Below are positions 1-64,000 of a stretch of 64,000 nt of DNA, in pieces (position 1 is the stretch's first letter; each line of letters opens with the position of its first letter). Both the position numbers and the translations under genes were made by a program. The DNA comes from Sphingobacteriaceae bacterium (lineage in GTDB: Bacteria > Bacteroidota > Bacteroidia > B-17B0 > Aurantibacillaceae): assembly GCA_023251775.1 (NCBI GenBank), contig JAHEYC010000001.1:1-64000 (forward strand). Direction: 5' to 3'. Below the pieces are notes generated by a model. That model made no database searches. It had not been told where the DNA came from and saw nothing but the letters and a program-made list of their open reading frames with translations.

Positions 1-131
1 TCACAGAGTACACAGAGCTCTACTAACCGCAGAAACAGATAATAGCAAATAAAATACAGTTTTTTTCTCCGCGACCTCTGTGTGAACCTCTGTGAGAGCA
101 TAGCTCTCTGTGGTTTCTGACTCTAACAGCA
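1..131. repeat. CACAGAG-type palindromic intergenic repeat (family 1)
   Basis: Multiple CACAGAG / CTCTGTG words in opposite orientation. Shares CAGAAACCACAGAG...CACAGAGGT with 27530-27592 (reverse complement). Confidence 0.65.
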
Positions 132-2267
132 TTATAATTTTATACCGATCACACACACATCATCTACCTGTTCAAGTTCGCCTCTCCAGCTATTGAATGT
201 GGATGCTAATAATTCTTTTTGCTCGTTCAAAGGTTTGGTGCTTATGGAAAGAAGTAATTCATTTAATTTTTTGTACATGAATTTTTTTCCTTTTGGTCCG
301 CCAAATTGATCGGCATAACCATCGGTATAAAGATAAATTAGATCGGAAGGTTTAAAGTCAAAAGTCAAAAGACGGAAGCTATCTGTTTTTTCGCCTTTAC
401 CAACAGGCATGCGGTCGCTTTCGAGTTCTATTATTTTTCCATAGCGCACAACGATGATAGGATTATTTGCCGAAGCGTAAGTTAATTTTTTATTTTTCTT
501 ATCAATGCAGATCAAAATTCCGTCGAATCCGTCTTTTTGTCCATCGCGACTAACACTCTCGATCAATTTTTTGCGTGTGAAATTAAATACTTCATTGGGT
601 TCAGGAATTTCTTTTTCGTTGATGGCTTCGTTCAAAAACGTAATGTTGAGCAAACTCATAAATGCGCCGGGAACGCCGTGTCCGGTACTATCGCAAACTG
701 CGAGATAAAATAGTTCTGAGTTGGCAGTTGCAGTTGGCAGTGCCTTACCGCCGACTGCCGACTGAGACTGGGAACTGTTAACTGAACACGCCCAATAAAA
801 ATCGCCGCTCACAATATCTTTTGGATCGAAGTAAACAAAATTATCAGGGAGATTTGCATTTAAAAAATCGGCATGTGCTAAAAGCGTATGTTGGATCCGT
901 TTTGCATAATTGATACTATCAATGATCTCTTTTTGTTTTTCTTCGATGATCTTATTCTTTTTTTCTAATTCGAAGTTGGCTTTCTTTTTCTGTTTAAAAT
1001 TTCGAAGCACTTGATAGATCATTCCAAGAGCTAAAAGAAGTGCAACGAATACCGAATAAATAATGATCTTTTGTTTTCTGATCTCGGCTTCATGTTCTGC
1101 ATCCAACACCGCTTGTTTTAATTCGCGTTCTTTTTCTTTTTTCTCGTTCTCCAATTTCGCTGTGATGTTAGCGATACTTTGGTTCATGGTTTGGTTGGTG
1201 ACCGAATCCTTAAAAATAACATACTGCTCAAAATACTTGTAGGCTTGCACCATATCGCCTTTTTCTTTATAGGCTTCAGACAAACCTTTAACTGCCACCA
1301 TTTTTTGTTTGTACACTTTTATAGTATCAGCAATGGCCGATTGTAATTTAAAATAGGTAATGGCATTATCATAATCGCCCATTTGCCTGTACACTTCGGC
1401 CATAGCACCATACGCGTTGGCTACTCCTTTTTTATCGCTAAGAATAATTGATAACTCACGATATTTATTGAACAACAAAATAGCTTCCGAGAATTTTTTT
1501 TGCTCAACATAAATTGTTGCCATGTTATTATAGATACCTGCTTGCATTAAACGATCGCCAACTTTTTCGTTGATCTTTACAGCCGTTCCAAAATACCCTA
1601 GTGCTTTTTGTTGATCCTTTTTAGTAAGCGCTACAACTGCTAATCCGTTATAGATCTTTACAAGCATCACGTTATCATTTTTTCGTACCGCTATCGCCTC
1701 AGCCATGGCGTAATTAGTTCCGGCGTCATCTATTTTTCCCAGGTAATAAAATACATTCCCTAAATTATTATAACAGCGAAGTAAGTTGGAGGAATCTTTT
1801 AATTTCTCAAAACCCTCCTTGGCTCTTACATAATATTCCAGCGCGCGATCAAATTTTCCGAATTGAAGATTAACGGCGCCAAGGTTCACCAAAAGTTCTG
1901 TTTTTGGTCTTTCATCTTTTAAAAGCATGGAGGTTTGCAATGCCGAATCCATGTAAGCTACTGATGGGTTATAATCCGATCGAAATGTATATCCTATTCC
2001 AATATTGCCGTAAGCATCAAAAACTCCCTTGGTATAATTGATCTTTTTTGCAAGAGCCAATGCATCATTACCGATCTTAATGGCGGAAAGCGGATCGTTT
2101 GTTACCACTCCTCTTGCTTTTAAATTCAAAGCTTGAACTTTTTTTTCGGTATCCTTTTCGCTTTGTATGATCTTATCTAAAGAATCGATGATCCTTTTTT
2201 GCGCATAAGAATAATAGGTAAAACTACTTAACGCGCAGAGAATGATTATTTTTTTGATGGGTGTCAA
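132..2267 (-). CDS. TPR-repeat, single-TM, SpoIIE/PP2C-family serine phosphatase
   Basis: Signal peptide, TPR array, TM (IIIYSVFVALLLALGMIYQVL), coiled coil DSINYAKRIQ, and SpoIIE motifs VSGDFYW, CDSTGHGVPGAFMS, YTDGYADQFGGPKGKKF, VDDVCVIGIKL. TTG start. Confidence 0.93.
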   Translation of the reverse strand: MTPIKKIIILCALSSFTYYSYAQKRIIDSLDKIIQSEKDTEKKVQALNLKARGVVTNDPLSAIKIGNDALALAKKINYTKGVFDAYGNIGIGYTFRSDYNPSVAYMDSALQTSMLLKDERPKTELLVNLGAVNLQFGKFDRALEYYVRAKEGFEKLKDSSNLLRCYNNLGNVFYYLGKIDDAGTNYAMAEAIAVRKNDNVMLVKIYNGLAVVALTKKDQQKALGYFGTAVKINEKVGDRLMQAGIYNNMATIYVEQKKFSEAILLFNKYRELSIILSDKKGVANAYGAMAEVYRQMGDYDNAITYFKLQSAIADTIKVYKQKMVAVKGLSEAYKEKGDMVQAYKYFEQYVIFKDSVTNQTMNQSIANITAKLENEKKEKERELKQAVLDAEHEAEIRKQKIIIYSVFVALLLALGMIYQVLRNFKQKKKANFELEKKNKIIEEKQKEIIDSINYAKRIQHTLLAHADFLNANLPDNFVYFDPKDIVSGDFYWACSVNSSQSQSAVGGKALPTATANSELFYLAVCDSTGHGVPGAFMSLLNITFLNEAINEKEIPEPNEVFNFTRKKLIESVSRDGQKDGFDGILICIDKKNKKLTYASANNPIIVVRYGKIIELESDRMPVGKGEKTDSFRLLTFDFKPSDLIYLYTDGYADQFGGPKGKKFMYKKLNELLLSISTKPLNEQKELLASTFNSWRGELEQVDDVCVIGIKL
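718..784. repeat. Imperfect palindromic REP-like element (GTTGGCAGTTGCAGTTGGCAGT...CGACTGCCGACTG) inside a CDS
   Basis: Iterated TTGGCAGT / ACTGCCGA inverted pattern. The encoded ~20 extra aa are absent from paralogs at the same site. Confidence 0.7.
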
Positions 2268-2318
2268 GACATCTTAAAAATACTAAAATAATTGGGAAAA
2301 ACAATGAATAACCTACCA

Positions 2319-2335
2319 CCTCGGCTTCGCCGAGG
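2319..2335. repeat. Perfect hairpin CCTCGGC-TTC-GCCGAGG
   Basis: 7-bp perfect stem, 3-nt loop, in the intergenic region upstream of 132..2267. Confidence 0.7.
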
Positions 2336-2339
2336 CAAG

Positions 2340-2490
2340 TTATTTTGCCACGAATTTCACTAATTAACACTAATCTGTGTTTACAAATAATTTCACTAAT
2401 CTATGTGTAAAATGCGTTTGATAAGTACACACAGATCAGTGAAATCTAAACACATATAGTTCAGTGAAAATTCGTGTAATTAGTGGCTAA
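2340..2490. repeat. GCCACGAATT...AATTCGTG...GTGGC inverted repeat (family 2)
   Basis: tttgccacgaatttcactaattaac...cacagatcagtgaaatc...gaaaattcgtgtaattagtggct read as antiparallel arms. Confidence 0.65.
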
Positions 2491-2505
2491 AAAAAACAGA
2501 TGCAG

Positions 2506-2526
2506 TCCTTCAGCGGAGCTGAAGGA
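2506..2526. terminator. Perfect hairpin TCCTTCAGC-GGA-GCTGAAGGA downstream of tatC; possible terminator or palindrome unit
   Basis: 9-bp perfect stem just past the tatC stop codon. Confidence 0.5.
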
Positions 2527-2542
2527 ATTCTTTCATCTAAAT

Positions 2543-3382
2543 TTAAGTCTTTGCTTGCTTTTTAACTACGTAGCGTGAAACAAAGATGCTTATTTCGTAA
2601 AGTAAATACATAGGAACAGCAACAACCATTTGAGAAGTGATATCGGGACTAGGTGTGATTATGGCGGCTGCGATGAGTATCACAATAACTGCATGTTTGC
2701 GGTATTTGCGCATGAACTCAGGCGTGAGCAAGGTTAATTTGGTGAGAAAATAAACCAAAATGGGCATTTCGAAGATGATACCCGAAACTAATGTCATAGT
2801 TGAAATAAGAGAGATATAATCATCAAATGTATTATTGGTTTGAATTTTGCCGCTTGCCGAAATTTGGTAACCTACCAAGAAATTATAACTCATTGGGAAG
2901 AGCAAAAAATATCCGAAACAAATTCCAATTAAAAATAAAATGGAAGCGATCACAACAAATACTTTAACGGGACCTAATTCTTTATCTTTTAAAGCGGGGC
3001 GAACAAATTTCCATAATTCCCAAAGCACAACCGGAAAACCAAGGATCATTCCAACTAAGAACGAGATCCACATATGATTAAAAAATTGTTCGGAGGCGCT
3101 TAAGGTTTGCAAAGGACGATTTTGCACCATGATGCACATCACATCGCCTGCGCCCATTTTATGTCCCAATGCACATAGCGCACGATACGAAATAAAATCT
3201 TGATCTAATGGTCCCAAAATTACCGTATCAAAAACAAGACCCGGCATACAAAAAGCAGCAATGGCAAAGATCATAATAACGGCAGCGCTTCGCACTAAAT
3301 GCCAGCGCAAAGCTTCAAGGTGTTGCAAAAAGGTCATTTCTTTACCCTCTCCTTTTTCTTCTTTATCTGATGATACTGCCAT
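2543..3382 (-). CDS. tatC: Sec-independent protein translocase TatC
   Basis: MTFLQHLEALRWHLVRS, multi-TM, FPVVLWELWKFVRPALKDKE, AAIITPSPDITSQMVVAVPMYLLYEISI. Confidence 0.95.
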   Translation of the reverse strand: MAVSSDKEEKGEGKEMTFLQHLEALRWHLVRSAAVIMIFAIAAFCMPGLVFDTVILGPLDQDFISYRALCALGHKMGAGDVMCIMVQNRPLQTLSASEQFFNHMWISFLVGMILGFPVVLWELWKFVRPALKDKELGPVKVFVVIASILFLIGICFGYFLLFPMSYNFLVGYQISASGKIQTNNTFDDYISLISTMTLVSGIIFEMPILVYFLTKLTLLTPEFMRKYRKHAVIVILIAAAIITPSPDITSQMVVAVPMYLLYEISIFVSRYVVKKQAKT

Positions 3383-3457
3383 ATAAAAAGCCTTACAAAT
3401 TTACACTTTAGTGTGGCTTTATCAAATATAATAAATGATGTTTAAAGGGTGATCACG

Positions 3458-3573
3458 AGACGTAATGGAACGCGGATGACGCTGATTGCTTATGATCGAA
3501 TATGATTTTTGGGAGAAAACAGCAAGACGTAATGGAACGCGGATGACGCGGATCGTTTATGATTAAATATGAT
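3458..3573. repeat. Two direct 49-bp copies (3458-3506, 3525-3573) of AGACGTAATGGAACGCGGATGACGCKGATYGYTTATGATYRAATATGAT (family 3)
   Basis: Two 49-nt units differing at about 5 positions. A third copy lies at 39984-40032. Confidence 0.85.
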
Positions 3574-3589
3574 CTTCCTTATAGAAAAA

Positions 3590-4381
3590 TCACCACTTGC
3601 CGCCGGAGCCGCCGCCGCCGAAACTTCCGCCGCCGAAACCGCCGAAGCCACCGCCTGATGATCCACCGCCAAAACCTCCGCCACCGAAACCACCGCCGCC
3701 AAAACCGCCACCGAAAAATGTTCCGCCTCTAAAACCGCGGCCGCTATAATTTCCGCCACCTTTTCCTCCTCTAAAAAAAAGAATAATAATAACAAGAATA
3801 ATAATGAATGTGATCAAAGGATGTTTCTTTAAAAAAAGTTCAGTCCCATCTCTCCCTGCCGGTCTTGACACTTCTACATTATATTCTCCTTTTGCAGCTT
3901 TCTCAAGTGCATCAATTGCTGCAACAATTGCACCATAGTGATCACCGCTCTTTAAACGCGGCATCATTTCATTTTCACGAATTGCTTTTGTTGTAAGATC
4001 GGGGATCGCTCCTTCTAATCCATAACCTGTTGCAATAAAAAGATCACGCTGTCCTTCGCCGCCGGTTGGTTTAATTAAAATAACAATACCGTTATTGAAT
4101 TCTTTGCTACCTACTCCCCAACTGTTACCGATCTTGAAGGCAAATGATGAAGCATCCATACCATTGAGATCGTCGATAATAACAATACAAATTTGATTGG
4201 AGGTTTGATGATAAAAATTTTCGAGACGCTGTTCTACTTGTTGCGCTTCCGAACTGGTAAGAAAATATGTCGCGCTAAGATCGTTGTAAAGTTTTGGCGG
4301 GTTTGGTTTTTCGGGAACCTGCGAAAAAGTGGTAAATGAAACTAATAAAAATAAAGCGGATATGAGCGAACGTAATTTCAA
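3590..4381 (-). CDS. TPM-domain (YgcG/Psb32-like) membrane protein with Gly-rich tail
   Basis: Signal peptide, NQICIVIIDDLNGMDASSFAFKIGNSWGVGSKEFNNGIVILI, TM, GGGFGGGGFGG tail. Confidence 0.88.
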   Translation of the reverse strand: MKLRSLISALFLLVSFTTFSQVPEKPNPPKLYNDLSATYFLTSSEAQQVEQRLENFYHQTSNQICIVIIDDLNGMDASSFAFKIGNSWGVGSKEFNNGIVILIKPTGGEGQRDLFIATGYGLEGAIPDLTTKAIRENEMMPRLKSGDHYGAIVAAIDALEKAAKGEYNVEVSRPAGRDGTELFLKKHPLITFIIILVIIILFFRGGKGGGNYSGRGFRGGTFFGGGFGGGGFGGGGFGGGSSGGGFGGFGGGSFGGGGSGGKW

Positions 4382-4382
4382 T

Positions 4383-4817
4383 TTAATAAGAGATATCGTT
4401 CTTTAGTTCGTTCTTATCTCTGGCAGCCAAAGGAAAATATTTTTTTAGTTGTTCACCGCTCATGAGGATGCATTTTTCTAAACCATCAATTATTTTTTCT
4501 TCTTTAAAATTTGTGATGGCTGTATCTTTTACCTCATCCCAAAAATTTGCAGGAACATTTTTATTAATACCTTCATCTCCCCACACGGCGAATTGTTTTT
4601 GCTTTAAATTCACGTAAAATAAAATGCCATTGCGTAATTCTGTTTCGTGCATTTTTAATTTCGTAAAAACTTGTTTAGCTCTTTCCAAAGCGGAATCCAC
4701 TTTATCTGCATCAAAATGCACGCGGATCTCGCCCGAAGTTTGTTGTTCGGCTGAAAGAATAGCCTTGACCAAACGTTCTTCTTCTGACCTTGATAATGGT
4801 TTCTTTTTGAAAAGCAT
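4383..4817 (-). CDS. TPM-domain protein (cytosolic)
   Basis: SGEIRVHFDADKVDSALERAKQVFTKLKMHETELRNGILFYVNLKQKQFAVWGDEGI; adjacent to a TPM/LemA pair. Confidence 0.85.
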   Translation of the reverse strand: MLFKKKPLSRSEEERLVKAILSAEQQTSGEIRVHFDADKVDSALERAKQVFTKLKMHETELRNGILFYVNLKQKQFAVWGDEGINKNVPANFWDEVKDTAITNFKEEKIIDGLEKCILMSGEQLKKYFPLAARDKNELKNDISY

Positions 4818-4825
4818 GATGGATA

Positions 4826-5440
4826 TTAAAACTCAACCTTCGGTGCTTTTTCAGCGCCTTTATCCGATTCAAAATACACGGCATCTTTATAACCCCATGC
4901 AAATAAACTGCCCGGGATCTTTTTAATAGAGGCGTTGAATTCTTTTACAGCCTCGTTATAACTTTGGCGTTCAACTGCAATTCTGTTCTCACAACCTTCT
5001 AATTCAACACGAAGATCTCCGAACGCTTGATTGGCTTTTAGATCGGGATAATTTTCGCTCACTGCCAATAAACGCGATAATGCTCCCGATAATTCTCCTT
5101 GCACTTTTTTGAATTGCTCAATATTATTTTCATTCAAATTAGTTGGATCAATAGTTACTTGCGTTGCTTTTGCACGCGCTGCCACAATTCCTTCTAAAGT
5201 TGATTGTTCAAAATTGGCTTGGCCTTTTACAGTTGCAACAATGTTTGGAATAAGATCCATACGACGTTGATATTGGCTCTCTACTTGTTGCCATTGTTTT
5301 TTTACTTCTTCGTTCATGTCAACAAACGAATTACGCTTGTTACATCCGTACATTAAAAAAATAGCGATAAATAATCCTATACCTCCGATGATGATTGCTC
5401 TTTTCATGTTTTTTTTATTTTTAATTTTTGTAACATGCAA
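4826..5440 (-). CDS. lemA: LemA family protein
   Basis: Lipoprotein-like N-terminus, VDMNEEVKKQWQQVESQYQRRMDLIPNIVATVKGQANFEQ, SYNEAVKEFNASIKKIPGSLFA. Confidence 0.93.
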   Translation of the reverse strand: MHVTKIKNKKNMKRAIIIGGIGLFIAIFLMYGCNKRNSFVDMNEEVKKQWQQVESQYQRRMDLIPNIVATVKGQANFEQSTLEGIVAARAKATQVTIDPTNLNENNIEQFKKVQGELSGALSRLLAVSENYPDLKANQAFGDLRVELEGCENRIAVERQSYNEAVKEFNASIKKIPGSLFAWGYKDAVYFESDKGAEKAPKVEF

Positions 5441-5572
5441 CTCACCTTTTAGGCTCGTTTCATTTTGTGTGTTTTAATTTTTTGTAAAGGTAGTTAAATA
5501 AACAAAGTAGAGTCCGTAATAAATGTTAAGATACTTATAATCAGGTAATTAAATGAGTAAAAATCAGCTTTT

Positions 5573-5671
5573 TTTAACCACGAAAGGCACGAAAATTTTA
5601 CACCAAGGGCACGAAAATTGGATGGCATTTCGTGAATTTCGTGTAAAATTTTTGTGTTTTTCGTGGTTAAA
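5573..5671. repeat. TTTAACCACGAAAGGCACGAAA...TTTTTCGTGGTTAAA inverted repeat (family 4, copy 1)
   Basis: Terminal arms complementary; internal CACGAAA / TTTCGTG words. Second copy at 45221-45312. Confidence 0.85.
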
Positions 5672-5677
5672 TGCGGA

Positions 5678-7666
5678 TCAGAATTTCACGCCAATAACAC
5701 ACACATCATCTATCTGTTCAAGATCGCCTTTCCATGAATTGAATTCATTGGTTAATGAATTGCTTTGTTCGTTCAACGTTTTTGTTGAAAGCGAAACCAA
5801 TAATTCGTTGAAGCGTTTGTACATGAATTTTTTTCCTTTTGGTCCGCCAAACTGATCAGGAAATCCATCAGTATATAAATAAAAACGATCGGAGGGTTTA
5901 AAGTCGAAATCATACAACGTAAAACTTTGTTCGAGTTCGCCTTTTCCAACAGGCATACGATCGCATTCGAGTTCAATTAATTTTCCTGCCCTAATAACCA
6001 CAGGCGCATTATTAGCTGCCGCATAGGTTACTTTTTTATTTTTTTTATCTATACAAATAAGAATGCCATCAAAGCCATCTTTTTGTCCCTCTTTACTTAT
6101 GCTTTCTATTAATCGTTCGCGCACATAATTAAAGATCTTGTGTGGCTCCAAAATACTCTTTTCTTTAATGGCTTCACCCAAAAAACCAATATTGAGTAAA
6201 CTCATGAACGCGCCCGGTACGCCGTGCCCTGTACTATCGCAAGCGGCCAGATAAAAATTATCGTTCTTGCTTGCAGCCCAATAAAAATCGCCGCTTACAA
6301 TATCTTTTGGTTTGAACAATACAAAATTCTCTTTAAGGTTAGAGTCAATAAAATCTTTATGCGCCAATAAGGCCGACTGAATTCGTTTTGCATAATGAAT
6401 AGAATCGAGGATCTCTTTTTGTTTTTCTTCGATGAGTTGATTTTTATTCTCCAGTTCGGCGTTCTTCATTCCGATGATCTCGTTCTGCTTTCGGGAGACC
6501 TTGAAACGTTTGAATATTATTACCGAGAAGATCAACACTAATATCAAAAAGAACATCACCGAACCAATAATGATATTTTGTTGTTTTCTTTTTTGTTCGT
6601 TCTTTATGTTCGAGATCTCTAATTGTTTTTCCTTTTCCAATTCAAGTTTTTCTAATGCACGGTCGGTTTCCATTTCCGAGATCTTAGCTAATTTTTCGAG
6701 GTTATTGATGGAATCTTTAACTGTATAATATTTGATCTGATATATGCCCGCCTTTTCAGGTTTTCCTAATTTCATGTTAAGATCGACCAAAAGTTTTGAC
6801 GTGCTTAGCAAGAGCTCCTGATAATTTGCCTTCAACGCATAGTCATATGCGCTTAATAAATATGTTTCAGCATTCTTATAATCGCCCATTTGGAAATAGA
6901 TATTTCCCAATCTTCCTTCGTTATAATGAACTCCCATTTTTGATCCTCGTAATTCTTGAAGTTTCTTTGAAAGAGTAACATATTTAAAAGCTTTGTCAAA
7001 TTGTTTTTTCTTAATATAATGCTCTCCAATATTCCCTGTTATTTGCGCAATAGCACTTGAATCGTGAATTTCGGAACTGATCTTATACGCTTCCATTTCG
7101 GCTTTCAGCGAACGTTCATCATCATTCAAAAATAAATATACATCTGCCAAATTCGCTAAAGTACGCGCATACGCTTTTTTATTTTCGCTTTTTTTATAGA
7201 TCTCTAATGCCTTTTCAAAATATGGTTTTGATTTAGACGGATTGTTCATGATAAAACAATGGATGTATCCTATCTTGTTAGCAGCAGCGGCAATAACCTC
7301 GGTTATATTAAGTTGCTCAGCGAGCTTGAGTGTTGTTTGAAAATACTCAAAGGCTTTTACATTATTCTCTGCTTTAAAATACGCGTTACCAATTTGAAGA
7401 AGTGACTTAGCTTTACCGCGTTCAAATTTTAATTGCTCACTCAGGTTGAGGGCTTCGGTTGCATACTTTAATCCATTTTGGAAGTTGGTGCTATCTTTTT
7501 TCTTTTGAAAGTAAAATTCGGAAGAGATGTTCACCAGTAAATTCACTTTAGCGGTATCGGGTTTGGAAGAATTCAAACGACCGATCAAAGAGTCGATAGG
7601 GTTTTGCCCAATGACAAAACAAAAACTCAATAAAAATAAAAATGATAAATACTTTTTGCCGATCAT
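5678..7666 (-). CDS. TPR-repeat, single-TM, SpoIIE-family phosphatase
   Basis: Signal peptide MIGKKYLSFLFLLSFCFVIGQ, TPRs, TM IIIGSVMFFLILVLIFSVIIF, DSIHYAKRIQSALLAHKDF, DIVSGDFYWA, ACDSTGHGVPGAFMS, YTDGFPDQFGGPKGKK. Confidence 0.93.
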   Translation of the reverse strand: MIGKKYLSFLFLLSFCFVIGQNPIDSLIGRLNSSKPDTAKVNLLVNISSEFYFQKKKDSTNFQNGLKYATEALNLSEQLKFERGKAKSLLQIGNAYFKAENNVKAFEYFQTTLKLAEQLNITEVIAAAANKIGYIHCFIMNNPSKSKPYFEKALEIYKKSENKKAYARTLANLADVYLFLNDDERSLKAEMEAYKISSEIHDSSAIAQITGNIGEHYIKKKQFDKAFKYVTLSKKLQELRGSKMGVHYNEGRLGNIYFQMGDYKNAETYLLSAYDYALKANYQELLLSTSKLLVDLNMKLGKPEKAGIYQIKYYTVKDSINNLEKLAKISEMETDRALEKLELEKEKQLEISNIKNEQKRKQQNIIIGSVMFFLILVLIFSVIIFKRFKVSRKQNEIIGMKNAELENKNQLIEEKQKEILDSIHYAKRIQSALLAHKDFIDSNLKENFVLFKPKDIVSGDFYWAASKNDNFYLAACDSTGHGVPGAFMSLLNIGFLGEAIKEKSILEPHKIFNYVRERLIESISKEGQKDGFDGILICIDKKNKKVTYAAANNAPVVIRAGKLIELECDRMPVGKGELEQSFTLYDFDFKPSDRFYLYTDGFPDQFGGPKGKKFMYKRFNELLVSLSTKTLNEQSNSLTNEFNSWKGDLEQIDDVCVIGVKF

Positions 7667-7669
7667 TTA

Positions 7670-9691
7670 TTAAGCAACTCTTAAACCAATTACACACACG
7701 TCGTCAACCTGTTCGAGGTTACCCTTCCATGATTCAAAATTAGTGCCGAGTGCTGCAGTTTGAGATTCAAACGATTCGTTAGAGATATTCACAAGGAATT
7801 CGTGAAGTTTTTTATACATCAATTTTTTTCCTTTTGGTCCGCCAAACTGATCGGCATAACCATCGGTGAATAAATAAAGTGTATCATTCTTTTGTAATTT
7901 GATACTATGTAATTTAAATTCCTCTTTCTTCTCACCATAACCAACAGGCATACGATCAGATTCCAATTCTTTTAAAACATTATCGGTAACAACAACTGGA
8001 CGGTTATTAGCGGCAGAGTAAGTGATCTCGTGCGTATCCTTGTTCACACAAAGTAATACTCCATCAAAACCATCTTTTTGTCCTTCTCTGCTAATAGCAT
8101 CAATTAATTTCTGACGAACATAATTGAACACTTCATTTGGCTTTAAGATATTCTTCTCACCAATAGCTTCATTAAGGAATGATATGCTCAATAAACTCAT
8201 GAAGGCTCCCGGAACACCATGCCCTGTACTATCACATACGGCTAAGTAAAATAAATTATTCTTTTTATACGCCCAATAAAAATCTCCGCTCACAATATCT
8301 TTCGGTTTAAAGTATACAAAATTATGAGAGAGATGATCGTTTATAAAATCGCGATGTGCCAAAATGGTTGTTTGAATTCGTTTGGCATACATGATACTAT
8401 CGAGGATCTCTTTTCGACTTTGCTCCACCAACTCTTTTTGTTGTTGAAGGACAACGTTCATGTGTTTTTGTTTCTTGAGATTTTTGAAAGAAACATAGGT
8501 GAAAACTGCAACCAGTATCAAGATCCCTGCAATGAAATAGGAAAGGATGCGTGAATTTTGTAATGATTTTTTAGCGATCATTTTATCTTGTTGCAATAAT
8601 TTATTCTCTTTTTCCTTAGCATCCGAATCGTATTTAGTTTGCAATTCGTATAATTTATTACGACTCTCGCCATTGTAGATAGAATCCTTTAGCGAATTAT
8701 ACTTTTTGAAATAAGCTAAAGCTTGTTCGGCATTTCCCTTTTTTTCGAAAAGCTTGAAGATCTGTAAACACACATCCTTTTGATTATCGATGGCTTTATC
8801 CTCTTCGGATATTTGTAATGTTTTGAAATAATAATTAAGGGCAGAGTTCAATTTATTTTTATTGAAATCAATATTTCCCAAAGTAAGATACGTTAATGCC
8901 TGACCGTAACGCGATTCATGTTTTTCCATTAAGGGCAATGCAAGTCGTGCATAATACGTGGCCGAATCGCTCTCGCCCATGCTATTATACGCTTCACCCA
9001 AAGTTGCATAAACAAATGCAGAGTAATAATCCTTATTAGCATTCTCGAAGATCATTTTAGAATACATGAGTTCATCAACTGCTTCGGAATACTTAGCTTG
9101 TTTCATGTAAATGTTAGCGATACCAACAGCCGATGTAGCTTTGGCCAATTTACTATTTGCAACTTCTCCCCATTTATAAGAAAGTTTATAGAATTCAAGG
9201 GCCTTTTCGTAATTATTCAATCCTAAATAGGTATTACCAATGGAGTTTGCTGTTGTTGCAGATTTTTTTGTGTCCTTTAATAGTTCATAGATCTTTAATG
9301 CAGGAATAAATGATTCTAATGCAAAACCGTAAGTTCCTTTTGCGTTATTATATTCTCCCAGATCGCATAAGGCCATTGCCTCTCCTCGCTTGAATCCGAT
9401 CTTACGCGAGAGTTCAAGATTTTTTTTACCGTACTCTTCTGCTTCGTTAGGGTAAGCAGACTGAAGATAGTTAACGAATTCGGCGTAGAGATAAACTTTT
9501 TGGGTATCGATCTTACACTTGTCAATAAGTGCGAGCATAGAGTCTTTGGTCCTGTCGTTTTGTGAGAACAGAAACAAACTAACGAAAAGAGAGGCAATTA
9601 TAAGTTTGTACCTTGACAATTTGCAAAACAAATTTAGAACTTTAATCCGATAATACAAACATCGTCGATTTGCTCTAAATTCCCCTTCCAA
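7670..9691 (-). CDS. TPR-repeat, single-TM, SpoIIE-family phosphatase; true start likely TTG at 9631 or 9619
   Basis: Same architecture as neighbours. The track's start overlaps the giant gene by 58 nt. In-frame TTG codons at 9631 and 9619 lie just downstream of the neighbour's stop and immediately before signal peptide LSRYKLIIASLFVSLFLFSQ. Confidence 0.9.
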   Translation of the reverse strand: MEGEFRANRRCLYYRIKVLNLFCKLSRYKLIIASLFVSLFLFSQNDRTKDSMLALIDKCKIDTQKVYLYAEFVNYLQSAYPNEAEEYGKKNLELSRKIGFKRGEAMALCDLGEYNNAKGTYGFALESFIPALKIYELLKDTKKSATTANSIGNTYLGLNNYEKALEFYKLSYKWGEVANSKLAKATSAVGIANIYMKQAKYSEAVDELMYSKMIFENANKDYYSAFVYATLGEAYNSMGESDSATYYARLALPLMEKHESRYGQALTYLTLGNIDFNKNKLNSALNYYFKTLQISEEDKAIDNQKDVCLQIFKLFEKKGNAEQALAYFKKYNSLKDSIYNGESRNKLYELQTKYDSDAKEKENKLLQQDKMIAKKSLQNSRILSYFIAGILILVAVFTYVSFKNLKKQKHMNVVLQQQKELVEQSRKEILDSIMYAKRIQTTILAHRDFINDHLSHNFVYFKPKDIVSGDFYWAYKKNNLFYLAVCDSTGHGVPGAFMSLLSISFLNEAIGEKNILKPNEVFNYVRQKLIDAISREGQKDGFDGVLLCVNKDTHEITYSAANNRPVVVTDNVLKELESDRMPVGYGEKKEEFKLHSIKLQKNDTLYLFTDGYADQFGGPKGKKLMYKKLHEFLVNISNESFESQTAALGTNFESWKGNLEQVDDVCVIGLRVA

Positions 9692-12600
9692 TCTTCGAAT
9701 ATCCGAACTAGTAATTCGGACTGCTTGCTTAGAGACAAGCCACTTATAGACTGAATGAACTCATTTAATTTTTTTGACATGAATTTCTTACCTCTAGGGC
9801 CTCCGAATTGATCGGCATATCCATCGGTGTAGATATAAAGCCTATCACCCTTTTTCACATTTACCGTATTTAATGAGAATTTCTCTTGTCTTTCTCCATA
9901 TCCCACCGGCATTCGATCCGATTTGAGCTCGGTCATTGTTTTATCTGAGATAAGTATTGGAGAATTGAGGGCGGCTGAGTAGGTAACCTCGCCTGTTGTT
10001 TTATTTACGCATAAAAGTGTTCCGTCGAATCCATCCTTTTGACCATCCTTACTAATATTAGTGATAAGTTTTTTTCGAACGAAATTAAATACCTCATTGG
10101 GTGCGCTTAAATTCTTTTCGTTGATAGCTTCATTTAAATAGGAGATATTCAATAAACTCATGAACGCGCCGGGCACACCATGGCCTGTGCTATCTGCAAC
10201 TGCCAGATAAACCAATTCGTGATTTTCCAATTCACCTTTTTCGTTTATTACCGGTGCAATTTTTTTGGTAGCCCAATAAAAATCTCCGCTTACGATATCT
10301 TTTGGTTTGAACAACACAAAACTTTCTTTAAATGTTTCGTTGAATAATTGTGTTTCGCTCATCAAGGCCAATTGGATCTTCTTTGCGTATTGAATACTAT
10401 CGGTGATATCTTTATTTTTTGCTTCAATAATTGCTTTCTGACTAAATACTTCCTCCGTGCGTTCTTTTACTTTACCTTCCATATTTTCATAAAGTGCGGC
10501 GTTATCCACAGCAATTGCAACGGAATTAGCAATATTCCTTAACACATTCATTTGATACTCAGAATATGCATTTTTTGAAAAACTCTGAACAGTGATAACT
10601 CCGATCTTCTTTTCTTTAGAGAACAAAGGCATGTAGATAAGCGATTGCGGTGCATCACCAACAAGTGGTTTTCCAAGATCCTTAATATATTTATTGTAAT
10701 CGTTCTGTACATCATTCATGAACATCTCTTGTTCCCTTTCAAAACACCATACCGCAAACCTACCTTTATCTTTTAAGAAAAATTCGAAGAATGGTATTTT
10801 CTCATTTCGTTCAATGAATCCATTAAATTGAATGCTCTTTGTTTTATCGTTATACAATCCAATACCAAATGATTCGGCGCTCATTAAATTATTAATGTTC
10901 TCGTATGCCATCGATACGATGGTCTCCACTGAAAGAGAAGCGGTGATCACTTTAGAGATCTGTGCGATGAGTTTTGTATCGTTAAAATTCTTCTCTAGTT
11001 TTTCTTTTTGCTGTGTTACTTCCTTTGTTCGCTCAAATACGCGTTGTTCCATATTCTCATACAGTGAAGCATTATCAATAGCAATAGCTACATACACAGC
11101 AAGATTCTTCAACATTTGAAGGTCGTTATCCTTATAAGCATTGCGTTTAAAACTCTGAACAGTGATAACTCCTAAGGCTTTATCATTTAATATCAATGGT
11201 AAATAAATAATTGATTCTAATTGCTCTCCCTTAAGAGGCGGTACCCAATTGGAAATATAATGCTTGATCTCTTTGAGGTAATTATTGATCATGATCTCGC
11301 TCCGATTTCGAAAACAAACATTTGTAAGTCGGTTCATATCCTTTGTATCATAAGCGATCGCTTCAAACTTCTCTCCTCCTTCAATGTATGTAGGAAAAAC
11401 AATTTCTTCTGTTTCCTTATTATAAACGCCAATACCAAAACCGGTAGCGTCCATAAGTTTATTCACATTACTGTAAACTTTTTCAATGATATCAGAGATA
11501 GAAAGCGTGGAGGTGATATCTTTTCCGATCTGGCTTAACAAACGGGTGTTCTCATTTGATTTTTCGATCTCCTCCTTTTGTTTTACAACTTCTTTGGTGC
11601 GCTCATTTACTTTTTCTTCAAGGTTTTGATACAGGTTTGCATTATCTAATGCTCCACCTACTGAAACCGCAATACCTTTTAAAATATTGTAGTGATATTC
11701 GGTATACACGTTCTTATCAAAACTTTGAACAGTGATAACTCCTACCGCTTTTTCTTTTGAATACAATGGTAAATAAATGATAGAACTTGAATCTTTTCCG
11801 GAAACAGGTGCTTGCATTCCTTCAAAATAATTTGAGTACTCAACCGTATAATCATTTATCAATAGATCTTTTTGATCGCTAAAACATAAGGCGGCCAATC
11901 GGTTCCGATCATCAGCAGCATAAGAAAAATCATCCATTAGTTGATCATTCTCCACAAATCCTCTAAACTCTAATTTATTATTTGTGCTATTATAAATTCC
12001 AATTCCAAAGCAATCGGCCTTCATGATCTTGTTCGCATTTTGGTAAACTTTAGAGATAATAGTTTCCACTGATAATGATGAGCTGATATCTTCTGCTATT
12101 TCTCCCAACAAACGGGTGTTTTCATAAGCAATTCGTATCTCTTCTGTACGTTTCTCAACGCGGTCTTCCATGCTTCTATAAAGATTGGCTGTTCCGATCG
12201 CACTAGCAATATAAATTGCCAAATTGCGTAATATATCCAGATGATATTCTTTGTAGGAATTAGTTTCAAAACTTTGTACCGATAGCACACCAATGACCTT
12301 ATCCTTTGATGTAAGAGGTATATAGATCACCGATTGAGGATTTCCGCCTGTAACCGGTGGATATGATGTAGTAATATATTTTTTATGTTCAGCGATCCAA
12401 TCATTAATAATAAATTCTTTTCCTTCGTTAAAACACTTTACAGCGATTCGTTCCATATCCAATGTATAGGAGAATGGTGGCAATTTTTTTCCCTTTTCAA
12501 TAATGCATGGATGATACAGATCATTTTCTGCTTCGCGGTAAATAGCAACGCCAAAGGCCGGCGCATCCATCAATTTGTTCACGTGATCATATACTTTTGT

Positions 12601-15600
12601 GATGATACCTTCAATAGAAAGCGTACTTGAGATCTCTTTACCGATCTCGCTTAATAAACGTGTGTTCTTATACGTGCGTTCAACTTCTTCTTTTTGTTTT
12701 GTTACTTCAAGCGTTCGTTCTTTTACTTTTTCTTCAAGGGTCCCGTACAATGCCGCATTATCTAAAGCAATTCCAATGGATACGGCCAAGTTCTGCAAAA
12801 TATTCACTTGATAATCTGAATAAGCATCCTTGTCCAAACTTTGAACTGTGATCACACCAATAGCATCTCCTTTAGAAATAAGTGGTAAATAGATCACCGA
12901 CATATTATCATTACCGCGAATAGGTTTACGTTCCAACTTGATGTATTTATCAAACTCAGCAACAAAATCGTTGATGATGATCTCTTTCTTTTGCTTAAAG
13001 CTAATAGCGCCTAAGCGATTTTGATCGTTCACATCAATACTAATAGGATCAAGTACGTTTTGATTCTCGCGAAACCCATTAAAATCGATGGTTTGTTTTT
13101 TGCTATTGAAAATTCCAATACCAAACGAATCGGCTTTCATTAATTGATGAATATTTTTATAAACCGATGCGATGATGGTCTCAATAGAAAGTGATGAACT
13201 TAATTCCTTAGATATCTCGCCTAACAAGCGCGTATCATTATAATTCTTCTCTATCTCCTCAGTACGTTCGCGTACACGGTCTTCGAGGTTATTATAAAGT
13301 GAAACGTTATCAATGGCAATAGCAACATAAACAGATAAACTCTTTAATATCTGCAAATGATATTCTTTGTAGGCGTGCGATTTAAAACTCTGTACGGTGA
13401 TCACACCGATCTTTTTATCGCTTTGTGTTATTGGCACATAAATAATGGATTCAGGATTATCGCCTTCCTTAGCCTCATAATCACGAACCTTATTGCTTCT
13501 TACAAATTCTTCGCTAAAATGATTGATGATATAATCGTTTTGTGTTGAATAACACCAAACTGCCGGCCTATCTGTATCCTTTAAGCTATATGTGTACGGC
13601 ATCAATTGTTTTTTGCGCTCGATAGTTGCCGGAAAAACGATCTCATTTGATCTTTCGCGATACACACCAATGCCAAAGCAGGTAGCATCCATCAAGGAAT
13701 TTAAATTTGCATACACTTTATTTATGATCTCGGCAATAGAGAAGGTGTTAGAAATATCTTTACCAATTTGGCTTAAAATGCGCGTGCTCTCATACGTTTT
13801 TTCTACTTCTTCTTTTTGGAGAACAACCTCAGCCGTGCGTTCCTTTACTTTTTCTTCCATAGTTTCGTACAATGCAGCATTGTCGAATGCAATGGCTGTA
13901 TACGTGGCAAGACTCTTAAGGATATCAATATGATAATCAGTATATGCTCCTTTTCGGAACGATTGAACTGTCATGGCTCCCAACACACGATCACTTAATA
14001 CAATTGGTACCATTACTGCAGACTGAGGTGTATCGCCACCCACAAGCGTTGCCTCTGTAAGATACTTTTTGTAATCTGCCATAAAATCATGGAGGATCAA
14101 TTCTTTTTTGTTCTTAATAACCCAGGCCGAGAAATTACGCGTAGGATCGGCCGGTAACATTTTTCCCTGATGATCACGTTTAAGTTTTTCTATTTCGTAT
14201 TTATACTCTATCTGATCGGTTGCCTCATGGTATACACGAACACCAAAGGATTCTGCATCCATTAATTCATGGATGTATTTATGCAAACGCTCAAACACAT
14301 CTTCAAAATTCAAACTCGAAACTATCTGTTGTCCGATCTCGCTTAACAAACGATTATTTTCGTAAGCCTTATTGATCTCTTCCGTACGTGTGTTCACCCG
14401 CTCTTCCAAGCCTTCATATAAATTGGCATTGTCGATAGCAATGGCCACATATACGGCCAAGTTCCTTAAGATCTCTACATGATAACTTGTGTAAGAATTC
14501 TTCACGTAACTCTGTGCTGTTATCACACCAAGCGCTTTATCCTTTAATATTAGTGGTAAAAAAATGATCGACTCTGCTTGCTTTCCTTCTGATACCGGTG
14601 GTAAATGTCCAATATAATGTACAATGTCAGTGTTGAAGTCATTGATAAGAATATCCTTTCGTTGATCAAAACAAATACAAGAAAGTCTGTCCTTTTGATT
14701 TAAATTGTATGTTACCTCATCGAAACGCTCATTATTATCAATATATAATGGGAAATGTAATTGATCGGATTCAGGCTTATAAACCCCAATACCAAAACCG
14801 GTCGCATCCATCAATGTATTTAAGTTGGCATACACTTTATCAATGATCTCATTCACCGAACGCGTAGAAGTAATGTCATTTCCAATGGTACCAAGTAATT
14901 TTGTACTGGTGAAGGTACGTTCGATCTCTTCTTTTTGTTTGGTAACTTCCAATGTTCGTTCGCGAACCTTTTCTTCCATCACTTCAAATGAATGTGCATT
15001 TTGAAGCGCAATGGCAGTGTAGGTTGCTATGGATTTTATGATGTCTAAATGATAATCTGTATAAGCGTTGCGCGCGAAACTCTGAACGGAAATGCAGCCT
15101 AACACATGCTCTCCAACTGCCACGGGAACAAAAATGAGTGAATGTGGCATTTCGCCAACCACCACACGAATTTGTTTTACATATTTAATGTATTCCTTCT
15201 CATTATCATTAATAAATATCTCTTTTCGGTTACTTACACACCATACAGAATAATTGTCAACATCATTCATGGACACTTCGAAACCTTCGAGGCGCTTACC
15301 TTTTTCGAGGGCATACTTGTATTCGATCACATTTCGAGTAGAGTTAAACAAACGCACTGCAAAAATATCGGCGTTCATCTGTCCCGTGATATACGAATTG
15401 AGTTTATCAAAGATCTCTTCCAAATTAAGTGTAGATGTGATCTGTTGTCCAAGATCGCTCAGCAATTTATTATTCTGATAAGCAGATTTGATCTCTTCGG
15501 TGCGCTCAATAACGCGTTCTTCAAGATTGGTATAAAGATTGGCGTTCTCAAGGGCAATGGCTACATATATGGCCATGTTCTTCACCAACTGCAAATGATA

Positions 15601-18258
15601 ATCATTGTAAGCATTTGCCTTAAAACTTTGAACAGTGATAACGCCCAAACGTTTATTGTTATGTGTTACAGGAACGTAAATAATAGCTTCCGGCATTTCA
15701 CCAACGAGTGGTTTGTGAGTGAGTTTACCTGATCTTACAAGAAGATCACTGTAATCGTTCACCATATAGTCTTCCTGGGAAAGATAGGTTTTAATGGCGG
15801 GACGATCCGCATTCTCTATAGAGTATGAGTGCGCAGGAAGTTTCTTTCCTTTTTCAATTGATCCGGGAAAAAACATCCCTCTTTCCGTCTCGTTATAAAT
15901 ACCAATTCCTAAAACCGAAGCATCCATTAAGGTGTTAAGGTTTGCGTATACTTTATCAATGATATCGTTTATAGATAATGTGGAAGTGATGTCATTTCCA
16001 ATGGTTGATAATAACTTAGTGCTTTTATAGGTATTCTCTATTTCTTCTTTTTGTTTAACCACTTCAAGCGTACGCTCGGCCACTTTCTCTTCCATCACCT
16101 CAAACAAGTTGGCATTCTCCATAGCAATACCGGCATAAGTTGCCAATGTTTTTAAAATATCCAAATGATAATCTGTATAAGCATTCTTCTCAAAACTTTG
16201 CACGCTTATACATCCCAAAACTTTTTCGCCAATAAGAATAGGATAAAAGATCATTGAATACGGCATTTTGCCTGCAACAACCTTTATTTGCTTAGTGTAT
16301 CTTTTATATTCAATAGAAAGATCGTTAATAAAGATCTCTTTTTTACTTGCTATACAGATCACGGAATAATTTTCAACGTCGGTCATCGGAAATTCATGGA
16401 TCTCCTTGTGCCTTATGCCATGCTCAATACCATATTTATATTCTACTGTATTCTTTTGAGGATTGAACAAGCGAACACCAAAAAATCCGGCATCCATAAG
16501 ATTTGAAACGCACTTGTAAAGTTTATTGAAGATCTCTTCAAAGTTTAGTGTAGAAGTTATCTCTTGACCTAGCTCACTTAATAATTTATTATTTTGGTAA
16601 GCTCGTTCAACTTCTTCTTTCTTTAAAATTGCTTCGGCTGTACGTTCCGCGATCTTTTTTTCCTGCTCTTCGTATAAGCTGGCATTTTCTAATGCAATGG
16701 CCGAATAAGATGCAAGGTTGCGAAGCGCATTCAAGTGATACGAACTATAAGCATTAGTGCGAAAACTTTGAACTGTGATCACACCAACGGGTTTACCTTT
16801 TAGAATTAATGGCAAATAAATAATGGAGGATGGATTCTTTCCAAAGGTTGGCGCCATCGTACTCTTAAAATAATTATCCTTCTCCACTTCAAAATCATTG
16901 ATGATGATCTCGCGGCTATTCTCATAACACACAACCGACAATCTTTCTTTATCGGCCATATCATATTTAATATCGCTGAATTTCTCTCCGCCTTCAATAA
17001 ATAATGGGAAGATGATCTGTTGTTTATCTTCTTTGAATAAGCCAATACCAAAACCAACTGCATCCATAAGACGATTTACTTGTCCATAAACAGTATCCAC
17101 AATATCCGCTACATTTAATTGCGAGATTATCTTCTGGCCGATCTCGCCCATTAACACTAAGTTATTGGAATAATTCTCCAATTCTTTCGCGCGCTCTTCC
17201 AAAATAGCTCTTTCGGTTTGCGATTGCAATACTTTATTTTGCAGCTCGAAACTTTTTGAGAGCTGTGCGCTTTTGTGATTCCGCACATCCTCTTTGGCTT
17301 GATGATATATCTTATAATACTTAAGGGATTCTGTGATCTCGCCCTCATTTTCGTAAAGTTCGGCAAGCTTTTCGCTGGATTGATAGATCCCTTCTTTTGA
17401 ACCAACTTGCGTTGACATGTCAAATGCCTGCTTGAAATAATTCAGCGCTCTATTTACATCGTTCTTCTTTAAATAGAGATTTCCAAGGTCATTATAGGTA
17501 GTAGCCTCTCCGAATTTGAATCCTGTTTCTTTTCTAATGAATAAACATTTTTCAAAATATTGTTCGGCCTTTTCATGATCTTTAAGTGCCAGGTGTGTTT
17601 TACCTAAACCGTTTAACGCATAAGCTTCGCTTTGTTTATTTTGAAGTTCGGTTGATAACACAAAACATTTTGTATAATATTCCAACGCTTTAGAATAATC
17701 TTTTAAGTTCAAATAGGTTTCGGCAATACTATCTCGAACTGAGATCAAACGTTCGCGCGCTACTGTTTCAATACTTATTTTTTCACTCTTGAGAAGCGGG
17801 TCAAGTGCTTTATCATATTGCTCAATGGCACAATACACGGCACCAATTCCATTAAGGGCACTAGCAATGCCAAGATCATTCTTTATTTCCGTAGTAAGAT
17901 CTAAACTGGTCTTGTAATATTTCATTGCCGTATCGTAATCCGACAAGAAATAAAAATTGGTTCCGAGATTTACATAAACCGTTGCTTCATTTTCTTTATC
18001 ATTTAATGCTCTGAATAATGCAATAGCTTCGAAACAATACTGAGCGCCTTTTTCATTTTCGGCCATCCAGATGTATAGCGTGCCTAAAGTTTTTTTTGCT
18101 TGAGCAATTCCAACCGAATAATTTATCTCTGTTGCTTTTTGTAAGGCAAGCGTTGCAAGTTCCATTGCTTTGTCATCATTCTTGCCTTTGATGTTCCATG
18201 CTTCTTTATTAAGGGCATCGATCTCGTGAAGCGTATTATTACCTACGGTTGTTTGCAT
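9634..18258 (-). CDS. Giant cytoplasmic TPR - 12x GAF - SpoIIE phosphatase (2874 aa)
   Basis: N-terminal TPRs; 12 copies of a GAF core ending in GVITVQSF..AYxxYHLxxLxxLAxYxAIAxDNAxLY; linkers xEExVxERTxE; C-terminal DSIQYAKKIQLALM + SpoIIE motifs. No signal peptide or TM helix visible. Confidence 0.95.
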   Translation of the reverse strand: MQTTVGNNTLHEIDALNKEAWNIKGKNDDKAMELATLALQKATEINYSVGIAQAKKTLGTLYIWMAENEKGAQYCFEAIALFRALNDKENEATVYVNLGTNFYFLSDYDTAMKYYKTSLDLTTEIKNDLGIASALNGIGAVYCAIEQYDKALDPLLKSEKISIETVARERLISVRDSIAETYLNLKDYSKALEYYTKCFVLSTELQNKQSEAYALNGLGKTHLALKDHEKAEQYFEKCLFIRKETGFKFGEATTYNDLGNLYLKKNDVNRALNYFKQAFDMSTQVGSKEGIYQSSEKLAELYENEGEITESLKYYKIYHQAKEDVRNHKSAQLSKSFELQNKVLQSQTERAILEERAKELENYSNNLVLMGEIGQKIISQLNVADIVDTVYGQVNRLMDAVGFGIGLFKEDKQQIIFPLFIEGGEKFSDIKYDMADKERLSVVCYENSREIIINDFEVEKDNYFKSTMAPTFGKNPSSIIYLPLILKGKPVGVITVQSFRTNAYSSYHLNALRNLASYSAIALENASLYEEQEKKIAERTAEAILKKEEVERAYQNNKLLSELGQEITSTLNFEEIFNKLYKCVSNLMDAGFFGVRLFNPQKNTVEYKYGIEHGIRHKEIHEFPMTDVENYSVICIASKKEIFINDLSIEYKRYTKQIKVVAGKMPYSMIFYPILIGEKVLGCISVQSFEKNAYTDYHLDILKTLATYAGIAMENANLFEVMEEKVAERTLEVVKQKEEIENTYKSTKLLSTIGNDITSTLSINDIIDKVYANLNTLMDASVLGIGIYNETERGMFFPGSIEKGKKLPAHSYSIENADRPAIKTYLSQEDYMVNDYSDLLVRSGKLTHKPLVGEMPEAIIYVPVTHNNKRLGVITVQSFKANAYNDYHLQLVKNMAIYVAIALENANLYTNLEERVIERTEEIKSAYQNNKLLSDLGQQITSTLNLEEIFDKLNSYITGQMNADIFAVRLFNSTRNVIEYKYALEKGKRLEGFEVSMNDVDNYSVWCVSNRKEIFINDNEKEYIKYVKQIRVVVGEMPHSLIFVPVAVGEHVLGCISVQSFARNAYTDYHLDIIKSIATYTAIALQNAHSFEVMEEKVRERTLEVTKQKEEIERTFTSTKLLGTIGNDITSTRSVNEIIDKVYANLNTLMDATGFGIGVYKPESDQLHFPLYIDNNERFDEVTYNLNQKDRLSCICFDQRKDILINDFNTDIVHYIGHLPPVSEGKQAESIIFLPLILKDKALGVITAQSYVKNSYTSYHVEILRNLAVYVAIAIDNANLYEGLEERVNTRTEEINKAYENNRLLSEIGQQIVSSLNFEDVFERLHKYIHELMDAESFGVRVYHEATDQIEYKYEIEKLKRDHQGKMLPADPTRNFSAWVIKNKKELILHDFMADYKKYLTEATLVGGDTPQSAVMVPIVLSDRVLGAMTVQSFRKGAYTDYHIDILKSLATYTAIAFDNAALYETMEEKVKERTAEVVLQKEEVEKTYESTRILSQIGKDISNTFSIAEIINKVYANLNSLMDATCFGIGVYRERSNEIVFPATIERKKQLMPYTYSLKDTDRPAVWCYSTQNDYIINHFSEEFVRSNKVRDYEAKEGDNPESIIYVPITQSDKKIGVITVQSFKSHAYKEYHLQILKSLSVYVAIAIDNVSLYNNLEDRVRERTEEIEKNYNDTRLLGEISKELSSSLSIETIIASVYKNIHQLMKADSFGIGIFNSKKQTIDFNGFRENQNVLDPISIDVNDQNRLGAISFKQKKEIIINDFVAEFDKYIKLERKPIRGNDNMSVIYLPLISKGDAIGVITVQSLDKDAYSDYQVNILQNLAVSIGIALDNAALYGTLEEKVKERTLEVTKQKEEVERTYKNTRLLSEIGKEISSTLSIEGIITKVYDHVNKLMDAPAFGVAIYREAENDLYHPCIIEKGKKLPPFSYTLDMERIAVKCFNEGKEFIINDWIAEHKKYITTSYPPVTGGNPQSVIYIPLTSKDKVIGVLSVQSFETNSYKEYHLDILRNLAIYIASAIGTANLYRSMEDRVEKRTEEIRIAYENTRLLGEIAEDISSSLSVETIISKVYQNANKIMKADCFGIGIYNSTNNKLEFRGFVENDQLMDDFSYAADDRNRLAALCFSDQKDLLINDYTVEYSNYFEGMQAPVSGKDSSSIIYLPLYSKEKAVGVITVQSFDKNVYTEYHYNILKGIAVSVGGALDNANLYQNLEEKVNERTKEVVKQKEEIEKSNENTRLLSQIGKDITSTLSISDIIEKVYSNVNKLMDATGFGIGVYNKETEEIVFPTYIEGGEKFEAIAYDTKDMNRLTNVCFRNRSEIMINNYLKEIKHYISNWVPPLKGEQLESIIYLPLILNDKALGVITVQSFKRNAYKDNDLQMLKNLAVYVAIAIDNASLYENMEQRVFERTKEVTQQKEKLEKNFNDTKLIAQISKVITASLSVETIVSMAYENINNLMSAESFGIGLYNDKTKSIQFNGFIERNEKIPFFEFFLKDKGRFAVWCFEREQEMFMNDVQNDYNKYIKDLGKPLVGDAPQSLIYMPLFSKEKKIGVITVQSFSKNAYSEYQMNVLRNIANSVAIAVDNAALYENMEGKVKERTEEVFSQKAIIEAKNKDITDSIQYAKKIQLALMSETQLFNETFKESFVLFKPKDIVSGDFYWATKKIAPVINEKGELENHELVYLAVADSTGHGVPGAFMSLLNISYLNEAINEKNLSAPNEVFNFVRKKLITNISKDGQKDGFDGTLLCVNKTTGEVTYSAALNSPILISDKTMTELKSDRMPVGYGERQEKFSLNTVNVKKGDRLYIYTDGYADQFGGPRGKKFMSKKLNEFIQSISGLSLSKQSELLVRIFEDWKGNLEQIDDVCIIGLKF
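10450..17150 (-). repeat. Intragenic tandem repeat: 12 GAF modules = six ~1.12-kb two-GAF units
   Basis: The VQSF-coding landmark (aactytgaac) starts near 10581, 11151, 11721, 12270, 12837, 13386, 13959, 14508, 15078, 15624, 16194, 16764. Spacings mostly 570/549 nt. Confidence 0.9.
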
Positions 18259-18300
18259 TGGAAATTACAAGATAGTAAAATTTTCGTCCTTTTACAAGAC
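18259..18300 (-). promoter_or_regulatory. Candidate Bacteroidetes-type promoter for the giant GAF gene
   Basis: On minus strand CTTG (18298-18295) - 20 nt - TATCTTGT (18274-18267), a few nt before the ATG at 18258; resembles TTTG-N19-TAnnTTTG with mismatches. Confidence 0.35.
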
Positions 18301-18347
18301 CATAAATAATTGATTTTCAATAAATTGCAATCCGTTTTAGATGGAAT

Positions 18348-20297
18348 TTAGATTTTTATTCCTATGATGAGTATATCATCTACTTGTTCTAAAGAGCCTC
18401 TCCATGATTCGATGGTTTGTTCAAGGACCTTGTTTTGCTGACTCATTGGTAAATGATGGTTTGCAAGTAATAATTCTTCGAGTGCTTTGTACTTGAATTT
18501 TTTTCCTTTTGGTCCGCCAAACTGATCGGCATATCCATCGGTGAATGTATATATCAGATCGCCGCTTTTCAGATCAACACTTTGTTTAGTGAATGGTGTG
18601 TTATCGTTCGGTGATTTTCCAACGGGCATTTTATCGGCGGTATTGATCATTAGTTTTCCATCTCTAATAATATAAAATGAATTATTGGCCGCGGCGTACT
18701 CCAGTTTTTTATTTTTAAGATCAAAGCAACACAAGGTGCAATCCATTCCGTCTTGTGACTCTTCATTCCCTTCGGAATTCAAGGTTAAAATAATAGATTC
18801 ACGAACATAGTTTAATATCTTATCGGGATGAATTATTTTTTTCTCAGTAGTTACTTCATTTAAAAAAGAGATATTAAGTAAACTCATAAATGCTCCGGGA
18901 ACACCGTGTCCTGTGCAATCGGCGGTACATACTAGAAATTTATTTTCAATTTTATGTGCCCAATAAAAATCGCCGCTTACAATATCCTTAGGTTTATAAA
19001 GAACAAAATGTTCGTTAAGATTATTCTTTAGTAATTGATCTCCGGCCAAAAGTGCTTTTTGTATACGTTTAGCGTAATGAATGGAGTCAACGATCTCTTT
19101 ATTCTTTAGTTCAATGATGTTCTTTTGTTCGGATATCGCAATATTAGTTCGTTGCTTTTCGCGATAGCCTTTAAGGATGAAAAGTGCCAAGAAGAGAACA
19201 AAAACAAATCCTGCTATAGAGGAAATGATATAAATGGTTTGTTGTTTAGCTTCATAATTTTGTGTTACTATTTCAGCATCCTTCTTTAAAAGTTCTTTAT
19301 CTTTTTTCTCGCTTTCATATTTGGTATTCATCTCCACGATCAATTTATTGCTCTCTTCATTGAACAATGTGTCTGTGATCTCAGAAAATAACAGATGATA
19401 TTGGTACGCTTTTTTGTATTCGCCTTTTTCACGATAAATAGCGTACAAGCCTTCATACGCTATCCGAAGTCCCTCCTTATCTCCTGTTTCATTTGATAAT
19501 TGTAAACTTTTCTCCATGTACTCAATTGCTTTTTCCAGCTCCCCTAATTTGGTATATGTTTCTCCAATATTACCGTATGAGATATTCATTCTTCGCTTAT
19601 CTTTATACCGAACAAATACCTCAAGCGCCTTAAGGTGTAGGGCTAATGCATTCTTAAAGTCTCTCATGTCGTAATATACCAAACCCATATTGGTATGAAT
19701 ATCTGCTACGCCAACTTGATCGCCATGTTCTTCATTGATCTTTAAAGCCATGGCATAATATTTCACTGCCTTTTTGTAGTCACCTGTAAATGTGTAAAGA
19801 AGTGCGAGATTTCCCAATGTGGATTCAGATGGCTTTTTCTCTTTCAGAGATAATGCCTTAAGCCAATATTCTTCAGCTTTGACATAATTTTTTTGATGGA
19901 AGTACACATTACCAATATTATTGGTCATGGATGCCATGTGCTCTACATTATTTATTTCTTCATCAATCTTAAGTCCTTTTAGATCATAACCGATCGCTTC
20001 CTCATAATCTCCTTTGTATTCGTATGCTAATCCAAGGTATTGATAAGCCATGGCTAAACCCCGTTTGTATTTTAATTTTTCGGCCAATTTTAAACATCCG
20101 TTGGAGTATTCTATACTTTTAGAAAAATCGTTCTTACCAAGATAGAGGTAGGATATCTTTCCATATGTTCTCACTTTAATGGTATCATCGTTGCTCGTAT
20201 TCAAAACATTCAGCGCAGAATCTAATCCTGTAGTCTGAGATGATCCCAAAAAGGTCATTAAAAATAAACTAATTACTATATGCTTAATTCGCTTCAA
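18348..20297 (-). CDS. TPR-repeat, single-TM, SpoIIE-family phosphatase (subgroup B)
   Basis: TPRs, TM IYIISSIAGFVFVLFLALFIL, DSIHYAKRIQKALLAGDQLL, TADCTGHGVPGAFMS, FTDGYADQFGGPKGKKF. TTG start directly abuts the upstream gene's TAA. Confidence 0.93.
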   Translation of the reverse strand: MKRIKHIVISLFLMTFLGSSQTTGLDSALNVLNTSNDDTIKVRTYGKISYLYLGKNDFSKSIEYSNGCLKLAEKLKYKRGLAMAYQYLGLAYEYKGDYEEAIGYDLKGLKIDEEINNVEHMASMTNNIGNVYFHQKNYVKAEEYWLKALSLKEKKPSESTLGNLALLYTFTGDYKKAVKYYAMALKINEEHGDQVGVADIHTNMGLVYYDMRDFKNALALHLKALEVFVRYKDKRRMNISYGNIGETYTKLGELEKAIEYMEKSLQLSNETGDKEGLRIAYEGLYAIYREKGEYKKAYQYHLLFSEITDTLFNEESNKLIVEMNTKYESEKKDKELLKKDAEIVTQNYEAKQQTIYIISSIAGFVFVLFLALFILKGYREKQRTNIAISEQKNIIELKNKEIVDSIHYAKRIQKALLAGDQLLKNNLNEHFVLYKPKDIVSGDFYWAHKIENKFLVCTADCTGHGVPGAFMSLLNISFLNEVTTEKKIIHPDKILNYVRESIILTLNSEGNEESQDGMDCTLCCFDLKNKKLEYAAANNSFYIIRDGKLMINTADKMPVGKSPNDNTPFTKQSVDLKSGDLIYTFTDGYADQFGGPKGKKFKYKALEELLLANHHLPMSQQNKVLEQTIESWRGSLEQVDDILIIGIKI

Positions 20298-22493
20298 TTA
20301 AGATGTTTTAAATTTTATTCCGATCAATAATATATCGTCAACCTGTTCCAGATCGCCTTTCCATTGGTTAAGGATCCCGTTCACCAACTCCGATTGTTCC
20401 AACATGGATCTGTTATGATATTTAAGAAGCACTTCCTCCATTTGTTTTGTTCTGAACTTTTTTCCTTTTGGTCCGCCAAACTGATCCGTAAAACCATCCG
20501 TTAGAACGTAGAACATATCACCATCCTGCAGTTCGAAGGTATTTAGTGTGAATATTTTCTCTTGCAAAAGTGATCTTCCAACAGGCATCTTATCTGTTTC
20601 GGACGTCATTAACTTATTATCTCTTACAAAATAGATCTTATTATTTGCCGCCGAGTACTTCATTTTATTACTCTTCTTATCAAAAACACACAGTACACAA
20701 TCCATTCCATCCTTTGATCCTTCGTTACCATCCGAACTTAATTTAGTTATCAAAGATTGCCGCACACTATTGAGAATGACGTCAGGATCGGTTAACTTTT
20801 TTTCGATCACCGCTTCATTTAAAAACGAGATATTTAAAAGAGACATAAATGCACCCGGCACCCCATGACCGGTTGAATCGGCAATGCACAAAAAGAATTT
20901 CTGGGGAGTTTCATAAGCCCAATAAAAATCGCCGCTTACAATATCTTTAGGTTTATAAATAACAAAATGATCGTGGAGATTACGCGATAAAATGGCATTG
21001 CCGGCTAACAAAGCACGTTGTATCCTTTTTGCGTAATGGATGCTATCAGTTGTTTCTTTGGTCTTGTGCTCAATGATCACTTTTTGGGTTGAGATCAATT
21101 CGTTCGCTTTTTTCTTCCGTGTTGATTCTCTTAAAATAAAAAGGGATAAGAATGTAAGGAGGATAAATCCAGCGATGAACACATTTCTCAATATCCTTTT
21201 TTGTTTTGCTTCGGATAGTTGCGCCGAGATCTCAAGATCCTTTTGTATCAGTTCTTTGTCTTTTTTCTCGCTTTCGTACTTGGTGTTCATCTCTGTCATT
21301 TGTTTTGAGCTCCTTTCATTAAGTAGTTCATTCTTCACCATGGTATAATTCTCGTGATTGAATGCTGCTTTCTCATAGTCACCTTTAGCAGCGAACATTT
21401 GGGATAAACCCAAGAACGCTAATTTTTTATCTTCTTTATGATCGATCTCTTGTGCGATCTCTAACCCTTTTTCGAGAGAAGCCCGAGCCTTTCCATATTC
21501 GCCAATGGCAGTGCATAAATTTCCATTAGTGATATAGAAAAATGAAAGGTCATATTTATTTATGGAGACCTTTGAAGCAGCTTCCAAACATTTTAATGAA
21601 TACTTAAGGGCCGTTCTGTTATCGCCGGACGAGCTGTAAAGATTTGCAATATTATTATAAGTTAAGGCAATGTATTGTTGCATATGATTACTTGTGGGAT
21701 CCTTCTTTCGTTTTCGGTCGTTGATGGTCTCGTAAAGCTTTAAGGCCTTGAATAACTTTTCGAGCGCCGCAACGTAATCCTTCTCTTTTTCATGGATCTC
21801 GGCCATATTATTATAAGCATTTGCCTGCATACCTTCATCTCCAACTTTTTCGGCCAATTCAACGTACTTCACTAAATATATTTTTGCTTTAGAATAATTA
21901 TTTTGATTGCTATATAAAAAACCAATGTTATTATATTGTGAAGCCATCATTTTTACCTTGTTGGTCTTTTCGGCCATGGCTAATTGTTTTATACTGATCT
22001 CTAACGCTTTTGGATAATCACCCAAGTAGATACACGCATTGAAGATCTGTCCGCAAACTGTATAAATGATAGAATCATTCCCAGTTCTTTCGGCAATGGG
22101 TAAAGCCCGTAAGTAATATTCTCTTGATCTGGAATAATCGGGCTTTGCTTCCGACTCAACCGCACTTCCAAAATTTGAAAGGGCTTCTACCTGCGCACCT
22201 AAGTAATTAATATTCTCCGCAATAGCTAAGGCTTCATTCAAATGTTCCGTTCTATTGTCGGCATAATATTTTCCCAAATAAATGAGCGCATCCACGCGAG
22301 CAGGATCCCTACGCGATAATGTCTTCAATAATTTCTTTACGGAATCTTGTTGCTTAGGTCCTTGACCAAAACCAATTGAGATCGTAGCTATGAAGAAAAA
22401 AATTGAAATTATGAATGCTGATCTTTGCAAAGTTTTATTTCTTCTAAATTTAGTAAAATTATTGAACTCGAAAAAAGATCTTGGTCTTCTCAA
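20298..22493 (-). CDS. TPR-repeat, single-TM, SpoIIE-family phosphatase (subgroup B)
   Basis: TPRs, TM VFIAGFILLTFLSLFIL, DSIHYAKRIQRALLAGNAIL, IADSTGHGVPGAFMS, LTDGFTDQFGGPKGKKF. Non-ATG (TTG) start. Confidence 0.92.
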   Translation of the reverse strand: MRRPRSFFEFNNFTKFRRNKTLQRSAFIISIFFFIATISIGFGQGPKQQDSVKKLLKTLSRRDPARVDALIYLGKYYADNRTEHLNEALAIAENINYLGAQVEALSNFGSAVESEAKPDYSRSREYYLRALPIAERTGNDSIIYTVCGQIFNACIYLGDYPKALEISIKQLAMAEKTNKVKMMASQYNNIGFLYSNQNNYSKAKIYLVKYVELAEKVGDEGMQANAYNNMAEIHEKEKDYVAALEKLFKALKLYETINDRKRKKDPTSNHMQQYIALTYNNIANLYSSSGDNRTALKYSLKCLEAASKVSINKYDLSFFYITNGNLCTAIGEYGKARASLEKGLEIAQEIDHKEDKKLAFLGLSQMFAAKGDYEKAAFNHENYTMVKNELLNERSSKQMTEMNTKYESEKKDKELIQKDLEISAQLSEAKQKRILRNVFIAGFILLTFLSLFILRESTRKKKANELISTQKVIIEHKTKETTDSIHYAKRIQRALLAGNAILSRNLHDHFVIYKPKDIVSGDFYWAYETPQKFFLCIADSTGHGVPGAFMSLLNISFLNEAVIEKKLTDPDVILNSVRQSLITKLSSDGNEGSKDGMDCVLCVFDKKSNKMKYSAANNKIYFVRDNKLMTSETDKMPVGRSLLQEKIFTLNTFELQDGDMFYVLTDGFTDQFGGPKGKKFRTKQMEEVLLKYHNRSMLEQSELVNGILNQWKGDLEQVDDILLIGIKFKTS

Positions 22494-22502
22494 AATTTAG
22501 GT

Positions 22503-24458
22503 TCATACTTTGATACCAATGATCAAAATATCATCCACCTGCTCAAGCGAACCCTGCCATGTTTCCATTGTTTGAGAAAGTAATTTCCTTTGTTCGAACA
22601 TGGGTAAGTGATGATTCGCTAATAATAACTCTTCAAGCGCTTTGTATTTGAATTTTTTTCCTTTCGGTCCGCCAAACTGATCGGCGTATCCATCGGTGAA
22701 TGTATATATTAGGTCGCCGATTTGCAGATCTACACGTTGTTTTGTGAACGGTGTAGAATCGTTCGGCGATTTTCCAACAGGCATTTTATCGGCGGTATTG
22801 ATCATTAGTTTTCCATCTCTTATAATATAGAATGAATTATTTGCAGCGGCATATTCCAATTTTTTATTTTTTAGATCAAAACAACATAAGGTGCAATCCA
22901 TTCCGTCTTGCGACTCTTCGTTACCTTCTGAATTCAAGGTTAAAATAATGGACTGCCGAACAGAATTCAATATTTCATCAGGATGCACAATTTTCTTTTC
23001 CGTTGTGATCTCATTTAAAAACGAAATGTTGAGTAAACTCATGAACGCACCGGGAACTCCGTGTCCTGTACAGTCGGCTGTACATAACAAGAATTTATCT
23101 TCGATCTTATGCGCCCAATAAAAATCGCCACTCACAATGTCCTTTGGTTTATACAATACAAAATGTTCCTTTAGATTATTCGTTAGTAATTGATCGCCGG
23201 CTAAAAGTGCGCCTTGAATTCTTTTGGCATAACGGATAGAGTCAATGATCTCTTTTTCTCTTTCTTCGACCAGTTTCTTTTGTTCCGAAATTACTTTGTT
23301 ACTTTTTTTCTTTTGATCATAGGCCCGAAACGAAATAATAAATAAAACCAATACGCCTGCAATAATAGCTAACAAATAGTTTCTCTGTTTACTTTTTGCG
23401 CTCAATTCAAGATCCTTAGCTTTTAGTTCATTTTCTTTATTCGATATATCATACTTAACTTCCATTTCCATCATTTTCCCTTCTACATTACGTTGAACAA
23501 TGGAATCATTGAGGATAGTATATGATCTTTGATCCTGATATGCTTCTTTATAGCGCCCCAATTCATTATTTATTTTCGCCATGTTAAAATAACAATCACG
23601 CTCGATCACCAATATGAGTTGCTGTTGCGCCAATTTCAACGAACCTTTTGTTGCTTCCATGGCTTTGTCGTACGCTTTTGTTTCAATATATATTTCTCCT
23701 AATACAAATAAACAATTACACATGCCATGGTACTCGTTTATACCATTATATATATCAAACGATTCTTTTGCTCTTTTTTCGGATCCCTCATAATCCTTTT
23801 GTTTTAGTAATATCTCCGCAATTCCTAAATTCGCATTCGCCATGGCAGAAACACCGTTGGTTCTTTTATACATTTCAAGTGCTACATTAGCATACACCAA
23901 AGCGCTGTCATAATTTCCACTTTCTAAATGTGAAATGGAAATATTGTTGATCACGTTGGCTAATTCTTTGAAGTTACTGTTTGCAACATGATAGGCTCTA
24001 GTTAAATGATAATACCGTTGAGCCTCTTTGAATTTTTTTTGTTTACTCAATAAATTACCATACATATTATACGACCTTAAAAGATCTTCTTTCAATCCAT
24101 GCTCGCTCAAATACTTTTCATAATCATGGTAATAAGCAATAGCAGGGTCATAAGCTCCGCGGTAAAACAATAACGTAACGATCTGTAAATACAATTTTTT
24201 AACTCCATTTACATAGTTGATCTTTTTGGCAAGATCAAGTGCTGTTAAATTATGATCAAAATTCTCTTTTTCTCTTTTATAATCATAACATCTGGCCAAC
24301 TCAAAATACAAATTCACCTTGTTGCTATCATCCGCTGCTAAATTTATAAGACGAGTTAGAGAGTCGATCTTTGAAAGATCTTTTTGAGCATGGATCTTAT
24401 TGCTCCAACTAAAAAAAAATAAACTAAAAAAAACTATATGAAATAAAATGCGATTCAC
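22503..24458 (-). CDS. TPR-repeat, single-TM, SpoIIE-family phosphatase (subgroup B)
   Basis: TPRs, TM YLLAIIAGVLVLFIISF, SpoIIE domain nearly identical to 18348..20297. GTG start. Confidence 0.93.
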   Translation of the reverse strand: MNRILFHIVFFSLFFFSWSNKIHAQKDLSKIDSLTRLINLAADDSNKVNLYFELARCYDYKREKENFDHNLTALDLAKKINYVNGVKKLYLQIVTLLFYRGAYDPAIAYYHDYEKYLSEHGLKEDLLRSYNMYGNLLSKQKKFKEAQRYYHLTRAYHVANSNFKELANVINNISISHLESGNYDSALVYANVALEMYKRTNGVSAMANANLGIAEILLKQKDYEGSEKRAKESFDIYNGINEYHGMCNCLFVLGEIYIETKAYDKAMEATKGSLKLAQQQLILVIERDCYFNMAKINNELGRYKEAYQDQRSYTILNDSIVQRNVEGKMMEMEVKYDISNKENELKAKDLELSAKSKQRNYLLAIIAGVLVLFIISFRAYDQKKKSNKVISEQKKLVEEREKEIIDSIRYAKRIQGALLAGDQLLTNNLKEHFVLYKPKDIVSGDFYWAHKIEDKFLLCTADCTGHGVPGAFMSLLNISFLNEITTEKKIVHPDEILNSVRQSIILTLNSEGNEESQDGMDCTLCCFDLKNKKLEYAAANNSFYIIRDGKLMINTADKMPVGKSPNDSTPFTKQRVDLQIGDLIYTFTDGYADQFGGPKGKKFKYKALEELLLANHHLPMFEQRKLLSQTMETWQGSLEQVDDILIIGIKV

Positions 24459-24512
24459 TTATGGTCTAAATACCATATAAATATACCAAATATTAGGTAA
24501 TGATACCAAAAC

Positions 24513-24541
24513 AAAAAAGCCATCCTTTCGAATGGCTTTTT
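24513..24541 (-). terminator. Rho-independent terminator after gcvP
   Basis: aaaaaAGCCATcctttcgaATGGCTttttt; T-tract on minus strand downstream of the gcvP stop. Confidence 0.75.
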
Positions 24542-24558
24542 AATGATCTTTAAATAAA

Positions 24559-27423
24559 TTAAGCTTCTACAGCTTCATTCATATACGCTTCAATTGGCGC
24601 GCATGAACACACCAAGTTCCTGTCACCAAAAGCATTATCTACCCTACCAACACTTGGCCAAAATTTATTTGCTCTGACCCAATGTAAAGGATAAGCTGCT
24701 TTTTCGCGACCATACGGTTTATCATATTTATCCGATATGATCAATTTTGCGGTATGCGGTGCATTTTTAATAACGTTATTTGTTTTATCGGCTTTACCAT
24801 CTATCACCTCTTGAATTTCTTTTCTTATGGAGATCATGGCTTCACAAAAACGATCCAACTCTTCTTTACTTTCACTTTCGGTTGGTTCTATCATTAATGT
24901 ATCGTGAACTGGGAAAGAAACTGTTGGCGCATGAAAACCATAATCCATTAAACGTTTTGCAATATCGCCTACCTCAACCCCACTCGCCATTTTAAAATCG
25001 CTGCAATCCAATATCATTTCGTGTGCGCAACGGTCTTTTGATCCTGTGTAAAGAATTTTATAATGCTGCTTCAAAATATCTTTCATGTAGTTGGCATTCA
25101 AGATCGCCATTTCGGTTGCTGCTTTTACACCTTCGCTTCCTAACATTTTTACATAACCGTAACTGATCAATAAAATTAATGCGCTGCCATATGGTGCCGA
25201 ACTAACCGCGTGAATTCCTTTTTCAGTTCCTGTATTTACAACAGTATGCGTTGGTAAATACGGAACTAATTTTTCTACCATGCCAATTGGGCCCATGCCG
25301 GGACCGCCACCACCATGTGGAATTGCAAATGTTTTGTGTAAGTTCAAGTGACAAACATCGGCGCCAATATTTCCGGGCGATGTTAAACCAACTTGCGCAT
25401 TCATGTTAGCACCATCCATATAAACTAAACCACCATTATCGTGAATGATCTTTGTGATCTCGGTAATTCCTTCTTCGTATACACCGTGTGTACTTGGATA
25501 CGTGATCATGATGCAACTTAATTTTTCTTTATGTTGTTCTGCTTTTGCTTTTAGATCGGCCACATCCACATTTCCTTTACTATCACATTTTACAATGATG
25601 ATATCCATTCCTGCCATGGCAGCACTGGCAGGATTTGTTCCGTGAGCAGATTGCGGAATTAAAGCCACATTACGATGCGCGCCATTATTGGCAATATGAT
25701 ATTGACGGATCACCATCAAACCTGCATACTCACCTTGCGCACCCGAGTTTGGTTGGAAACTCATTTTTGCAAAGCCCGTGATATTACTTAGGTCTTTATC
25801 CAATGTATTGATCAATTCTAAATATCCAGCCGCTTGATCAAGAGGTACAAATGGATGAATACTGGCGTACTCAGGCCATGTTAATGGTAATAACTCGGAA
25901 GCTGCATTTAATTTCATTGTACAAGATCCTAAAGAGATCATAGAATGTACTAACGAAAGATCCTTATTTTCCAAACGTTTGATATAACGCATCATATCGC
26001 TTTCGCTGTGGAATGAATTAAAGGTTGGATGAGTTAAGTATTTCGATGTACGATTTACGACCGACGATTGAATGAGTTTTGAATTATTAATTGTGGTAAC
26101 CGCTTTTGCTCCAAATACGGAAAGAACATCATTGATGTCTTCGATCTCTACCGTTTGATCTAAAGAGATCCCAACATGTTTATCGTTGATCTTTCTGAAA
26201 TTAATTCCTTTTGCTTCTGCCGCAGAAATAATTTTTTTTGCATCACACGCAACAACAATGGTATCAAAATAAACTTTGGTATTTATTGTTAAGCCTGCTT
26301 TTTTTAATTCCTCGGCAACGGTGTTTGTTGCATTATGAACGCTTTGTGCAATAGCTTTTATTCCGTCTTGCCCATGATACACTGCATACATACTTGCCAT
26401 AATGGCCAATAATGCTTGCGCTGTACAAATATTGGATGTTGCTTTATCGCGTTTGATATGTTGCTCGCGAGTTTGCAATGCCATACGCAATGCTTGATTA
26501 CCTTCGCTATCGACACTCACACCAATGATACGACCGGGAATTAAACGTTTGTAATCTTCCTTGCAGGTAAAAAATGCAGCGTGCGGTCCGCCATATCCTA
26601 ACGGCACACCAAAGCGTTGTGAATTTCCATAAACAACATCAGCACCCCATTCTCCCGGAGGCGTTAGTAATGCAAGCGCTAAAAGATCAGAACCAACTGC
26701 GACCTGAATTTCTAAGGCTTTACATTTTTGTATGTATTTGCTATAGTTAACTGCTTCACCATTGATATCAGGATATTGAATTACCGAACCAAAATACGAT
26801 GCATCTAAATTTGTTGAATTGATATCACCAACAACCACTTCAATTCCTACAGGCGCTGAGCGTGTAATAATTACATCGATCACTTGAGGGAATAATGTAT
26901 TGCTTACAAATAATTTATTGGCATTTGTTTTTTGTTTTTCTTTACTACGATTGGAATGGAACATGAACACTGCTTCTGCAGCAGCTGTTGCTTCATCTAA
27001 TAAACTTGCGTTTGCAATTGGCATGGAAGTTAAGTCCATCACCATAGTTTGAAAATTCAAAATGGCTTCTAAACGTCCTTGCGCTATTTCCGCTTGATAA
27101 GGTGTGTATGCTGTATACCAACCCGGATTTTCTAATACGTTACGTTGAATAACAGCGGGTAATATATTATTATAATAGCCTAAGCCAATATAACTGCGAA
27201 ATACTTTATTCTTTTTTCCTAATGCGCGCAAATGTTTGTTGTACTGAAACTCACTCATAGCGGCTCCAATTTTAAGCGGCTCCTTTAAACGAATGTTTGG
27301 TGGAACAGTTTGATTTATTAATTCATCTACGCTTGAAACGCCGATCTTTTTCAGCATTTGTTTCACTTCATGTTCGCGCGGACCATTGTGGCGCGAAGCA
27401 AATTTGTCTGTGCTCATACTCAA
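24559..27423 (-). CDS. gcvP: Glycine dehydrogenase (decarboxylating), fused P-protein
   Basis: FASRHNGPREHEVKQMLKKIG, HLNLHKTFAIPHGGGGPGMGP, GRVDNAFGDRNLVCSCAPIEAY. Confidence 0.98.
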   Translation of the reverse strand: MSMSTDKFASRHNGPREHEVKQMLKKIGVSSVDELINQTVPPNIRLKEPLKIGAAMSEFQYNKHLRALGKKNKVFRSYIGLGYYNNILPAVIQRNVLENPGWYTAYTPYQAEIAQGRLEAILNFQTMVMDLTSMPIANASLLDEATAAAEAVFMFHSNRSKEKQKTNANKLFVSNTLFPQVIDVIITRSAPVGIEVVVGDINSTNLDASYFGSVIQYPDINGEAVNYSKYIQKCKALEIQVAVGSDLLALALLTPPGEWGADVVYGNSQRFGVPLGYGGPHAAFFTCKEDYKRLIPGRIIGVSVDSEGNQALRMALQTREQHIKRDKATSNICTAQALLAIMASMYAVYHGQDGIKAIAQSVHNATNTVAEELKKAGLTINTKVYFDTIVVACDAKKIISAAEAKGINFRKINDKHVGISLDQTVEIEDINDVLSVFGAKAVTTINNSKLIQSSVVNRTSKYLTHPTFNSFHSESDMMRYIKRLENKDLSLVHSMISLGSCTMKLNAASELLPLTWPEYASIHPFVPLDQAAGYLELINTLDKDLSNITGFAKMSFQPNSGAQGEYAGLMVIRQYHIANNGAHRNVALIPQSAHGTNPASAAMAGMDIIIVKCDSKGNVDVADLKAKAEQHKEKLSCIMITYPSTHGVYEEGITEITKIIHDNGGLVYMDGANMNAQVGLTSPGNIGADVCHLNLHKTFAIPHGGGGPGMGPIGMVEKLVPYLPTHTVVNTGTEKGIHAVSSAPYGSALILLISYGYVKMLGSEGVKAATEMAILNANYMKDILKQHYKILYTGSKDRCAHEMILDCSDFKMASGVEVGDIAKRLMDYGFHAPTVSFPVHDTLMIEPTESESKEELDRFCEAMISIRKEIQEVIDGKADKTNNVIKNAPHTAKLIISDKYDKPYGREKAAYPLHWVRANKFWPSVGRVDNAFGDRNLVCSCAPIEAYMNEAVEA

Positions 27424-27529
27424 GGAATTTAAAAGTTGAACCTCAAATATAATAATTCCTAAGGGCTTTTGAAAGCCAAAAATGGTTGAAAACAGGTTGA
27501 AAAGTGAGGATTTTAGGGGGTTTTAGAGG

Positions 27530-27592
27530 CAGAAACCACAGAGACGCCTTTGGCGCTTCACGGAGGTTACACAGAGGTCACAAAGAGTGGCT
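27530..27592. repeat. CACAGAG-type intergenic repeat (family 1, copy 2) with inner GCCtttGGC hairpin
   Basis: cagaaaccacagagacgcctttggcgcttcacggaggttacacagaggtcac matches the reverse complement of 1..131 outside the inner hairpin. Confidence 0.7.
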
Positions 27593-27596
27593 AAAC

Positions 27597-28517
27597 TTAT
27601 TCCTTTATGATCTTTTTCACGCCTAAAAATTGGCCCGAACTATAAAGACGAACAAAATATATGCCTTTAGTTAATTTCTCAAGGTTTACAATATATGACA
27701 TTTGACTTTTTGTTATGCTAACCAATACTTCTCTTCCGGCTAGGTCAAATATCCTTACTTCTATTTGCTCTCCTTTTTTAGAAGCGACATTTAAAATAGC
27801 GCCAACCGGATCGGGATAAAATTTATATTCGGGAATTTCGTGTTCCTCGATATTTGTAGGGTCGTAATTACATGTATTATATTGAGGTTTTTTGAAGAGC
27901 GGGAAATTATTATCCTGATAACACATTAACGTTCCATAAGGAGGGACATCCGTTATGCAATTATAATACGTAAGTAAGAATTGATTGAATCCACCAATTT
28001 TTTCAATGATAGTATCTTTCTGGAAAGAGATATTGTCTTGTACAACAATTCTCTTAAGATAGTTACTATTGATAGTTACGTGACCGGTATCAATTACGGT
28101 TACATATGGCCTTGGAAAACCGCAGTTTGTACTCGTACTTTGTGGAAGCATCGTAGGTCGCCATTTATTTCCAACAGATGCGTTAAAATTACAGATGGTA
28201 TCGAAAGCATTTGTGCTGGGATCATACAAATAATATACATTATTGTTTTCATACGTTCTAAAATCTAGTATGGTATATGTTCCAACTGGTGAAAACGGAA
28301 AAGGCGATACTCCCGTGAAAGTTCCAATAATTTGTTTACACACAATACTGTTTACAGTTACAGTTCCTGTATATTGCAATTCAGTTACTCCACTTTTATA
28401 TGAATTTATTTGTAGATAATTATTAAAATAATGCCATGTCGCACCGGGAGGGCACCACATTTGTGCTTTGCTTTGCGAACACAACACTATTAAAAATATC
28501 CACAGCGTTCTTTTCAC
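27597..28517 (-). CDS. Secreted protein with type IX secretion (Por) C-terminal sorting domain
   Basis: Signal peptide; C-terminus FYPDPVGAILNVASKKGEQIEVRIFDLAGREVL...NLEKLTKGIYFVRLYSSGQFLGVKKIIKE. GTG start. Confidence 0.88.
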   Translation of the reverse strand: MKRTLWIFLIVLCSQSKAQMWCPPGATWHYFNNYLQINSYKSGVTELQYTGTVTVNSIVCKQIIGTFTGVSPFPFSPVGTYTILDFRTYENNNVYYLYDPSTNAFDTICNFNASVGNKWRPTMLPQSTSTNCGFPRPYVTVIDTGHVTINSNYLKRIVVQDNISFQKDTIIEKIGGFNQFLLTYYNCITDVPPYGTLMCYQDNNFPLFKKPQYNTCNYDPTNIEEHEIPEYKFYPDPVGAILNVASKKGEQIEVRIFDLAGREVLVSITKSQMSYIVNLEKLTKGIYFVRLYSSGQFLGVKKIIKE

Positions 28518-28603
28518 TAATTAAATTTACAAAAAAATAGTGGGTATCACAAATTGTGACCTCTAACGGTATTCCAAAATAATAATTGAGTGCTGTTGAT
28601 CAT

Positions 28604-29656
28604 TTAACGCAAACCAGCATTAATTTCTTTTAATGCTTCGGAGCCGGGACAAAGATCTGCTTTGCCAAGTGAATTTAATGGTTTGTCGTTTGTTTGAAGC
28701 AAATGATGCAGATCATGACTATCCGGATCTACGTATAACAAACCTGTAAGGATCTCATTTTTTGCTTTTGCATTTAATACAGCGTTCATAGCTGATTGTC
28801 TATCTAACGGATCCCAATCTTCAGATAATTTATGTAATTCAATAATGGAACCATCATGCATTTTTACATGTTTGTGACTTCCTTTTCCATAATCTACACT
28901 AATTTCTTGCATTTGTGGAACAAAATCCATTGTGGCTGTTGCTTCAATATGTTCGCGAACGTAATCGTAAGATTTTGTTGAGCCCACATTATTATTGAAT
29001 GTTACACAAGGAGAAATAACATTTATAAATGCAAACCCCGGATGTTTCATGGCAGCTTTTACAAGAGGAACTAATTGAGCTTTATCGCCCGAAAAACTTT
29101 GCGCCACAAATGTTGCACCTAATTCAATAGCTAAACTTGCAAGATCGATGGACTCAAATAAATTTACATGACCTGTTTTATTTTTTGAACCTTCATCTGC
29201 AGTTGCCGAATCTTGTCCTTTAGTTAAACCATAACAACCATTATTCATCACCACATAAACCATGTTCAAATTACGACGGATCACATGAACAAATTGTCCC
29301 ATTCCAATAGAAGCTGTATCGCCATCACCTGAAACTCCAAAATAAATTAGATCTCTGTTCGCCATGTTTGCACCAGTAGCCACCGATGGCATACGACCAT
29401 GAACTGAATTAAATCCGTGTGAATTACTTAAAAAATACGCCGGCGTTTTTGATGAGCAACCAATACCCGAAAGTTTTGCCAAGCGGTGTGGTTCAATATT
29501 CATCTCATAACAACCTTGAATAATTGCTGCGCTAATAGAATCGTGTCCGCACCCTGCACATAATGTTGAAAGTGATCCTTCGTAATAATCAATGGTATAT
29601 CCTAATTTGTTCTTAGGTAATTCGGGATGTCGGAATGTGGGGCGAACGTAACTCAT
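28604..29656 (-). CDS. korB: 2-oxoacid:ferredoxin oxidoreductase beta subunit (2-oxoglutarate type)
   Basis: TLCAGCGHDSISAAIIQ, GIGCSSKTPAYF, GDGDTASIGMGQFVHVIRRN, MNNGCYGLTKGQ. Confidence 0.92.
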   Translation of the reverse strand: MSYVRPTFRHPELPKNKLGYTIDYYEGSLSTLCAGCGHDSISAAIIQGCYEMNIEPHRLAKLSGIGCSSKTPAYFLSNSHGFNSVHGRMPSVATGANMANRDLIYFGVSGDGDTASIGMGQFVHVIRRNLNMVYVVMNNGCYGLTKGQDSATADEGSKNKTGHVNLFESIDLASLAIELGATFVAQSFSGDKAQLVPLVKAAMKHPGFAFINVISPCVTFNNNVGSTKSYDYVREHIEATATMDFVPQMQEISVDYGKGSHKHVKMHDGSIIELHKLSEDWDPLDRQSAMNAVLNAKAKNEILTGLLYVDPDSHDLHHLLQTNDKPLNSLGKADLCPGSEALKEINAGLR

Positions 29657-29657
29657 A

Positions 29658-31622
29658 TTATGCCTTTTTTAATTTTTTAGAACTTGATAAACTCTTTTCG
29701 ATCTGCATTAGGATATTATCGGCCGTGATCGGTAATCCGTTATAATTTAAAACAGAAATCAATTTAGCAGGATTCACTTGTAATTCTATCATTAATAAAC
29801 TCTTCATTTGTGCATCGCGATTTTGTTCGATCACAAAAATACGTTTGTGTGAATTAATAAAATCCTCAACTGTTTTATTGAACGGGAAAGCCTTTAAACG
29901 AATGGCGTCCACCGGTTTTCCTTGCTCTTTTAAAATATCCATTGCTTCTTCGGCTGCATATTGTGATGTTCCGAAAAATAAGATCCCATTTTCCGATACA
30001 TTTTTTTTGTGATACACTTGTGGTGCAGGCACCATTTTTTTTGCGGTGTCCCACTTTCTGATCAATCGATCCATATTGCGCTGATACGAACCGCTGTCTT
30101 CTGTGTAAACTGCATATTCATCTCTGGATGTTCCGCGCGTAAAGAATGAGCCTTTAGATGCATGAGTTCCCGGGATCGTACGATACGTAATGCCATCTTT
30201 ATCCACATCCAAGTAACGACCAAATTTTTCAATTTTCTCAAGTGCTGCTGCATCTAGAACTTTTCCGCGTTTGTATTCGCGTTTATCATCCCACACAAGC
30301 GGAGGTGTCATGTGATCATTCATTCCAAGATCAAGATCTGTCATGATAATAACCGGCGTTTGCAATCCTTCAGCCAGATCGAATGAATCGGCCGTTAGAT
30401 CAAAACACTCTTTTGGTGTTGAAGGAAAAAGCAACACGTGCTTTGTATCACCATGCGAAGCATACGCTCCTTCCAAAATATCTGATTGTTGTGTTCGTGT
30501 TGGCATTCCTGTAGATGGGCCAGTACGTTGCACATCCACTAACACAGTTGGTATCTCGGCAAAATATGCTAAACCTAAAAATTCATTCATCAACGATAAA
30601 CCCGGTCCGCTTGTTGCCGTAAAAGAGCGCGCTCCATTCCAGTTGGCACCTATCACCATTCCAATTGCAGCCAATTCATCTTCTGCTTGCACAATGGCCA
30701 CATTTTTTTTGCCGGTAACTTTATCCGTCCGGAATTCTTCGGCGAATTCGCTAAATCCTTCAACAACCGACGTAGATGGAGTAATTGGATACCATGCAGC
30801 AAATGTTGCACCTGCATAAACAGCACCTAATCCACACGCCGCGTTACCTTCCATCATGATCCAATCTTTTACAAGATCACGACGTTCAACACGAATATCT
30901 AAAGGGTATTTAAAGTTTGCTTTTACATAATCGATGCCTAATTGCAATGCTTTTATATTTGAGGGGATCAATTTTTCTTTTCCCTTGAACTGATCGGCCA
31001 ATAAACCTTCCACTTCTTTAAATTCAATATCTAATAAAGCAATTAATGCTCCAACGTAAACAATGTTCTTGAATAATTGGCGTTGACGCGCATCGGTGTA
31101 TGCCTCATTACACATGTGCATTAATGGAATACCAATATAATTAATATCAGCACGATGATATTGCGAATGCAAGGGCTTTGAACTGTCGAATAAAAAATAT
31201 CCGCCTTTTCTAACTGCAGCAACATCATTGAGCATACTTTGCGGATTAACTGCAACCATCAGATCAATTCCTTCGCGGCGACCCAAATATCCTTTTTCGC
31301 TAACTCTTACCTCATACCATGTTGGTAATCCTTGAATATTTGACGGGAAAATATTTTTTGGTGTGATAGGCACACCCATTCTAAAAATAGCTTTTGTAAA
31401 TAAAAAATTGGCGCTGGCAGAACCTGTTCCGTTAACATTAGCAAAGCGGATCACAAAATCATTCACTTTACTTTTGCTGATCACTTTTGAGTTAGCTTTC
31501 TTTTCAACCTTCTTCACAAGCTTCTTAGTAACTTTTTTACTCTTACTCGCCGTTTTGTTAGATCTCTTGACAACCTTCTTAACTACTTTCTTTTTTATTT
31601 TTTTCTTTAATGCTTTTGACAT
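29658..31622 (-). CDS. korA: 2-oxoacid:ferredoxin oxidoreductase gamma-alpha fusion subunit with Lys-rich N-terminus
   Basis: N-terminal gamma-like domain (VNGTGSASANFLFTKAIFRMG), then alpha domain GNAACGLGAVYAGATFAAWYPITPSTSVVEGF, ATSGPGLSLMNEFLGLAYFAEIPTVLVDVQRTGPSTGMPTRTQQSD. Confidence 0.92.
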   Translation of the reverse strand: MSKALKKKIKKKVVKKVVKRSNKTASKSKKVTKKLVKKVEKKANSKVISKSKVNDFVIRFANVNGTGSASANFLFTKAIFRMGVPITPKNIFPSNIQGLPTWYEVRVSEKGYLGRREGIDLMVAVNPQSMLNDVAAVRKGGYFLFDSSKPLHSQYHRADINYIGIPLMHMCNEAYTDARQRQLFKNIVYVGALIALLDIEFKEVEGLLADQFKGKEKLIPSNIKALQLGIDYVKANFKYPLDIRVERRDLVKDWIMMEGNAACGLGAVYAGATFAAWYPITPSTSVVEGFSEFAEEFRTDKVTGKKNVAIVQAEDELAAIGMVIGANWNGARSFTATSGPGLSLMNEFLGLAYFAEIPTVLVDVQRTGPSTGMPTRTQQSDILEGAYASHGDTKHVLLFPSTPKECFDLTADSFDLAEGLQTPVIIMTDLDLGMNDHMTPPLVWDDKREYKRGKVLDAAALEKIEKFGRYLDVDKDGITYRTIPGTHASKGSFFTRGTSRDEYAVYTEDSGSYQRNMDRLIRKWDTAKKMVPAPQVYHKKNVSENGILFFGTSQYAAEEAMDILKEQGKPVDAIRLKAFPFNKTVEDFINSHKRIFVIEQNRDAQMKSLLMIELQVNPAKLISVLNYNGLPITADNILMQIEKSLSSSKKLKKA

Positions 31623-33397
31623 CCCGTGTGTGTTTTAGTTACATTGTAAAAGAATTTTTGCATATCCCATGCTGCGGTAGGACAACGTTCGGCGCATAAA
31701 CCGCAATGCAGGCATACGTTCTCGTCTTTTATCATTACGCGTTTTGTAGGAAGTACATCTGACACATAAATATCCTGAGTTTTATTATTAGCAGGCATTT
31801 TTAATGAAGCGCGCAGATCAACTTCTTCTTCCTTATTTTCGGCGAAAGTGATACAGGCTGTTGGACAAACATCCATACACGCATCACACTCAATACATTT
31901 TGTTTCGGTAAAAACAGTTTGCACGTCGCAATTCAAACAACGTTCTGCTTCTTTAAATCCCTCTAAATGGTTAAATCCTAATTCAACTTCTTTTTTACGA
32001 TTCGAAAGCGTTAATTTTTTATCAGCTTGTCTAACTTTATATCTCAAGTCAGGCGTAACTTCACTATCGTAACTCCATTCGTGAATTCCCATTTTTTGAC
32101 TAACAAGATTCACCATTGGATCCAAACGTTTATTAAGATCAATACCTTGACATAAATTATTTATAGAAACAGCTGCTTGATGACCGTGAGCAACCGCGGT
32201 AATTACATTTTTTGGTCCCCACGCCGAATCGCCACCAAAAAATACTTTCGGATTTGTTGATACAAAAGTTTTTTCGTTAACGGTTGGCATTTCCCATTTG
32301 TCAAATTCAATTCCAAGGTCGCGTTCGATCCAAGGGAAACTATTTTCTTGTCCAACAGCGATCAATACATCATCTGCTTCGAAAAAAACATCAGGACCAC
32401 CGACAGGAACTAATTTACGTTTTCCGTTCTCGTAAACTGCTGTTACTTTTTCAAAGGTCATTCCGGTTAGTTTTCCATTCTCAACCACAAATGATTTTGG
32501 AACGTGATTATCGATGATAGGAATATCTTCATGAGCAGCATCTTCTTTTTCCCAAGGCGAAGCTTTCATTTCGGCAAAAGGAGAACGCACTACAACTTTT
32601 ACATGCGTACCACCTAAACGGCGTGCGGTGCGACAACAATCCATCGCAGTATTTCCACCACCCAATACAATAACTTTTTTACCAATTTTATGTGTGTGTT
32701 CAAAAGCAACACTTCCTAACCAATTAATTCCAAGATGAATATTAGCAGCGCCTTCTTTACGTCCCGGTAGATCGGGAAGATCTCTTCCGCGCGGTGCACC
32801 TGTTCCAACAAAAACAGCATCATAATCTTTACTCAACACATCCTTCATACTTTCAACATACTTGTTGAAGTGTGTATGAATTCCAAGATCTAAAATATAA
32901 TTTACTTCTTCATCTAAAACTGTTTCGGGTAAACGGAAAGAAGGAATTTGACTGCGCATAAAGCCGCCGCCTTTTTTCTGTTCATCAAATAAATGTAATT
33001 CGTATCCCAAAGGAGCAAGATCGCGCGCTACAGTTAATGAAGCAGGACCTGCACCGATCAATGCGATTTTTTTACCATTTTGTTTGAATGGACCTTGAGG
33101 CATTAAGTGTTTTACATCATTTTTGTTATCGGCAGCTACACGTTTTAATCGGCAAATAGCAACGGGTTCTTCATCAACTCGGCCACGGCGACAAGCAGGT
33201 TCGCAAGGACGATCGCAAGTTCTTCCAAGTACTCCCGGGAAAACGTTAGAATCCCAGTTGATCATGTAAGCAGAGGTATAATCTCCGGCTGCAATAAGTC
33301 TAATGTATTCAGGAACAGGCGTGTGTGCCGGACAAGCATATTGACAGTCGACCACTTTATGGAAATATTCGGGGTCTTTTATGTTGGTTGGTTTCAA
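31607..33397 (-). CDS. GltD-like NAD(P)/FAD oxidoreductase fused to 2x[4Fe-4S] ferredoxin domain
   Basis: CDRPCEPACRRG, IGAGPASLTVARDLA, GGGNTAMDCCRTARRLG, then CIECDACMDVCPTAC and CLHCGLCAERCP. Confidence 0.9.
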   Translation of the reverse strand: MKPTNIKDPEYFHKVVDCQYACPAHTPVPEYIRLIAAGDYTSAYMINWDSNVFPGVLGRTCDRPCEPACRRGRVDEEPVAICRLKRVAADNKNDVKHLMPQGPFKQNGKKIALIGAGPASLTVARDLAPLGYELHLFDEQKKGGGFMRSQIPSFRLPETVLDEEVNYILDLGIHTHFNKYVESMKDVLSKDYDAVFVGTGAPRGRDLPDLPGRKEGAANIHLGINWLGSVAFEHTHKIGKKVIVLGGGNTAMDCCRTARRLGGTHVKVVVRSPFAEMKASPWEKEDAAHEDIPIIDNHVPKSFVVENGKLTGMTFEKVTAVYENGKRKLVPVGGPDVFFEADDVLIAVGQENSFPWIERDLGIEFDKWEMPTVNEKTFVSTNPKVFFGGDSAWGPKNVITAVAHGHQAAVSINNLCQGIDLNKRLDPMVNLVSQKMGIHEWSYDSEVTPDLRYKVRQADKKLTLSNRKKEVELGFNHLEGFKEAERCLNCDVQTVFTETKCIECDACMDVCPTACITFAENKEEEVDLRASLKMPANNKTQDIYVSDVLPTKRVMIKDENVCLHCGLCAERCPTAAWDMQKFFYNVTKTHTGCQKH

Positions 33398-33587
33398 AGC
33401 GCTATTTTTTTAATTGAATGGGTTATTCTACAAAATTAGAGTGACAAATATGTAAATATTCGGCTTTACTTCCAAGCAATTCTCAATAATTATTAAAGCC
33501 TTAATACCATTGATATTTTATTAGCTAAAACATCTAAAAAGATGCTTCAAAAAGAGAAGCCCGAAAAGTATGGATTCATCACTTAAT

Positions 33588-33601
33588 CAATTAATTAATT
33601 G
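33588..33601. promoter_or_regulatory. Perfect 14-bp palindrome CAATTAATTAATTG upstream of the oxidoreductase operon
   Basis: Self-complementary 14-mer in a 254-bp AT-rich spacer; regulatory role is inference. Confidence 0.3.
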
Positions 33602-33651
33602 CTTCTTTTGCTTAAATTACCAATCTTTCAATGGGAATTCCCCCTTTTTCC

Positions 33652-35067
33652 TCAAACAATTTTTTTTCGAGAAAGATAATAAACAGGGATACCCACTAGA
33701 GTGATAGCTATACCCAATAATGAGTTTATGATAGGGCTTGCACCCGAATTATAATTTCTAATATCGTTGATCAACGTTGACCCTAAAAAGAAGAACACAA
33801 AAGCCACAAATAAAATGGGAACAATGGGGTAAGCCCAAACTTTGTAAGAACGATGTGCGTCTTTCATTTTTATTCGCAAAATAATTACACCCAGAGCACT
33901 CATTCCGTAAAAGAACCAACTTACAAAAACCAACATATCGGTAAGCATATCAAATGATCCGCTCAAAATTAAAACAATGGTCCAAATAGCATTCCAAATT
34001 AAAGCATTACCGGGTGTTTTGTATTGTGGTTGAATTTTTGCGGCATTACCAAACCATTTATTTTCTTCGCCCATGGCATAAGTTGTGCGTGCGGTTGCTA
34101 AAACATTTGCGTTAGCAGCACCTAATGTGGAGAGAATAACTAGTAATGCAATAATGGATCCGCCGATACTTCCCCAAGCAATTCGTGCGGCATCGGAAGC
34201 AACAAAAGAGGAAGTTGACATGCTTTCTATTGGTAAAACGTAAGCGTATGCTAAACTGATGAGTGCGTAAACGATCACACAAAATAATAATCCTGTAAAT
34301 AAACCTTTGGGAATATTTTTTTGCGGTTCGTGAATTTCTCCTGCAACAAATGTGATATTATTCCAGCCATCGTAAGCCCAAAACGCGCCTGATAATGCTG
34401 CCATATATGCTCCAACCAAAGCCCAACCCGAAGGCATGTTTGTTGATGCTGAAATAATATTATGCATAGATCCATTTGAAGAAAAGAAAATTCCGCCCAC
34501 CAAAATGATCATAGCTATCACTTTCATGGCAGTTAAAATGCGTTGTAATGTTCCGCCTTCTTTTACACCTCTATAATTTACACCAGTAAGAATTAAAATT
34601 AAAACGATGGTTAGAAGTTTAACACCAAAATTCTTTAGAAAATAAATTGTTCCGATGTATGGAATGCTAAAATGATGGGCCATTTCGGTTGCTTGAGAAA
34701 AATGTGGTAATTGAATAAAATAATTTACATACTCTGCGCAAACAAAAGCAATGGATGCATTTCCGGCAGTATTTGAAACAGCAAACGCAGCCCAGCCATA
34801 CACAAACGAAAAGCCTTTGCCATAAATTTTTTGAAAGAAGATGAACGGTCCGCCGGTTTCGGGGAACATTGTGGCCAATTCGCAATTTGAAAGTGCGCCG
34901 CATAAGGAAATTACTCCCGCAACAACCCAAACGCTCAATAATAAAAGTGGAGAACCTAATTGAGAAGCCATTAAGGCAGGCTTCATAAAAATACCCGAAC
35001 CAATTACACCACCAATAACAATGGCTATGGTTGTGTTTAAATTGAGCGTTCGTTTTAATCCGCTCAT
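33652..35067 (-). CDS. APC-family amino acid permease
   Basis: 12-TM pattern, TIAIVIGGVIGSGIFMKPA, FWAYDGWNNITFVAGEIHEPQKNIPKGL. Confidence 0.92.
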   Translation of the reverse strand: MSGLKRTLNLNTTIAIVIGGVIGSGIFMKPALMASQLGSPLLLLSVWVVAGVISLCGALSNCELATMFPETGGPFIFFQKIYGKGFSFVYGWAAFAVSNTAGNASIAFVCAEYVNYFIQLPHFSQATEMAHHFSIPYIGTIYFLKNFGVKLLTIVLILILTGVNYRGVKEGGTLQRILTAMKVIAMIILVGGIFFSSNGSMHNIISASTNMPSGWALVGAYMAALSGAFWAYDGWNNITFVAGEIHEPQKNIPKGLFTGLLFCVIVYALISLAYAYVLPIESMSTSSFVASDAARIAWGSIGGSIIALLVILSTLGAANANVLATARTTYAMGEENKWFGNAAKIQPQYKTPGNALIWNAIWTIVLILSGSFDMLTDMLVFVSWFFYGMSALGVIILRIKMKDAHRSYKVWAYPIVPILFVAFVFFFLGSTLINDIRNYNSGASPIINSLLGIAITLVGIPVYYLSRKKIV

Positions 35068-36149
35068 TATCCTATAAATTCAGCAATGAGAGAATGAAAA
35101 TGATGCGTGCCTTGTTCGCGAGTAACGGAATATCGGCCATGTTTATAAAAACGTGAGTGTACACCTTTTTGAACGTTCTCAACAACTTCCTCGTCTTCCA
35201 TTTCTACGGTATTCAAATTACCGCCGGCGCCTGTATTTAATTTACTTTCATCCGTAACATAAATTAAAAACGAGACTTTTGTTTCGTTCACCGAAATTGG
35301 TTTTACGAGATTTACCGAAATTCCCCAAGGGTAAAAGTTGAGCATCACATTTGGAAATGCCCAGAAATAATAACCTGCCACATTTTTTCCATGATCAGGA
35401 GAAGTTTTTGGAAGATCAAAACAAGCTTCACCTTCTTTTGCAATTCCAATTTGAACATTGGAATAACGAAATAGTTCGGTGGAATAATTTCCAAAATCCA
35501 ATACATCATTCAAGCTCGGATGAACAAAGGGAATGTGAAATCCTTCTAAAAAATTCTCGCAGTACAAAGCCCAATTTGCTTTTACGGTATAATCTTTTGA
35601 AAGATCATCACGGAATTGCAATTTATCCATAGGAAACCATTCCAAACGTTTTTGGATATCGCCATAAATTTCTTTGGCAGGAATTTTTGGATCTAAACTC
35701 GTAAATAAGAATTTTCCCCATTGAAATACCGATAATTCGTGAAGATCGTCATCTTTTGTTGGGAAATTCTCTACTTCCTTAAATTCGGGCATCGATACAA
35801 ATTTTCCATCGTGCGAAAATCTTCTGCCATGATATTTACAAACCAAGGCATGTAATTTACAAGGCTCATTTACTAATAAATTTCCGCGGTGTGTGCAAAC
35901 GTTACTTAAACAATGTAATTTATTGTCTTTGTCTTTTGTAATGACCAAGGGCTCATTCAAATAATTCTCCAATAAAATAAATGGAAATGCTGAATTTGTT
36001 TCTTTTACTTTATCGGTATCAGGTATAAGTTGCCATGAATTCTCAAAGATCTTTTCTTTTGATAATTCAAAATATTTTTCGCTCGTGTAAAACTCAGTAG
36101 CTATGGTTTTAGCCTTGGCAATATTAGGATCGATGAAGAAATTACTCAT
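35067..36149 (-). CDS. Rieske non-heme iron oxygenase (aromatic-ring-hydroxylating dioxygenase alpha-like)
   Basis: Rieske CTHRGNLLVNEPCKLHALVCKYHGR; catalytic NFLEGFHIPFVHPSL. Confidence 0.9.
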   Translation of the reverse strand: MSNFFIDPNIAKAKTIATEFYTSEKYFELSKEKIFENSWQLIPDTDKVKETNSAFPFILLENYLNEPLVITKDKDNKLHCLSNVCTHRGNLLVNEPCKLHALVCKYHGRRFSHDGKFVSMPEFKEVENFPTKDDDLHELSVFQWGKFLFTSLDPKIPAKEIYGDIQKRLEWFPMDKLQFRDDLSKDYTVKANWALYCENFLEGFHIPFVHPSLNDVLDFGNYSTELFRYSNVQIGIAKEGEACFDLPKTSPDHGKNVAGYYFWAFPNVMLNFYPWGISVNLVKPISVNETKVSFLIYVTDESKLNTGAGGNLNTVEMEDEEVVENVQKGVHSRFYKHGRYSVTREQGTHHFHSLIAEFIG

Positions 36150-36195
36150 GATGTGAATTTAACTCAAGGTAAATATAAGAAAAAAATAAAGGAAG

Positions 36196-36221
36196 CCCTT
36201 CGACTTCGCTCAGGGTGACAC
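36196..36221. repeat. CCCTTCGACTTCGCTCAGGGTGACAC dispersed hairpin repeat (family 5, copy 1)
   Basis: CCCT...AGGG stem; second copy at 63272-63298. Confidence 0.8.
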
Positions 36222-36229
36222 AGCTAGCA

Positions 36230-36571
36230 TTACTCCTCTACATCCAACCTGAACTTATGCAAAAAGCGATGGAAAATGGGACTAAATAGAACGGCTACGC
36301 TGGTTAAAAAAGCAACACCACTGTACAAGGAATAAAATGAAGCGAACACTTTTGCCGAATCGTTCGGTGCTTTATCAACCGGGCCCATTCCTGTTAAGAT
36401 CAAACTGGCGTTGTACAAACTATCTATCCAACCTAATTCAAAATAAATATGATAACCTACCACACCAATACCTAAGGAAAAACCAATAACCAGCGTTGCC
36501 GCAAGTGCATTACGAAGTATTTTATTGTAAAAATGTTTTGGGTGCGGTAATTGCTTGGTCTTATTTTCCAC
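36230..36571 (-). CDS. Small two-TM membrane protein, unknown function
   Basis: LAATLVIGFSLGIGVVGYHIYF and YSLYSGVAFLTSVAVLFSPIFHRFLHKF; start overlaps the end of the AAA gene. Confidence 0.75.
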   Translation of the reverse strand: MENKTKQLPHPKHFYNKILRNALAATLVIGFSLGIGVVGYHIYFELGWIDSLYNASLILTGMGPVDKAPNDSAKVFASFYSLYSGVAFLTSVAVLFSPIFHRFLHKFRLDVEE

Positions 36572-39185
36572 CTAGTCTAAATCCTAAAGTTTGTTTGTTC
36601 TCTGTTTGTCCTACTTCCAAATGTTTTACATCATCAATAGATAATGTGGCTAATTCTTCGGTAGTGCGTTTGCTAGCTTCCATTGCTGCCAAACGTAAAT
36701 TTTGTTTTTTTACTACACCGCCTACCATTTGTCGCACCGTACGTGCATTTCCAAAATGGCTATCTCGCTTATCATACAAAGCACTTAAATAATTTTGCAT
36801 ATGCTCCGATGCTTGTGGAGATGCTTTTAATCCTTCTTGCTTTAATAAATTGTGAGCTATCACCATTAATTGTTCCGGTGTATAATCTTCAAACAAAAAT
36901 GTTTTATCAAAACGCGATTTAAAGCCGGGATTACTTTCAATGAACTGATGCATATTTTGCGGATAGCCCGCAACGATCACACCAAATTTTCCGCGCTGAT
37001 CTTCCATGCGTTTTAAAATAACTTGAATGGCTTCTGCACCAAAATCATGCGAGGTAGAAACATTTGCCAAAGCGTAAGCTTCGTCAATAAATAAAATTCC
37101 ACCCATGGCCTCTTCAATTTTTTCTGCAGTTTTTATAGCGGTTTGTCCTACATATCCTGCCACTAATCCTTCACGATCCACTTCAACACATTGTCCGCGT
37201 TCTAAAACACCAAGGGCTTTGTAAATTTTTGCCATGATGCGCGCCACTGTTGTTTTTCCGGTTCCGGGATTTCCGGTGAATACCGTATGCAATGAGAATT
37301 TATTCACCACATCTTTTCCTGTTTCATTATAAAAACGGATCAACTTCACCATTTCATTAATATCTTCCTTCACCTTTTCTAAGCCTATCAATTCGTTCAA
37401 CTCGCCCAAAGCAACTTGCAATTCTTTATCGTTGATCACCAATTTGAGTTTCTTCTTTTGTTCTGATAAGAATACCACGCGAAGATCTTCTAAGGTTATT
37501 GTGGAAAGTTCTTCGTTCGTTAATGCATTCATATCCGGGGCTTTCATCAAACGCAATCCCATATCCATTTTTGCTTCGTCAACCAAGGCATTTACAAAAC
37601 GTGCATTACCAAAACTCTCATCGCGCTTACGATACGCTTCGGTTAATTGCTCTTTTAAATAATCATCGGCATCTTTTGCAAAATTAACCTGACGATTTTT
37701 TGCCGAGTATAAAGCGATCTGATACAATTCTTCCGGCATATAATCTTCAAAATGGAAATATTGTGTGAAACGCGATTTTAATCCCGGATTACTTTCAATG
37801 AATGTTTTCATTTCCTTTGGGTAACCGGCGCCAATAATGGCAATGTCTCCAGGACCATCACTCATCTCCTTCAACATCGTTTCAATAACTTCTTTCCCAA
37901 AATCTTTGCTGTCATCATCGTTACGCGCTAACGAATATGCTTCATCAATAAATAAAATTCCGCCGCGTGCACTATCAATTGCTTTTTTTGTTTTTGGAGC
38001 AGTTTGACCGATGAATTCTCCAACTAAAGATGCGCGATCAACTTCTACTACGTGTCCTTTTGTAAGCAATCCCATTTTTTGATAGATCTTGCCTAACATT
38101 TTTACCACCGTTGTTTTTCCGGTTCCCGGATTTCCTGTGAAGATACTGTGCAATGATATTTTATCGTTATCCTCAAATCCTTTTTCACGACGAACTTTTG
38201 TAAAATTCAAATACGTAATGTTCTCACGAATTGATTTTTTTACACCATCCAAACCAATTAATCCATCCAACTCGGCTAATAATTCATCCAGTGTTTTTGT
38301 ATCACCGTTATCAATTACATTTTTCTTAACGTCTGATCCGGTTTTACCAACGGCCAAAGTTTGTTCAATGCTTTTGATCAATTCCAATTCACCTTCTTCT
38401 TCCACATCGCCGCACGTAAATGTTACCGCGCCAACCAATACATCATTAAACACAACTTCCAAGGTATATTTATCATCCACCCAAGTTCCGCCATCTTCTG
38501 TTCCCCAACCGCGTTCAATATAATAACTAAAATCAGCGCGATTATCGCCCATATAGGCACCATGCAAAATACTTGCCTTTGGCTGACCCGCATCGTCAAA
38601 ATAATTCAAATAGAATTCGTAGTTATAATCTTTGGGTGTGAGATTCTTGAATTTTATTTCTGTCCAAATATAACGCGTTGATTTTTTATTGAATGTCTTT
38701 AAATATTTACGATTGCGTTGTTGCCAACCGTTCGAATCGCCTTCAAATAATTTAATATGTTCAATGGCGAAATACGGATTGCTGCTATTGGTAACTTTTC
38801 CTACTTCGTTGATGTGAAATAATTTTTCGCCTATCATCACCCCATCAATAAATGCTTGCCATTTGTAAGAACCTTTGTTCCAATATTGCCCGGCGGTTGC
38901 ATTTCCCCAACCATCGCGGAAATAAAAAATATTCTCTTCTTTTTTTACGGTGATGTTCTCTTCCAAACTGCAATGTTCTTTAGTGCCTATTTCATCCACC
39001 GCTTTTAACGTGAGTTTGGCTGTCCAATCTTCTTCATCAAATAATTTATTATAGATCGCCACTTCGCAACGCACATAATCTACTTCATCTTTATCAAAAC
39101 TACTGCGATAACGTTTCGCCGAATTTGCCATCCACTCATTGCTCGCAAAAGTATTCAGGCCTTTTAATTTAAATCGTTTTTCCAT
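36561..39185 (-). CDS. Tandem CbxX/CfqX-type AAA+ ATPase with N-terminal beta-rich region
   Basis: Two Walker A (GNPGTGKTTVVK, GNPGTGKTTVAR) and two Walker B (GGILFIDEAYSLA, GGILFIDEAYALA). Confidence 0.9.
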   Translation of the reverse strand: MEKRFKLKGLNTFASNEWMANSAKRYRSSFDKDEVDYVRCEVAIYNKLFDEEDWTAKLTLKAVDEIGTKEHCSLEENITVKKEENIFYFRDGWGNATAGQYWNKGSYKWQAFIDGVMIGEKLFHINEVGKVTNSSNPYFAIEHIKLFEGDSNGWQQRNRKYLKTFNKKSTRYIWTEIKFKNLTPKDYNYEFYLNYFDDAGQPKASILHGAYMGDNRADFSYYIERGWGTEDGGTWVDDKYTLEVVFNDVLVGAVTFTCGDVEEEGELELIKSIEQTLAVGKTGSDVKKNVIDNGDTKTLDELLAELDGLIGLDGVKKSIRENITYLNFTKVRREKGFEDNDKISLHSIFTGNPGTGKTTVVKMLGKIYQKMGLLTKGHVVEVDRASLVGEFIGQTAPKTKKAIDSARGGILFIDEAYSLARNDDDSKDFGKEVIETMLKEMSDGPGDIAIIGAGYPKEMKTFIESNPGLKSRFTQYFHFEDYMPEELYQIALYSAKNRQVNFAKDADDYLKEQLTEAYRKRDESFGNARFVNALVDEAKMDMGLRLMKAPDMNALTNEELSTITLEDLRVVFLSEQKKKLKLVINDKELQVALGELNELIGLEKVKEDINEMVKLIRFYNETGKDVVNKFSLHTVFTGNPGTGKTTVARIMAKIYKALGVLERGQCVEVDREGLVAGYVGQTAIKTAEKIEEAMGGILFIDEAYALANVSTSHDFGAEAIQVILKRMEDQRGKFGVIVAGYPQNMHQFIESNPGFKSRFDKTFLFEDYTPEQLMVIAHNLLKQEGLKASPQASEHMQNYLSALYDKRDSHFGNARTVRQMVGGVVKKQNLRLAAMEASKRTTEELATLSIDDVKHLEVGQTENKQTLGFRLGGK

Positions 39186-39289
39186 GCGCTTTAAAAATAG
39201 TACTTTGTTTTATATATTTGATATTATAAATTTACTGTGATTTTAATAATTTAAAATTATTTAATTTAACCCTCTACATAATTTAACAT

Positions 39290-39979
39290 ATGGAAGAATT
39301 ACAACACATTTTATTTGTCGACATTGAAACTGTTCCTCAAACGTATAAGTATGCGGAATTAAAGTCGGAAACTCGCCAATTATGGGATACAAAATGGCAG
39401 TATGGCAAAGAAGTTACGGCTGAACAACAGTATGCCAAGGCCGGAATTTTTGCCGAGTTTGCCAAGGTAATTAGCATTGGCCTAGGCTATTACAACGGCA
39501 AGGAATTCAGAGTGAAGTGCATTTCGGGCGATGATGAAAAAAAAATATTGAATGAGTTTGGCGAATTAGTTACCAAACATTTTAATAAAAAAGAACATTG
39601 TTTATGCGCGCATAACGGAAAAGAATTTGATTATCCGTTCTTGTGTCGACGTTTTTTGGTGAACGGAATGAAACTTCCAAAGATCTTGCAGATCCAGGGC
39701 AAAAAACCTTGGGAAATACAGCATTTGGACACGATGGAATTATGGAAATTTGGCGACTATAAAAATTATACTTCACTGAATTTATTGGCGCATGTTTTTA
39801 ATATTCCTTCACCAAAAGATGATATGGATGGAAGTATGGTAAGTAAAGTTTATTATGAAGAAAAGAATTTGAAAAAAATAAATACATATTGTATGAAAGA
39901 TGTTATTACTCTAGCTAGAGTTTACGGTAGATTTGTTGGAGCAGATGAATTAAAAGAAGAACATATTGTTTACTTATAA
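39290..39979 (+). CDS. Predicted 3'-5' exonuclease (DEDD, PolB-like RNase H fold)
   Basis: HILFVDIETVPQ, CAHNGKEFDYPFLCRRF, YCMKDVITLARVYGRF. Confidence 0.85.
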   Translation: MEELQHILFVDIETVPQTYKYAELKSETRQLWDTKWQYGKEVTAEQQYAKAGIFAEFAKVISIGLGYYNGKEFRVKCISGDDEKKILNEFGELVTKHFNKKEHCLCAHNGKEFDYPFLCRRFLVNGMKLPKILQIQGKKPWEIQHLDTMELWKFGDYKNYTSLNLLAHVFNIPSPKDDMDGSMVSKVYYEEKNLKKINTYCMKDVITLARVYGRFVGADELKEEHIVYL

Positions 39980-39983
39980 AACT

Positions 39984-40086
39984 AAACGTAATGGAACGCG
40001 GATAACGCGGATTGTTTATGATCAAATATGATTTACCTGTTCTGATCAGCGAAAATCATAATAGATCAGCGTCATCTGCGTACCAT
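39984..40086. repeat. Inverted-repeat element of family 3 (AAACGTAATGGAACGCGGATAACGCGGATTGTTTATGATCAAATATGAT ... ATCATAATAGATCAGCGTCATCTGCGTACC)
   Basis: Left arm matches the 49-nt unit at 3458/3525. Right arm reverse complement is ggtacgcagatgacgctgatctattatgat. Confidence 0.8.
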
Positions 40087-40107
40087 AAAAAACACTATCT
40101 TCGCTAA

Positions 40108-41103
40108 ATGTCGCATTTAAAACTCGCCATCATTGGTAACGGAAGTTGGGGAACCGCACTTGCGAAATTATTTTTAAATAATTCCGATCATATCCATTGG
40201 TTCATGCGCAAGCAAGAGGATGTTGAATTTATAAAAAAGTATAGTAATAATCCGCGTTATATAAGTTCGGTTGAATTTGATACCTCAAAGATCACTTTTT
40301 ATACAGATATTAAAGCGTGCATAAAAGATTCTGAATTTATTGTACTTGCTGTTCCTTCTGCATTTATTGCCGATACACTTTCGCCCTTAACAAAAGACAA
40401 TTTTAAAGGCAAAACATTTTTTTCGGCCATTAAGGGAATTGTGCCGCAACATAATTTAATTGTAGGCGAATATTTAAATCAGATCCACGAAGTTCCTTTT
40501 ACAAATATTGGAGTTATTACCGGTCCTTGCCATGCCGAAGAAGTGGCTTTAGAAAAATTAAGTTACTTAACTATTGCCAGTCAGAATTTACAAAGTGCGC
40601 AAAAGATCTCTGAACTTCTTTCATGTAGATATTTAAAAGCAACAACAAGCGATGATATTTATGGAACTGAATATGCAGCCGTATTAAAAAATGTGATCGC
40701 GGTTGCGGGAGGAATTTGTCACGCTTTAGGTTATGGCGATAATTATTTGGCCGTATTAGTAAGCAATGCCATTCAAGAAATAAAACGTTTTGTGGATGCA
40801 GTTCATCCGATCGATCGCGATATAAAAGCGTCGGCCTATTTGGGCGATCTAATGGTAACGGCGTATTCGCAGTTCAGCAGAAATAGAATGTTTGGCACCA
40901 TGATCGGTAAAGGTTATAGTGTAAAACAAGCGCAATTAGAAATGAACATGATCGCCGAAGGTTATTATGCGGTAAAATGTGTTTATGAAATAAATAAAAA
41001 GTATAATGTCGACATGCCCATTACAAATGCAGTTTACAGGATCATTTATCAAAAACAAGATCCGAAAAAAGAAATAGAACATTTATCTAACTTATTATCA
41101 TAG
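40108..41103 (+). CDS. gpsA: NAD(P)H-dependent glycerol-3-phosphate dehydrogenase
   Basis: IIGNGSWGTALAKLF, KGKTFFSAIKGIVPQ, GPCHAEEVALEKLSY, ALKNVIAVAGGICHALGYGDN. Confidence 0.96.
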   Translation: MSHLKLAIIGNGSWGTALAKLFLNNSDHIHWFMRKQEDVEFIKKYSNNPRYISSVEFDTSKITFYTDIKACIKDSEFIVLAVPSAFIADTLSPLTKDNFKGKTFFSAIKGIVPQHNLIVGEYLNQIHEVPFTNIGVITGPCHAEEVALEKLSYLTIASQNLQSAQKISELLSCRYLKATTSDDIYGTEYAAVLKNVIAVAGGICHALGYGDNYLAVLVSNAIQEIKRFVDAVHPIDRDIKASAYLGDLMVTAYSQFSRNRMFGTMIGKGYSVKQAQLEMNMIAEGYYAVKCVYEINKKYNVDMPITNAVYRIIYQKQDPKKEIEHLSNLLS

Positions 41104-41104
41104 A

Positions 41105-41740
41105 TTGCGCACACTTGCATTTATTATATCCGCGCTTTTTCATCCCTTATTAATGGCAAGTTATGCTTGCTTGTTACTCTTTTTTGGTTTTAAAGATACG
41201 GTGTTCGAAATGATGACGGCGGCAAGCACCAAATGGCAAATTACCCTTACAGTTTGTGCTTTTACATTTGTATTACCCGTGCTAAATATTTATTTGATGT
41301 ATAAATTAAAGCGCATTCGAAGTTTTACATTGAGCGATCAAAATGAACGCACATTTCCGTACATCATGACTGCTATTTTTTATTTTGGATTATTTTATTT
41401 GTTCTACGATCTGCGCATTTGGGAAAGCATTAAATTATTTGTGTTGTGTGCAGGCACTGCAATTTTATTTACGGCTGTGATCAATTTACGTTATAAAATT
41501 AGTGCGCACATGGTTGGAATTGGAGGCATTGTTGGCATGATGGTATCATTAAATTTGTTATTGCAATACGATCTTTTCCTTTTTATTTTAGCAAGTATTT
41601 TAATTGGTGGTGTTATTGGTTGGGCGCGAATTGTGCTTGAAGAACATAAGCCATCGCAGATCTATACGGGTTTTTTATTAGGGGTAAGTTGCCAATTGGT
41701 TTTGTTCTTACCTTTACAACAATTATCATTGAATTTTTAA
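41105..41740 (+). CDS. Multi-TM membrane protein, PAP2-like
   Basis: SAHMVGIGGIVGMM and EEHKPSQIYTGFLLGVSCQ in a multi-TM context; TTG start 1 nt after gpsA stop. Confidence 0.7.
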   Translation: MRTLAFIISALFHPLLMASYACLLLFFGFKDTVFEMMTAASTKWQITLTVCAFTFVLPVLNIYLMYKLKRIRSFTLSDQNERTFPYIMTAIFYFGLFYLFYDLRIWESIKLFVLCAGTAILFTAVINLRYKISAHMVGIGGIVGMMVSLNLLLQYDLFLFILASILIGGVIGWARIVLEEHKPSQIYTGFLLGVSCQLVLFLPLQQLSLNF

Positions 41741-41741
41741 A

Positions 41742-42764
41742 TTGAATTTAGTTACAGGCGCTACCGGTTTATTAGGAAGTCATGTTGTATTAAAATTATT
41801 ACAGCAAGGGAAAACTGTTGTTGCCGCCAAACAAAGTTCGAGCGATATTACCAAGGTAAAACACTGTTTTTCGTATCACACAAAAGATCCGGAAGAACTT
41901 TTTAATAAGATAAAATGGGTTGACCTCGACCTCACCGATGTTTATTCAATTGAAGAAGCTTTAAAAGATGTAGAGCATGTATATCACTGCGCGGGTTTTG
42001 TTTCCTTTCAAAATAAAGATCATGCCAAATTAATGTTGATGAACGAAACGGGAACAGCCAATTTGGTGAATGCGTGCATTGCCAAAAAAATAACTTCGTT
42101 TTGTCATGCAAGTTCATTGTCTACAATTAATAATGCAGATTACGAAGGCGAACTCAGCGAAAAGATCTTTTGGAAAACATCAGGCAAAGAAAGTTCGTAT
42201 GCCATTAGCAAATACAATGCCGAGCGCGAAGTTTGGCGAGGAATTGAAGAAGGATTGAATGCTGTGATCGTGAATCCGGGTTTTATTTTAGCACCGGGTT
42301 TTTGGAAACAAAGCAGCGGAAAGATATTTGCTTTTTGTAAAAAAGGAACTATGTTCTACACCGATGGAAGCACGGCTTATGTTGGCGTGAATGATGTGGT
42401 GGAAATAATGGTTCAGTTAATGGATAAGAAAATTTTCAATGAACGTTTTATTTTGGTGGAGAATTCTTACACCTTCAAAGATATTTTTACGCAAATTCAA
42501 GAAAAATTTGGCAAAAAAGCACCGTTCATTAAGAGCGGAATTTATCTATTGCAATTAGGGCGAATTGCCGACGGAATTGTGAGTGGGATTACCGGAAAAG
42601 ATCGCGTTCTTACATCGAATACAATTCGCACAGCCATAGGACACAAAAAATACTCCAATAATAAGGTAAAAACCACCCTTTCTTATTCATTTAAACCCAT
42701 TGAGGAAGTGTTAAATAGCATTTGCGAACACTATAAAAACGACCTTAAAACAGGAAAAATCTAA
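41742..42764 (+). CDS. NAD-dependent epimerase/dehydratase (extended SDR)
   Basis: LVTGATGLLGSHVVLKLL, CHASSLSTINNAD, YAISKYNAEREVW; TTG start. Confidence 0.9.
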   Translation: MNLVTGATGLLGSHVVLKLLQQGKTVVAAKQSSSDITKVKHCFSYHTKDPEELFNKIKWVDLDLTDVYSIEEALKDVEHVYHCAGFVSFQNKDHAKLMLMNETGTANLVNACIAKKITSFCHASSLSTINNADYEGELSEKIFWKTSGKESSYAISKYNAEREVWRGIEEGLNAVIVNPGFILAPGFWKQSSGKIFAFCKKGTMFYTDGSTAYVGVNDVVEIMVQLMDKKIFNERFILVENSYTFKDIFTQIQEKFGKKAPFIKSGIYLLQLGRIADGIVSGITGKDRVLTSNTIRTAIGHKKYSNNKVKTTLSYSFKPIEEVLNSICEHYKNDLKTGKI

Positions 42765-42802
42765 ATTATTTTAGATAAAGAGCGGCCTTAATCAACAAAT
42801 TC

Positions 42803-42833
42803 TTTGTATTTATAAGTTATTTACATACCTTGG
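42803..42833 (+). promoter_or_regulatory. Candidate Bacteroidetes promoter for the deoxynucleoside kinase operon
   Basis: TTTG (42803-42806) - 19 nt - TACCTTGG (42826-42833), one mismatch to TAnnTTTG, 23 nt before the ATG. Confidence 0.45.
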
Positions 42834-42855
42834 TCTACTATAAGAATCGAGATAT

Positions 42856-43473
42856 ATGCATATTGCAGTTGCCGGTAACATTGGATCAGGAAAAACCACA
42901 CTAACTTCTCTCTTAGCAAAGCACTACAAATGGCATGCTCACTACGAAGATGCAGATGACAACCCCTATTTGAATGACTTCTATGAAGATATGCAACGTT
43001 GGTCGTTCAATTTGCAGATCTATTTTTTAAACAATCGTTTCAATCAAATACTCGATATTAGGAAGGGAAAACACACCGTAATTCAGGATAGGACCATCTA
43101 CGAAGACGCTTATATTTTTGCCCCGAATTTACATGCCATGGGGTTAATGACCACAAGGGATTACGACAATTATTTCTCTCTTTTTAAATTAATGGAAAGC
43201 CTTATCAAATCGCCCGATCTTATTATTTATTTAAGAGCTTCGGTGCCAACTTTGGTAAAGCAAATTCAGAAAAGAGGAAGAGAATACGAGAATAGCATAC
43301 GCCTTGACTATCTAAAACGATTAAACGAGCGTTATGAAGCTTGGGCAACATCCTACGAATCAGGGAAATTATTAATAGTAGATGTAGACGATATTAATTT
43401 CAGTGAGAACAAGGAGGACCTGGGTAAAGTAATTCGATTGATCGACAGTAAACAAAACGGTTTATTCAAGTAA
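42856..43473 (+). CDS. Deoxynucleoside kinase
   Basis: IAVAGNIGSGKTTLTSLLAKHY, VIQDRTIYEDAYIFA, IYLRASVPTLVKQIQKRGREYE. Confidence 0.94.
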   Translation: MHIAVAGNIGSGKTTLTSLLAKHYKWHAHYEDADDNPYLNDFYEDMQRWSFNLQIYFLNNRFNQILDIRKGKHTVIQDRTIYEDAYIFAPNLHAMGLMTTRDYDNYFSLFKLMESLIKSPDLIIYLRASVPTLVKQIQKRGREYENSIRLDYLKRLNERYEAWATSYESGKLLIVDVDDINFSENKEDLGKVIRLIDSKQNGLFK

Positions 43474-43475
43474 AA

Positions 43476-44054
43476 TTGAGCGCTATACTAAATAAAGAAG
43501 CTGAGTTTTTTGATGTCCATTTTACGGAATCCATCAAATCTATTACCGCTGCCAATTGCGAACTCATTATTGCATACGATGGTGTTTTAAATACCGAGAC
43601 CATTAGTAAATTGGAAACAGAGATCGAACAAAAGATCATCGACCTTGCTGTTCCAAAGGCAGCTCTTAAAAAAATATTCTTTATTTGTGTTGAGTCCTTG
43701 CAAAACATGCTTATTCACGGACATAAAGATCTGAATGGATCGCAACACAATTATTTTTTGGTTTACAAAAAGGCTCATCAAATACTAATTATGACAGCAA
43801 ACTTAATTAGCAATCCTGCAATTCCTAAAGTAGATGGCGACTTAAAGACCATTAATTCGTTTGAGGATCCTGCAGAATTAAAATCATATTATATCAATCA
43901 CCTCGAAAAAAATGAGCTGAGCGAAAAAGGCGGCGCAGGTTTAGGATTCATTACCATTGCCATGAAGAGCGGGAACAAATTAAATTTTGCGTTCGACCGC
44001 ATCAGCGAACTCCATTCGTTATTTAAATTAGAAGCTGCTGTAAATGTTGAATGA
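43476..44054 (+). CDS. SiaB-like (DUF6272) GHKL-type protein kinase
   Basis: FFICVESLQNMLIHGHKDLNGSQHNYFLV and NELSEKGGAGLGFITIAMKSGNKLNFAFDRI; TTG start. Confidence 0.78.
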   Translation: MSAILNKEAEFFDVHFTESIKSITAANCELIIAYDGVLNTETISKLETEIEQKIIDLAVPKAALKKIFFICVESLQNMLIHGHKDLNGSQHNYFLVYKKAHQILIMTANLISNPAIPKVDGDLKTINSFEDPAELKSYYINHLEKNELSEKGGAGLGFITIAMKSGNKLNFAFDRISELHSLFKLEAAVNVE

Positions 44055-45225
44055 TCGCAAAGATCCAATGCATTTGAACACATCCGTATTATTTCTCGCC
44101 TCCTGGTATCCAACCCCTGAAGATCTTACACACGGAATTTTTATTCAAAACCACGCTAAAGCATTATCACGTTTTACAAAAGTTGTTGTGGTTTATGCTA
44201 ACAGTGTAAAAGGAGCAACTGAGAATGAGATTACAAAAACTGAAGATGGAAATTTAACTGAGATCCGTCTCGCCTATCCAAAAACAACCATCACTATCCC
44301 ATTTGCAAAACATTATTCTCAGTTCACTAATTATCTGAATGCTTACAAAAAATTATTGCAGTACTTAATTGATCATAACATTTCCGTTTCGGCCATACAA
44401 GTTAATGTTGCATTTCCTGCCGCTTTGGTATTAGATCTTTTCAAACAACATTTTAGAGTGAAACATACTATTGTTGAACACTGGAGTGGTTATTTGCACG
44501 AAGATGGAAATTATAAAGGGCCAATTTTGAAACGCTATACAAAACTGTGTTTTAAAAATGTTTCGAAGATCTGGTACGTTTCGGAAAGACTAAAACAAGC
44601 GCTAGTAGACCATGGCTTTAAAGGAAATTATGAATTACTTTATAACGCCGTAGACACAAACGTATTTAAAATTGATCCTAAAGAAAAAAATAAACATACT
44701 ACATTTCTCCACGTTTCTTCTTTGGTAGAACGCGAAAAGAATTTAAAAGGAACATTTGAAGCTCTTAAGCTTTTGCAAGATAAAAAACTTGAATTCGAAT
44801 TGATCGTCATTGGCGGAAATGCAGAAAGCATTGCACAAACAAAAATTTTACAGGGAACTATTGGTGTACAACATGTCACTTATTTAGGATATCAAAACAA
44901 AGAGAATATCAGCTCATTTATGAATTGGTGTGATGCACTTTTATTATTTAGTCATTTTGAAGGAATGCCGGTGGTAGTATTGGAAGCACTGGCTTGCGGC
45001 TTACCTGTGTTTGCTTCGCAAGTTGGACAATTACCGCATTTAATTACCGATGAGTTTGGAAGATTGTCTCCGGTGAATGATGTACAACATTTTGCAGGAC
45101 ATTTAGAGAATTTTATTCATAAGAATCACAACTTTAATTCGGAGAAGATGAGTGAGTTCATTTCCGAGCATGCTTCATTTGATGCTGTTGGGAAACAAAT
45201 GTGGGAGTTCTATTCCCATTTTTAA
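44044..45225 (+). CDS. Glycosyltransferase family 4; true start may be ATG at 44068
   Basis: FLASWYPTPEDLTHGIFIQNHAKAL, NAVDTNVFKID, LLLFSHFEGMPVVVLEALACGLPVFAS. Confidence 0.92.
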   Translation: MLNDRKDPMHLNTSVLFLASWYPTPEDLTHGIFIQNHAKALSRFTKVVVVYANSVKGATENEITKTEDGNLTEIRLAYPKTTITIPFAKHYSQFTNYLNAYKKLLQYLIDHNISVSAIQVNVAFPAALVLDLFKQHFRVKHTIVEHWSGYLHEDGNYKGPILKRYTKLCFKNVSKIWYVSERLKQALVDHGFKGNYELLYNAVDTNVFKIDPKEKNKHTTFLHVSSLVEREKNLKGTFEALKLLQDKKLEFELIVIGGNAESIAQTKILQGTIGVQHVTYLGYQNKENISSFMNWCDALLLFSHFEGMPVVVLEALACGLPVFASQVGQLPHLITDEFGRLSPVNDVQHFAGHLENFIHKNHNFNSEKMSEFISEHASFDAVGKQMWEFYSHF

Positions 45226-45312
45226 CCACGAAAGGCACGAAAAACTTACACGAAAGGCACAAAATGATTTCGTGTCTTTCGTGAAAAACATTTCGTGTCT
45301 TTCGTGGTTAAA
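45221..45312. repeat. TTTAACCACGAAAGGCACGAAA...TTTCGTGTCTTTCGTGGTTAAA inverted repeat (family 4, copy 2) between convergent genes
   Basis: Complementary terminal arms. Stop codons of both flanking convergent genes lie inside the arms. Confidence 0.92.
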
Positions 45313-46075
45313 TAAGGTTAGTAAGTTCCACAAACTGCTCAACACTTAATTGTTCAGGACGCTTATCAAATAAATAACTGCTTGTATCCGCATCCGGCTT
45401 TAAAAGTGATTTTACCGAATTACGAATAGTTTTCCGTCGCTGATTGAAAGCAGTTTTTACAACCGTTTTAAAAAGTACTTCGTCGCAATTCAAATTCTTT
45501 ACTACATTTCGTTTTAATCGTATCACAGCACTTTTTACCTTGGGCGGAGGAGAAAATACATTTTCATTTACAATAAATAAATATTCGATTTCATAGAAGG
45601 CTTGTAATAGAACGCTTAAAATTCCATATACTTTTGATCCCGGCTTTTCAGCCAAGCGTTCGGCGACCTCTTTTTGGAACATGCCAACAACCACATCAAC
45701 TTTCTCGCGATGTTCTAAAACTTTGAACATGATCTGACTTGAAATATTATAAGGAAAATTACCAATGACATTGAATTTCTTATTGCCGACAATTTTTTCA
45801 AGATCTGCTTTCAAAAAATCTGCTTCGATGATCTTGTCGGAAAATTGCGGATATTTTTCTTTTAAAAAAGGAATAGAATCTCTATCCACATCCAAAGCAA
45901 AAAAATCCAGTCGCTCAATTAAATGTTTTGTTAGAACGCCTGTTCCCGGACCAACTTCAATAAGTGCATTTGGAGAATTTTGACTTAACATTGCATCCAC
46001 AATATCTTTGGCAATGCTTTCATCCACCAAAAAATGTTGTCCTAAATGTTTTTTTGCTCTTACAGGTTGTGCCAT
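45308..46075 (-). CDS. rsmA: 16S rRNA (adenine1518-N6/adenine1519-N6)-dimethyltransferase
   Basis: KKHLGQHFLVDESIAKDIV, IEVGPGTGVLTKHL, VIGNFPYNISSQIMFK, AFNQRRKTIRNSVKSLL. Confidence 0.97.
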   Translation of the reverse strand: MAQPVRAKKHLGQHFLVDESIAKDIVDAMLSQNSPNALIEVGPGTGVLTKHLIERLDFFALDVDRDSIPFLKEKYPQFSDKIIEADFLKADLEKIVGNKKFNVIGNFPYNISSQIMFKVLEHREKVDVVVGMFQKEVAERLAEKPGSKVYGILSVLLQAFYEIEYLFIVNENVFSPPPKVKSAVIRLKRNVVKNLNCDEVLFKTVVKTAFNQRRKTIRNSVKSLLKPDADTSSYLFDKRPEQLSVEQFVELTNLI

Positions 46076-46377
46076 TAGTCGATTACCTGAAGTAAAGTTC
46101 GGAAAGCGGTATATTTATCCTTGAATTTTTTTGTATGATCGGCCTGTAAAACCGGGGCATGTTCCTTTTGATAACGTTCAATATCTACCATTTCTAAGAA
46201 TTTATATTGCATGGAATAGGTATGGCCTTCATCCTCCACATAAAGCACTTTTACCATCTGGCTATCCACAAAACAGCCCGTTCTCATCACCTCAGGAATG
46301 TGAATTTCCCTCATCCACTTCACCCATTCGGCATGAACATCGTCGTTAATATTTACGGTGACATTGTAAATGAACAT
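46075..46377 (-). CDS. DUF4286 family protein
   Basis: MFIYNVTVNINDDVHAEWVKWMREIHIPEVMRTGCF. Confidence 0.9.
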   Translation of the reverse strand: MFIYNVTVNINDDVHAEWVKWMREIHIPEVMRTGCFVDSQMVKVLYVEDEGHTYSMQYKFLEMVDIERYQKEHAPVLQADHTKKFKDKYTAFRTLLQVID

Positions 46378-46381
46378 CGCA

Positions 46382-46389
46382 CAAAAGTA
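46382..46389 (-). promoter_or_regulatory. Candidate -7 element TACTTTTG upstream of the DUF4286 gene
   Basis: Minus strand GTCGTACTTTTGTGC ends immediately before the ATG; the same 15-mer occurs at 60195-60209. Confidence 0.4.
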
Positions 46390-46482
46390 CGACTAATTTC
46401 CCTTATAAATTAGGGCAAAATTTAAGGGATTATTCGTATTTTTAGAAGGTATAAAACCTTGATCTAACAGGGTAATGAAATT

Positions 46483-47757
46483 ATGAGAACAAATTTTGTA
46501 GAAGAATTAAAATGGCGCGGATTGCTGCACGATATCATGCCGGGTGCAGAAGAACTTTTAAATAAAGAAGTTTCTACGGCGTATATTGGATTTGATCCAT
46601 CGGCCGATTCTTTGCATGTGGGAAGTCTTTTGCAGATCATTACGCTAATGCGTTTTCAAAAAGCGGGACATAAACCCATTGCATTAATAGGCGGAGCAAC
46701 AGGAATGGTTGGAGATCCGAGCGGGAAAAGTGCTGAACGTAATTTATTGGATGAAGCAACGCTTAATAAAAATATTGTCGGCATAAAAGATCAGCTAAGC
46801 AAATACCTTGATTTCAAAAATTCGAACGCTGAGTTGCTGAATAATTACGATTGGATGAAGGATTTTAGTTTTCTTACGTTCATTCGTGATGTAGGAAAAT
46901 TTTTGACCGTAAATTATATGATGGCCAAAGATTCGGTGAAGAATCGTTTGGAAACAGGAATGAGTTTTACTGAATTCAGTTATCAGTTACTGCAGGCTTA
47001 TGATTTTTACTGGTTGTATAAAAATAAGAATTGCAAATTTCAATTGGGCGGAAGCGATCAGTGGGGAAATATTACCAGCGGAACAGAATTGATACGCAGA
47101 AAATGTGAAGGAGAAGCATTTGCTATTACCACACAACTTATTAAAAAAGCCGACGGAACTAAATTCGGTAAATCGGAAAGCGGTAATATTTGGTTGGATG
47201 CCACTAAAACATCGCCTTATAGGTTTTACCAATTTTGGTTGAATACCGCCGATGAAGATGCAAAAAATTTCATAAAGTATTTTACATTTCTTACTAAAGA
47301 AGAAATTACAAGTATTGAAGCTGAACATGCTAAGGCACCGCACGAACGTCATTTACAAAAAGCTTTGGCGCATCAAGTAACTGCTATGGTTCATAGCAAA
47401 GCCGAATTAGATGCTGCCATTAAAGCATCGGATGTTTTGTTCAAAGGCACACTTGACGACCTAAGCAACTTAGAAGAAAAAACATTCTTAGATATTTTTG
47501 ACGGCGTTCCTTCGTTTGATGTTTCTTCATCAGAAATAAACACCGGTATTAGCTTGATAGATCTGTTAGCCGAAAAAACTGCTATTTTCCCAAGTAAAGG
47601 CGAAGCGCGTAAAATGTTGCAAGCCGGTGGTGTAAGTTTGAATAAAAACAAAGTGGAGAATGTCCTTATGGTAGTGAACCTAAGCAATACCATCAACAAA
47701 AAATATATTTTGATACAAAAGGGAAAGAAGAATTACTTTTTGTGCAAGTTGAACTAA
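46483..47757 (+). CDS. tyrS: Tyrosyl-tRNA synthetase
   Basis: [74 protein letters not shown]4 tail. Confidence 0.98.
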
Positions 47758-47758
47758 C

Positions 47759-49246
47759 ATGGCCCTTAAGCAATCGCAATATTTAAAACTTCAGCAAAAA
47801 TTATTGCCTCAGCAAATTCAGCTGATGAAGTTATTGCAATTGCCAACCTTAGCTTTGGAAGAACGCATCAAAGAGGAATTGGAATTAAATCCAGCTTTGG
47901 AAGAAGATGATCAACGTTTGGATGAAGAAGAATTGACCAATAACGATGATGATAGCGAGCCGGACATTGAGTTAGATGATAACGGCGATGTAAAAGAAAA
48001 AGAAGTAGAGCGCATTGATGATGAAGTGGGAATGGAAGATTATATGGGTGATGATGAATTGGATTCTTACAAATACGAAGTAAGCAATAAAGGAGCCGAT
48101 GATGAAACGCGCGAATTTGTGGTGGTGGAAGGTCCCGATTTTCATAATTTATTAGAACAACAATTAGGTTTACGCGAACTCAACGAAACAGAATACACTA
48201 TTGGCGTTTATATTATTGGTTGCATAGATGAAGATGGTTATTTACGCAGAGAGTTAGAAATGATCGTTGACGATCTTGCGTTCAATTACAATATTAAATC
48301 TACTATACAAGAAATTGAAAAAGTTTTAAAGACCATTCAGAGTTTTGATCCGCCCGGTGTTGGTGCACGAACAATACAAGAATGTTTATTGATCCAATTG
48401 AACAGAAAAGCCGATCAAACAAAAGATGTTATACAGGCCATTGAGATCGTGAAAGATCATATGGAGGAATTCAGTAAAAAACATTACGAGAAGATCCTCA
48501 AAAAAATGAACATCAACAGTGAGGAATTAAAAGAAGTGATAGATGTGATCACGCATTTAAATCCAAAACCCGGCGATACCGATATCAAATCTAATTCGCA
48601 TAGCGAGATAGTTCCTGATTTTATTGTGAGCGTTAATGGTATTAAGCCTGAGTTCTCTATCAACTCGCGCAATATGCCCGACCTGAAGATCAGTAAAGAA
48701 TATTTGGAGATGCTGAAAGAATACTCGCGACAAAAAAATAAAGACGGTAAAGAAGCAACAACATTCATTAAAAGCAAAATTGAAAGCGCACAATGGTTCA
48801 TTGATGCATTGAATCAGCGCCATTTAACTATGATGTTGTGTATGCAAGCCATTTTGGAATTTCAGGAAGAGTATTTTATTACAGGCGATGAGGGTAAATT
48901 AAAACCCATGATCTTAAAAGATATTGCCACAAAAGTAGAAATGGATATCTCTACCGTTTCGCGAATGGCCAATAGTAAATACGCGCAAACACCCTACGGA
49001 ACATTTTTATTGAAAACATTCTTCAGCGAAAGTATGAGTACCGATAGCGGAGAAGAAGTTAGTTCTCGCGAGATCAAAAAGATATTGAAAGATTGCATCA
49101 ACGCCGAAGACAAACACAAACCATTAACCGACGATGCCCTTTGTGATATCTTAAAAGAAAAAGGCTATAATATTGCGCGCCGAACGGTTGCCAAATACAG
49201 AGAACAACTGGATATTTCGGTGGCCAGAATGAGGAGGGAAGTTTAA
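47759..49246 (+). CDS. rpoN: RNA polymerase sigma-54 factor
   Basis: N-terminal LKQSQYLKLQQKLLPQQIQLMKLLQLP...LEEDD; C-terminal RpoN box-like NIARRTVAKYREQLDISVARMRREV. Confidence 0.97.
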   Translation: MALKQSQYLKLQQKLLPQQIQLMKLLQLPTLALEERIKEELELNPALEEDDQRLDEEELTNNDDDSEPDIELDDNGDVKEKEVERIDDEVGMEDYMGDDELDSYKYEVSNKGADDETREFVVVEGPDFHNLLEQQLGLRELNETEYTIGVYIIGCIDEDGYLRRELEMIVDDLAFNYNIKSTIQEIEKVLKTIQSFDPPGVGARTIQECLLIQLNRKADQTKDVIQAIEIVKDHMEEFSKKHYEKILKKMNINSEELKEVIDVITHLNPKPGDTDIKSNSHSEIVPDFIVSVNGIKPEFSINSRNMPDLKISKEYLEMLKEYSRQKNKDGKEATTFIKSKIESAQWFIDALNQRHLTMMLCMQAILEFQEEYFITGDEGKLKPMILKDIATKVEMDISTVSRMANSKYAQTPYGTFLLKTFFSESMSTDSGEEVSSREIKKILKDCINAEDKHKPLTDDALCDILKEKGYNIARRTVAKYREQLDISVARMRREV

Positions 49247-50335
49247 ATGAGTTCCAATAAACTTCAACACTATTCTCAATTAGATGGTCTACGTTGTTTT
49301 GCCATTTTGTTCGTGATGATCGGTCATTGGATGTCGTGGAATACAGAAAATGTTTTTTTAAAGCACGCTCCTTGGGGTCATGGTGTTATTCTTTTTTTCG
49401 TATTAAGTGGTTATTTGATCAGTAATATTCTTTTTGAATTAAAAGAAAAAATTGACGATGGTCTTATTACGCATTCGCAAGCTTTAAAAACCTTTTACTA
49501 TCGACGTTTCCTCCGCATATTTCCAATATATTACTTGCTCATTTTTTTTCTTTACTATATTGATCATGCTAACACTCGCGAGATCTTTCCATGGCTGGTA
49601 ACTTATACTTCCAATTTACTGCAATGCAAAACAGGAAATTATATTGGCGATTTTAATCATTTTTGGTCATTAGCTGTTGAGGAGCAATTTTATATTATAT
49701 GGCCATTTTTGATATTATTCGTTAAGCGCAACAAGTTCATGAAACTTATTGTTCTTTTTATGATCATTTCTTTTTTTTCAAGGACAACCTGTCATTTTAT
49801 TTCGAAAGAAAATTGGATGTTGAGTGGATATTTTACTCCGAATTTATTTCTTCCTCTTGCGTTGGGATCTTTATTAGCCTATGCCAAGCGATATAGGCCG
49901 AACATTATGGGAGTTTTTGAAAATTCATTGTGGTTGTACGTCAGTGTTGCTGCTTATTGCATGGCATATTATCTATTCCATTATAAATTCCAAATAGCCG
50001 CCTATGATCTGATATTGGACGAATATCTTTTTGCGTTCAGCTGTGCATTTTTTATTGCCAAAGCTTCTTCTAACGGGTTCAAATTTATTGGGAAATGGAT
50101 CCTTGAGCATGATATGGTAACATTTACCGGGAAGATCTCGTATGGTTTATATGTTTATCATTTATTCGTGATCGGCTTCTTTTGGAATTATCTTGCACTA
50201 GAATACAAAATTCATTCGGAAAATAAATATGCCACTTGGCTCATCTATTTCTTAATTGCTTATTTATTGGCGATATTATCTTATTACATTATTGAGAAGC
50301 CGATAAATAAATTGAAAGACAGATCTACTTATTAA
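49247..50335 (+). CDS. Acyltransferase family 3 (OafA/YrhL-like)
   Basis: QLDGLRCFAILFVMIGHW, FYYRRFLRIFPIYYLLI, FWSLAVEEQFYIIWPFL. Confidence 0.92.
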   Translation: MSSNKLQHYSQLDGLRCFAILFVMIGHWMSWNTENVFLKHAPWGHGVILFFVLSGYLISNILFELKEKIDDGLITHSQALKTFYYRRFLRIFPIYYLLIFFLYYIDHANTREIFPWLVTYTSNLLQCKTGNYIGDFNHFWSLAVEEQFYIIWPFLILFVKRNKFMKLIVLFMIISFFSRTTCHFISKENWMLSGYFTPNLFLPLALGSLLAYAKRYRPNIMGVFENSLWLYVSVAAYCMAYYLFHYKFQIAAYDLILDEYLFAFSCAFFIAKASSNGFKFIGKWILEHDMVTFTGKISYGLYVYHLFVIGFFWNYLALEYKIHSENKYATWLIYFLIAYLLAILSYYIIEKPINKLKDRSTY

Positions 50336-50361
50336 AACTGATAAATTCGATCGGTTATTGA

Positions 50362-51960
50362 TCACCTCAACTTATAAACCACCAATCCCCTATGGTATAA
50401 AATGATCTTGTTTTGGAGGTTATTAGGATAGAATTTATTAAAACTTGCCGAGTCGTTCAAAATAAGATATTTCATCACCGGATTTTTCATATAGGCATCA
50501 AGCTCTTCCTTCGTATTCCAACTCATGATGGTGACACCAATTTGATCCATTAAATACAAACTACTGCAATAACTTTCGTCGAACGCACTAATGAATTTAT
50601 CGGTGCGTTTAATTCCTGCCTTACGTAATTTGGGTTCAATATCCTCATACGAACTAAAATCGCCCGACCAATAATGAACTGCTCGTGAGTTTCGCTGTTC
50701 GTACAGTTTTTTGCAATAGGTTAAACCCTCCTTCATATTAAAGAACATAACAAAAATAAATACGAATCTAAGTATAGCTAAATGTGCATCAGCAAATCTG
50801 CACACCATCTCACCCATCGTTAAAATTAAAAAGAAGAATGTGGGAAGAATAGCGATCATATAATAATCGTGATCTCTGAATTGATTAAGGAAAAAATAAA
50901 TATAAAAGGATGCGCCAATGGCATTTAAAATGGTAATAGAAAATAAAAGTCGGTTAGCGTATTTCGCAAAAATAACTATCGATACTCCTGCGGTAATTAA
51001 AAGCACATATCCTTCGTAAGAATAATAATATTGCAACCAGAGATTTACTACAAATTCTTTCACCTTGGCAAATGCCTCCCAACTATCGATCATAATTGGT
51101 TTTAAGGCAAATGATTCGTAATCGTAATGTTTAGAAAGCCATGTGGCGTAAAAATACCAGGAAGAAGAAACCAATATTCCAATAATTACAGCCTTGATCA
51201 TTTGCCAATGACTTTTGAATATATGCTCGCCTTTTTCTGATCTGAAAAATTTTAATTTATCAAGGATCACCAAGCATATCACAATAATAAATATTAAAAC
51301 AGCAATGGCTTTTATTAAGATGGCCAAAGCCGCAAAAACAACAAATAAATTCAGGTCGCGACGTTTATCGGTCCGCAAAAATTTAAAAAAGAAATACCAG
51401 GCAATAAGATGTAATCCTAAGCTTGGGGCATCCGGCAAAAAATTGGGTGTGTAAATTAAAAATACGGGCGATAAACACACAACCAAAGTTAACATCGCCG
51501 AAATGATATTGTTTTTTATGAATTCATCACAGAGTTTATAAAAATAAAAAAGTCCAAACACAACTATTAAAAGCGAAATAAGTCTTAAGTACATTTCGTT
51601 GAATCCAAACAATTTGTACATCACTGCTCCCATATAATAAATAATAGGAAACTCTACTCCTGTTATGCCTTCTCCTTTAATATAGCGCTGAATTCTTGGT
51701 TTAAAAAAATTCATGTCCGTTTTATAATAATTCAAAGCAATAGATGCTCTTTGACATTGAGCAGAAATATGTATATAAGCCGGACGCTCATGAATATGTT
51801 TGAAAATTCCCACAAACCAATAAATGAAAAACACAGAGATAAAGAACACCGCCATTCGTATGGCTTTAGAAACCCTTTGATCTTGAAACGAAAAAAGATC
51901 ATACACCTTTTTAGTTCTAAGGTTAAGATCAGCGACCATATGTTTCAACTTTTCAAACAT
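50362..51960 (-). CDS. GT39/ArnT-like membrane glycosyltransferase
   Basis: Multi-TM, EFPIIYYMGAVMYKLFGFNEMYLRLISLLIVVFGLFYFYKL, FLPDAPSLGLHLIAWYFFFKFL. Confidence 0.75.
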   Translation of the reverse strand: MFEKLKHMVADLNLRTKKVYDLFSFQDQRVSKAIRMAVFFISVFFIYWFVGIFKHIHERPAYIHISAQCQRASIALNYYKTDMNFFKPRIQRYIKGEGITGVEFPIIYYMGAVMYKLFGFNEMYLRLISLLIVVFGLFYFYKLCDEFIKNNIISAMLTLVVCLSPVFLIYTPNFLPDAPSLGLHLIAWYFFFKFLRTDKRRDLNLFVVFAALAILIKAIAVLIFIIVICLVILDKLKFFRSEKGEHIFKSHWQMIKAVIIGILVSSSWYFYATWLSKHYDYESFALKPIMIDSWEAFAKVKEFVVNLWLQYYYSYEGYVLLITAGVSIVIFAKYANRLLFSITILNAIGASFYIYFFLNQFRDHDYYMIAILPTFFFLILTMGEMVCRFADAHLAILRFVFIFVMFFNMKEGLTYCKKLYEQRNSRAVHYWSGDFSSYEDIEPKLRKAGIKRTDKFISAFDESYCSSLYLMDQIGVTIMSWNTKEELDAYMKNPVMKYLILNDSASFNKFYPNNLQNKIILYHRGLVVYKLR

Positions 51961-51961
51961 C

Positions 51962-52483
51962 CTAGTTCTTTACTTTTATTTTTACAAAAAGTGTATCAAT
52001 ATCAAAATTTTCTTGGGTTGGATTGGGTAAATACGAAAAAACATCTATTCGATAATACGGATCATGCCAATCTTCTCGTTTAAACGTAACACTATCTCTA
52101 AATTTACACCAGGTATTGATGTCTGTAAAAAAATATCTTAAATTTCTGCCGGTCCACCCCAATTGTACTCCCTTTTTTGATCCCATGGTAACATTCACAA
52201 ACGCATTTGAATACGCGTAATTGGTTCTTGCGTTCCCGCTAAACACAATTTCCATTGGTTTATCTCTAATATTATCGGGAGGAAAGTAAGTGTAGATCAT
52301 TCCAAAAGCGCCTCGGTTGTGTAATCTCGAAAAAAAAGAATGCGTGATGGTATCGTTTATAACGGTATCGTTTTGGTGAGCGATCTGTTGCGCCGGGAAA
52401 GTTTTCGACTCAACAATACTAAATTTATCCTCACAAGAGATGATGAAAAAAATAATTGGTAAAAGAAATAGTATTTTTTTCAT
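51962..52483 (-). CDS. Predicted lipoprotein, unknown function
   Basis: Lipobox-like MKKILFLLPIIFFIISCEDKF; no recognised domain. Confidence 0.65.
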   Translation of the reverse strand: MKKILFLLPIIFFIISCEDKFSIVESKTFPAQQIAHQNDTVINDTITHSFFSRLHNRGAFGMIYTYFPPDNIRDKPMEIVFSGNARTNYAYSNAFVNVTMGSKKGVQLGWTGRNLRYFFTDINTWCKFRDSVTFKREDWHDPYYRIDVFSYLPNPTQENFDIDTLFVKIKVKN

Positions 52484-52491
52484 TCAAAAAA

Positions 52492-53148
52492 TTAAATTGC
52501 CATTTCCTTTACATGCTCGCTGATGACCAATTTTCCTGCGGTTGCTTTTTTAATATCATCCACTGTAACACCGGGAGCAGTTTCTATCAACTTAAATCCG
52601 CCTTCAGGAAGTATATCATAAACACCTAATTCGGTAACTACTTTTTTTATGCAATTAATTCCCGTTAAAGGCAGATCGCATTTTGGTAATAATTTTGATT
52701 GGCCTGCTTTATTTACTTGTTGCATGGCCACAATAATATTTTTTGCACTCGCCACAAGATCCATCGCTCCACCCATACCTTTTACCATTTTACCGGGAAT
52801 TTTCCAATTAGCAATATCGCCATTCTCGCTTACTTCCATGGCTCCTAAAATAGTAAGATCCACTTTTTGCGCGCGGATCATTCCAAAACTCATGGCACTA
52901 TCAAAAATAGATGAGCCTTTTAATAATGTTACCGTTTGCTTTCCGGCATTAATTAGATCAGCATCCTCTTCGCCTTCAAAAGGAAAAGGTCCCATTCCTA
53001 AAATTCCATTCTCGCTTTGTAATTCAACGCTCATTCCGGGCGGAATAAAATTTGCAACAAGGGTTGGAATACCAATTCCTAAATTCACAAACATTCCGTC
53101 TTTTACTTCTTTTGCAATGCGTTTTGCAATACCGTTCTTGTCTAACAT
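52492..53148 (-). CDS. scoB: 3-oxoacid CoA-transferase subunit B
   Basis: IAKRIAKEVKDGMFVNLGIGIPTLVANFIPPGMSVELQSENGILGMGPFP. Confidence 0.95.
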   Translation of the reverse strand: MLDKNGIAKRIAKEVKDGMFVNLGIGIPTLVANFIPPGMSVELQSENGILGMGPFPFEGEEDADLINAGKQTVTLLKGSSIFDSAMSFGMIRAQKVDLTILGAMEVSENGDIANWKIPGKMVKGMGGAMDLVASAKNIIVAMQQVNKAGQSKLLPKCDLPLTGINCIKKVVTELGVYDILPEGGFKLIETAPGVTVDDIKKATAGKLVISEHVKEMAI

Positions 53149-53159
53149 AAAAATTTATT

Positions 53160-53873
53160 TTAGTTTTTCTTTCTTACCGTTCTTTGCTCAATTCGTTTTT
53201 CGTAATGACTTCCTTGGAAAATGCGATGCACATAAATTCCCGGCGTGTGAATTTGATCGGGATCTAATTCTCCTGCGGGAACTAATTGCTCCACCTCAGC
53301 CACTGTTATTTTTCCGGCCATGGCCATCATGGGATTAAAATTACGCGCTGTACTTTTAAAAATTAAATTTCCTGCTGTATCACCTTTCCATGCTTTTACT
53401 ATGGCAAAATCTGCTTCAAAAGCCGCTTCCATTAAATATTCTTTTTCTTGTCCATTGTATTTGAACTTGCGAACTTCTTTTCCAATAGCGACTTCAGTTC
53501 CAACACCGGCGGGCGTATAAATAACGGGCATTCCGTAAGCCGCTGCCAAACAACGCGTGGCTAAAGTTCCTTGCGGAATTAATTCCACTTCCAATTCTCC
53601 GCTCAACATCTGACGTTCGAATTCTTCATTCTCTCCAACATAAGACGAGATCATTTTTTTTATTTGCTTGGTTTGCAATAATAAACCCAAACCAAAATCA
53701 TCCACGCCGGCATTATTGCTAATGGCAGTAATTCCTTTTGTTCCCATTTTGATCATTTGATTGATGCAATTTTCGGGAATGCCGCATAATCCAAAACCAC
53801 CAAACATAATAGTTTGATTATCTTTTACGCCTTTTAATGCCTCTTCTGCATTTTTTACTACTCGGTTGATCAT
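53160..53873 (-). CDS. scoA: 3-oxoacid CoA-transferase subunit A
   Basis: [46 protein letters not shown]. Confidence 0.95.
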
Positions 53874-53878
53874 ATATT

Positions 53879-55456
53879 TTATTCTATAGTTTTTGGGAAG
53901 GTCTCATTTTTAATATAAATGAATTTCTTCACTTTTAATACCGTTATATAAGGACTCACAATTGTGTCTAAAATTACAAAATTCTTTCTGATTTGCGTTG
54001 TATCAAGCCTTTCGGGTATAACAAAATCGTATTCCTTGTTATAATACCATTCAGAATTGCTTCCATAGTCGTAAACGTTCACCGTTGGATACACTGTAAC
54101 CACAACAATTCCTTTTTTTGAGAAAATACTAGACCATTTGCCTTTCCAATAATCGCCAATGCCGCGTTTAAGGTGATGCTTTTCGCAGATCTCGTCGAGG
54201 GCTTTTACCGCAGGCGGATAATACATGAAATAATTATATAAGCCTTGATAAGTGAATTTTTTATTAGCCGTATGAAAGAAAAGCGCGATGACCGCAAAGG
54301 AAATTCCAATTTTTAACCATGGAATATTATACAGTAACATAAGAATTGCTGCTCCAAAAAAAGCTAATACCACAGCCGAGAAATAATACACGCCAACAAT
54401 ATATCGTATTTTGTCTGTTCCATCGTATGAACCTGTAATAAGTGAAGCGCTGATCGTTATCACTACAAATAAACTATAGAACCAGATCAAATATTTTAAA
54501 TGCCCGTTTATTTTTTTGCGGAACAAGATCACGATCAGTAATGCAATAATGGGAACTGTAAATGCAGTTATAGTTAATGTTTGTTGAAAGCCTGTTTTTT
54601 GAAATTCGTAACTCACTTGTTGATGCATCACATCCACGCAACGCGATATTTTTGCTGTATCAAACATTTTAGCCACCGACGCATTATTGGTTGCACCAGA
54701 TGCACTCATGCAAGTGAATACATAATAGCCAATGCTTGCGCCAACTATAACGGTCGTAATAATTAAAAGTGATCTTTTTAGTCCGTGAAATTTATATTGA
54801 ATGATATTGAGGATACACATTGGCGCCAAGAACATCACCACATATAAAATATCACTGTATGCCGCCAATGCTCCAATGACAAAAAGCAAAAGTAATTTCC
54901 AAATGAATTTAATATCAGAGATCATTATCGAAAAACAAGCAAGCGTTGTTACAAAACTTCCGGTGTGATAACAATAAATGACCATTAAATACCCTAACAT
55001 TTGATCGTTGATGATATAATAACTTTCAAAAAAGGCGAACGAATAGAACAAGGGGATCAACCAACTGAATTCCCTCATTTTTCCGGTGATCAGTTTTCGA
55101 AATATATATACCGATAAGCCGGAGATAAGAAGTGTTTGAATTACTCCATAAACAAAGGTGAGTGTAATGAAATCGGTACCGAGAATTAAAAAGAGAATAT
55201 AATACAATACCAGATCAGGAAAAAAAGTTGGAGCTGCACCTAAGCGCCAATCTTTAAAATTGCCTCCGTCCAAAAAAATATCTTTGAACATATACGGAAC
55301 GCCAATGGAATCGGAATTGAATGTGCTATTGAAATTAAAGTCGGTGAAACTCGCAAAAAAACAACATAAACTTAATAGAAGTACACCAAACGAAAGAAGA
55401 TGGAGAAAGATCTGGCCTTGAAAAAATTGCTTGAGATTTTCTTTTGTGAATTGCAT
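53879..55456 (-). CDS. Polytopic membrane protein, possible membrane glycosyltransferase
   Basis: Around 10+ hydrophobic segments, 525 aa; no confident family motif by eye. Confidence 0.55.
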
Positions 55457-55462
55457 TGGTGT

Positions 55463-57715
55463 TTACAGATTATCAAAGATGCCCGACGGAACATTTTCTT
55501 CGTACGTGTCTGAATCGTATTTACTGCAATCCAATTCTAAGTTTGGATCAATGTTTTTCGGACGAGGAAATTCGCCACTGCTAACTTTTAATTTTTTATC
55601 GGCGTAAACTTTGGTAAAGAATTTCCCCCAAATTGGCAAAGCCATTGTTGCGCCCTGCCCTTCGGCCATGGAATTAAAATGTATACTTCTATCTTCGCCG
55701 CCAACCCAACATCCTGCCGCTAGCTCAGGTGTTAAACCCATGAACCATCCATCCGCATTTTTTTGTGTTGTTCCTGTCTTTCCCGCTATTTGATTAAATA
55801 GTTTATATCTTCCTCTTAAACTTGAACCCGTTCCACCATCAACAACCCCACGCATCAGTTGGATCATGGTATACGCTTTTTCTTCGCTAAATACTTCATC
55901 ACTGTTTGGAACAAACTCTTCTAACACTTTTCCGTTCTTATCTTCAATGCGCGTAATAAATGTTGGTTGAATGTACGTTCCTTTATTCGCAAAGGTAGAA
56001 AGCGCAGCAACCATTTCAAACACACTAATGTCGGGAGTACCTAAACAAATGGATGGTACCTCGGGTATATCAGAAGTTATTCCTAAGCGCCTTACTAATG
56101 TTACAACAGCGTGCGGACCATACTGCTTCATTACCCATGCGGTAACATAGTTAACCGAATTTGCCAAGGCTCTTTTTAGTGTAAGCATTTTTCCGTTTGT
56201 TTTGGCGTTAGGTCCATCACTGTTATTAGGACACCAATCTTTTCCATCCGGTAATGCAATACACGTTCGAACATTCGGAACCTGATGGCAAGGACTTAAT
56301 CCTTCTTGAATTGCGAGTGCATACACAAATGGTTTAAACGTTGAACCAACTTGACGTTTACTAACTTTTACGTGATCGTATTTAAAATGTTTGTGATCAA
56401 TACCGCCCACCCAAGCTTTTACATAACCGGTTTGCGGTTCCATAGCCATAAAGCCTGTTTGCAAAAATGATTTATAGTATTTAATGCTGTCGTAAGGTGT
56501 AAGTACTGTGTCAATATCTCCGCGTAAACTATACACGCGCATTTGTGATGGTTTATGAAACGTTGCAATTATAGTTTCATGCGACATGCCTTGCTTTTTT
56601 AATTCGCGGTAACGATCGCTTCGTTTAATAGAAGAATTCATGATGCCGTTTATCTCATCTTTACTTACATTCCACGCAAATGGATAATTTTTCTTTTGTT
56701 TCAGATCTTTATTGAAGATCACTTGCAAATTATGCATATGTTCTTCTACCGCTTCTTCGGCATATTTTTGCATGCGCGAATCAATGGTAGTGTAAATTCT
56801 TAAACCATCTTTGTAAATATTATATGGTTTTTGTGTTTCGGGATTGATATGTGTTTCGCACCAGGCCTTTAAAAAATTATCGCGCAAATATTCTCTGAAG
56901 TAAGGGGCAGGACCATCATTATGATCTTCGGGTTGAAAATTCACACACAGTGGTTTTGTTTTTAAGGTATCGTATGCTTCTTTACTTAAGTAACCATACT
57001 TCACCATTTGATTCATCACCACATTCCTGCGTTGCAAAGTTCTTTCAGGAAAACGAATAGGATTGAACATCGAAGGATTTTTTGCCATACCAACCAACAT
57101 AGCAGCTTCGTGTATATCCAAACTATCGCATGATTTATTAAAATAAATTTTCGCTGCTGATTTTATGCCAACTGCCAAATTCAAAAAGTCGAATTTGTTC
57201 AGGTACATGGCCATGATCTCATCCTTAGTATAATTTTTTTCCAAACGTGTTGCGGTGATCCACTCTTTCATTTTGCGCATCGCAATTTGGATCTTATTCA
57301 ATTTCTCGCCGCGCGGATACATCATTTTTGCTAACTGCTGCGTGAGGGTACTTCCTCCTCCACTACTTCCACCGCCAAAAACACCGCTCGCTGCTCTGAA
57401 CAATGCTTTCACATCTACACCACTGTGCTCGTAAAAACGCGCATCTTCAGTTGCTACTAATGCATCAACAAGATCCTTATCAAGATCTTCGAAATGAATA
57501 TTCTCTCTGTTCTCGCTATAAAATTTTCCGAGAGTTTTAAGATCGCTGCTATAAACAACGGTAGCCAAATTACTCTTTGGATTTTGTAATTCTTCAACAC
57601 TTGGAAGTTCACCAAAAACACCTGAAGAAATAAGGAACAATAAAATAAAAAGGAACACAAAAGGAACCCAGATAGTGATCCAGACCCACTTAACGTATTT
57701 TGAGCGTTTTGACAC
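55463..57715 (-). CDS. mrcA: Penicillin-binding protein 1A (GT51 transglycosylase/transpeptidase)
   Basis: ATEDARFYEHSGVD, GGSTLTQQLAKMMYPRGEKLNKIQIAMRKMKEW, KRQVGSTFKPFVYALAI, AGKTGTTQKNADGWFMG. GTG start. Confidence 0.96.
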   Translation of the reverse strand: MSKRSKYVKWVWITIWVPFVFLFILLFLISSGVFGELPSVEELQNPKSNLATVVYSSDLKTLGKFYSENRENIHFEDLDKDLVDALVATEDARFYEHSGVDVKALFRAASGVFGGGSSGGGSTLTQQLAKMMYPRGEKLNKIQIAMRKMKEWITATRLEKNYTKDEIMAMYLNKFDFLNLAVGIKSAAKIYFNKSCDSLDIHEAAMLVGMAKNPSMFNPIRFPERTLQRRNVVMNQMVKYGYLSKEAYDTLKTKPLCVNFQPEDHNDGPAPYFREYLRDNFLKAWCETHINPETQKPYNIYKDGLRIYTTIDSRMQKYAEEAVEEHMHNLQVIFNKDLKQKKNYPFAWNVSKDEINGIMNSSIKRSDRYRELKKQGMSHETIIATFHKPSQMRVYSLRGDIDTVLTPYDSIKYYKSFLQTGFMAMEPQTGYVKAWVGGIDHKHFKYDHVKVSKRQVGSTFKPFVYALAIQEGLSPCHQVPNVRTCIALPDGKDWCPNNSDGPNAKTNGKMLTLKRALANSVNYVTAWVMKQYGPHAVVTLVRRLGITSDIPEVPSICLGTPDISVFEMVAALSTFANKGTYIQPTFITRIEDKNGKVLEEFVPNSDEVFSEEKAYTMIQLMRGVVDGGTGSSLRGRYKLFNQIAGKTGTTQKNADGWFMGLTPELAAGCWVGGEDRSIHFNSMAEGQGATMALPIWGKFFTKVYADKKLKVSSGEFPRPKNIDPNLELDCSKYDSDTYEENVPSGIFDNL

Positions 57716-57827
57716 CGAGGGAATTTGGGGTAAAAATAGGAAAATATGGGAGATAGAAAGCTTAAAAAATCATAAGTATTGGAAGATTTTCCCTCGCAGA
57801 TAGCGCAGATTTCCGCGGATTCCACCA

Positions 57828-57943
57828 GTCAGTTCTCGATACAATTTTTGCAAGAGGCAGGCAAAAATCACTCGAACTGACAGGGATTGTCATTTCGAGT
57901 GAAAAAATGCGCCTCTTTTCATTTTTTTGTATCGAGAAATGAC
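57828..57943. repeat. Nested palindromic element (family 7)
   Basis: Outer arms GTCAGTTCTCGATAC (57828-57842) / GTATCGAGAAATGAC (57929-57943). Inner arms TCACTCGAACTGACA (57868-57882) / TGTCATTTCGAGTGA (57888-57902). One mismatch each. Confidence 0.92.
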
Positions 57944-57962
57944 ATGCGGGAAATAAAATGGG

Positions 57963-58739
57963 TTACTCCCCCTTAAAAACCGGCGGTCTTTTTTCTAAAA
58001 AAGCATTAACGCCTTCGTTATAATCGTGAGTGGAAGCAGCTATTATCTGCTCTTCTTTTTCGCGTTGGAGTTGTTTTTCGAGGGTATTGATTGTTCCCTC
58101 ATTTAATAGTTTTTTGGTAAGTGCTATTCCTTTTGTTGGCATTTGAGCCAATGTAGTTGCAGTTGCTAAAGCTGTTTCAAATAATTTTTCATCATCTACC
58201 ACTTTGTATATCATGCCCATTTGTTCGGCATCGGTTGCAGGAACTTTATCGCCCAACATCATCAAGGCACTTGCTTTTCCGAATCCAATTAATTTGGGAA
58301 GAAAAAATGTTCCACCACTATCAGGTATCAATCCAATTTTACTAAAGGCTTGTAAAAATGATGCGGATCTTCCTGCAAAAACTACATCACAAGCCAATGC
58401 AATATTTGCTCCCGCTCCTGCTGCTACGCCATTTACCGCGCACACTACAGGTTTTTGTAATTTTCTTAAACGTAAAATAATAGGATTATAATGTTCTTGC
58501 ACAATGCGCTCAATGCCCGGACCATTCTTATCCATAGCTTCTGCAAGATCTTGTCCTGCACAAAATGCTTTTCCGTTTGCTGTAATTAAAACCGCGCGAA
58601 TTGTTCTTTCATCTGCCGCTTTATCTAATTCTGCAATTAATTGCAAAGCCATTTCGCGATTAAAACTGTTGAATTTATCGGGCCTGTTCAAGTGTAAAAC
58701 TAAAACACCGCCTTCTATTTTTGATCCAATAAAACTCAT
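57963..58739 (-). CDS. Enoyl-CoA hydratase/isomerase family (PaaG-like)
   Basis: LHLNRPDKFNSFNREMALQLI, AFCAGQDLAEA, CAVNGVAAGAGANIALACDVVFAGRSASFLQAFSKIGLIPDSGGTFFLP. Confidence 0.93.
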   Translation of the reverse strand: MSFIGSKIEGGVLVLHLNRPDKFNSFNREMALQLIAELDKAADERTIRAVLITANGKAFCAGQDLAEAMDKNGPGIERIVQEHYNPIILRLRKLQKPVVCAVNGVAAGAGANIALACDVVFAGRSASFLQAFSKIGLIPDSGGTFFLPKLIGFGKASALMMLGDKVPATDAEQMGMIYKVVDDEKLFETALATATTLAQMPTKGIALTKKLLNEGTINTLEKQLQREKEEQIIAASTHDYNEGVNAFLEKRPPVFKGE

Positions 58740-59188
58740 GCGCCAAATTGTGAAAGATGATGATTAAGATGTGTGCTTAATAACAAACTCCAAGTATCCG
58801 GTGTCATTTCACCAAAAAAAGGATGTTCCAGATTTTTTACACCGCTTGGTCCATTTTTATGAAAGGTTTTGATCGTATCTATCAATACCGCTCTTTCTTT
58901 TTCGAATTCTTTTTTATCCGATATCACAGCTTCAGGAAATGTTGGAAGATTTCTTTTGAACGGAACACCCGCTAAAAGATTCTTCTTAGCTTTTTTTCCA
59001 AATAAGAATTTGATGATCTTGTTTGGCTTTAACACCAAGGTACCATCGGCAATACAAAATGGTTTTTGACAATGTGTAAGCATTTGCGCTACATCCATTT
59101 TTCCCCATTGACGTTGTTGTTCGTGTTTTAAAGAATTAATGCGCCCAACATAATGATCAACTACTTTGGTATCGAAAAGATTGTTCAT
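58736..59188 (-). CDS. DUF1569 (DinB-like) protein
   Basis: RINSLKHEQQRQWGKMDVAQMLTHCQKPF, HPFFGEMTPDTWSLLLSTHLNHHLSQFG. Confidence 0.85.
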   Translation of the reverse strand: MNNLFDTKVVDHYVGRINSLKHEQQRQWGKMDVAQMLTHCQKPFCIADGTLVLKPNKIIKFLFGKKAKKNLLAGVPFKRNLPTFPEAVISDKKEFEKERAVLIDTIKTFHKNGPSGVKNLEHPFFGEMTPDTWSLLLSTHLNHHLSQFGA

Positions 59189-59214
59189 GGTATACTTTTT
59201 TTATTAATGTAAAT

Positions 59215-60168
59215 TTAAAAATCGTGGCTCAATTGATTGGTGGCTTTTTGCAATATCTCAAATGCATTCTCGGCCATTAAATTCTCTCTATCTAAAGTAG
59301 GATTGATCTCTACCATCTCAAAACAACAGATCTTCTTGCTTCGCATAATATAATAAATAAGATTGCCGGCTTCTTTTTCGGTGATGCCATTAGGAACAGG
59401 AGTTCCGGTACCGCTACTGATACGACTATCCATACTATCCACATCAAAACTCACATATATCAGGTCGCAGGCATCCAAATAATTCAACGCTTCAATGGCA
59501 ATACGTTCAACTGCTTTTTTGCGGATCTCGGGTAAACCAAAAATGCGCACTTTATTCTTCTTAATTAAATGATCTTCGGGTGCTTCATAATCGCGAAGTG
59601 CTATAAATACAAGATCACTATATAAAACCTTAGGGCATATATCTCCCAAGTTCTTTAGCTTTTCCCAGTATTCAACTGTTTCATCATCGGGTTTATTCTG
59701 CTGTCTTTCTTTATTGTCTTCACCCAAAATACCTGCAATGGGCATGCCGTGCATGTTACCGCTGGGGGTGGTGTAAGGACTGTGCATATCCGCATGTGCA
59801 TCTATCCATATCACGCCAAGGCGCTTTTCTGGGTAGGCCATTCTTATCCCGCTTATGGTGCCAAGGGCCGAACTATGATCGCCGGCTAGTACAATTGGGA
59901 TCTCTTCTCTTTTGAGAGTTTTTGATATCTCCTTGGCAATGCGTTCGTTAAGAGAAAATATACCTTTAATACGTTTTGCATAATCATGAACTACAGGCTC
60001 CAGAAGTAGATGATTCTCAGAAGGTATCTCAGTTGTTTTGAATTTCTTGAAAAAAGGACTACCAAAATCGAGTGCGGCTATCTTAATGGCATCAATTCCC
60101 ATGCTGGAGCCACGAGTACCGGCACCGATCTCGCTTTTAACTTCCACTATACGTATGGGTTTTATCAT
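59215..60168 (-). CDS. rocF: Arginase
   Basis: VLAGDHSSALGTISG, WIDAHADMHSPYTTPSGNMHGMP, VSFDVDSMDSRISSGTGTPVPNGI. Confidence 0.92.
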   Translation of the reverse strand: MIKPIRIVEVKSEIGAGTRGSSMGIDAIKIAALDFGSPFFKKFKTTEIPSENHLLLEPVVHDYAKRIKGIFSLNERIAKEISKTLKREEIPIVLAGDHSSALGTISGIRMAYPEKRLGVIWIDAHADMHSPYTTPSGNMHGMPIAGILGEDNKERQQNKPDDETVEYWEKLKNLGDICPKVLYSDLVFIALRDYEAPEDHLIKKNKVRIFGLPEIRKKAVERIAIEALNYLDACDLIYVSFDVDSMDSRISSGTGTPVPNGITEKEAGNLIYYIMRSKKICCFEMVEINPTLDRENLMAENAFEILQKATNQLSHDF

Positions 60169-60198
60169 ATTATTGATCTAAAATTAACAAATTTGTCG

Positions 60199-60206
60199 TA
60201 CTTTTG
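60199..60206 (+). promoter_or_regulatory. Candidate -7 element TACTTTTG upstream of arginine decarboxylase
   Basis: Exact TAnnTTTG within GTCGTACTTTTGTGC; -33 element not convincing at the usual spacing. Confidence 0.4.
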
Positions 60207-60262
60207 TGCCCGGTAATTAACTTACTTATGTTGAAAACCACCAATGCAACTCAATTACATTA

Positions 60263-61669
60263 ATGGCCGTTGATAATACATATTCAAACCTGATCCATCA
60301 GACCTTTAATTTCCCACAAGAGGGATTTGAAGTAAAGGATGATCAATTGTACTTTAATGAAATACCCTTGATGGATATTATCAAGCAATATGGCACTCCA
60401 TTAAGGATCAGCTATTTACCTAAAATTTCGTCACAGATCCAAAAAGCCAAGCGTATGTTCAATGTGGCTATGGCAAAATCGGATTATAAAGGCAAATACT
60501 ATTACTGTTATTGCACTAAGAGTTCGCACTTTAGTTTTGTACTCGACGAGGTGCTAAAAAATGAGTGTCATATTGAAACCTCATCAGCGTTTGACATCAA
60601 TATTATCAAAGAACAATTTCAAAAAAAGGCCTTAAACAAAGATACATATATTATTTGTAATGGATATAAGCGCACCAATTACAAACAGAATATTTGCGAA
60701 TTGATAAATGAAGGATTTAATGTGATACCGGTATTGGATCACTTGGATGAGATAGATTATTATAAAAAATATGCCAAGGTTGATAAAGTGGATATTGGAA
60801 TTAGGATAAGTACCGAAGAAGAACCATCGTTTACATTTTATACTTCGCGTTTAGGAATTAGAGATTCGGAAATTCTAGATTTTTACAAAGAAAAAATTCA
60901 AACCAATCCTAAATTCAATTTAAAATTATTACACTTTTTTATCAATACCGGAATTAAGGATACTATTTATTATTGGACAGAATTAAATAAATGTTTGAGT
61001 ATTTATAAAAGTTTGAGAGAAATTTGTCCGGGTTTAAATTCGCTCAACATTGGTGGAGGAATGCCAATTCGTACTTCTTTAGCATTTGAATACGATTACG
61101 AATACATGGTAGAAGAGATCATTTCGCAGATAAAAATATTTTGTACGGATAATGAAATTCCCGAACCAAATATTTTTACTGAATTTGGTTCGTATACCGT
61201 TGGCGAAAGTGGTGCCACTTTATACAGCATCATTGATCAGAAAAAACAAAATGATCGCGAAACATGGTATATGATCGATAGTTCTTTTATTACAACACTT
61301 CCGGATACTTGGGGAATTAATCAGCGATTTATTTTATTAGCCATAAATAATTGGGATAAGCCATATATTCCTGTGAACTTGGGCGGACTCACCTGCGACA
61401 GTATGGATTATTATAATACCGAAGCGCATACCAATCAGGTATTTTTACCAAAGGTGGAAGAAAAACAAAAAGTGCCTTTGTATCTTGGATTTTTTCATAC
61501 CGGCGCATATCAAGAAGCATTGAGCGGATATGGCGGCACGCAACATTGTTTAATTCCTGCTCCAAAACATGTATTGATCGATCGCGATGAAGAAACGGGA
61601 GAGATATCTACGTGGTTGTTTGCGAAAGAACAGAGTTATAAGAGTATGTTGAAGATATTGGGTTATTAA
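60263..61669 (+). CDS. speA: Arginine decarboxylase (fold-III PLP enzyme)
   Basis: YYYCYCTKSSHFSFVLDEVLKNECHIETSSAFDINII, LLHFFINTGI, SLNIGGGMPI, EFGSYTVGESG. Confidence 0.88.
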   Translation: MAVDNTYSNLIHQTFNFPQEGFEVKDDQLYFNEIPLMDIIKQYGTPLRISYLPKISSQIQKAKRMFNVAMAKSDYKGKYYYCYCTKSSHFSFVLDEVLKNECHIETSSAFDINIIKEQFQKKALNKDTYIICNGYKRTNYKQNICELINEGFNVIPVLDHLDEIDYYKKYAKVDKVDIGIRISTEEEPSFTFYTSRLGIRDSEILDFYKEKIQTNPKFNLKLLHFFINTGIKDTIYYWTELNKCLSIYKSLREICPGLNSLNIGGGMPIRTSLAFEYDYEYMVEEIISQIKIFCTDNEIPEPNIFTEFGSYTVGESGATLYSIIDQKKQNDRETWYMIDSSFITTLPDTWGINQRFILLAINNWDKPYIPVNLGGLTCDSMDYYNTEAHTNQVFLPKVEEKQKVPLYLGFFHTGAYQEALSGYGGTQHCLIPAPKHVLIDRDEETGEISTWLFAKEQSYKSMLKILGY

Positions 61670-61677
61670 TAGTTTAA

Positions 61678-61752
61678 AGTTGGAAAGTTAGAAAGTTGGA
61701 AAGTTTTGTGCTGCCCCACTTTCAAACTTTCGAACTTTTTAACTTTCCAACT
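61678..61752. repeat. AGTTGGAAAGTT...AACTTTCCAACT inverted repeat (family 6) between convergent genes
   Basis: Perfect 12-bp arms 61678-61689 / 61741-61752, with further AAAGTTGG / ACTTTC words inside. Confidence 0.9.
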
Positions 61753-63257
61753 CAACTCTTTAATTCTATGCAGAACGTCGTCCCCTTACCGATCTCACTA
61801 TCACTTACAAATATTTTCCCATCGTGATAATTCTCGATAATGCGTTTGCACAAACTTAAACCTAATCCCCAGCCTCTTTGTTTGGTGGTATAACCGGGTT
61901 TAAATACTTCGTTGAATTTATTTTTTGAAATGCCTTTGCCTGTATCGCTGATGAAGATCTTTACTTGCTCCGGTTTTTCGATCATGATAATTTTTAACGT
62001 GCCTTTTCCATCCATAGCATCTACGGCGTTCTTACACAAATTCTCAATTACCCATTCGAATAATGGTCCTGATAAATTTACCATTATTGGATGATCGGGT
62101 AATTTAATTTCGAAGTTTATATTTTTTGATGTGCGCTTTTTTAAATAATTAATGCTCTTGTCTAAAAGTCCAACTATATCTTCAGGAACTAAAGTTGGTT
62201 GCGATCCAATTTTCGAAAAACGATCGGTGATGGTATTTAAACGCATCACATCGTTTTGCATTTCGTTTATGATTTCGGGATCAACACCTAAGCCTTTTAA
62301 ATGTTCGTTCCATGCAAGGAGAGAAGATAGAGGAGTTCCTAATTGATGTGCAGTTTCTTTACTCATTCCAACCCATACCTGATCTTGTTCGGCTTTGCGC
62401 GCGGTACTAAATAAAATATATGCGATCAATAAAAATAAACCTATCACACCAAATTGCACGTAAGGATAATATTTTAATTGCGTCAATAAATTTGATTGCG
62501 CGTAAAAGATATAATTAATAGTTCCTTCGCCAAGATCAATTTCAATGGGCGTATTCTCACTGCTTAATTCATCTAATTTTGTCGCAAGTTTCTCGGGAGT
62601 GTTAATACTTAAACTATCTACTTTACCAAAGGAGATCATTGTTGTTTTATTATTATCCATGTAAATAACAGGAACCTCCGCAGAATTTACGGCCACCTCA
62701 GCAATAAATGATTTTATCAAACTATCAAAAACTAATTTGATATCATTGAATACTCGGCTATCTTTATAATACAAATATTGTTTGGTGGTTTTGTAAACTT
62801 GGATCTCAACGGGCGGATACATGGTCTTCATTAATTCCAATTCCTTTTTCATGTACTCGGCATCTTTTTCTTTTTCGGGATCAAAATTCTTTTTAGCAGT
62901 GATCTGATCTTTTTCATCGGCCAAAATAATTGGAACGGTTGTATTATCTTCTAAAACATACAATAAAAAATTAAACGTTGAATTAGAATTATCTTTGGTA
63001 AGTTGCTCGGTAGTTTTGGCGTAAAGAACTGCTTTCTTGCGTTCTTCCAATTTCATTTTCTCGAATAAAGTATTGGTAAATTTTACGAGGTTAGCTTTTT
63101 TCTGAACGGCATCGGCCCATAATTTTACTTTGCGGCGTTCATCTTCTGCAATACGTTTTACCAAATTATTAGTATACCACAACGAACATATCACAATAAT
63201 AAAAGCCGCTATTGCCAATAGCCATTTCCATTTTTGTTTACGTGAGTAGATGTTCAT
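61752..63257 (-). CDS. Membrane sensor histidine kinase (orphan)
   Basis: Two TM segments, H-box GMSKETAHQLGTPLSSLLAW, N-box VIENLCKNAVDAM, DTGKGI, RGWGLGLSLCKRIIE. Confidence 0.94.
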   Translation of the reverse strand: MNIYSRKQKWKWLLAIAAFIIVICSLWYTNNLVKRIAEDERRKVKLWADAVQKKANLVKFTNTLFEKMKLEERKKAVLYAKTTEQLTKDNSNSTFNFLLYVLEDNTTVPIILADEKDQITAKKNFDPEKEKDAEYMKKELELMKTMYPPVEIQVYKTTKQYLYYKDSRVFNDIKLVFDSLIKSFIAEVAVNSAEVPVIYMDNNKTTMISFGKVDSLSINTPEKLATKLDELSSENTPIEIDLGEGTINYIFYAQSNLLTQLKYYPYVQFGVIGLFLLIAYILFSTARKAEQDQVWVGMSKETAHQLGTPLSSLLAWNEHLKGLGVDPEIINEMQNDVMRLNTITDRFSKIGSQPTLVPEDIVGLLDKSINYLKKRTSKNINFEIKLPDHPIMVNLSGPLFEWVIENLCKNAVDAMDGKGTLKIIMIEKPEQVKIFISDTGKGISKNKFNEVFKPGYTTKQRGWGLGLSLCKRIIENYHDGKIFVSDSEIGKGTTFCIELKS

Positions 63258-63271
63258 TTTATATCAAGGTC

Positions 63272-63298
63272 GCACTTCGACTTCGCTCAGTGTGACAC
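63272..63298. repeat. GCACTTCGACTTCGCTCAGTGTGACAC dispersed hairpin repeat (family 5, copy 2)
   Basis: Same as 36196-36221, with the stem changed from CCCT/AGGG to CACT/AGTG. Confidence 0.8.
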
Positions 63299-63340
63299 CG
63301 TAGGTTAATAACGTTAAATTTAACACATTATTATCAAATA

Positions 63341-63372
63341 AAAAGCCTCCTTGCATTCACAAGGAGGCTCTT
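63341..63372 (-). terminator. Rho-independent terminator after slyD-like gene
   Basis: AGCCTCCTTG-cattca-CAAGGAGGCT, 10-bp perfect stem, T-rich on minus strand. Confidence 0.88.
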
Positions 63373-63389
63373 TCATTCGAAAAGATCTA

Positions 63390-63905
63390 TTAATGATGGT
63401 GATGTCCGCCTTTTCCGTGAACATGGCCATGATCAAGCTCTTCAGCGCTTGCTTCTCTTACCTCTAATATTTCGCCAACAAAATGAAGATCATTGCCTGC
63501 TAAGGGATGATTAAAATCCATTTTCACATGTGCATCAGAGATATTCAATACTCGTCCAATCAATTTATTTCCTTCTGCATCATGCATCTCAATATCATTA
63601 CCAACAAAAACGCGTTGTGTATCAAATTTACCATCCACAATAAATGCTTGCTTATCTATATCAATAATATAATCTTGTTCAACAATTCCGTAACCATCCG
63701 CTGCATTTACTCTAAAATCAAATTTATCGCCTACTTTTTTGTTCAATAAATTCTGTTCAAAATCGGGCAACAACGAACTCATTCCGTATATGAATGCGAA
63801 AGGATGATCAGCATCTGTTTGCTCAATTAATTCTTCGGTTCCTCCATTTTTGCTTGCAGTTAGATGATAACTTACCACCGCTACTTTGTTTTCTGTGATT
63901 GTCAT
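63390..63905 (-). CDS. slyD: SlyD-like FKBP-type peptidyl-prolyl isomerase with His-rich tail
   Basis: VSYHLTASKNGG, FIYGMSSLLPDFEQNLLNKKVGDKFDFRVNAADGYG, NHPLAGNDLHFVGEILEVREA, HGHVHGKGGHHHH. Confidence 0.93.
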   Translation of the reverse strand: MTITENKVAVVSYHLTASKNGGTEELIEQTDADHPFAFIYGMSSLLPDFEQNLLNKKVGDKFDFRVNAADGYGIVEQDYIIDIDKQAFIVDGKFDTQRVFVGNDIEMHDAEGNKLIGRVLNISDAHVKMDFNHPLAGNDLHFVGEILEVREASAEELDHGHVHGKGGHHHH

Positions 63906-63930
63906 TTGTTTTGTTTTTTATTAAAAAATT

Positions 63931-63958
63931 AAGCCATTCGCTTTTTACCGAATGGCTT
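63931..63958 (-). terminator. Terminator hairpin of the gene beyond the window edge
   Basis: AAGCCATTCG-ctttttac-CGAATGGCTT, 10-bp perfect stem followed by a T-rich run on minus strand. Confidence 0.75.
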
Positions 63959-64000
63959 ATTACGGCTGCAAATTTATAAAAATATTTTAATTGAAAGAAT

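Follow-up and report, generated by a model that had tools for sequence, protein, structure and literature searches.

How a signal travels through many sensors placed in series remains an open question; most work has dealt with one or two domains. The question is raised here by a gene in a stretch of 64,000 nucleotides, called the window below, which encodes twelve consecutive GAF modules on one SpoIIE-type phosphatase. We analyze this gene by means of domain profiles, trees and structure models, and compare it with related arrays and with described systems. We will argue that the product is best explained as a multi-input sensor phosphatase of the cytoplasm, probably a homodimer, a reading of the whole that we regard as rather probable.

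Reading frame and domain architecture

The earlier note had described a single unbroken open reading frame of 2874 amino acids. This stands, and the frame begins with an ATG, but the strand has to be corrected: the gene lies on the minus strand, and the plus strand of the same interval contains stops throughout (Table 1). The start codon is backed by the N-terminus of the orthologue in genome G042 (MQSTVTNNSLSEIDELNKEAW vs MQTTVGNNTLHEIDALNKEAW).

A Pfam scan confirms the proposed order of TPRs, twelve GAFs and a C-terminal SpoIIE domain, and an independent module profile gives the same number of GAFs. GAF_2 matches 12 separate stretches (E 2e-155), TPR_12 matches five stretches in the N-terminal region, and SpoIIE (PF07228) covers residues 2683-2873 (E 5e-20; 72.8 bits against a gathering score of 25). 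The module profile, made from the protein itself, finds exactly 12 GAFs of 162-166 amino acids each. The metal-binding motifs had been said to look intact, and SGDFYW, D-TGHGVPGA, TDG--DQFGG and the final DD are indeed invariant across 29 aligned SpoIIE domains.

By hydropathy, the 12-GAF protein has no transmembrane (TM) segment, its one weak peak (1.79) lying within a GAF, and no signal peptide was found in it. The six SpoIIE neighbours, on the other hand, each have one strong TM segment between the TPR part and the phosphatase, so the missing membrane anchor that had been suggested to set this protein apart is borne out.

A cysteine is found some 8-10 residues ahead of the IND motif in nine of the twelve GAFs and is conserved in several classes; it is possibly a ligand, metal or redox site. 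Assignment of a cyclic-nucleotide ligand by the NKFDE motif was rejected, as NK-F-DE has no match in the array GAFs.

Table 1. Features of the array gene and of related genes in the window (positions are those of the window; residues are those of the 2874-residue protein).
Feature	Residues	Positions	Strand	Basis
Whole gene, TPR - 12 GAF - SiaA-type SpoIIE/PP2C, 2874 aa		9634..18258	-	ORF, Pfam, module profile
Cytoplasmic TPR domain	~28-321	17296..18177	-	TPR_12 etc.; no signal peptide/TM
GAF 1, class A	369-530	16669..17154	-	module profile, tree
GAF 2, class B	557-720	16099..16590	-	module profile, tree
GAF 3, class C	747-911	15526..16020	-	module profile, tree
GAF 4, class B, after 18-residue linker	930-1092	14983..15471	-	module profile, classes, linker measurement
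GAF 5, class E	1119-1282	14413..14904	-	module profile, classes
GAF 6, class B, after 18-residue linker	1302-1466	13861..14355	-	module profile, classes, linker measurement
GAF 7, class C	1492-1657	13288..13785	-	module profile, classes; modelled
GAF 8, class D, after 18-residue linker	1676-1839	12742..13233	-	module profile, classes; modelled
GAF 9, class C	1866-2028	12175..12663	-	module profile, classes
GAF 10, class D, after 18-residue linker	2048-2212	11623..12117	-	module profile, classes, linker measurement
GAF 11, class E	2238-2402	11053..11547	-	module profile, classes
GAF 12, class F	2428-2592	10483..10977	-	module profile, classes; modelled
Continuous 66-residue helix, GAF 12 to coiled-coil linker to DSIQYAKKIQ helix	~2567-2632	10363..10560	-	AF2 model, H175-240
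SiaA-type PP2C catalytic domain	~2633-2874	9637..10362	-	Pfam, PDB match, fold, tree
Adjacent TPR-TM-SpoIIE paralogue, PP2C core sister to the array's		7670..9691	-	Pfam, hydropathy, tree
SpoIIE neighbours, one TM segment each		132-2267, 5678-7666, 7670-9691, 18348-20297, 20298-22493, 22503-24458		Pfam, hydropathy
Orphan SiaB-like (DUF6272) gene, deoxynucleoside kinase and glycosyltransferase flanks		43476..44054	+	PF19788, 92 bits

Array length and module order in the genus

Beside the window's array, 20 more were found in the genus, with 4-10 GAFs each. The counts per genome are 4 (one genome), 6 (14), 7 (one), 8 (two) and 10 (two), one of the 6-GAF genes, in G051, being truncated by the contig end. 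Within the genus, arrays of at least eight GAFs with a SpoIIE domain, which the earlier note had suggested looking for, are those of the two genomes with 8 GAFs and the two with 10, besides that of the window. A 2833-residue open frame in G021, considered as a single protein, is actually a 2129-residue array and an adjoining gene of 703 residues.

The tree of all 143 modules resolves six GAF classes, A-F, each with strongly conserved class-specific residues. Six-GAF arrays are ordered ABCDCD (ten genomes), ABCDEF (two) or ABCDED (two), while ABCF, ACDCDEF, ABCDCDED and ABCDCDEF occur in one genome each. The long arrays read ABCBEBCDEF in G042, ABEBCDCDEF in G049 and ABCBEBCDCDEF in the window, the two 10-GAF orthologues keeping the same order save for one two-module difference each. 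The classes obey a parity: A, C and E stand only at odd slots and B, D and F only at even ones in 137 of the 143 modules, and all six exceptions come from G050, whose seven-module array ACDCDEF has no B.

On the module sequences, the simplest reading, which has moderate support, is that the three long arrays would descend from a 12-module ancestor, G049 having lost modules 2-3 and G042 modules 8-9. These modules are absent from the respective arrays, and the second module of G049 groups with fourth modules and the eighth of G042 with GAF 10 of G000, the genome of the window, which points to losses by recombination between like modules two places apart.

Linkers and helices

The linkers between the GAFs, measured throughout the genus between the same two profile positions, are 25 residues (77), 18 residues (44) or 14 residues (1) long (n=122, 21 arrays). 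From GAF 1 to GAF 12 the window's array has the series 25,25,18,25,18,25,18,25,18,25,25. A further 79 linkers, taken from histidine-kinase GAF arrays as well as from other genera and families, with several odd ones read by eye, measure 0, 7, 14, 18, 21, 25, 28, 32, 39 or 46 residues. All 201 are 0 or 4 modulo 7, which is the a/d spacing of a heptad coiled coil and indicates that the linkers keep a heptad register. They are related by descent and represent fewer than 201 independent events; if the ten distinct lengths are taken as fair draws, the probability that all fall into two of the seven classes is (2/7)^10, ca 4e-6, which for the same reason serves as a guide only. The hydrophobic residues of the linkers recur with a period of 3.4-3.5.

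The AlphaFold model of GAF7-GAF8 (pLDDT 84) has an unbroken helix of 57 residues between the two modules, and in that of GAF12-PP2C the long helix listed in Table 1 runs into the phosphatase at its DSIQYAKKIQ helix. Both models are of monomers, with pTM values of 0.49 and 0.56, respectively, and the relative placement of their domains is uncertain. The nearest folds to the GAF pair are the tandem GAFs of PDE5, PDE2, PDE6 and the cyanobacterial CyaB2 (1ykd), in which a long helix likewise joins the pair; these proteins differ from the array in having two GAFs, another output enzyme (PDE2A/PDE5/PDE6 and CyaB2 alike) and the NKFDE motif. The idea of a long ligand-integrating rod, put forward earlier together with the modelling of two-GAF segments, is made plausible by the continuous helix in the model and by the heptad-quantized linkers. 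If extended, the twelve modules with their helical connectors would span, by a rough order-of-magnitude estimate, several tens of nanometres.

These properties have precedents. In the engineered LOV histidine kinase YF1, the length of the linker affects activity with a seven-residue periodicity, and similar heptad signatures recur between successive sensor modules (PMC6798134). The array shares this periodicity but has eleven successive natural linkers, and its relatives, set against YF1, show two length series, 7n and 7n+4. Dimers of PPM phosphatases are governed by coiled-coil linkers from varied sensors, tandem GAFs among them (PMC12143880).

It should be pointed out that the parity of the classes and the alternation of the linkers might be a mere by-product of recombination between homologous modules, with no functional GAF pair behind them. 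This explanation is compatible with a multi-input sensor phosphatase, and we give it an even chance. Two-module losses at same-class junctions, as in G049 and G042, account for the parity, and the seven modules of G050 show a broken parity together with a 14-residue linker at the junction. What recombination leaves unexplained is that in unrelated arrays the changes of linker length (0, 7, 14, 21, 28, 32, 39, 46) all stay at 0 or 4 modulo 7.

A different proposal is that most of the GAFs are spacers, the array forming a rod or scaffold that spaces the phosphatase and a TPR-bound partner, with one or two GAFs sensing. A change of length is evidently tolerated, as the gene persists within a single genus in versions of 4 to 12 GAFs, and the linker register is conserved as a rod would require. 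However, a mere spacer would have no need of six conserved types, yet each of the six classes strongly conserves residues of its own, and all arrays but one retain modules A and B. In addition, the whole-protein dN/dS is ca 0.04 with full-length orthologues in four close genomes, and the close orthologues are under purifying selection. We consider the spacer proposal unlikely, and prefer to regard the array as a sensor with many inputs.

Phosphatase type and candidate partners

The earlier note had likened the enzyme to RsbU/RsbP-type regulators, and this likeness is not borne out. The only PDB sequence match of the catalytic domain is SiaA of Pseudomonas aeruginosa (6k4e, E 1e-26), which also comes first in the fold ranking (E 1.5e-15, TM 0.86 by target length), ahead of RssB (1.7e-9). 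The array's TDGYADQFGG aligns with TDGFLDQAGG of SiaA, and the active site D600/G601/D604 with DQxGG is present. The signature TDG--DQFGG plus TGHG is found in nearly all of the 38 PP2C domains examined in the genome and is absent from one RsbU-like enzyme. Judged by sequence match, fold and signature, the catalytic domain is SiaA-type and not RsbU/RsbP-type.

The resemblance to SiaA extends to the helical linker and the DS-xYA-xIQ helix ahead of the core. The array differs in carrying TPRs and 12 GAFs where SiaA has its sensor part, in lacking a membrane anchor and an adjacent siaBCD, and in its score with the NCBIfam SiaA equivalog NF038263, where the match is confined to the linker and the catalytic part, at 150.8 bits against a cut-off of 700. 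Residue F612 of SiaA contacts SiaC (PMC7647112); it is not conserved in the array protein and nearly all paralogues, which have K in the aligned loop (G-KK-F vs G-FG-F).

The 3.6 Mb genome G000 has 77 SpoIIE matches, 11 SiaC and six SiaB-like DUF6272 domains, one strong RsbW-like HATPase (101 bits) and two STAS matches over the cut-off. No GGDEF match was found in it, so the SiaD-type output is missing. Its SiaC homologues carry a Y-NTSS motif, and in three clusters of the genome SpoIIE paralogues adjoin SiaB-like and SiaC genes. Given the SiaA-type domain, these SiaB and SiaC homologues and the three clusters, our best guess is that the array protein would act as a SiaC phosphatase. The numbers of SpoIIE and SiaC genes in 20 genomes are moderately correlated (rho 0.51, p 0.02), a relation confounded by kinship; other genomes of the genus have from 1 to ca 95 SpoIIE matches or candidates.

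No siaB or siaC gene was recognizable beside the array gene at the array loci inspected, and the array has no constant operon partner. Its neighbours vary among genomes and comprise an S49 peptidase, a carboxyltransferase, an HPPK-dNK fusion, a TPM-domain protein and SpoIIE paralogues. No common target could be made out by eye among the neighbours of the SiaC genes. In the window, the orphan SiaB-like protein, which matches SiaB weakly (6kko_A, E 0.065), is a candidate kinase of the same partner-switch type by its sequence. Elsewhere, fusions of two SiaB kinase-like DUF6272 domains are encoded at L093:5347-6525 (-, 393 aa) and L095:5029-6108 (+, 360 aa), in both cases adjoining SiaC genes and a SpoIIE gene.

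We have also considered a general stress phosphatase of the RsbU/RsbP kind, whose substrate would be an RsbV-type STAS protein under an RsbW-type anti-sigma kinase. The SpoIIE superfamily is shared, the genome has the RsbW-like HATPase and one small STAS protein, and in RsbZ of Clostridioides difficile a PPM phosphatase is joined to tandem GAFs (PMC12143880). RsbZ and RsbU/RsbP indeed have the same layout of sensors, coiled-coil linker and SpoIIE-type phosphatase, but RsbZ has two GAFs and the array twelve, and the array's signature and PDB match are SiaA-type. Moreover, the genome's RsbU-like enzyme is a separate protein of 407 residues, with top matches of like size in most genomes of the genus, and 77 SpoIIE matches face a single RsbW-like protein. 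This assignment is thus quite improbable, and a SiaA-type partner switch is retained below.

Exchange of the catalytic core

The catalytic core has a history different from that of the sensor. In the tree, the PP2C domains of the three long arrays (10-12 GAFs) group with the immediately downstream gene and not with the other 17 arrays (support 100/97), and an AU test rejects a tree in which all array PP2Cs are held together (p 1.9e-10). Compared with three other arrays, the protein is 50-83% identical over GAF 12, the linker and the switch helix until about residue 2650; past about residue 2660 the figure is mostly 13-55%, with 56-63% only around the TDG motif. Identity to the neighbouring paralogue shows the reverse, 18-40% before about residue 2660 and 46-82% after it. 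The breakpoint of the catalytic switch thus lies after the switch helix, at about residue 2660.

This switch in identity and the grouping in the tree show that sensor and linker stayed in place and now carry a catalytic core that belongs to the paralogue next door, the gene at 7670..9691 being the likely donor. The array would be the recipient, since the trio is nested inside the paralogue clade.

Upstream of the window's array (18348-24458, -) stand three TPR-TM-SpoIIE genes and then a glycine dehydrogenase-like gene of 954 residues, whereas in G049 a 956-residue ORF lies directly upstream, a difference that suggests that paralogues have been gained or lost locally. The SpoIIE genes at 18348 and 22503 have nearly identical phosphatase domains.

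An assembly artefact or a decaying gene is extremely improbable, even though the assembly is a draft of 144 contigs: the modules, at 28-61% pairwise identity, are too divergent for mis-joined copies, no DNA tandem repeat was found across the gene, 10-GAF orthologues occur in two other assemblies and arrays across the genus, the frame is open from end to end with catalytic residues intact, and dN/dS is as low as given above.

Proposed mechanism

In the multi-input sensor phosphatase that we favour, two chains would run in parallel as a dimeric rod, and the coiled coil that they share would change in twist or stability when GAFs bind their ligands. The resulting overall state would set the PP2C dimer, which would remove the phosphate that a SiaB-type kinase has put on a regulator of the SiaC family (STAS-like). 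At its TPR end the rod would bind a protein partner. The array would evolve through recombination of like modules two apart, by which a GAF pair is gained or lost with the register kept, and the enzyme core would be exchangeable because the linker and the switch helix remain with the sensor.

A wider and more tentative version, possible but in our view doubtful as a whole, is that of an evolvable integrator, in which up to 12 GAFs of six ligand classes would feed one dimeric coiled coil, its register kept by heptad-quantized linkers. Inputs could then be duplicated or deleted, and a neighbour's enzyme core could take the place of the array's own, with transmission left intact. This integrator and some 76 paralogous phosphatases would converge on a set of about eleven SiaC regulators, which in this organism would not control c-di-GMP.

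Distribution and wider meaning

Close matches to the GAF pair occur in 35 of 388 genomes of the class, TPR-GAF2-6-SpoIIE proteins included, and at the level of the phylum a strict profile threshold leaves only 10 of 396 genomes, with histidine kinases of 4-7 GAFs beside such matches. Twelve is the highest number of GAFs met in the genomes searched (the genus, the 388 of the class and the 396 of the phylum). A literature search gave nothing relevant on SpoIIE proteins with GAF arrays or on an expansion of SpoIIE in Bacteroidota, and no report was found of a whole-array linker rule or of such a domain exchange. The array protein takes a known kind to an extreme; new here are the linker rule, the pairwise class shuffling and the core exchange.

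With its exact rules for the linkers and a catalytic exchange that arose in nature, the natural series of 4, 6, 7, 8, 10 and 12 GAFs on one type of phosphatase provides ready-made constructs for testing serial signalling. The arrays also show how bacteria can add, drop and swap parts of sensors and enzymes with the signal path unbroken. Finally, the 77 SpoIIE matches in 3.6 Mb point to a large phospho-switch network of the SiaA/B/C type in Bacteroidota, the output of which, as the genome has no GGDEF, would not be made by a GGDEF enzyme.

The following relatives come from the genomes of this analysis and are not described systems. The TPR-GAFn-SpoIIE proteins of other Bacteroidia (2-6 GAFs; L106, L107, L112) share the module type and the heptad linker rule and have fewer GAFs. 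The histidine kinases with 4-7 GAFs (L149, L150) also share both, with 7- or 14-residue linkers and another output. A protein of 2019 residues at L064:7529-13585 (+) combines two array-type GAFs with a SiaA-type phosphatase, with ca 1000 residues between them. In another part of the phylum, a seven-GAF histidine kinase at L149:8370-12890 (-) and a five-GAF one at L150:2194-5640 (+) have linkers of 7 or 14 residues only.
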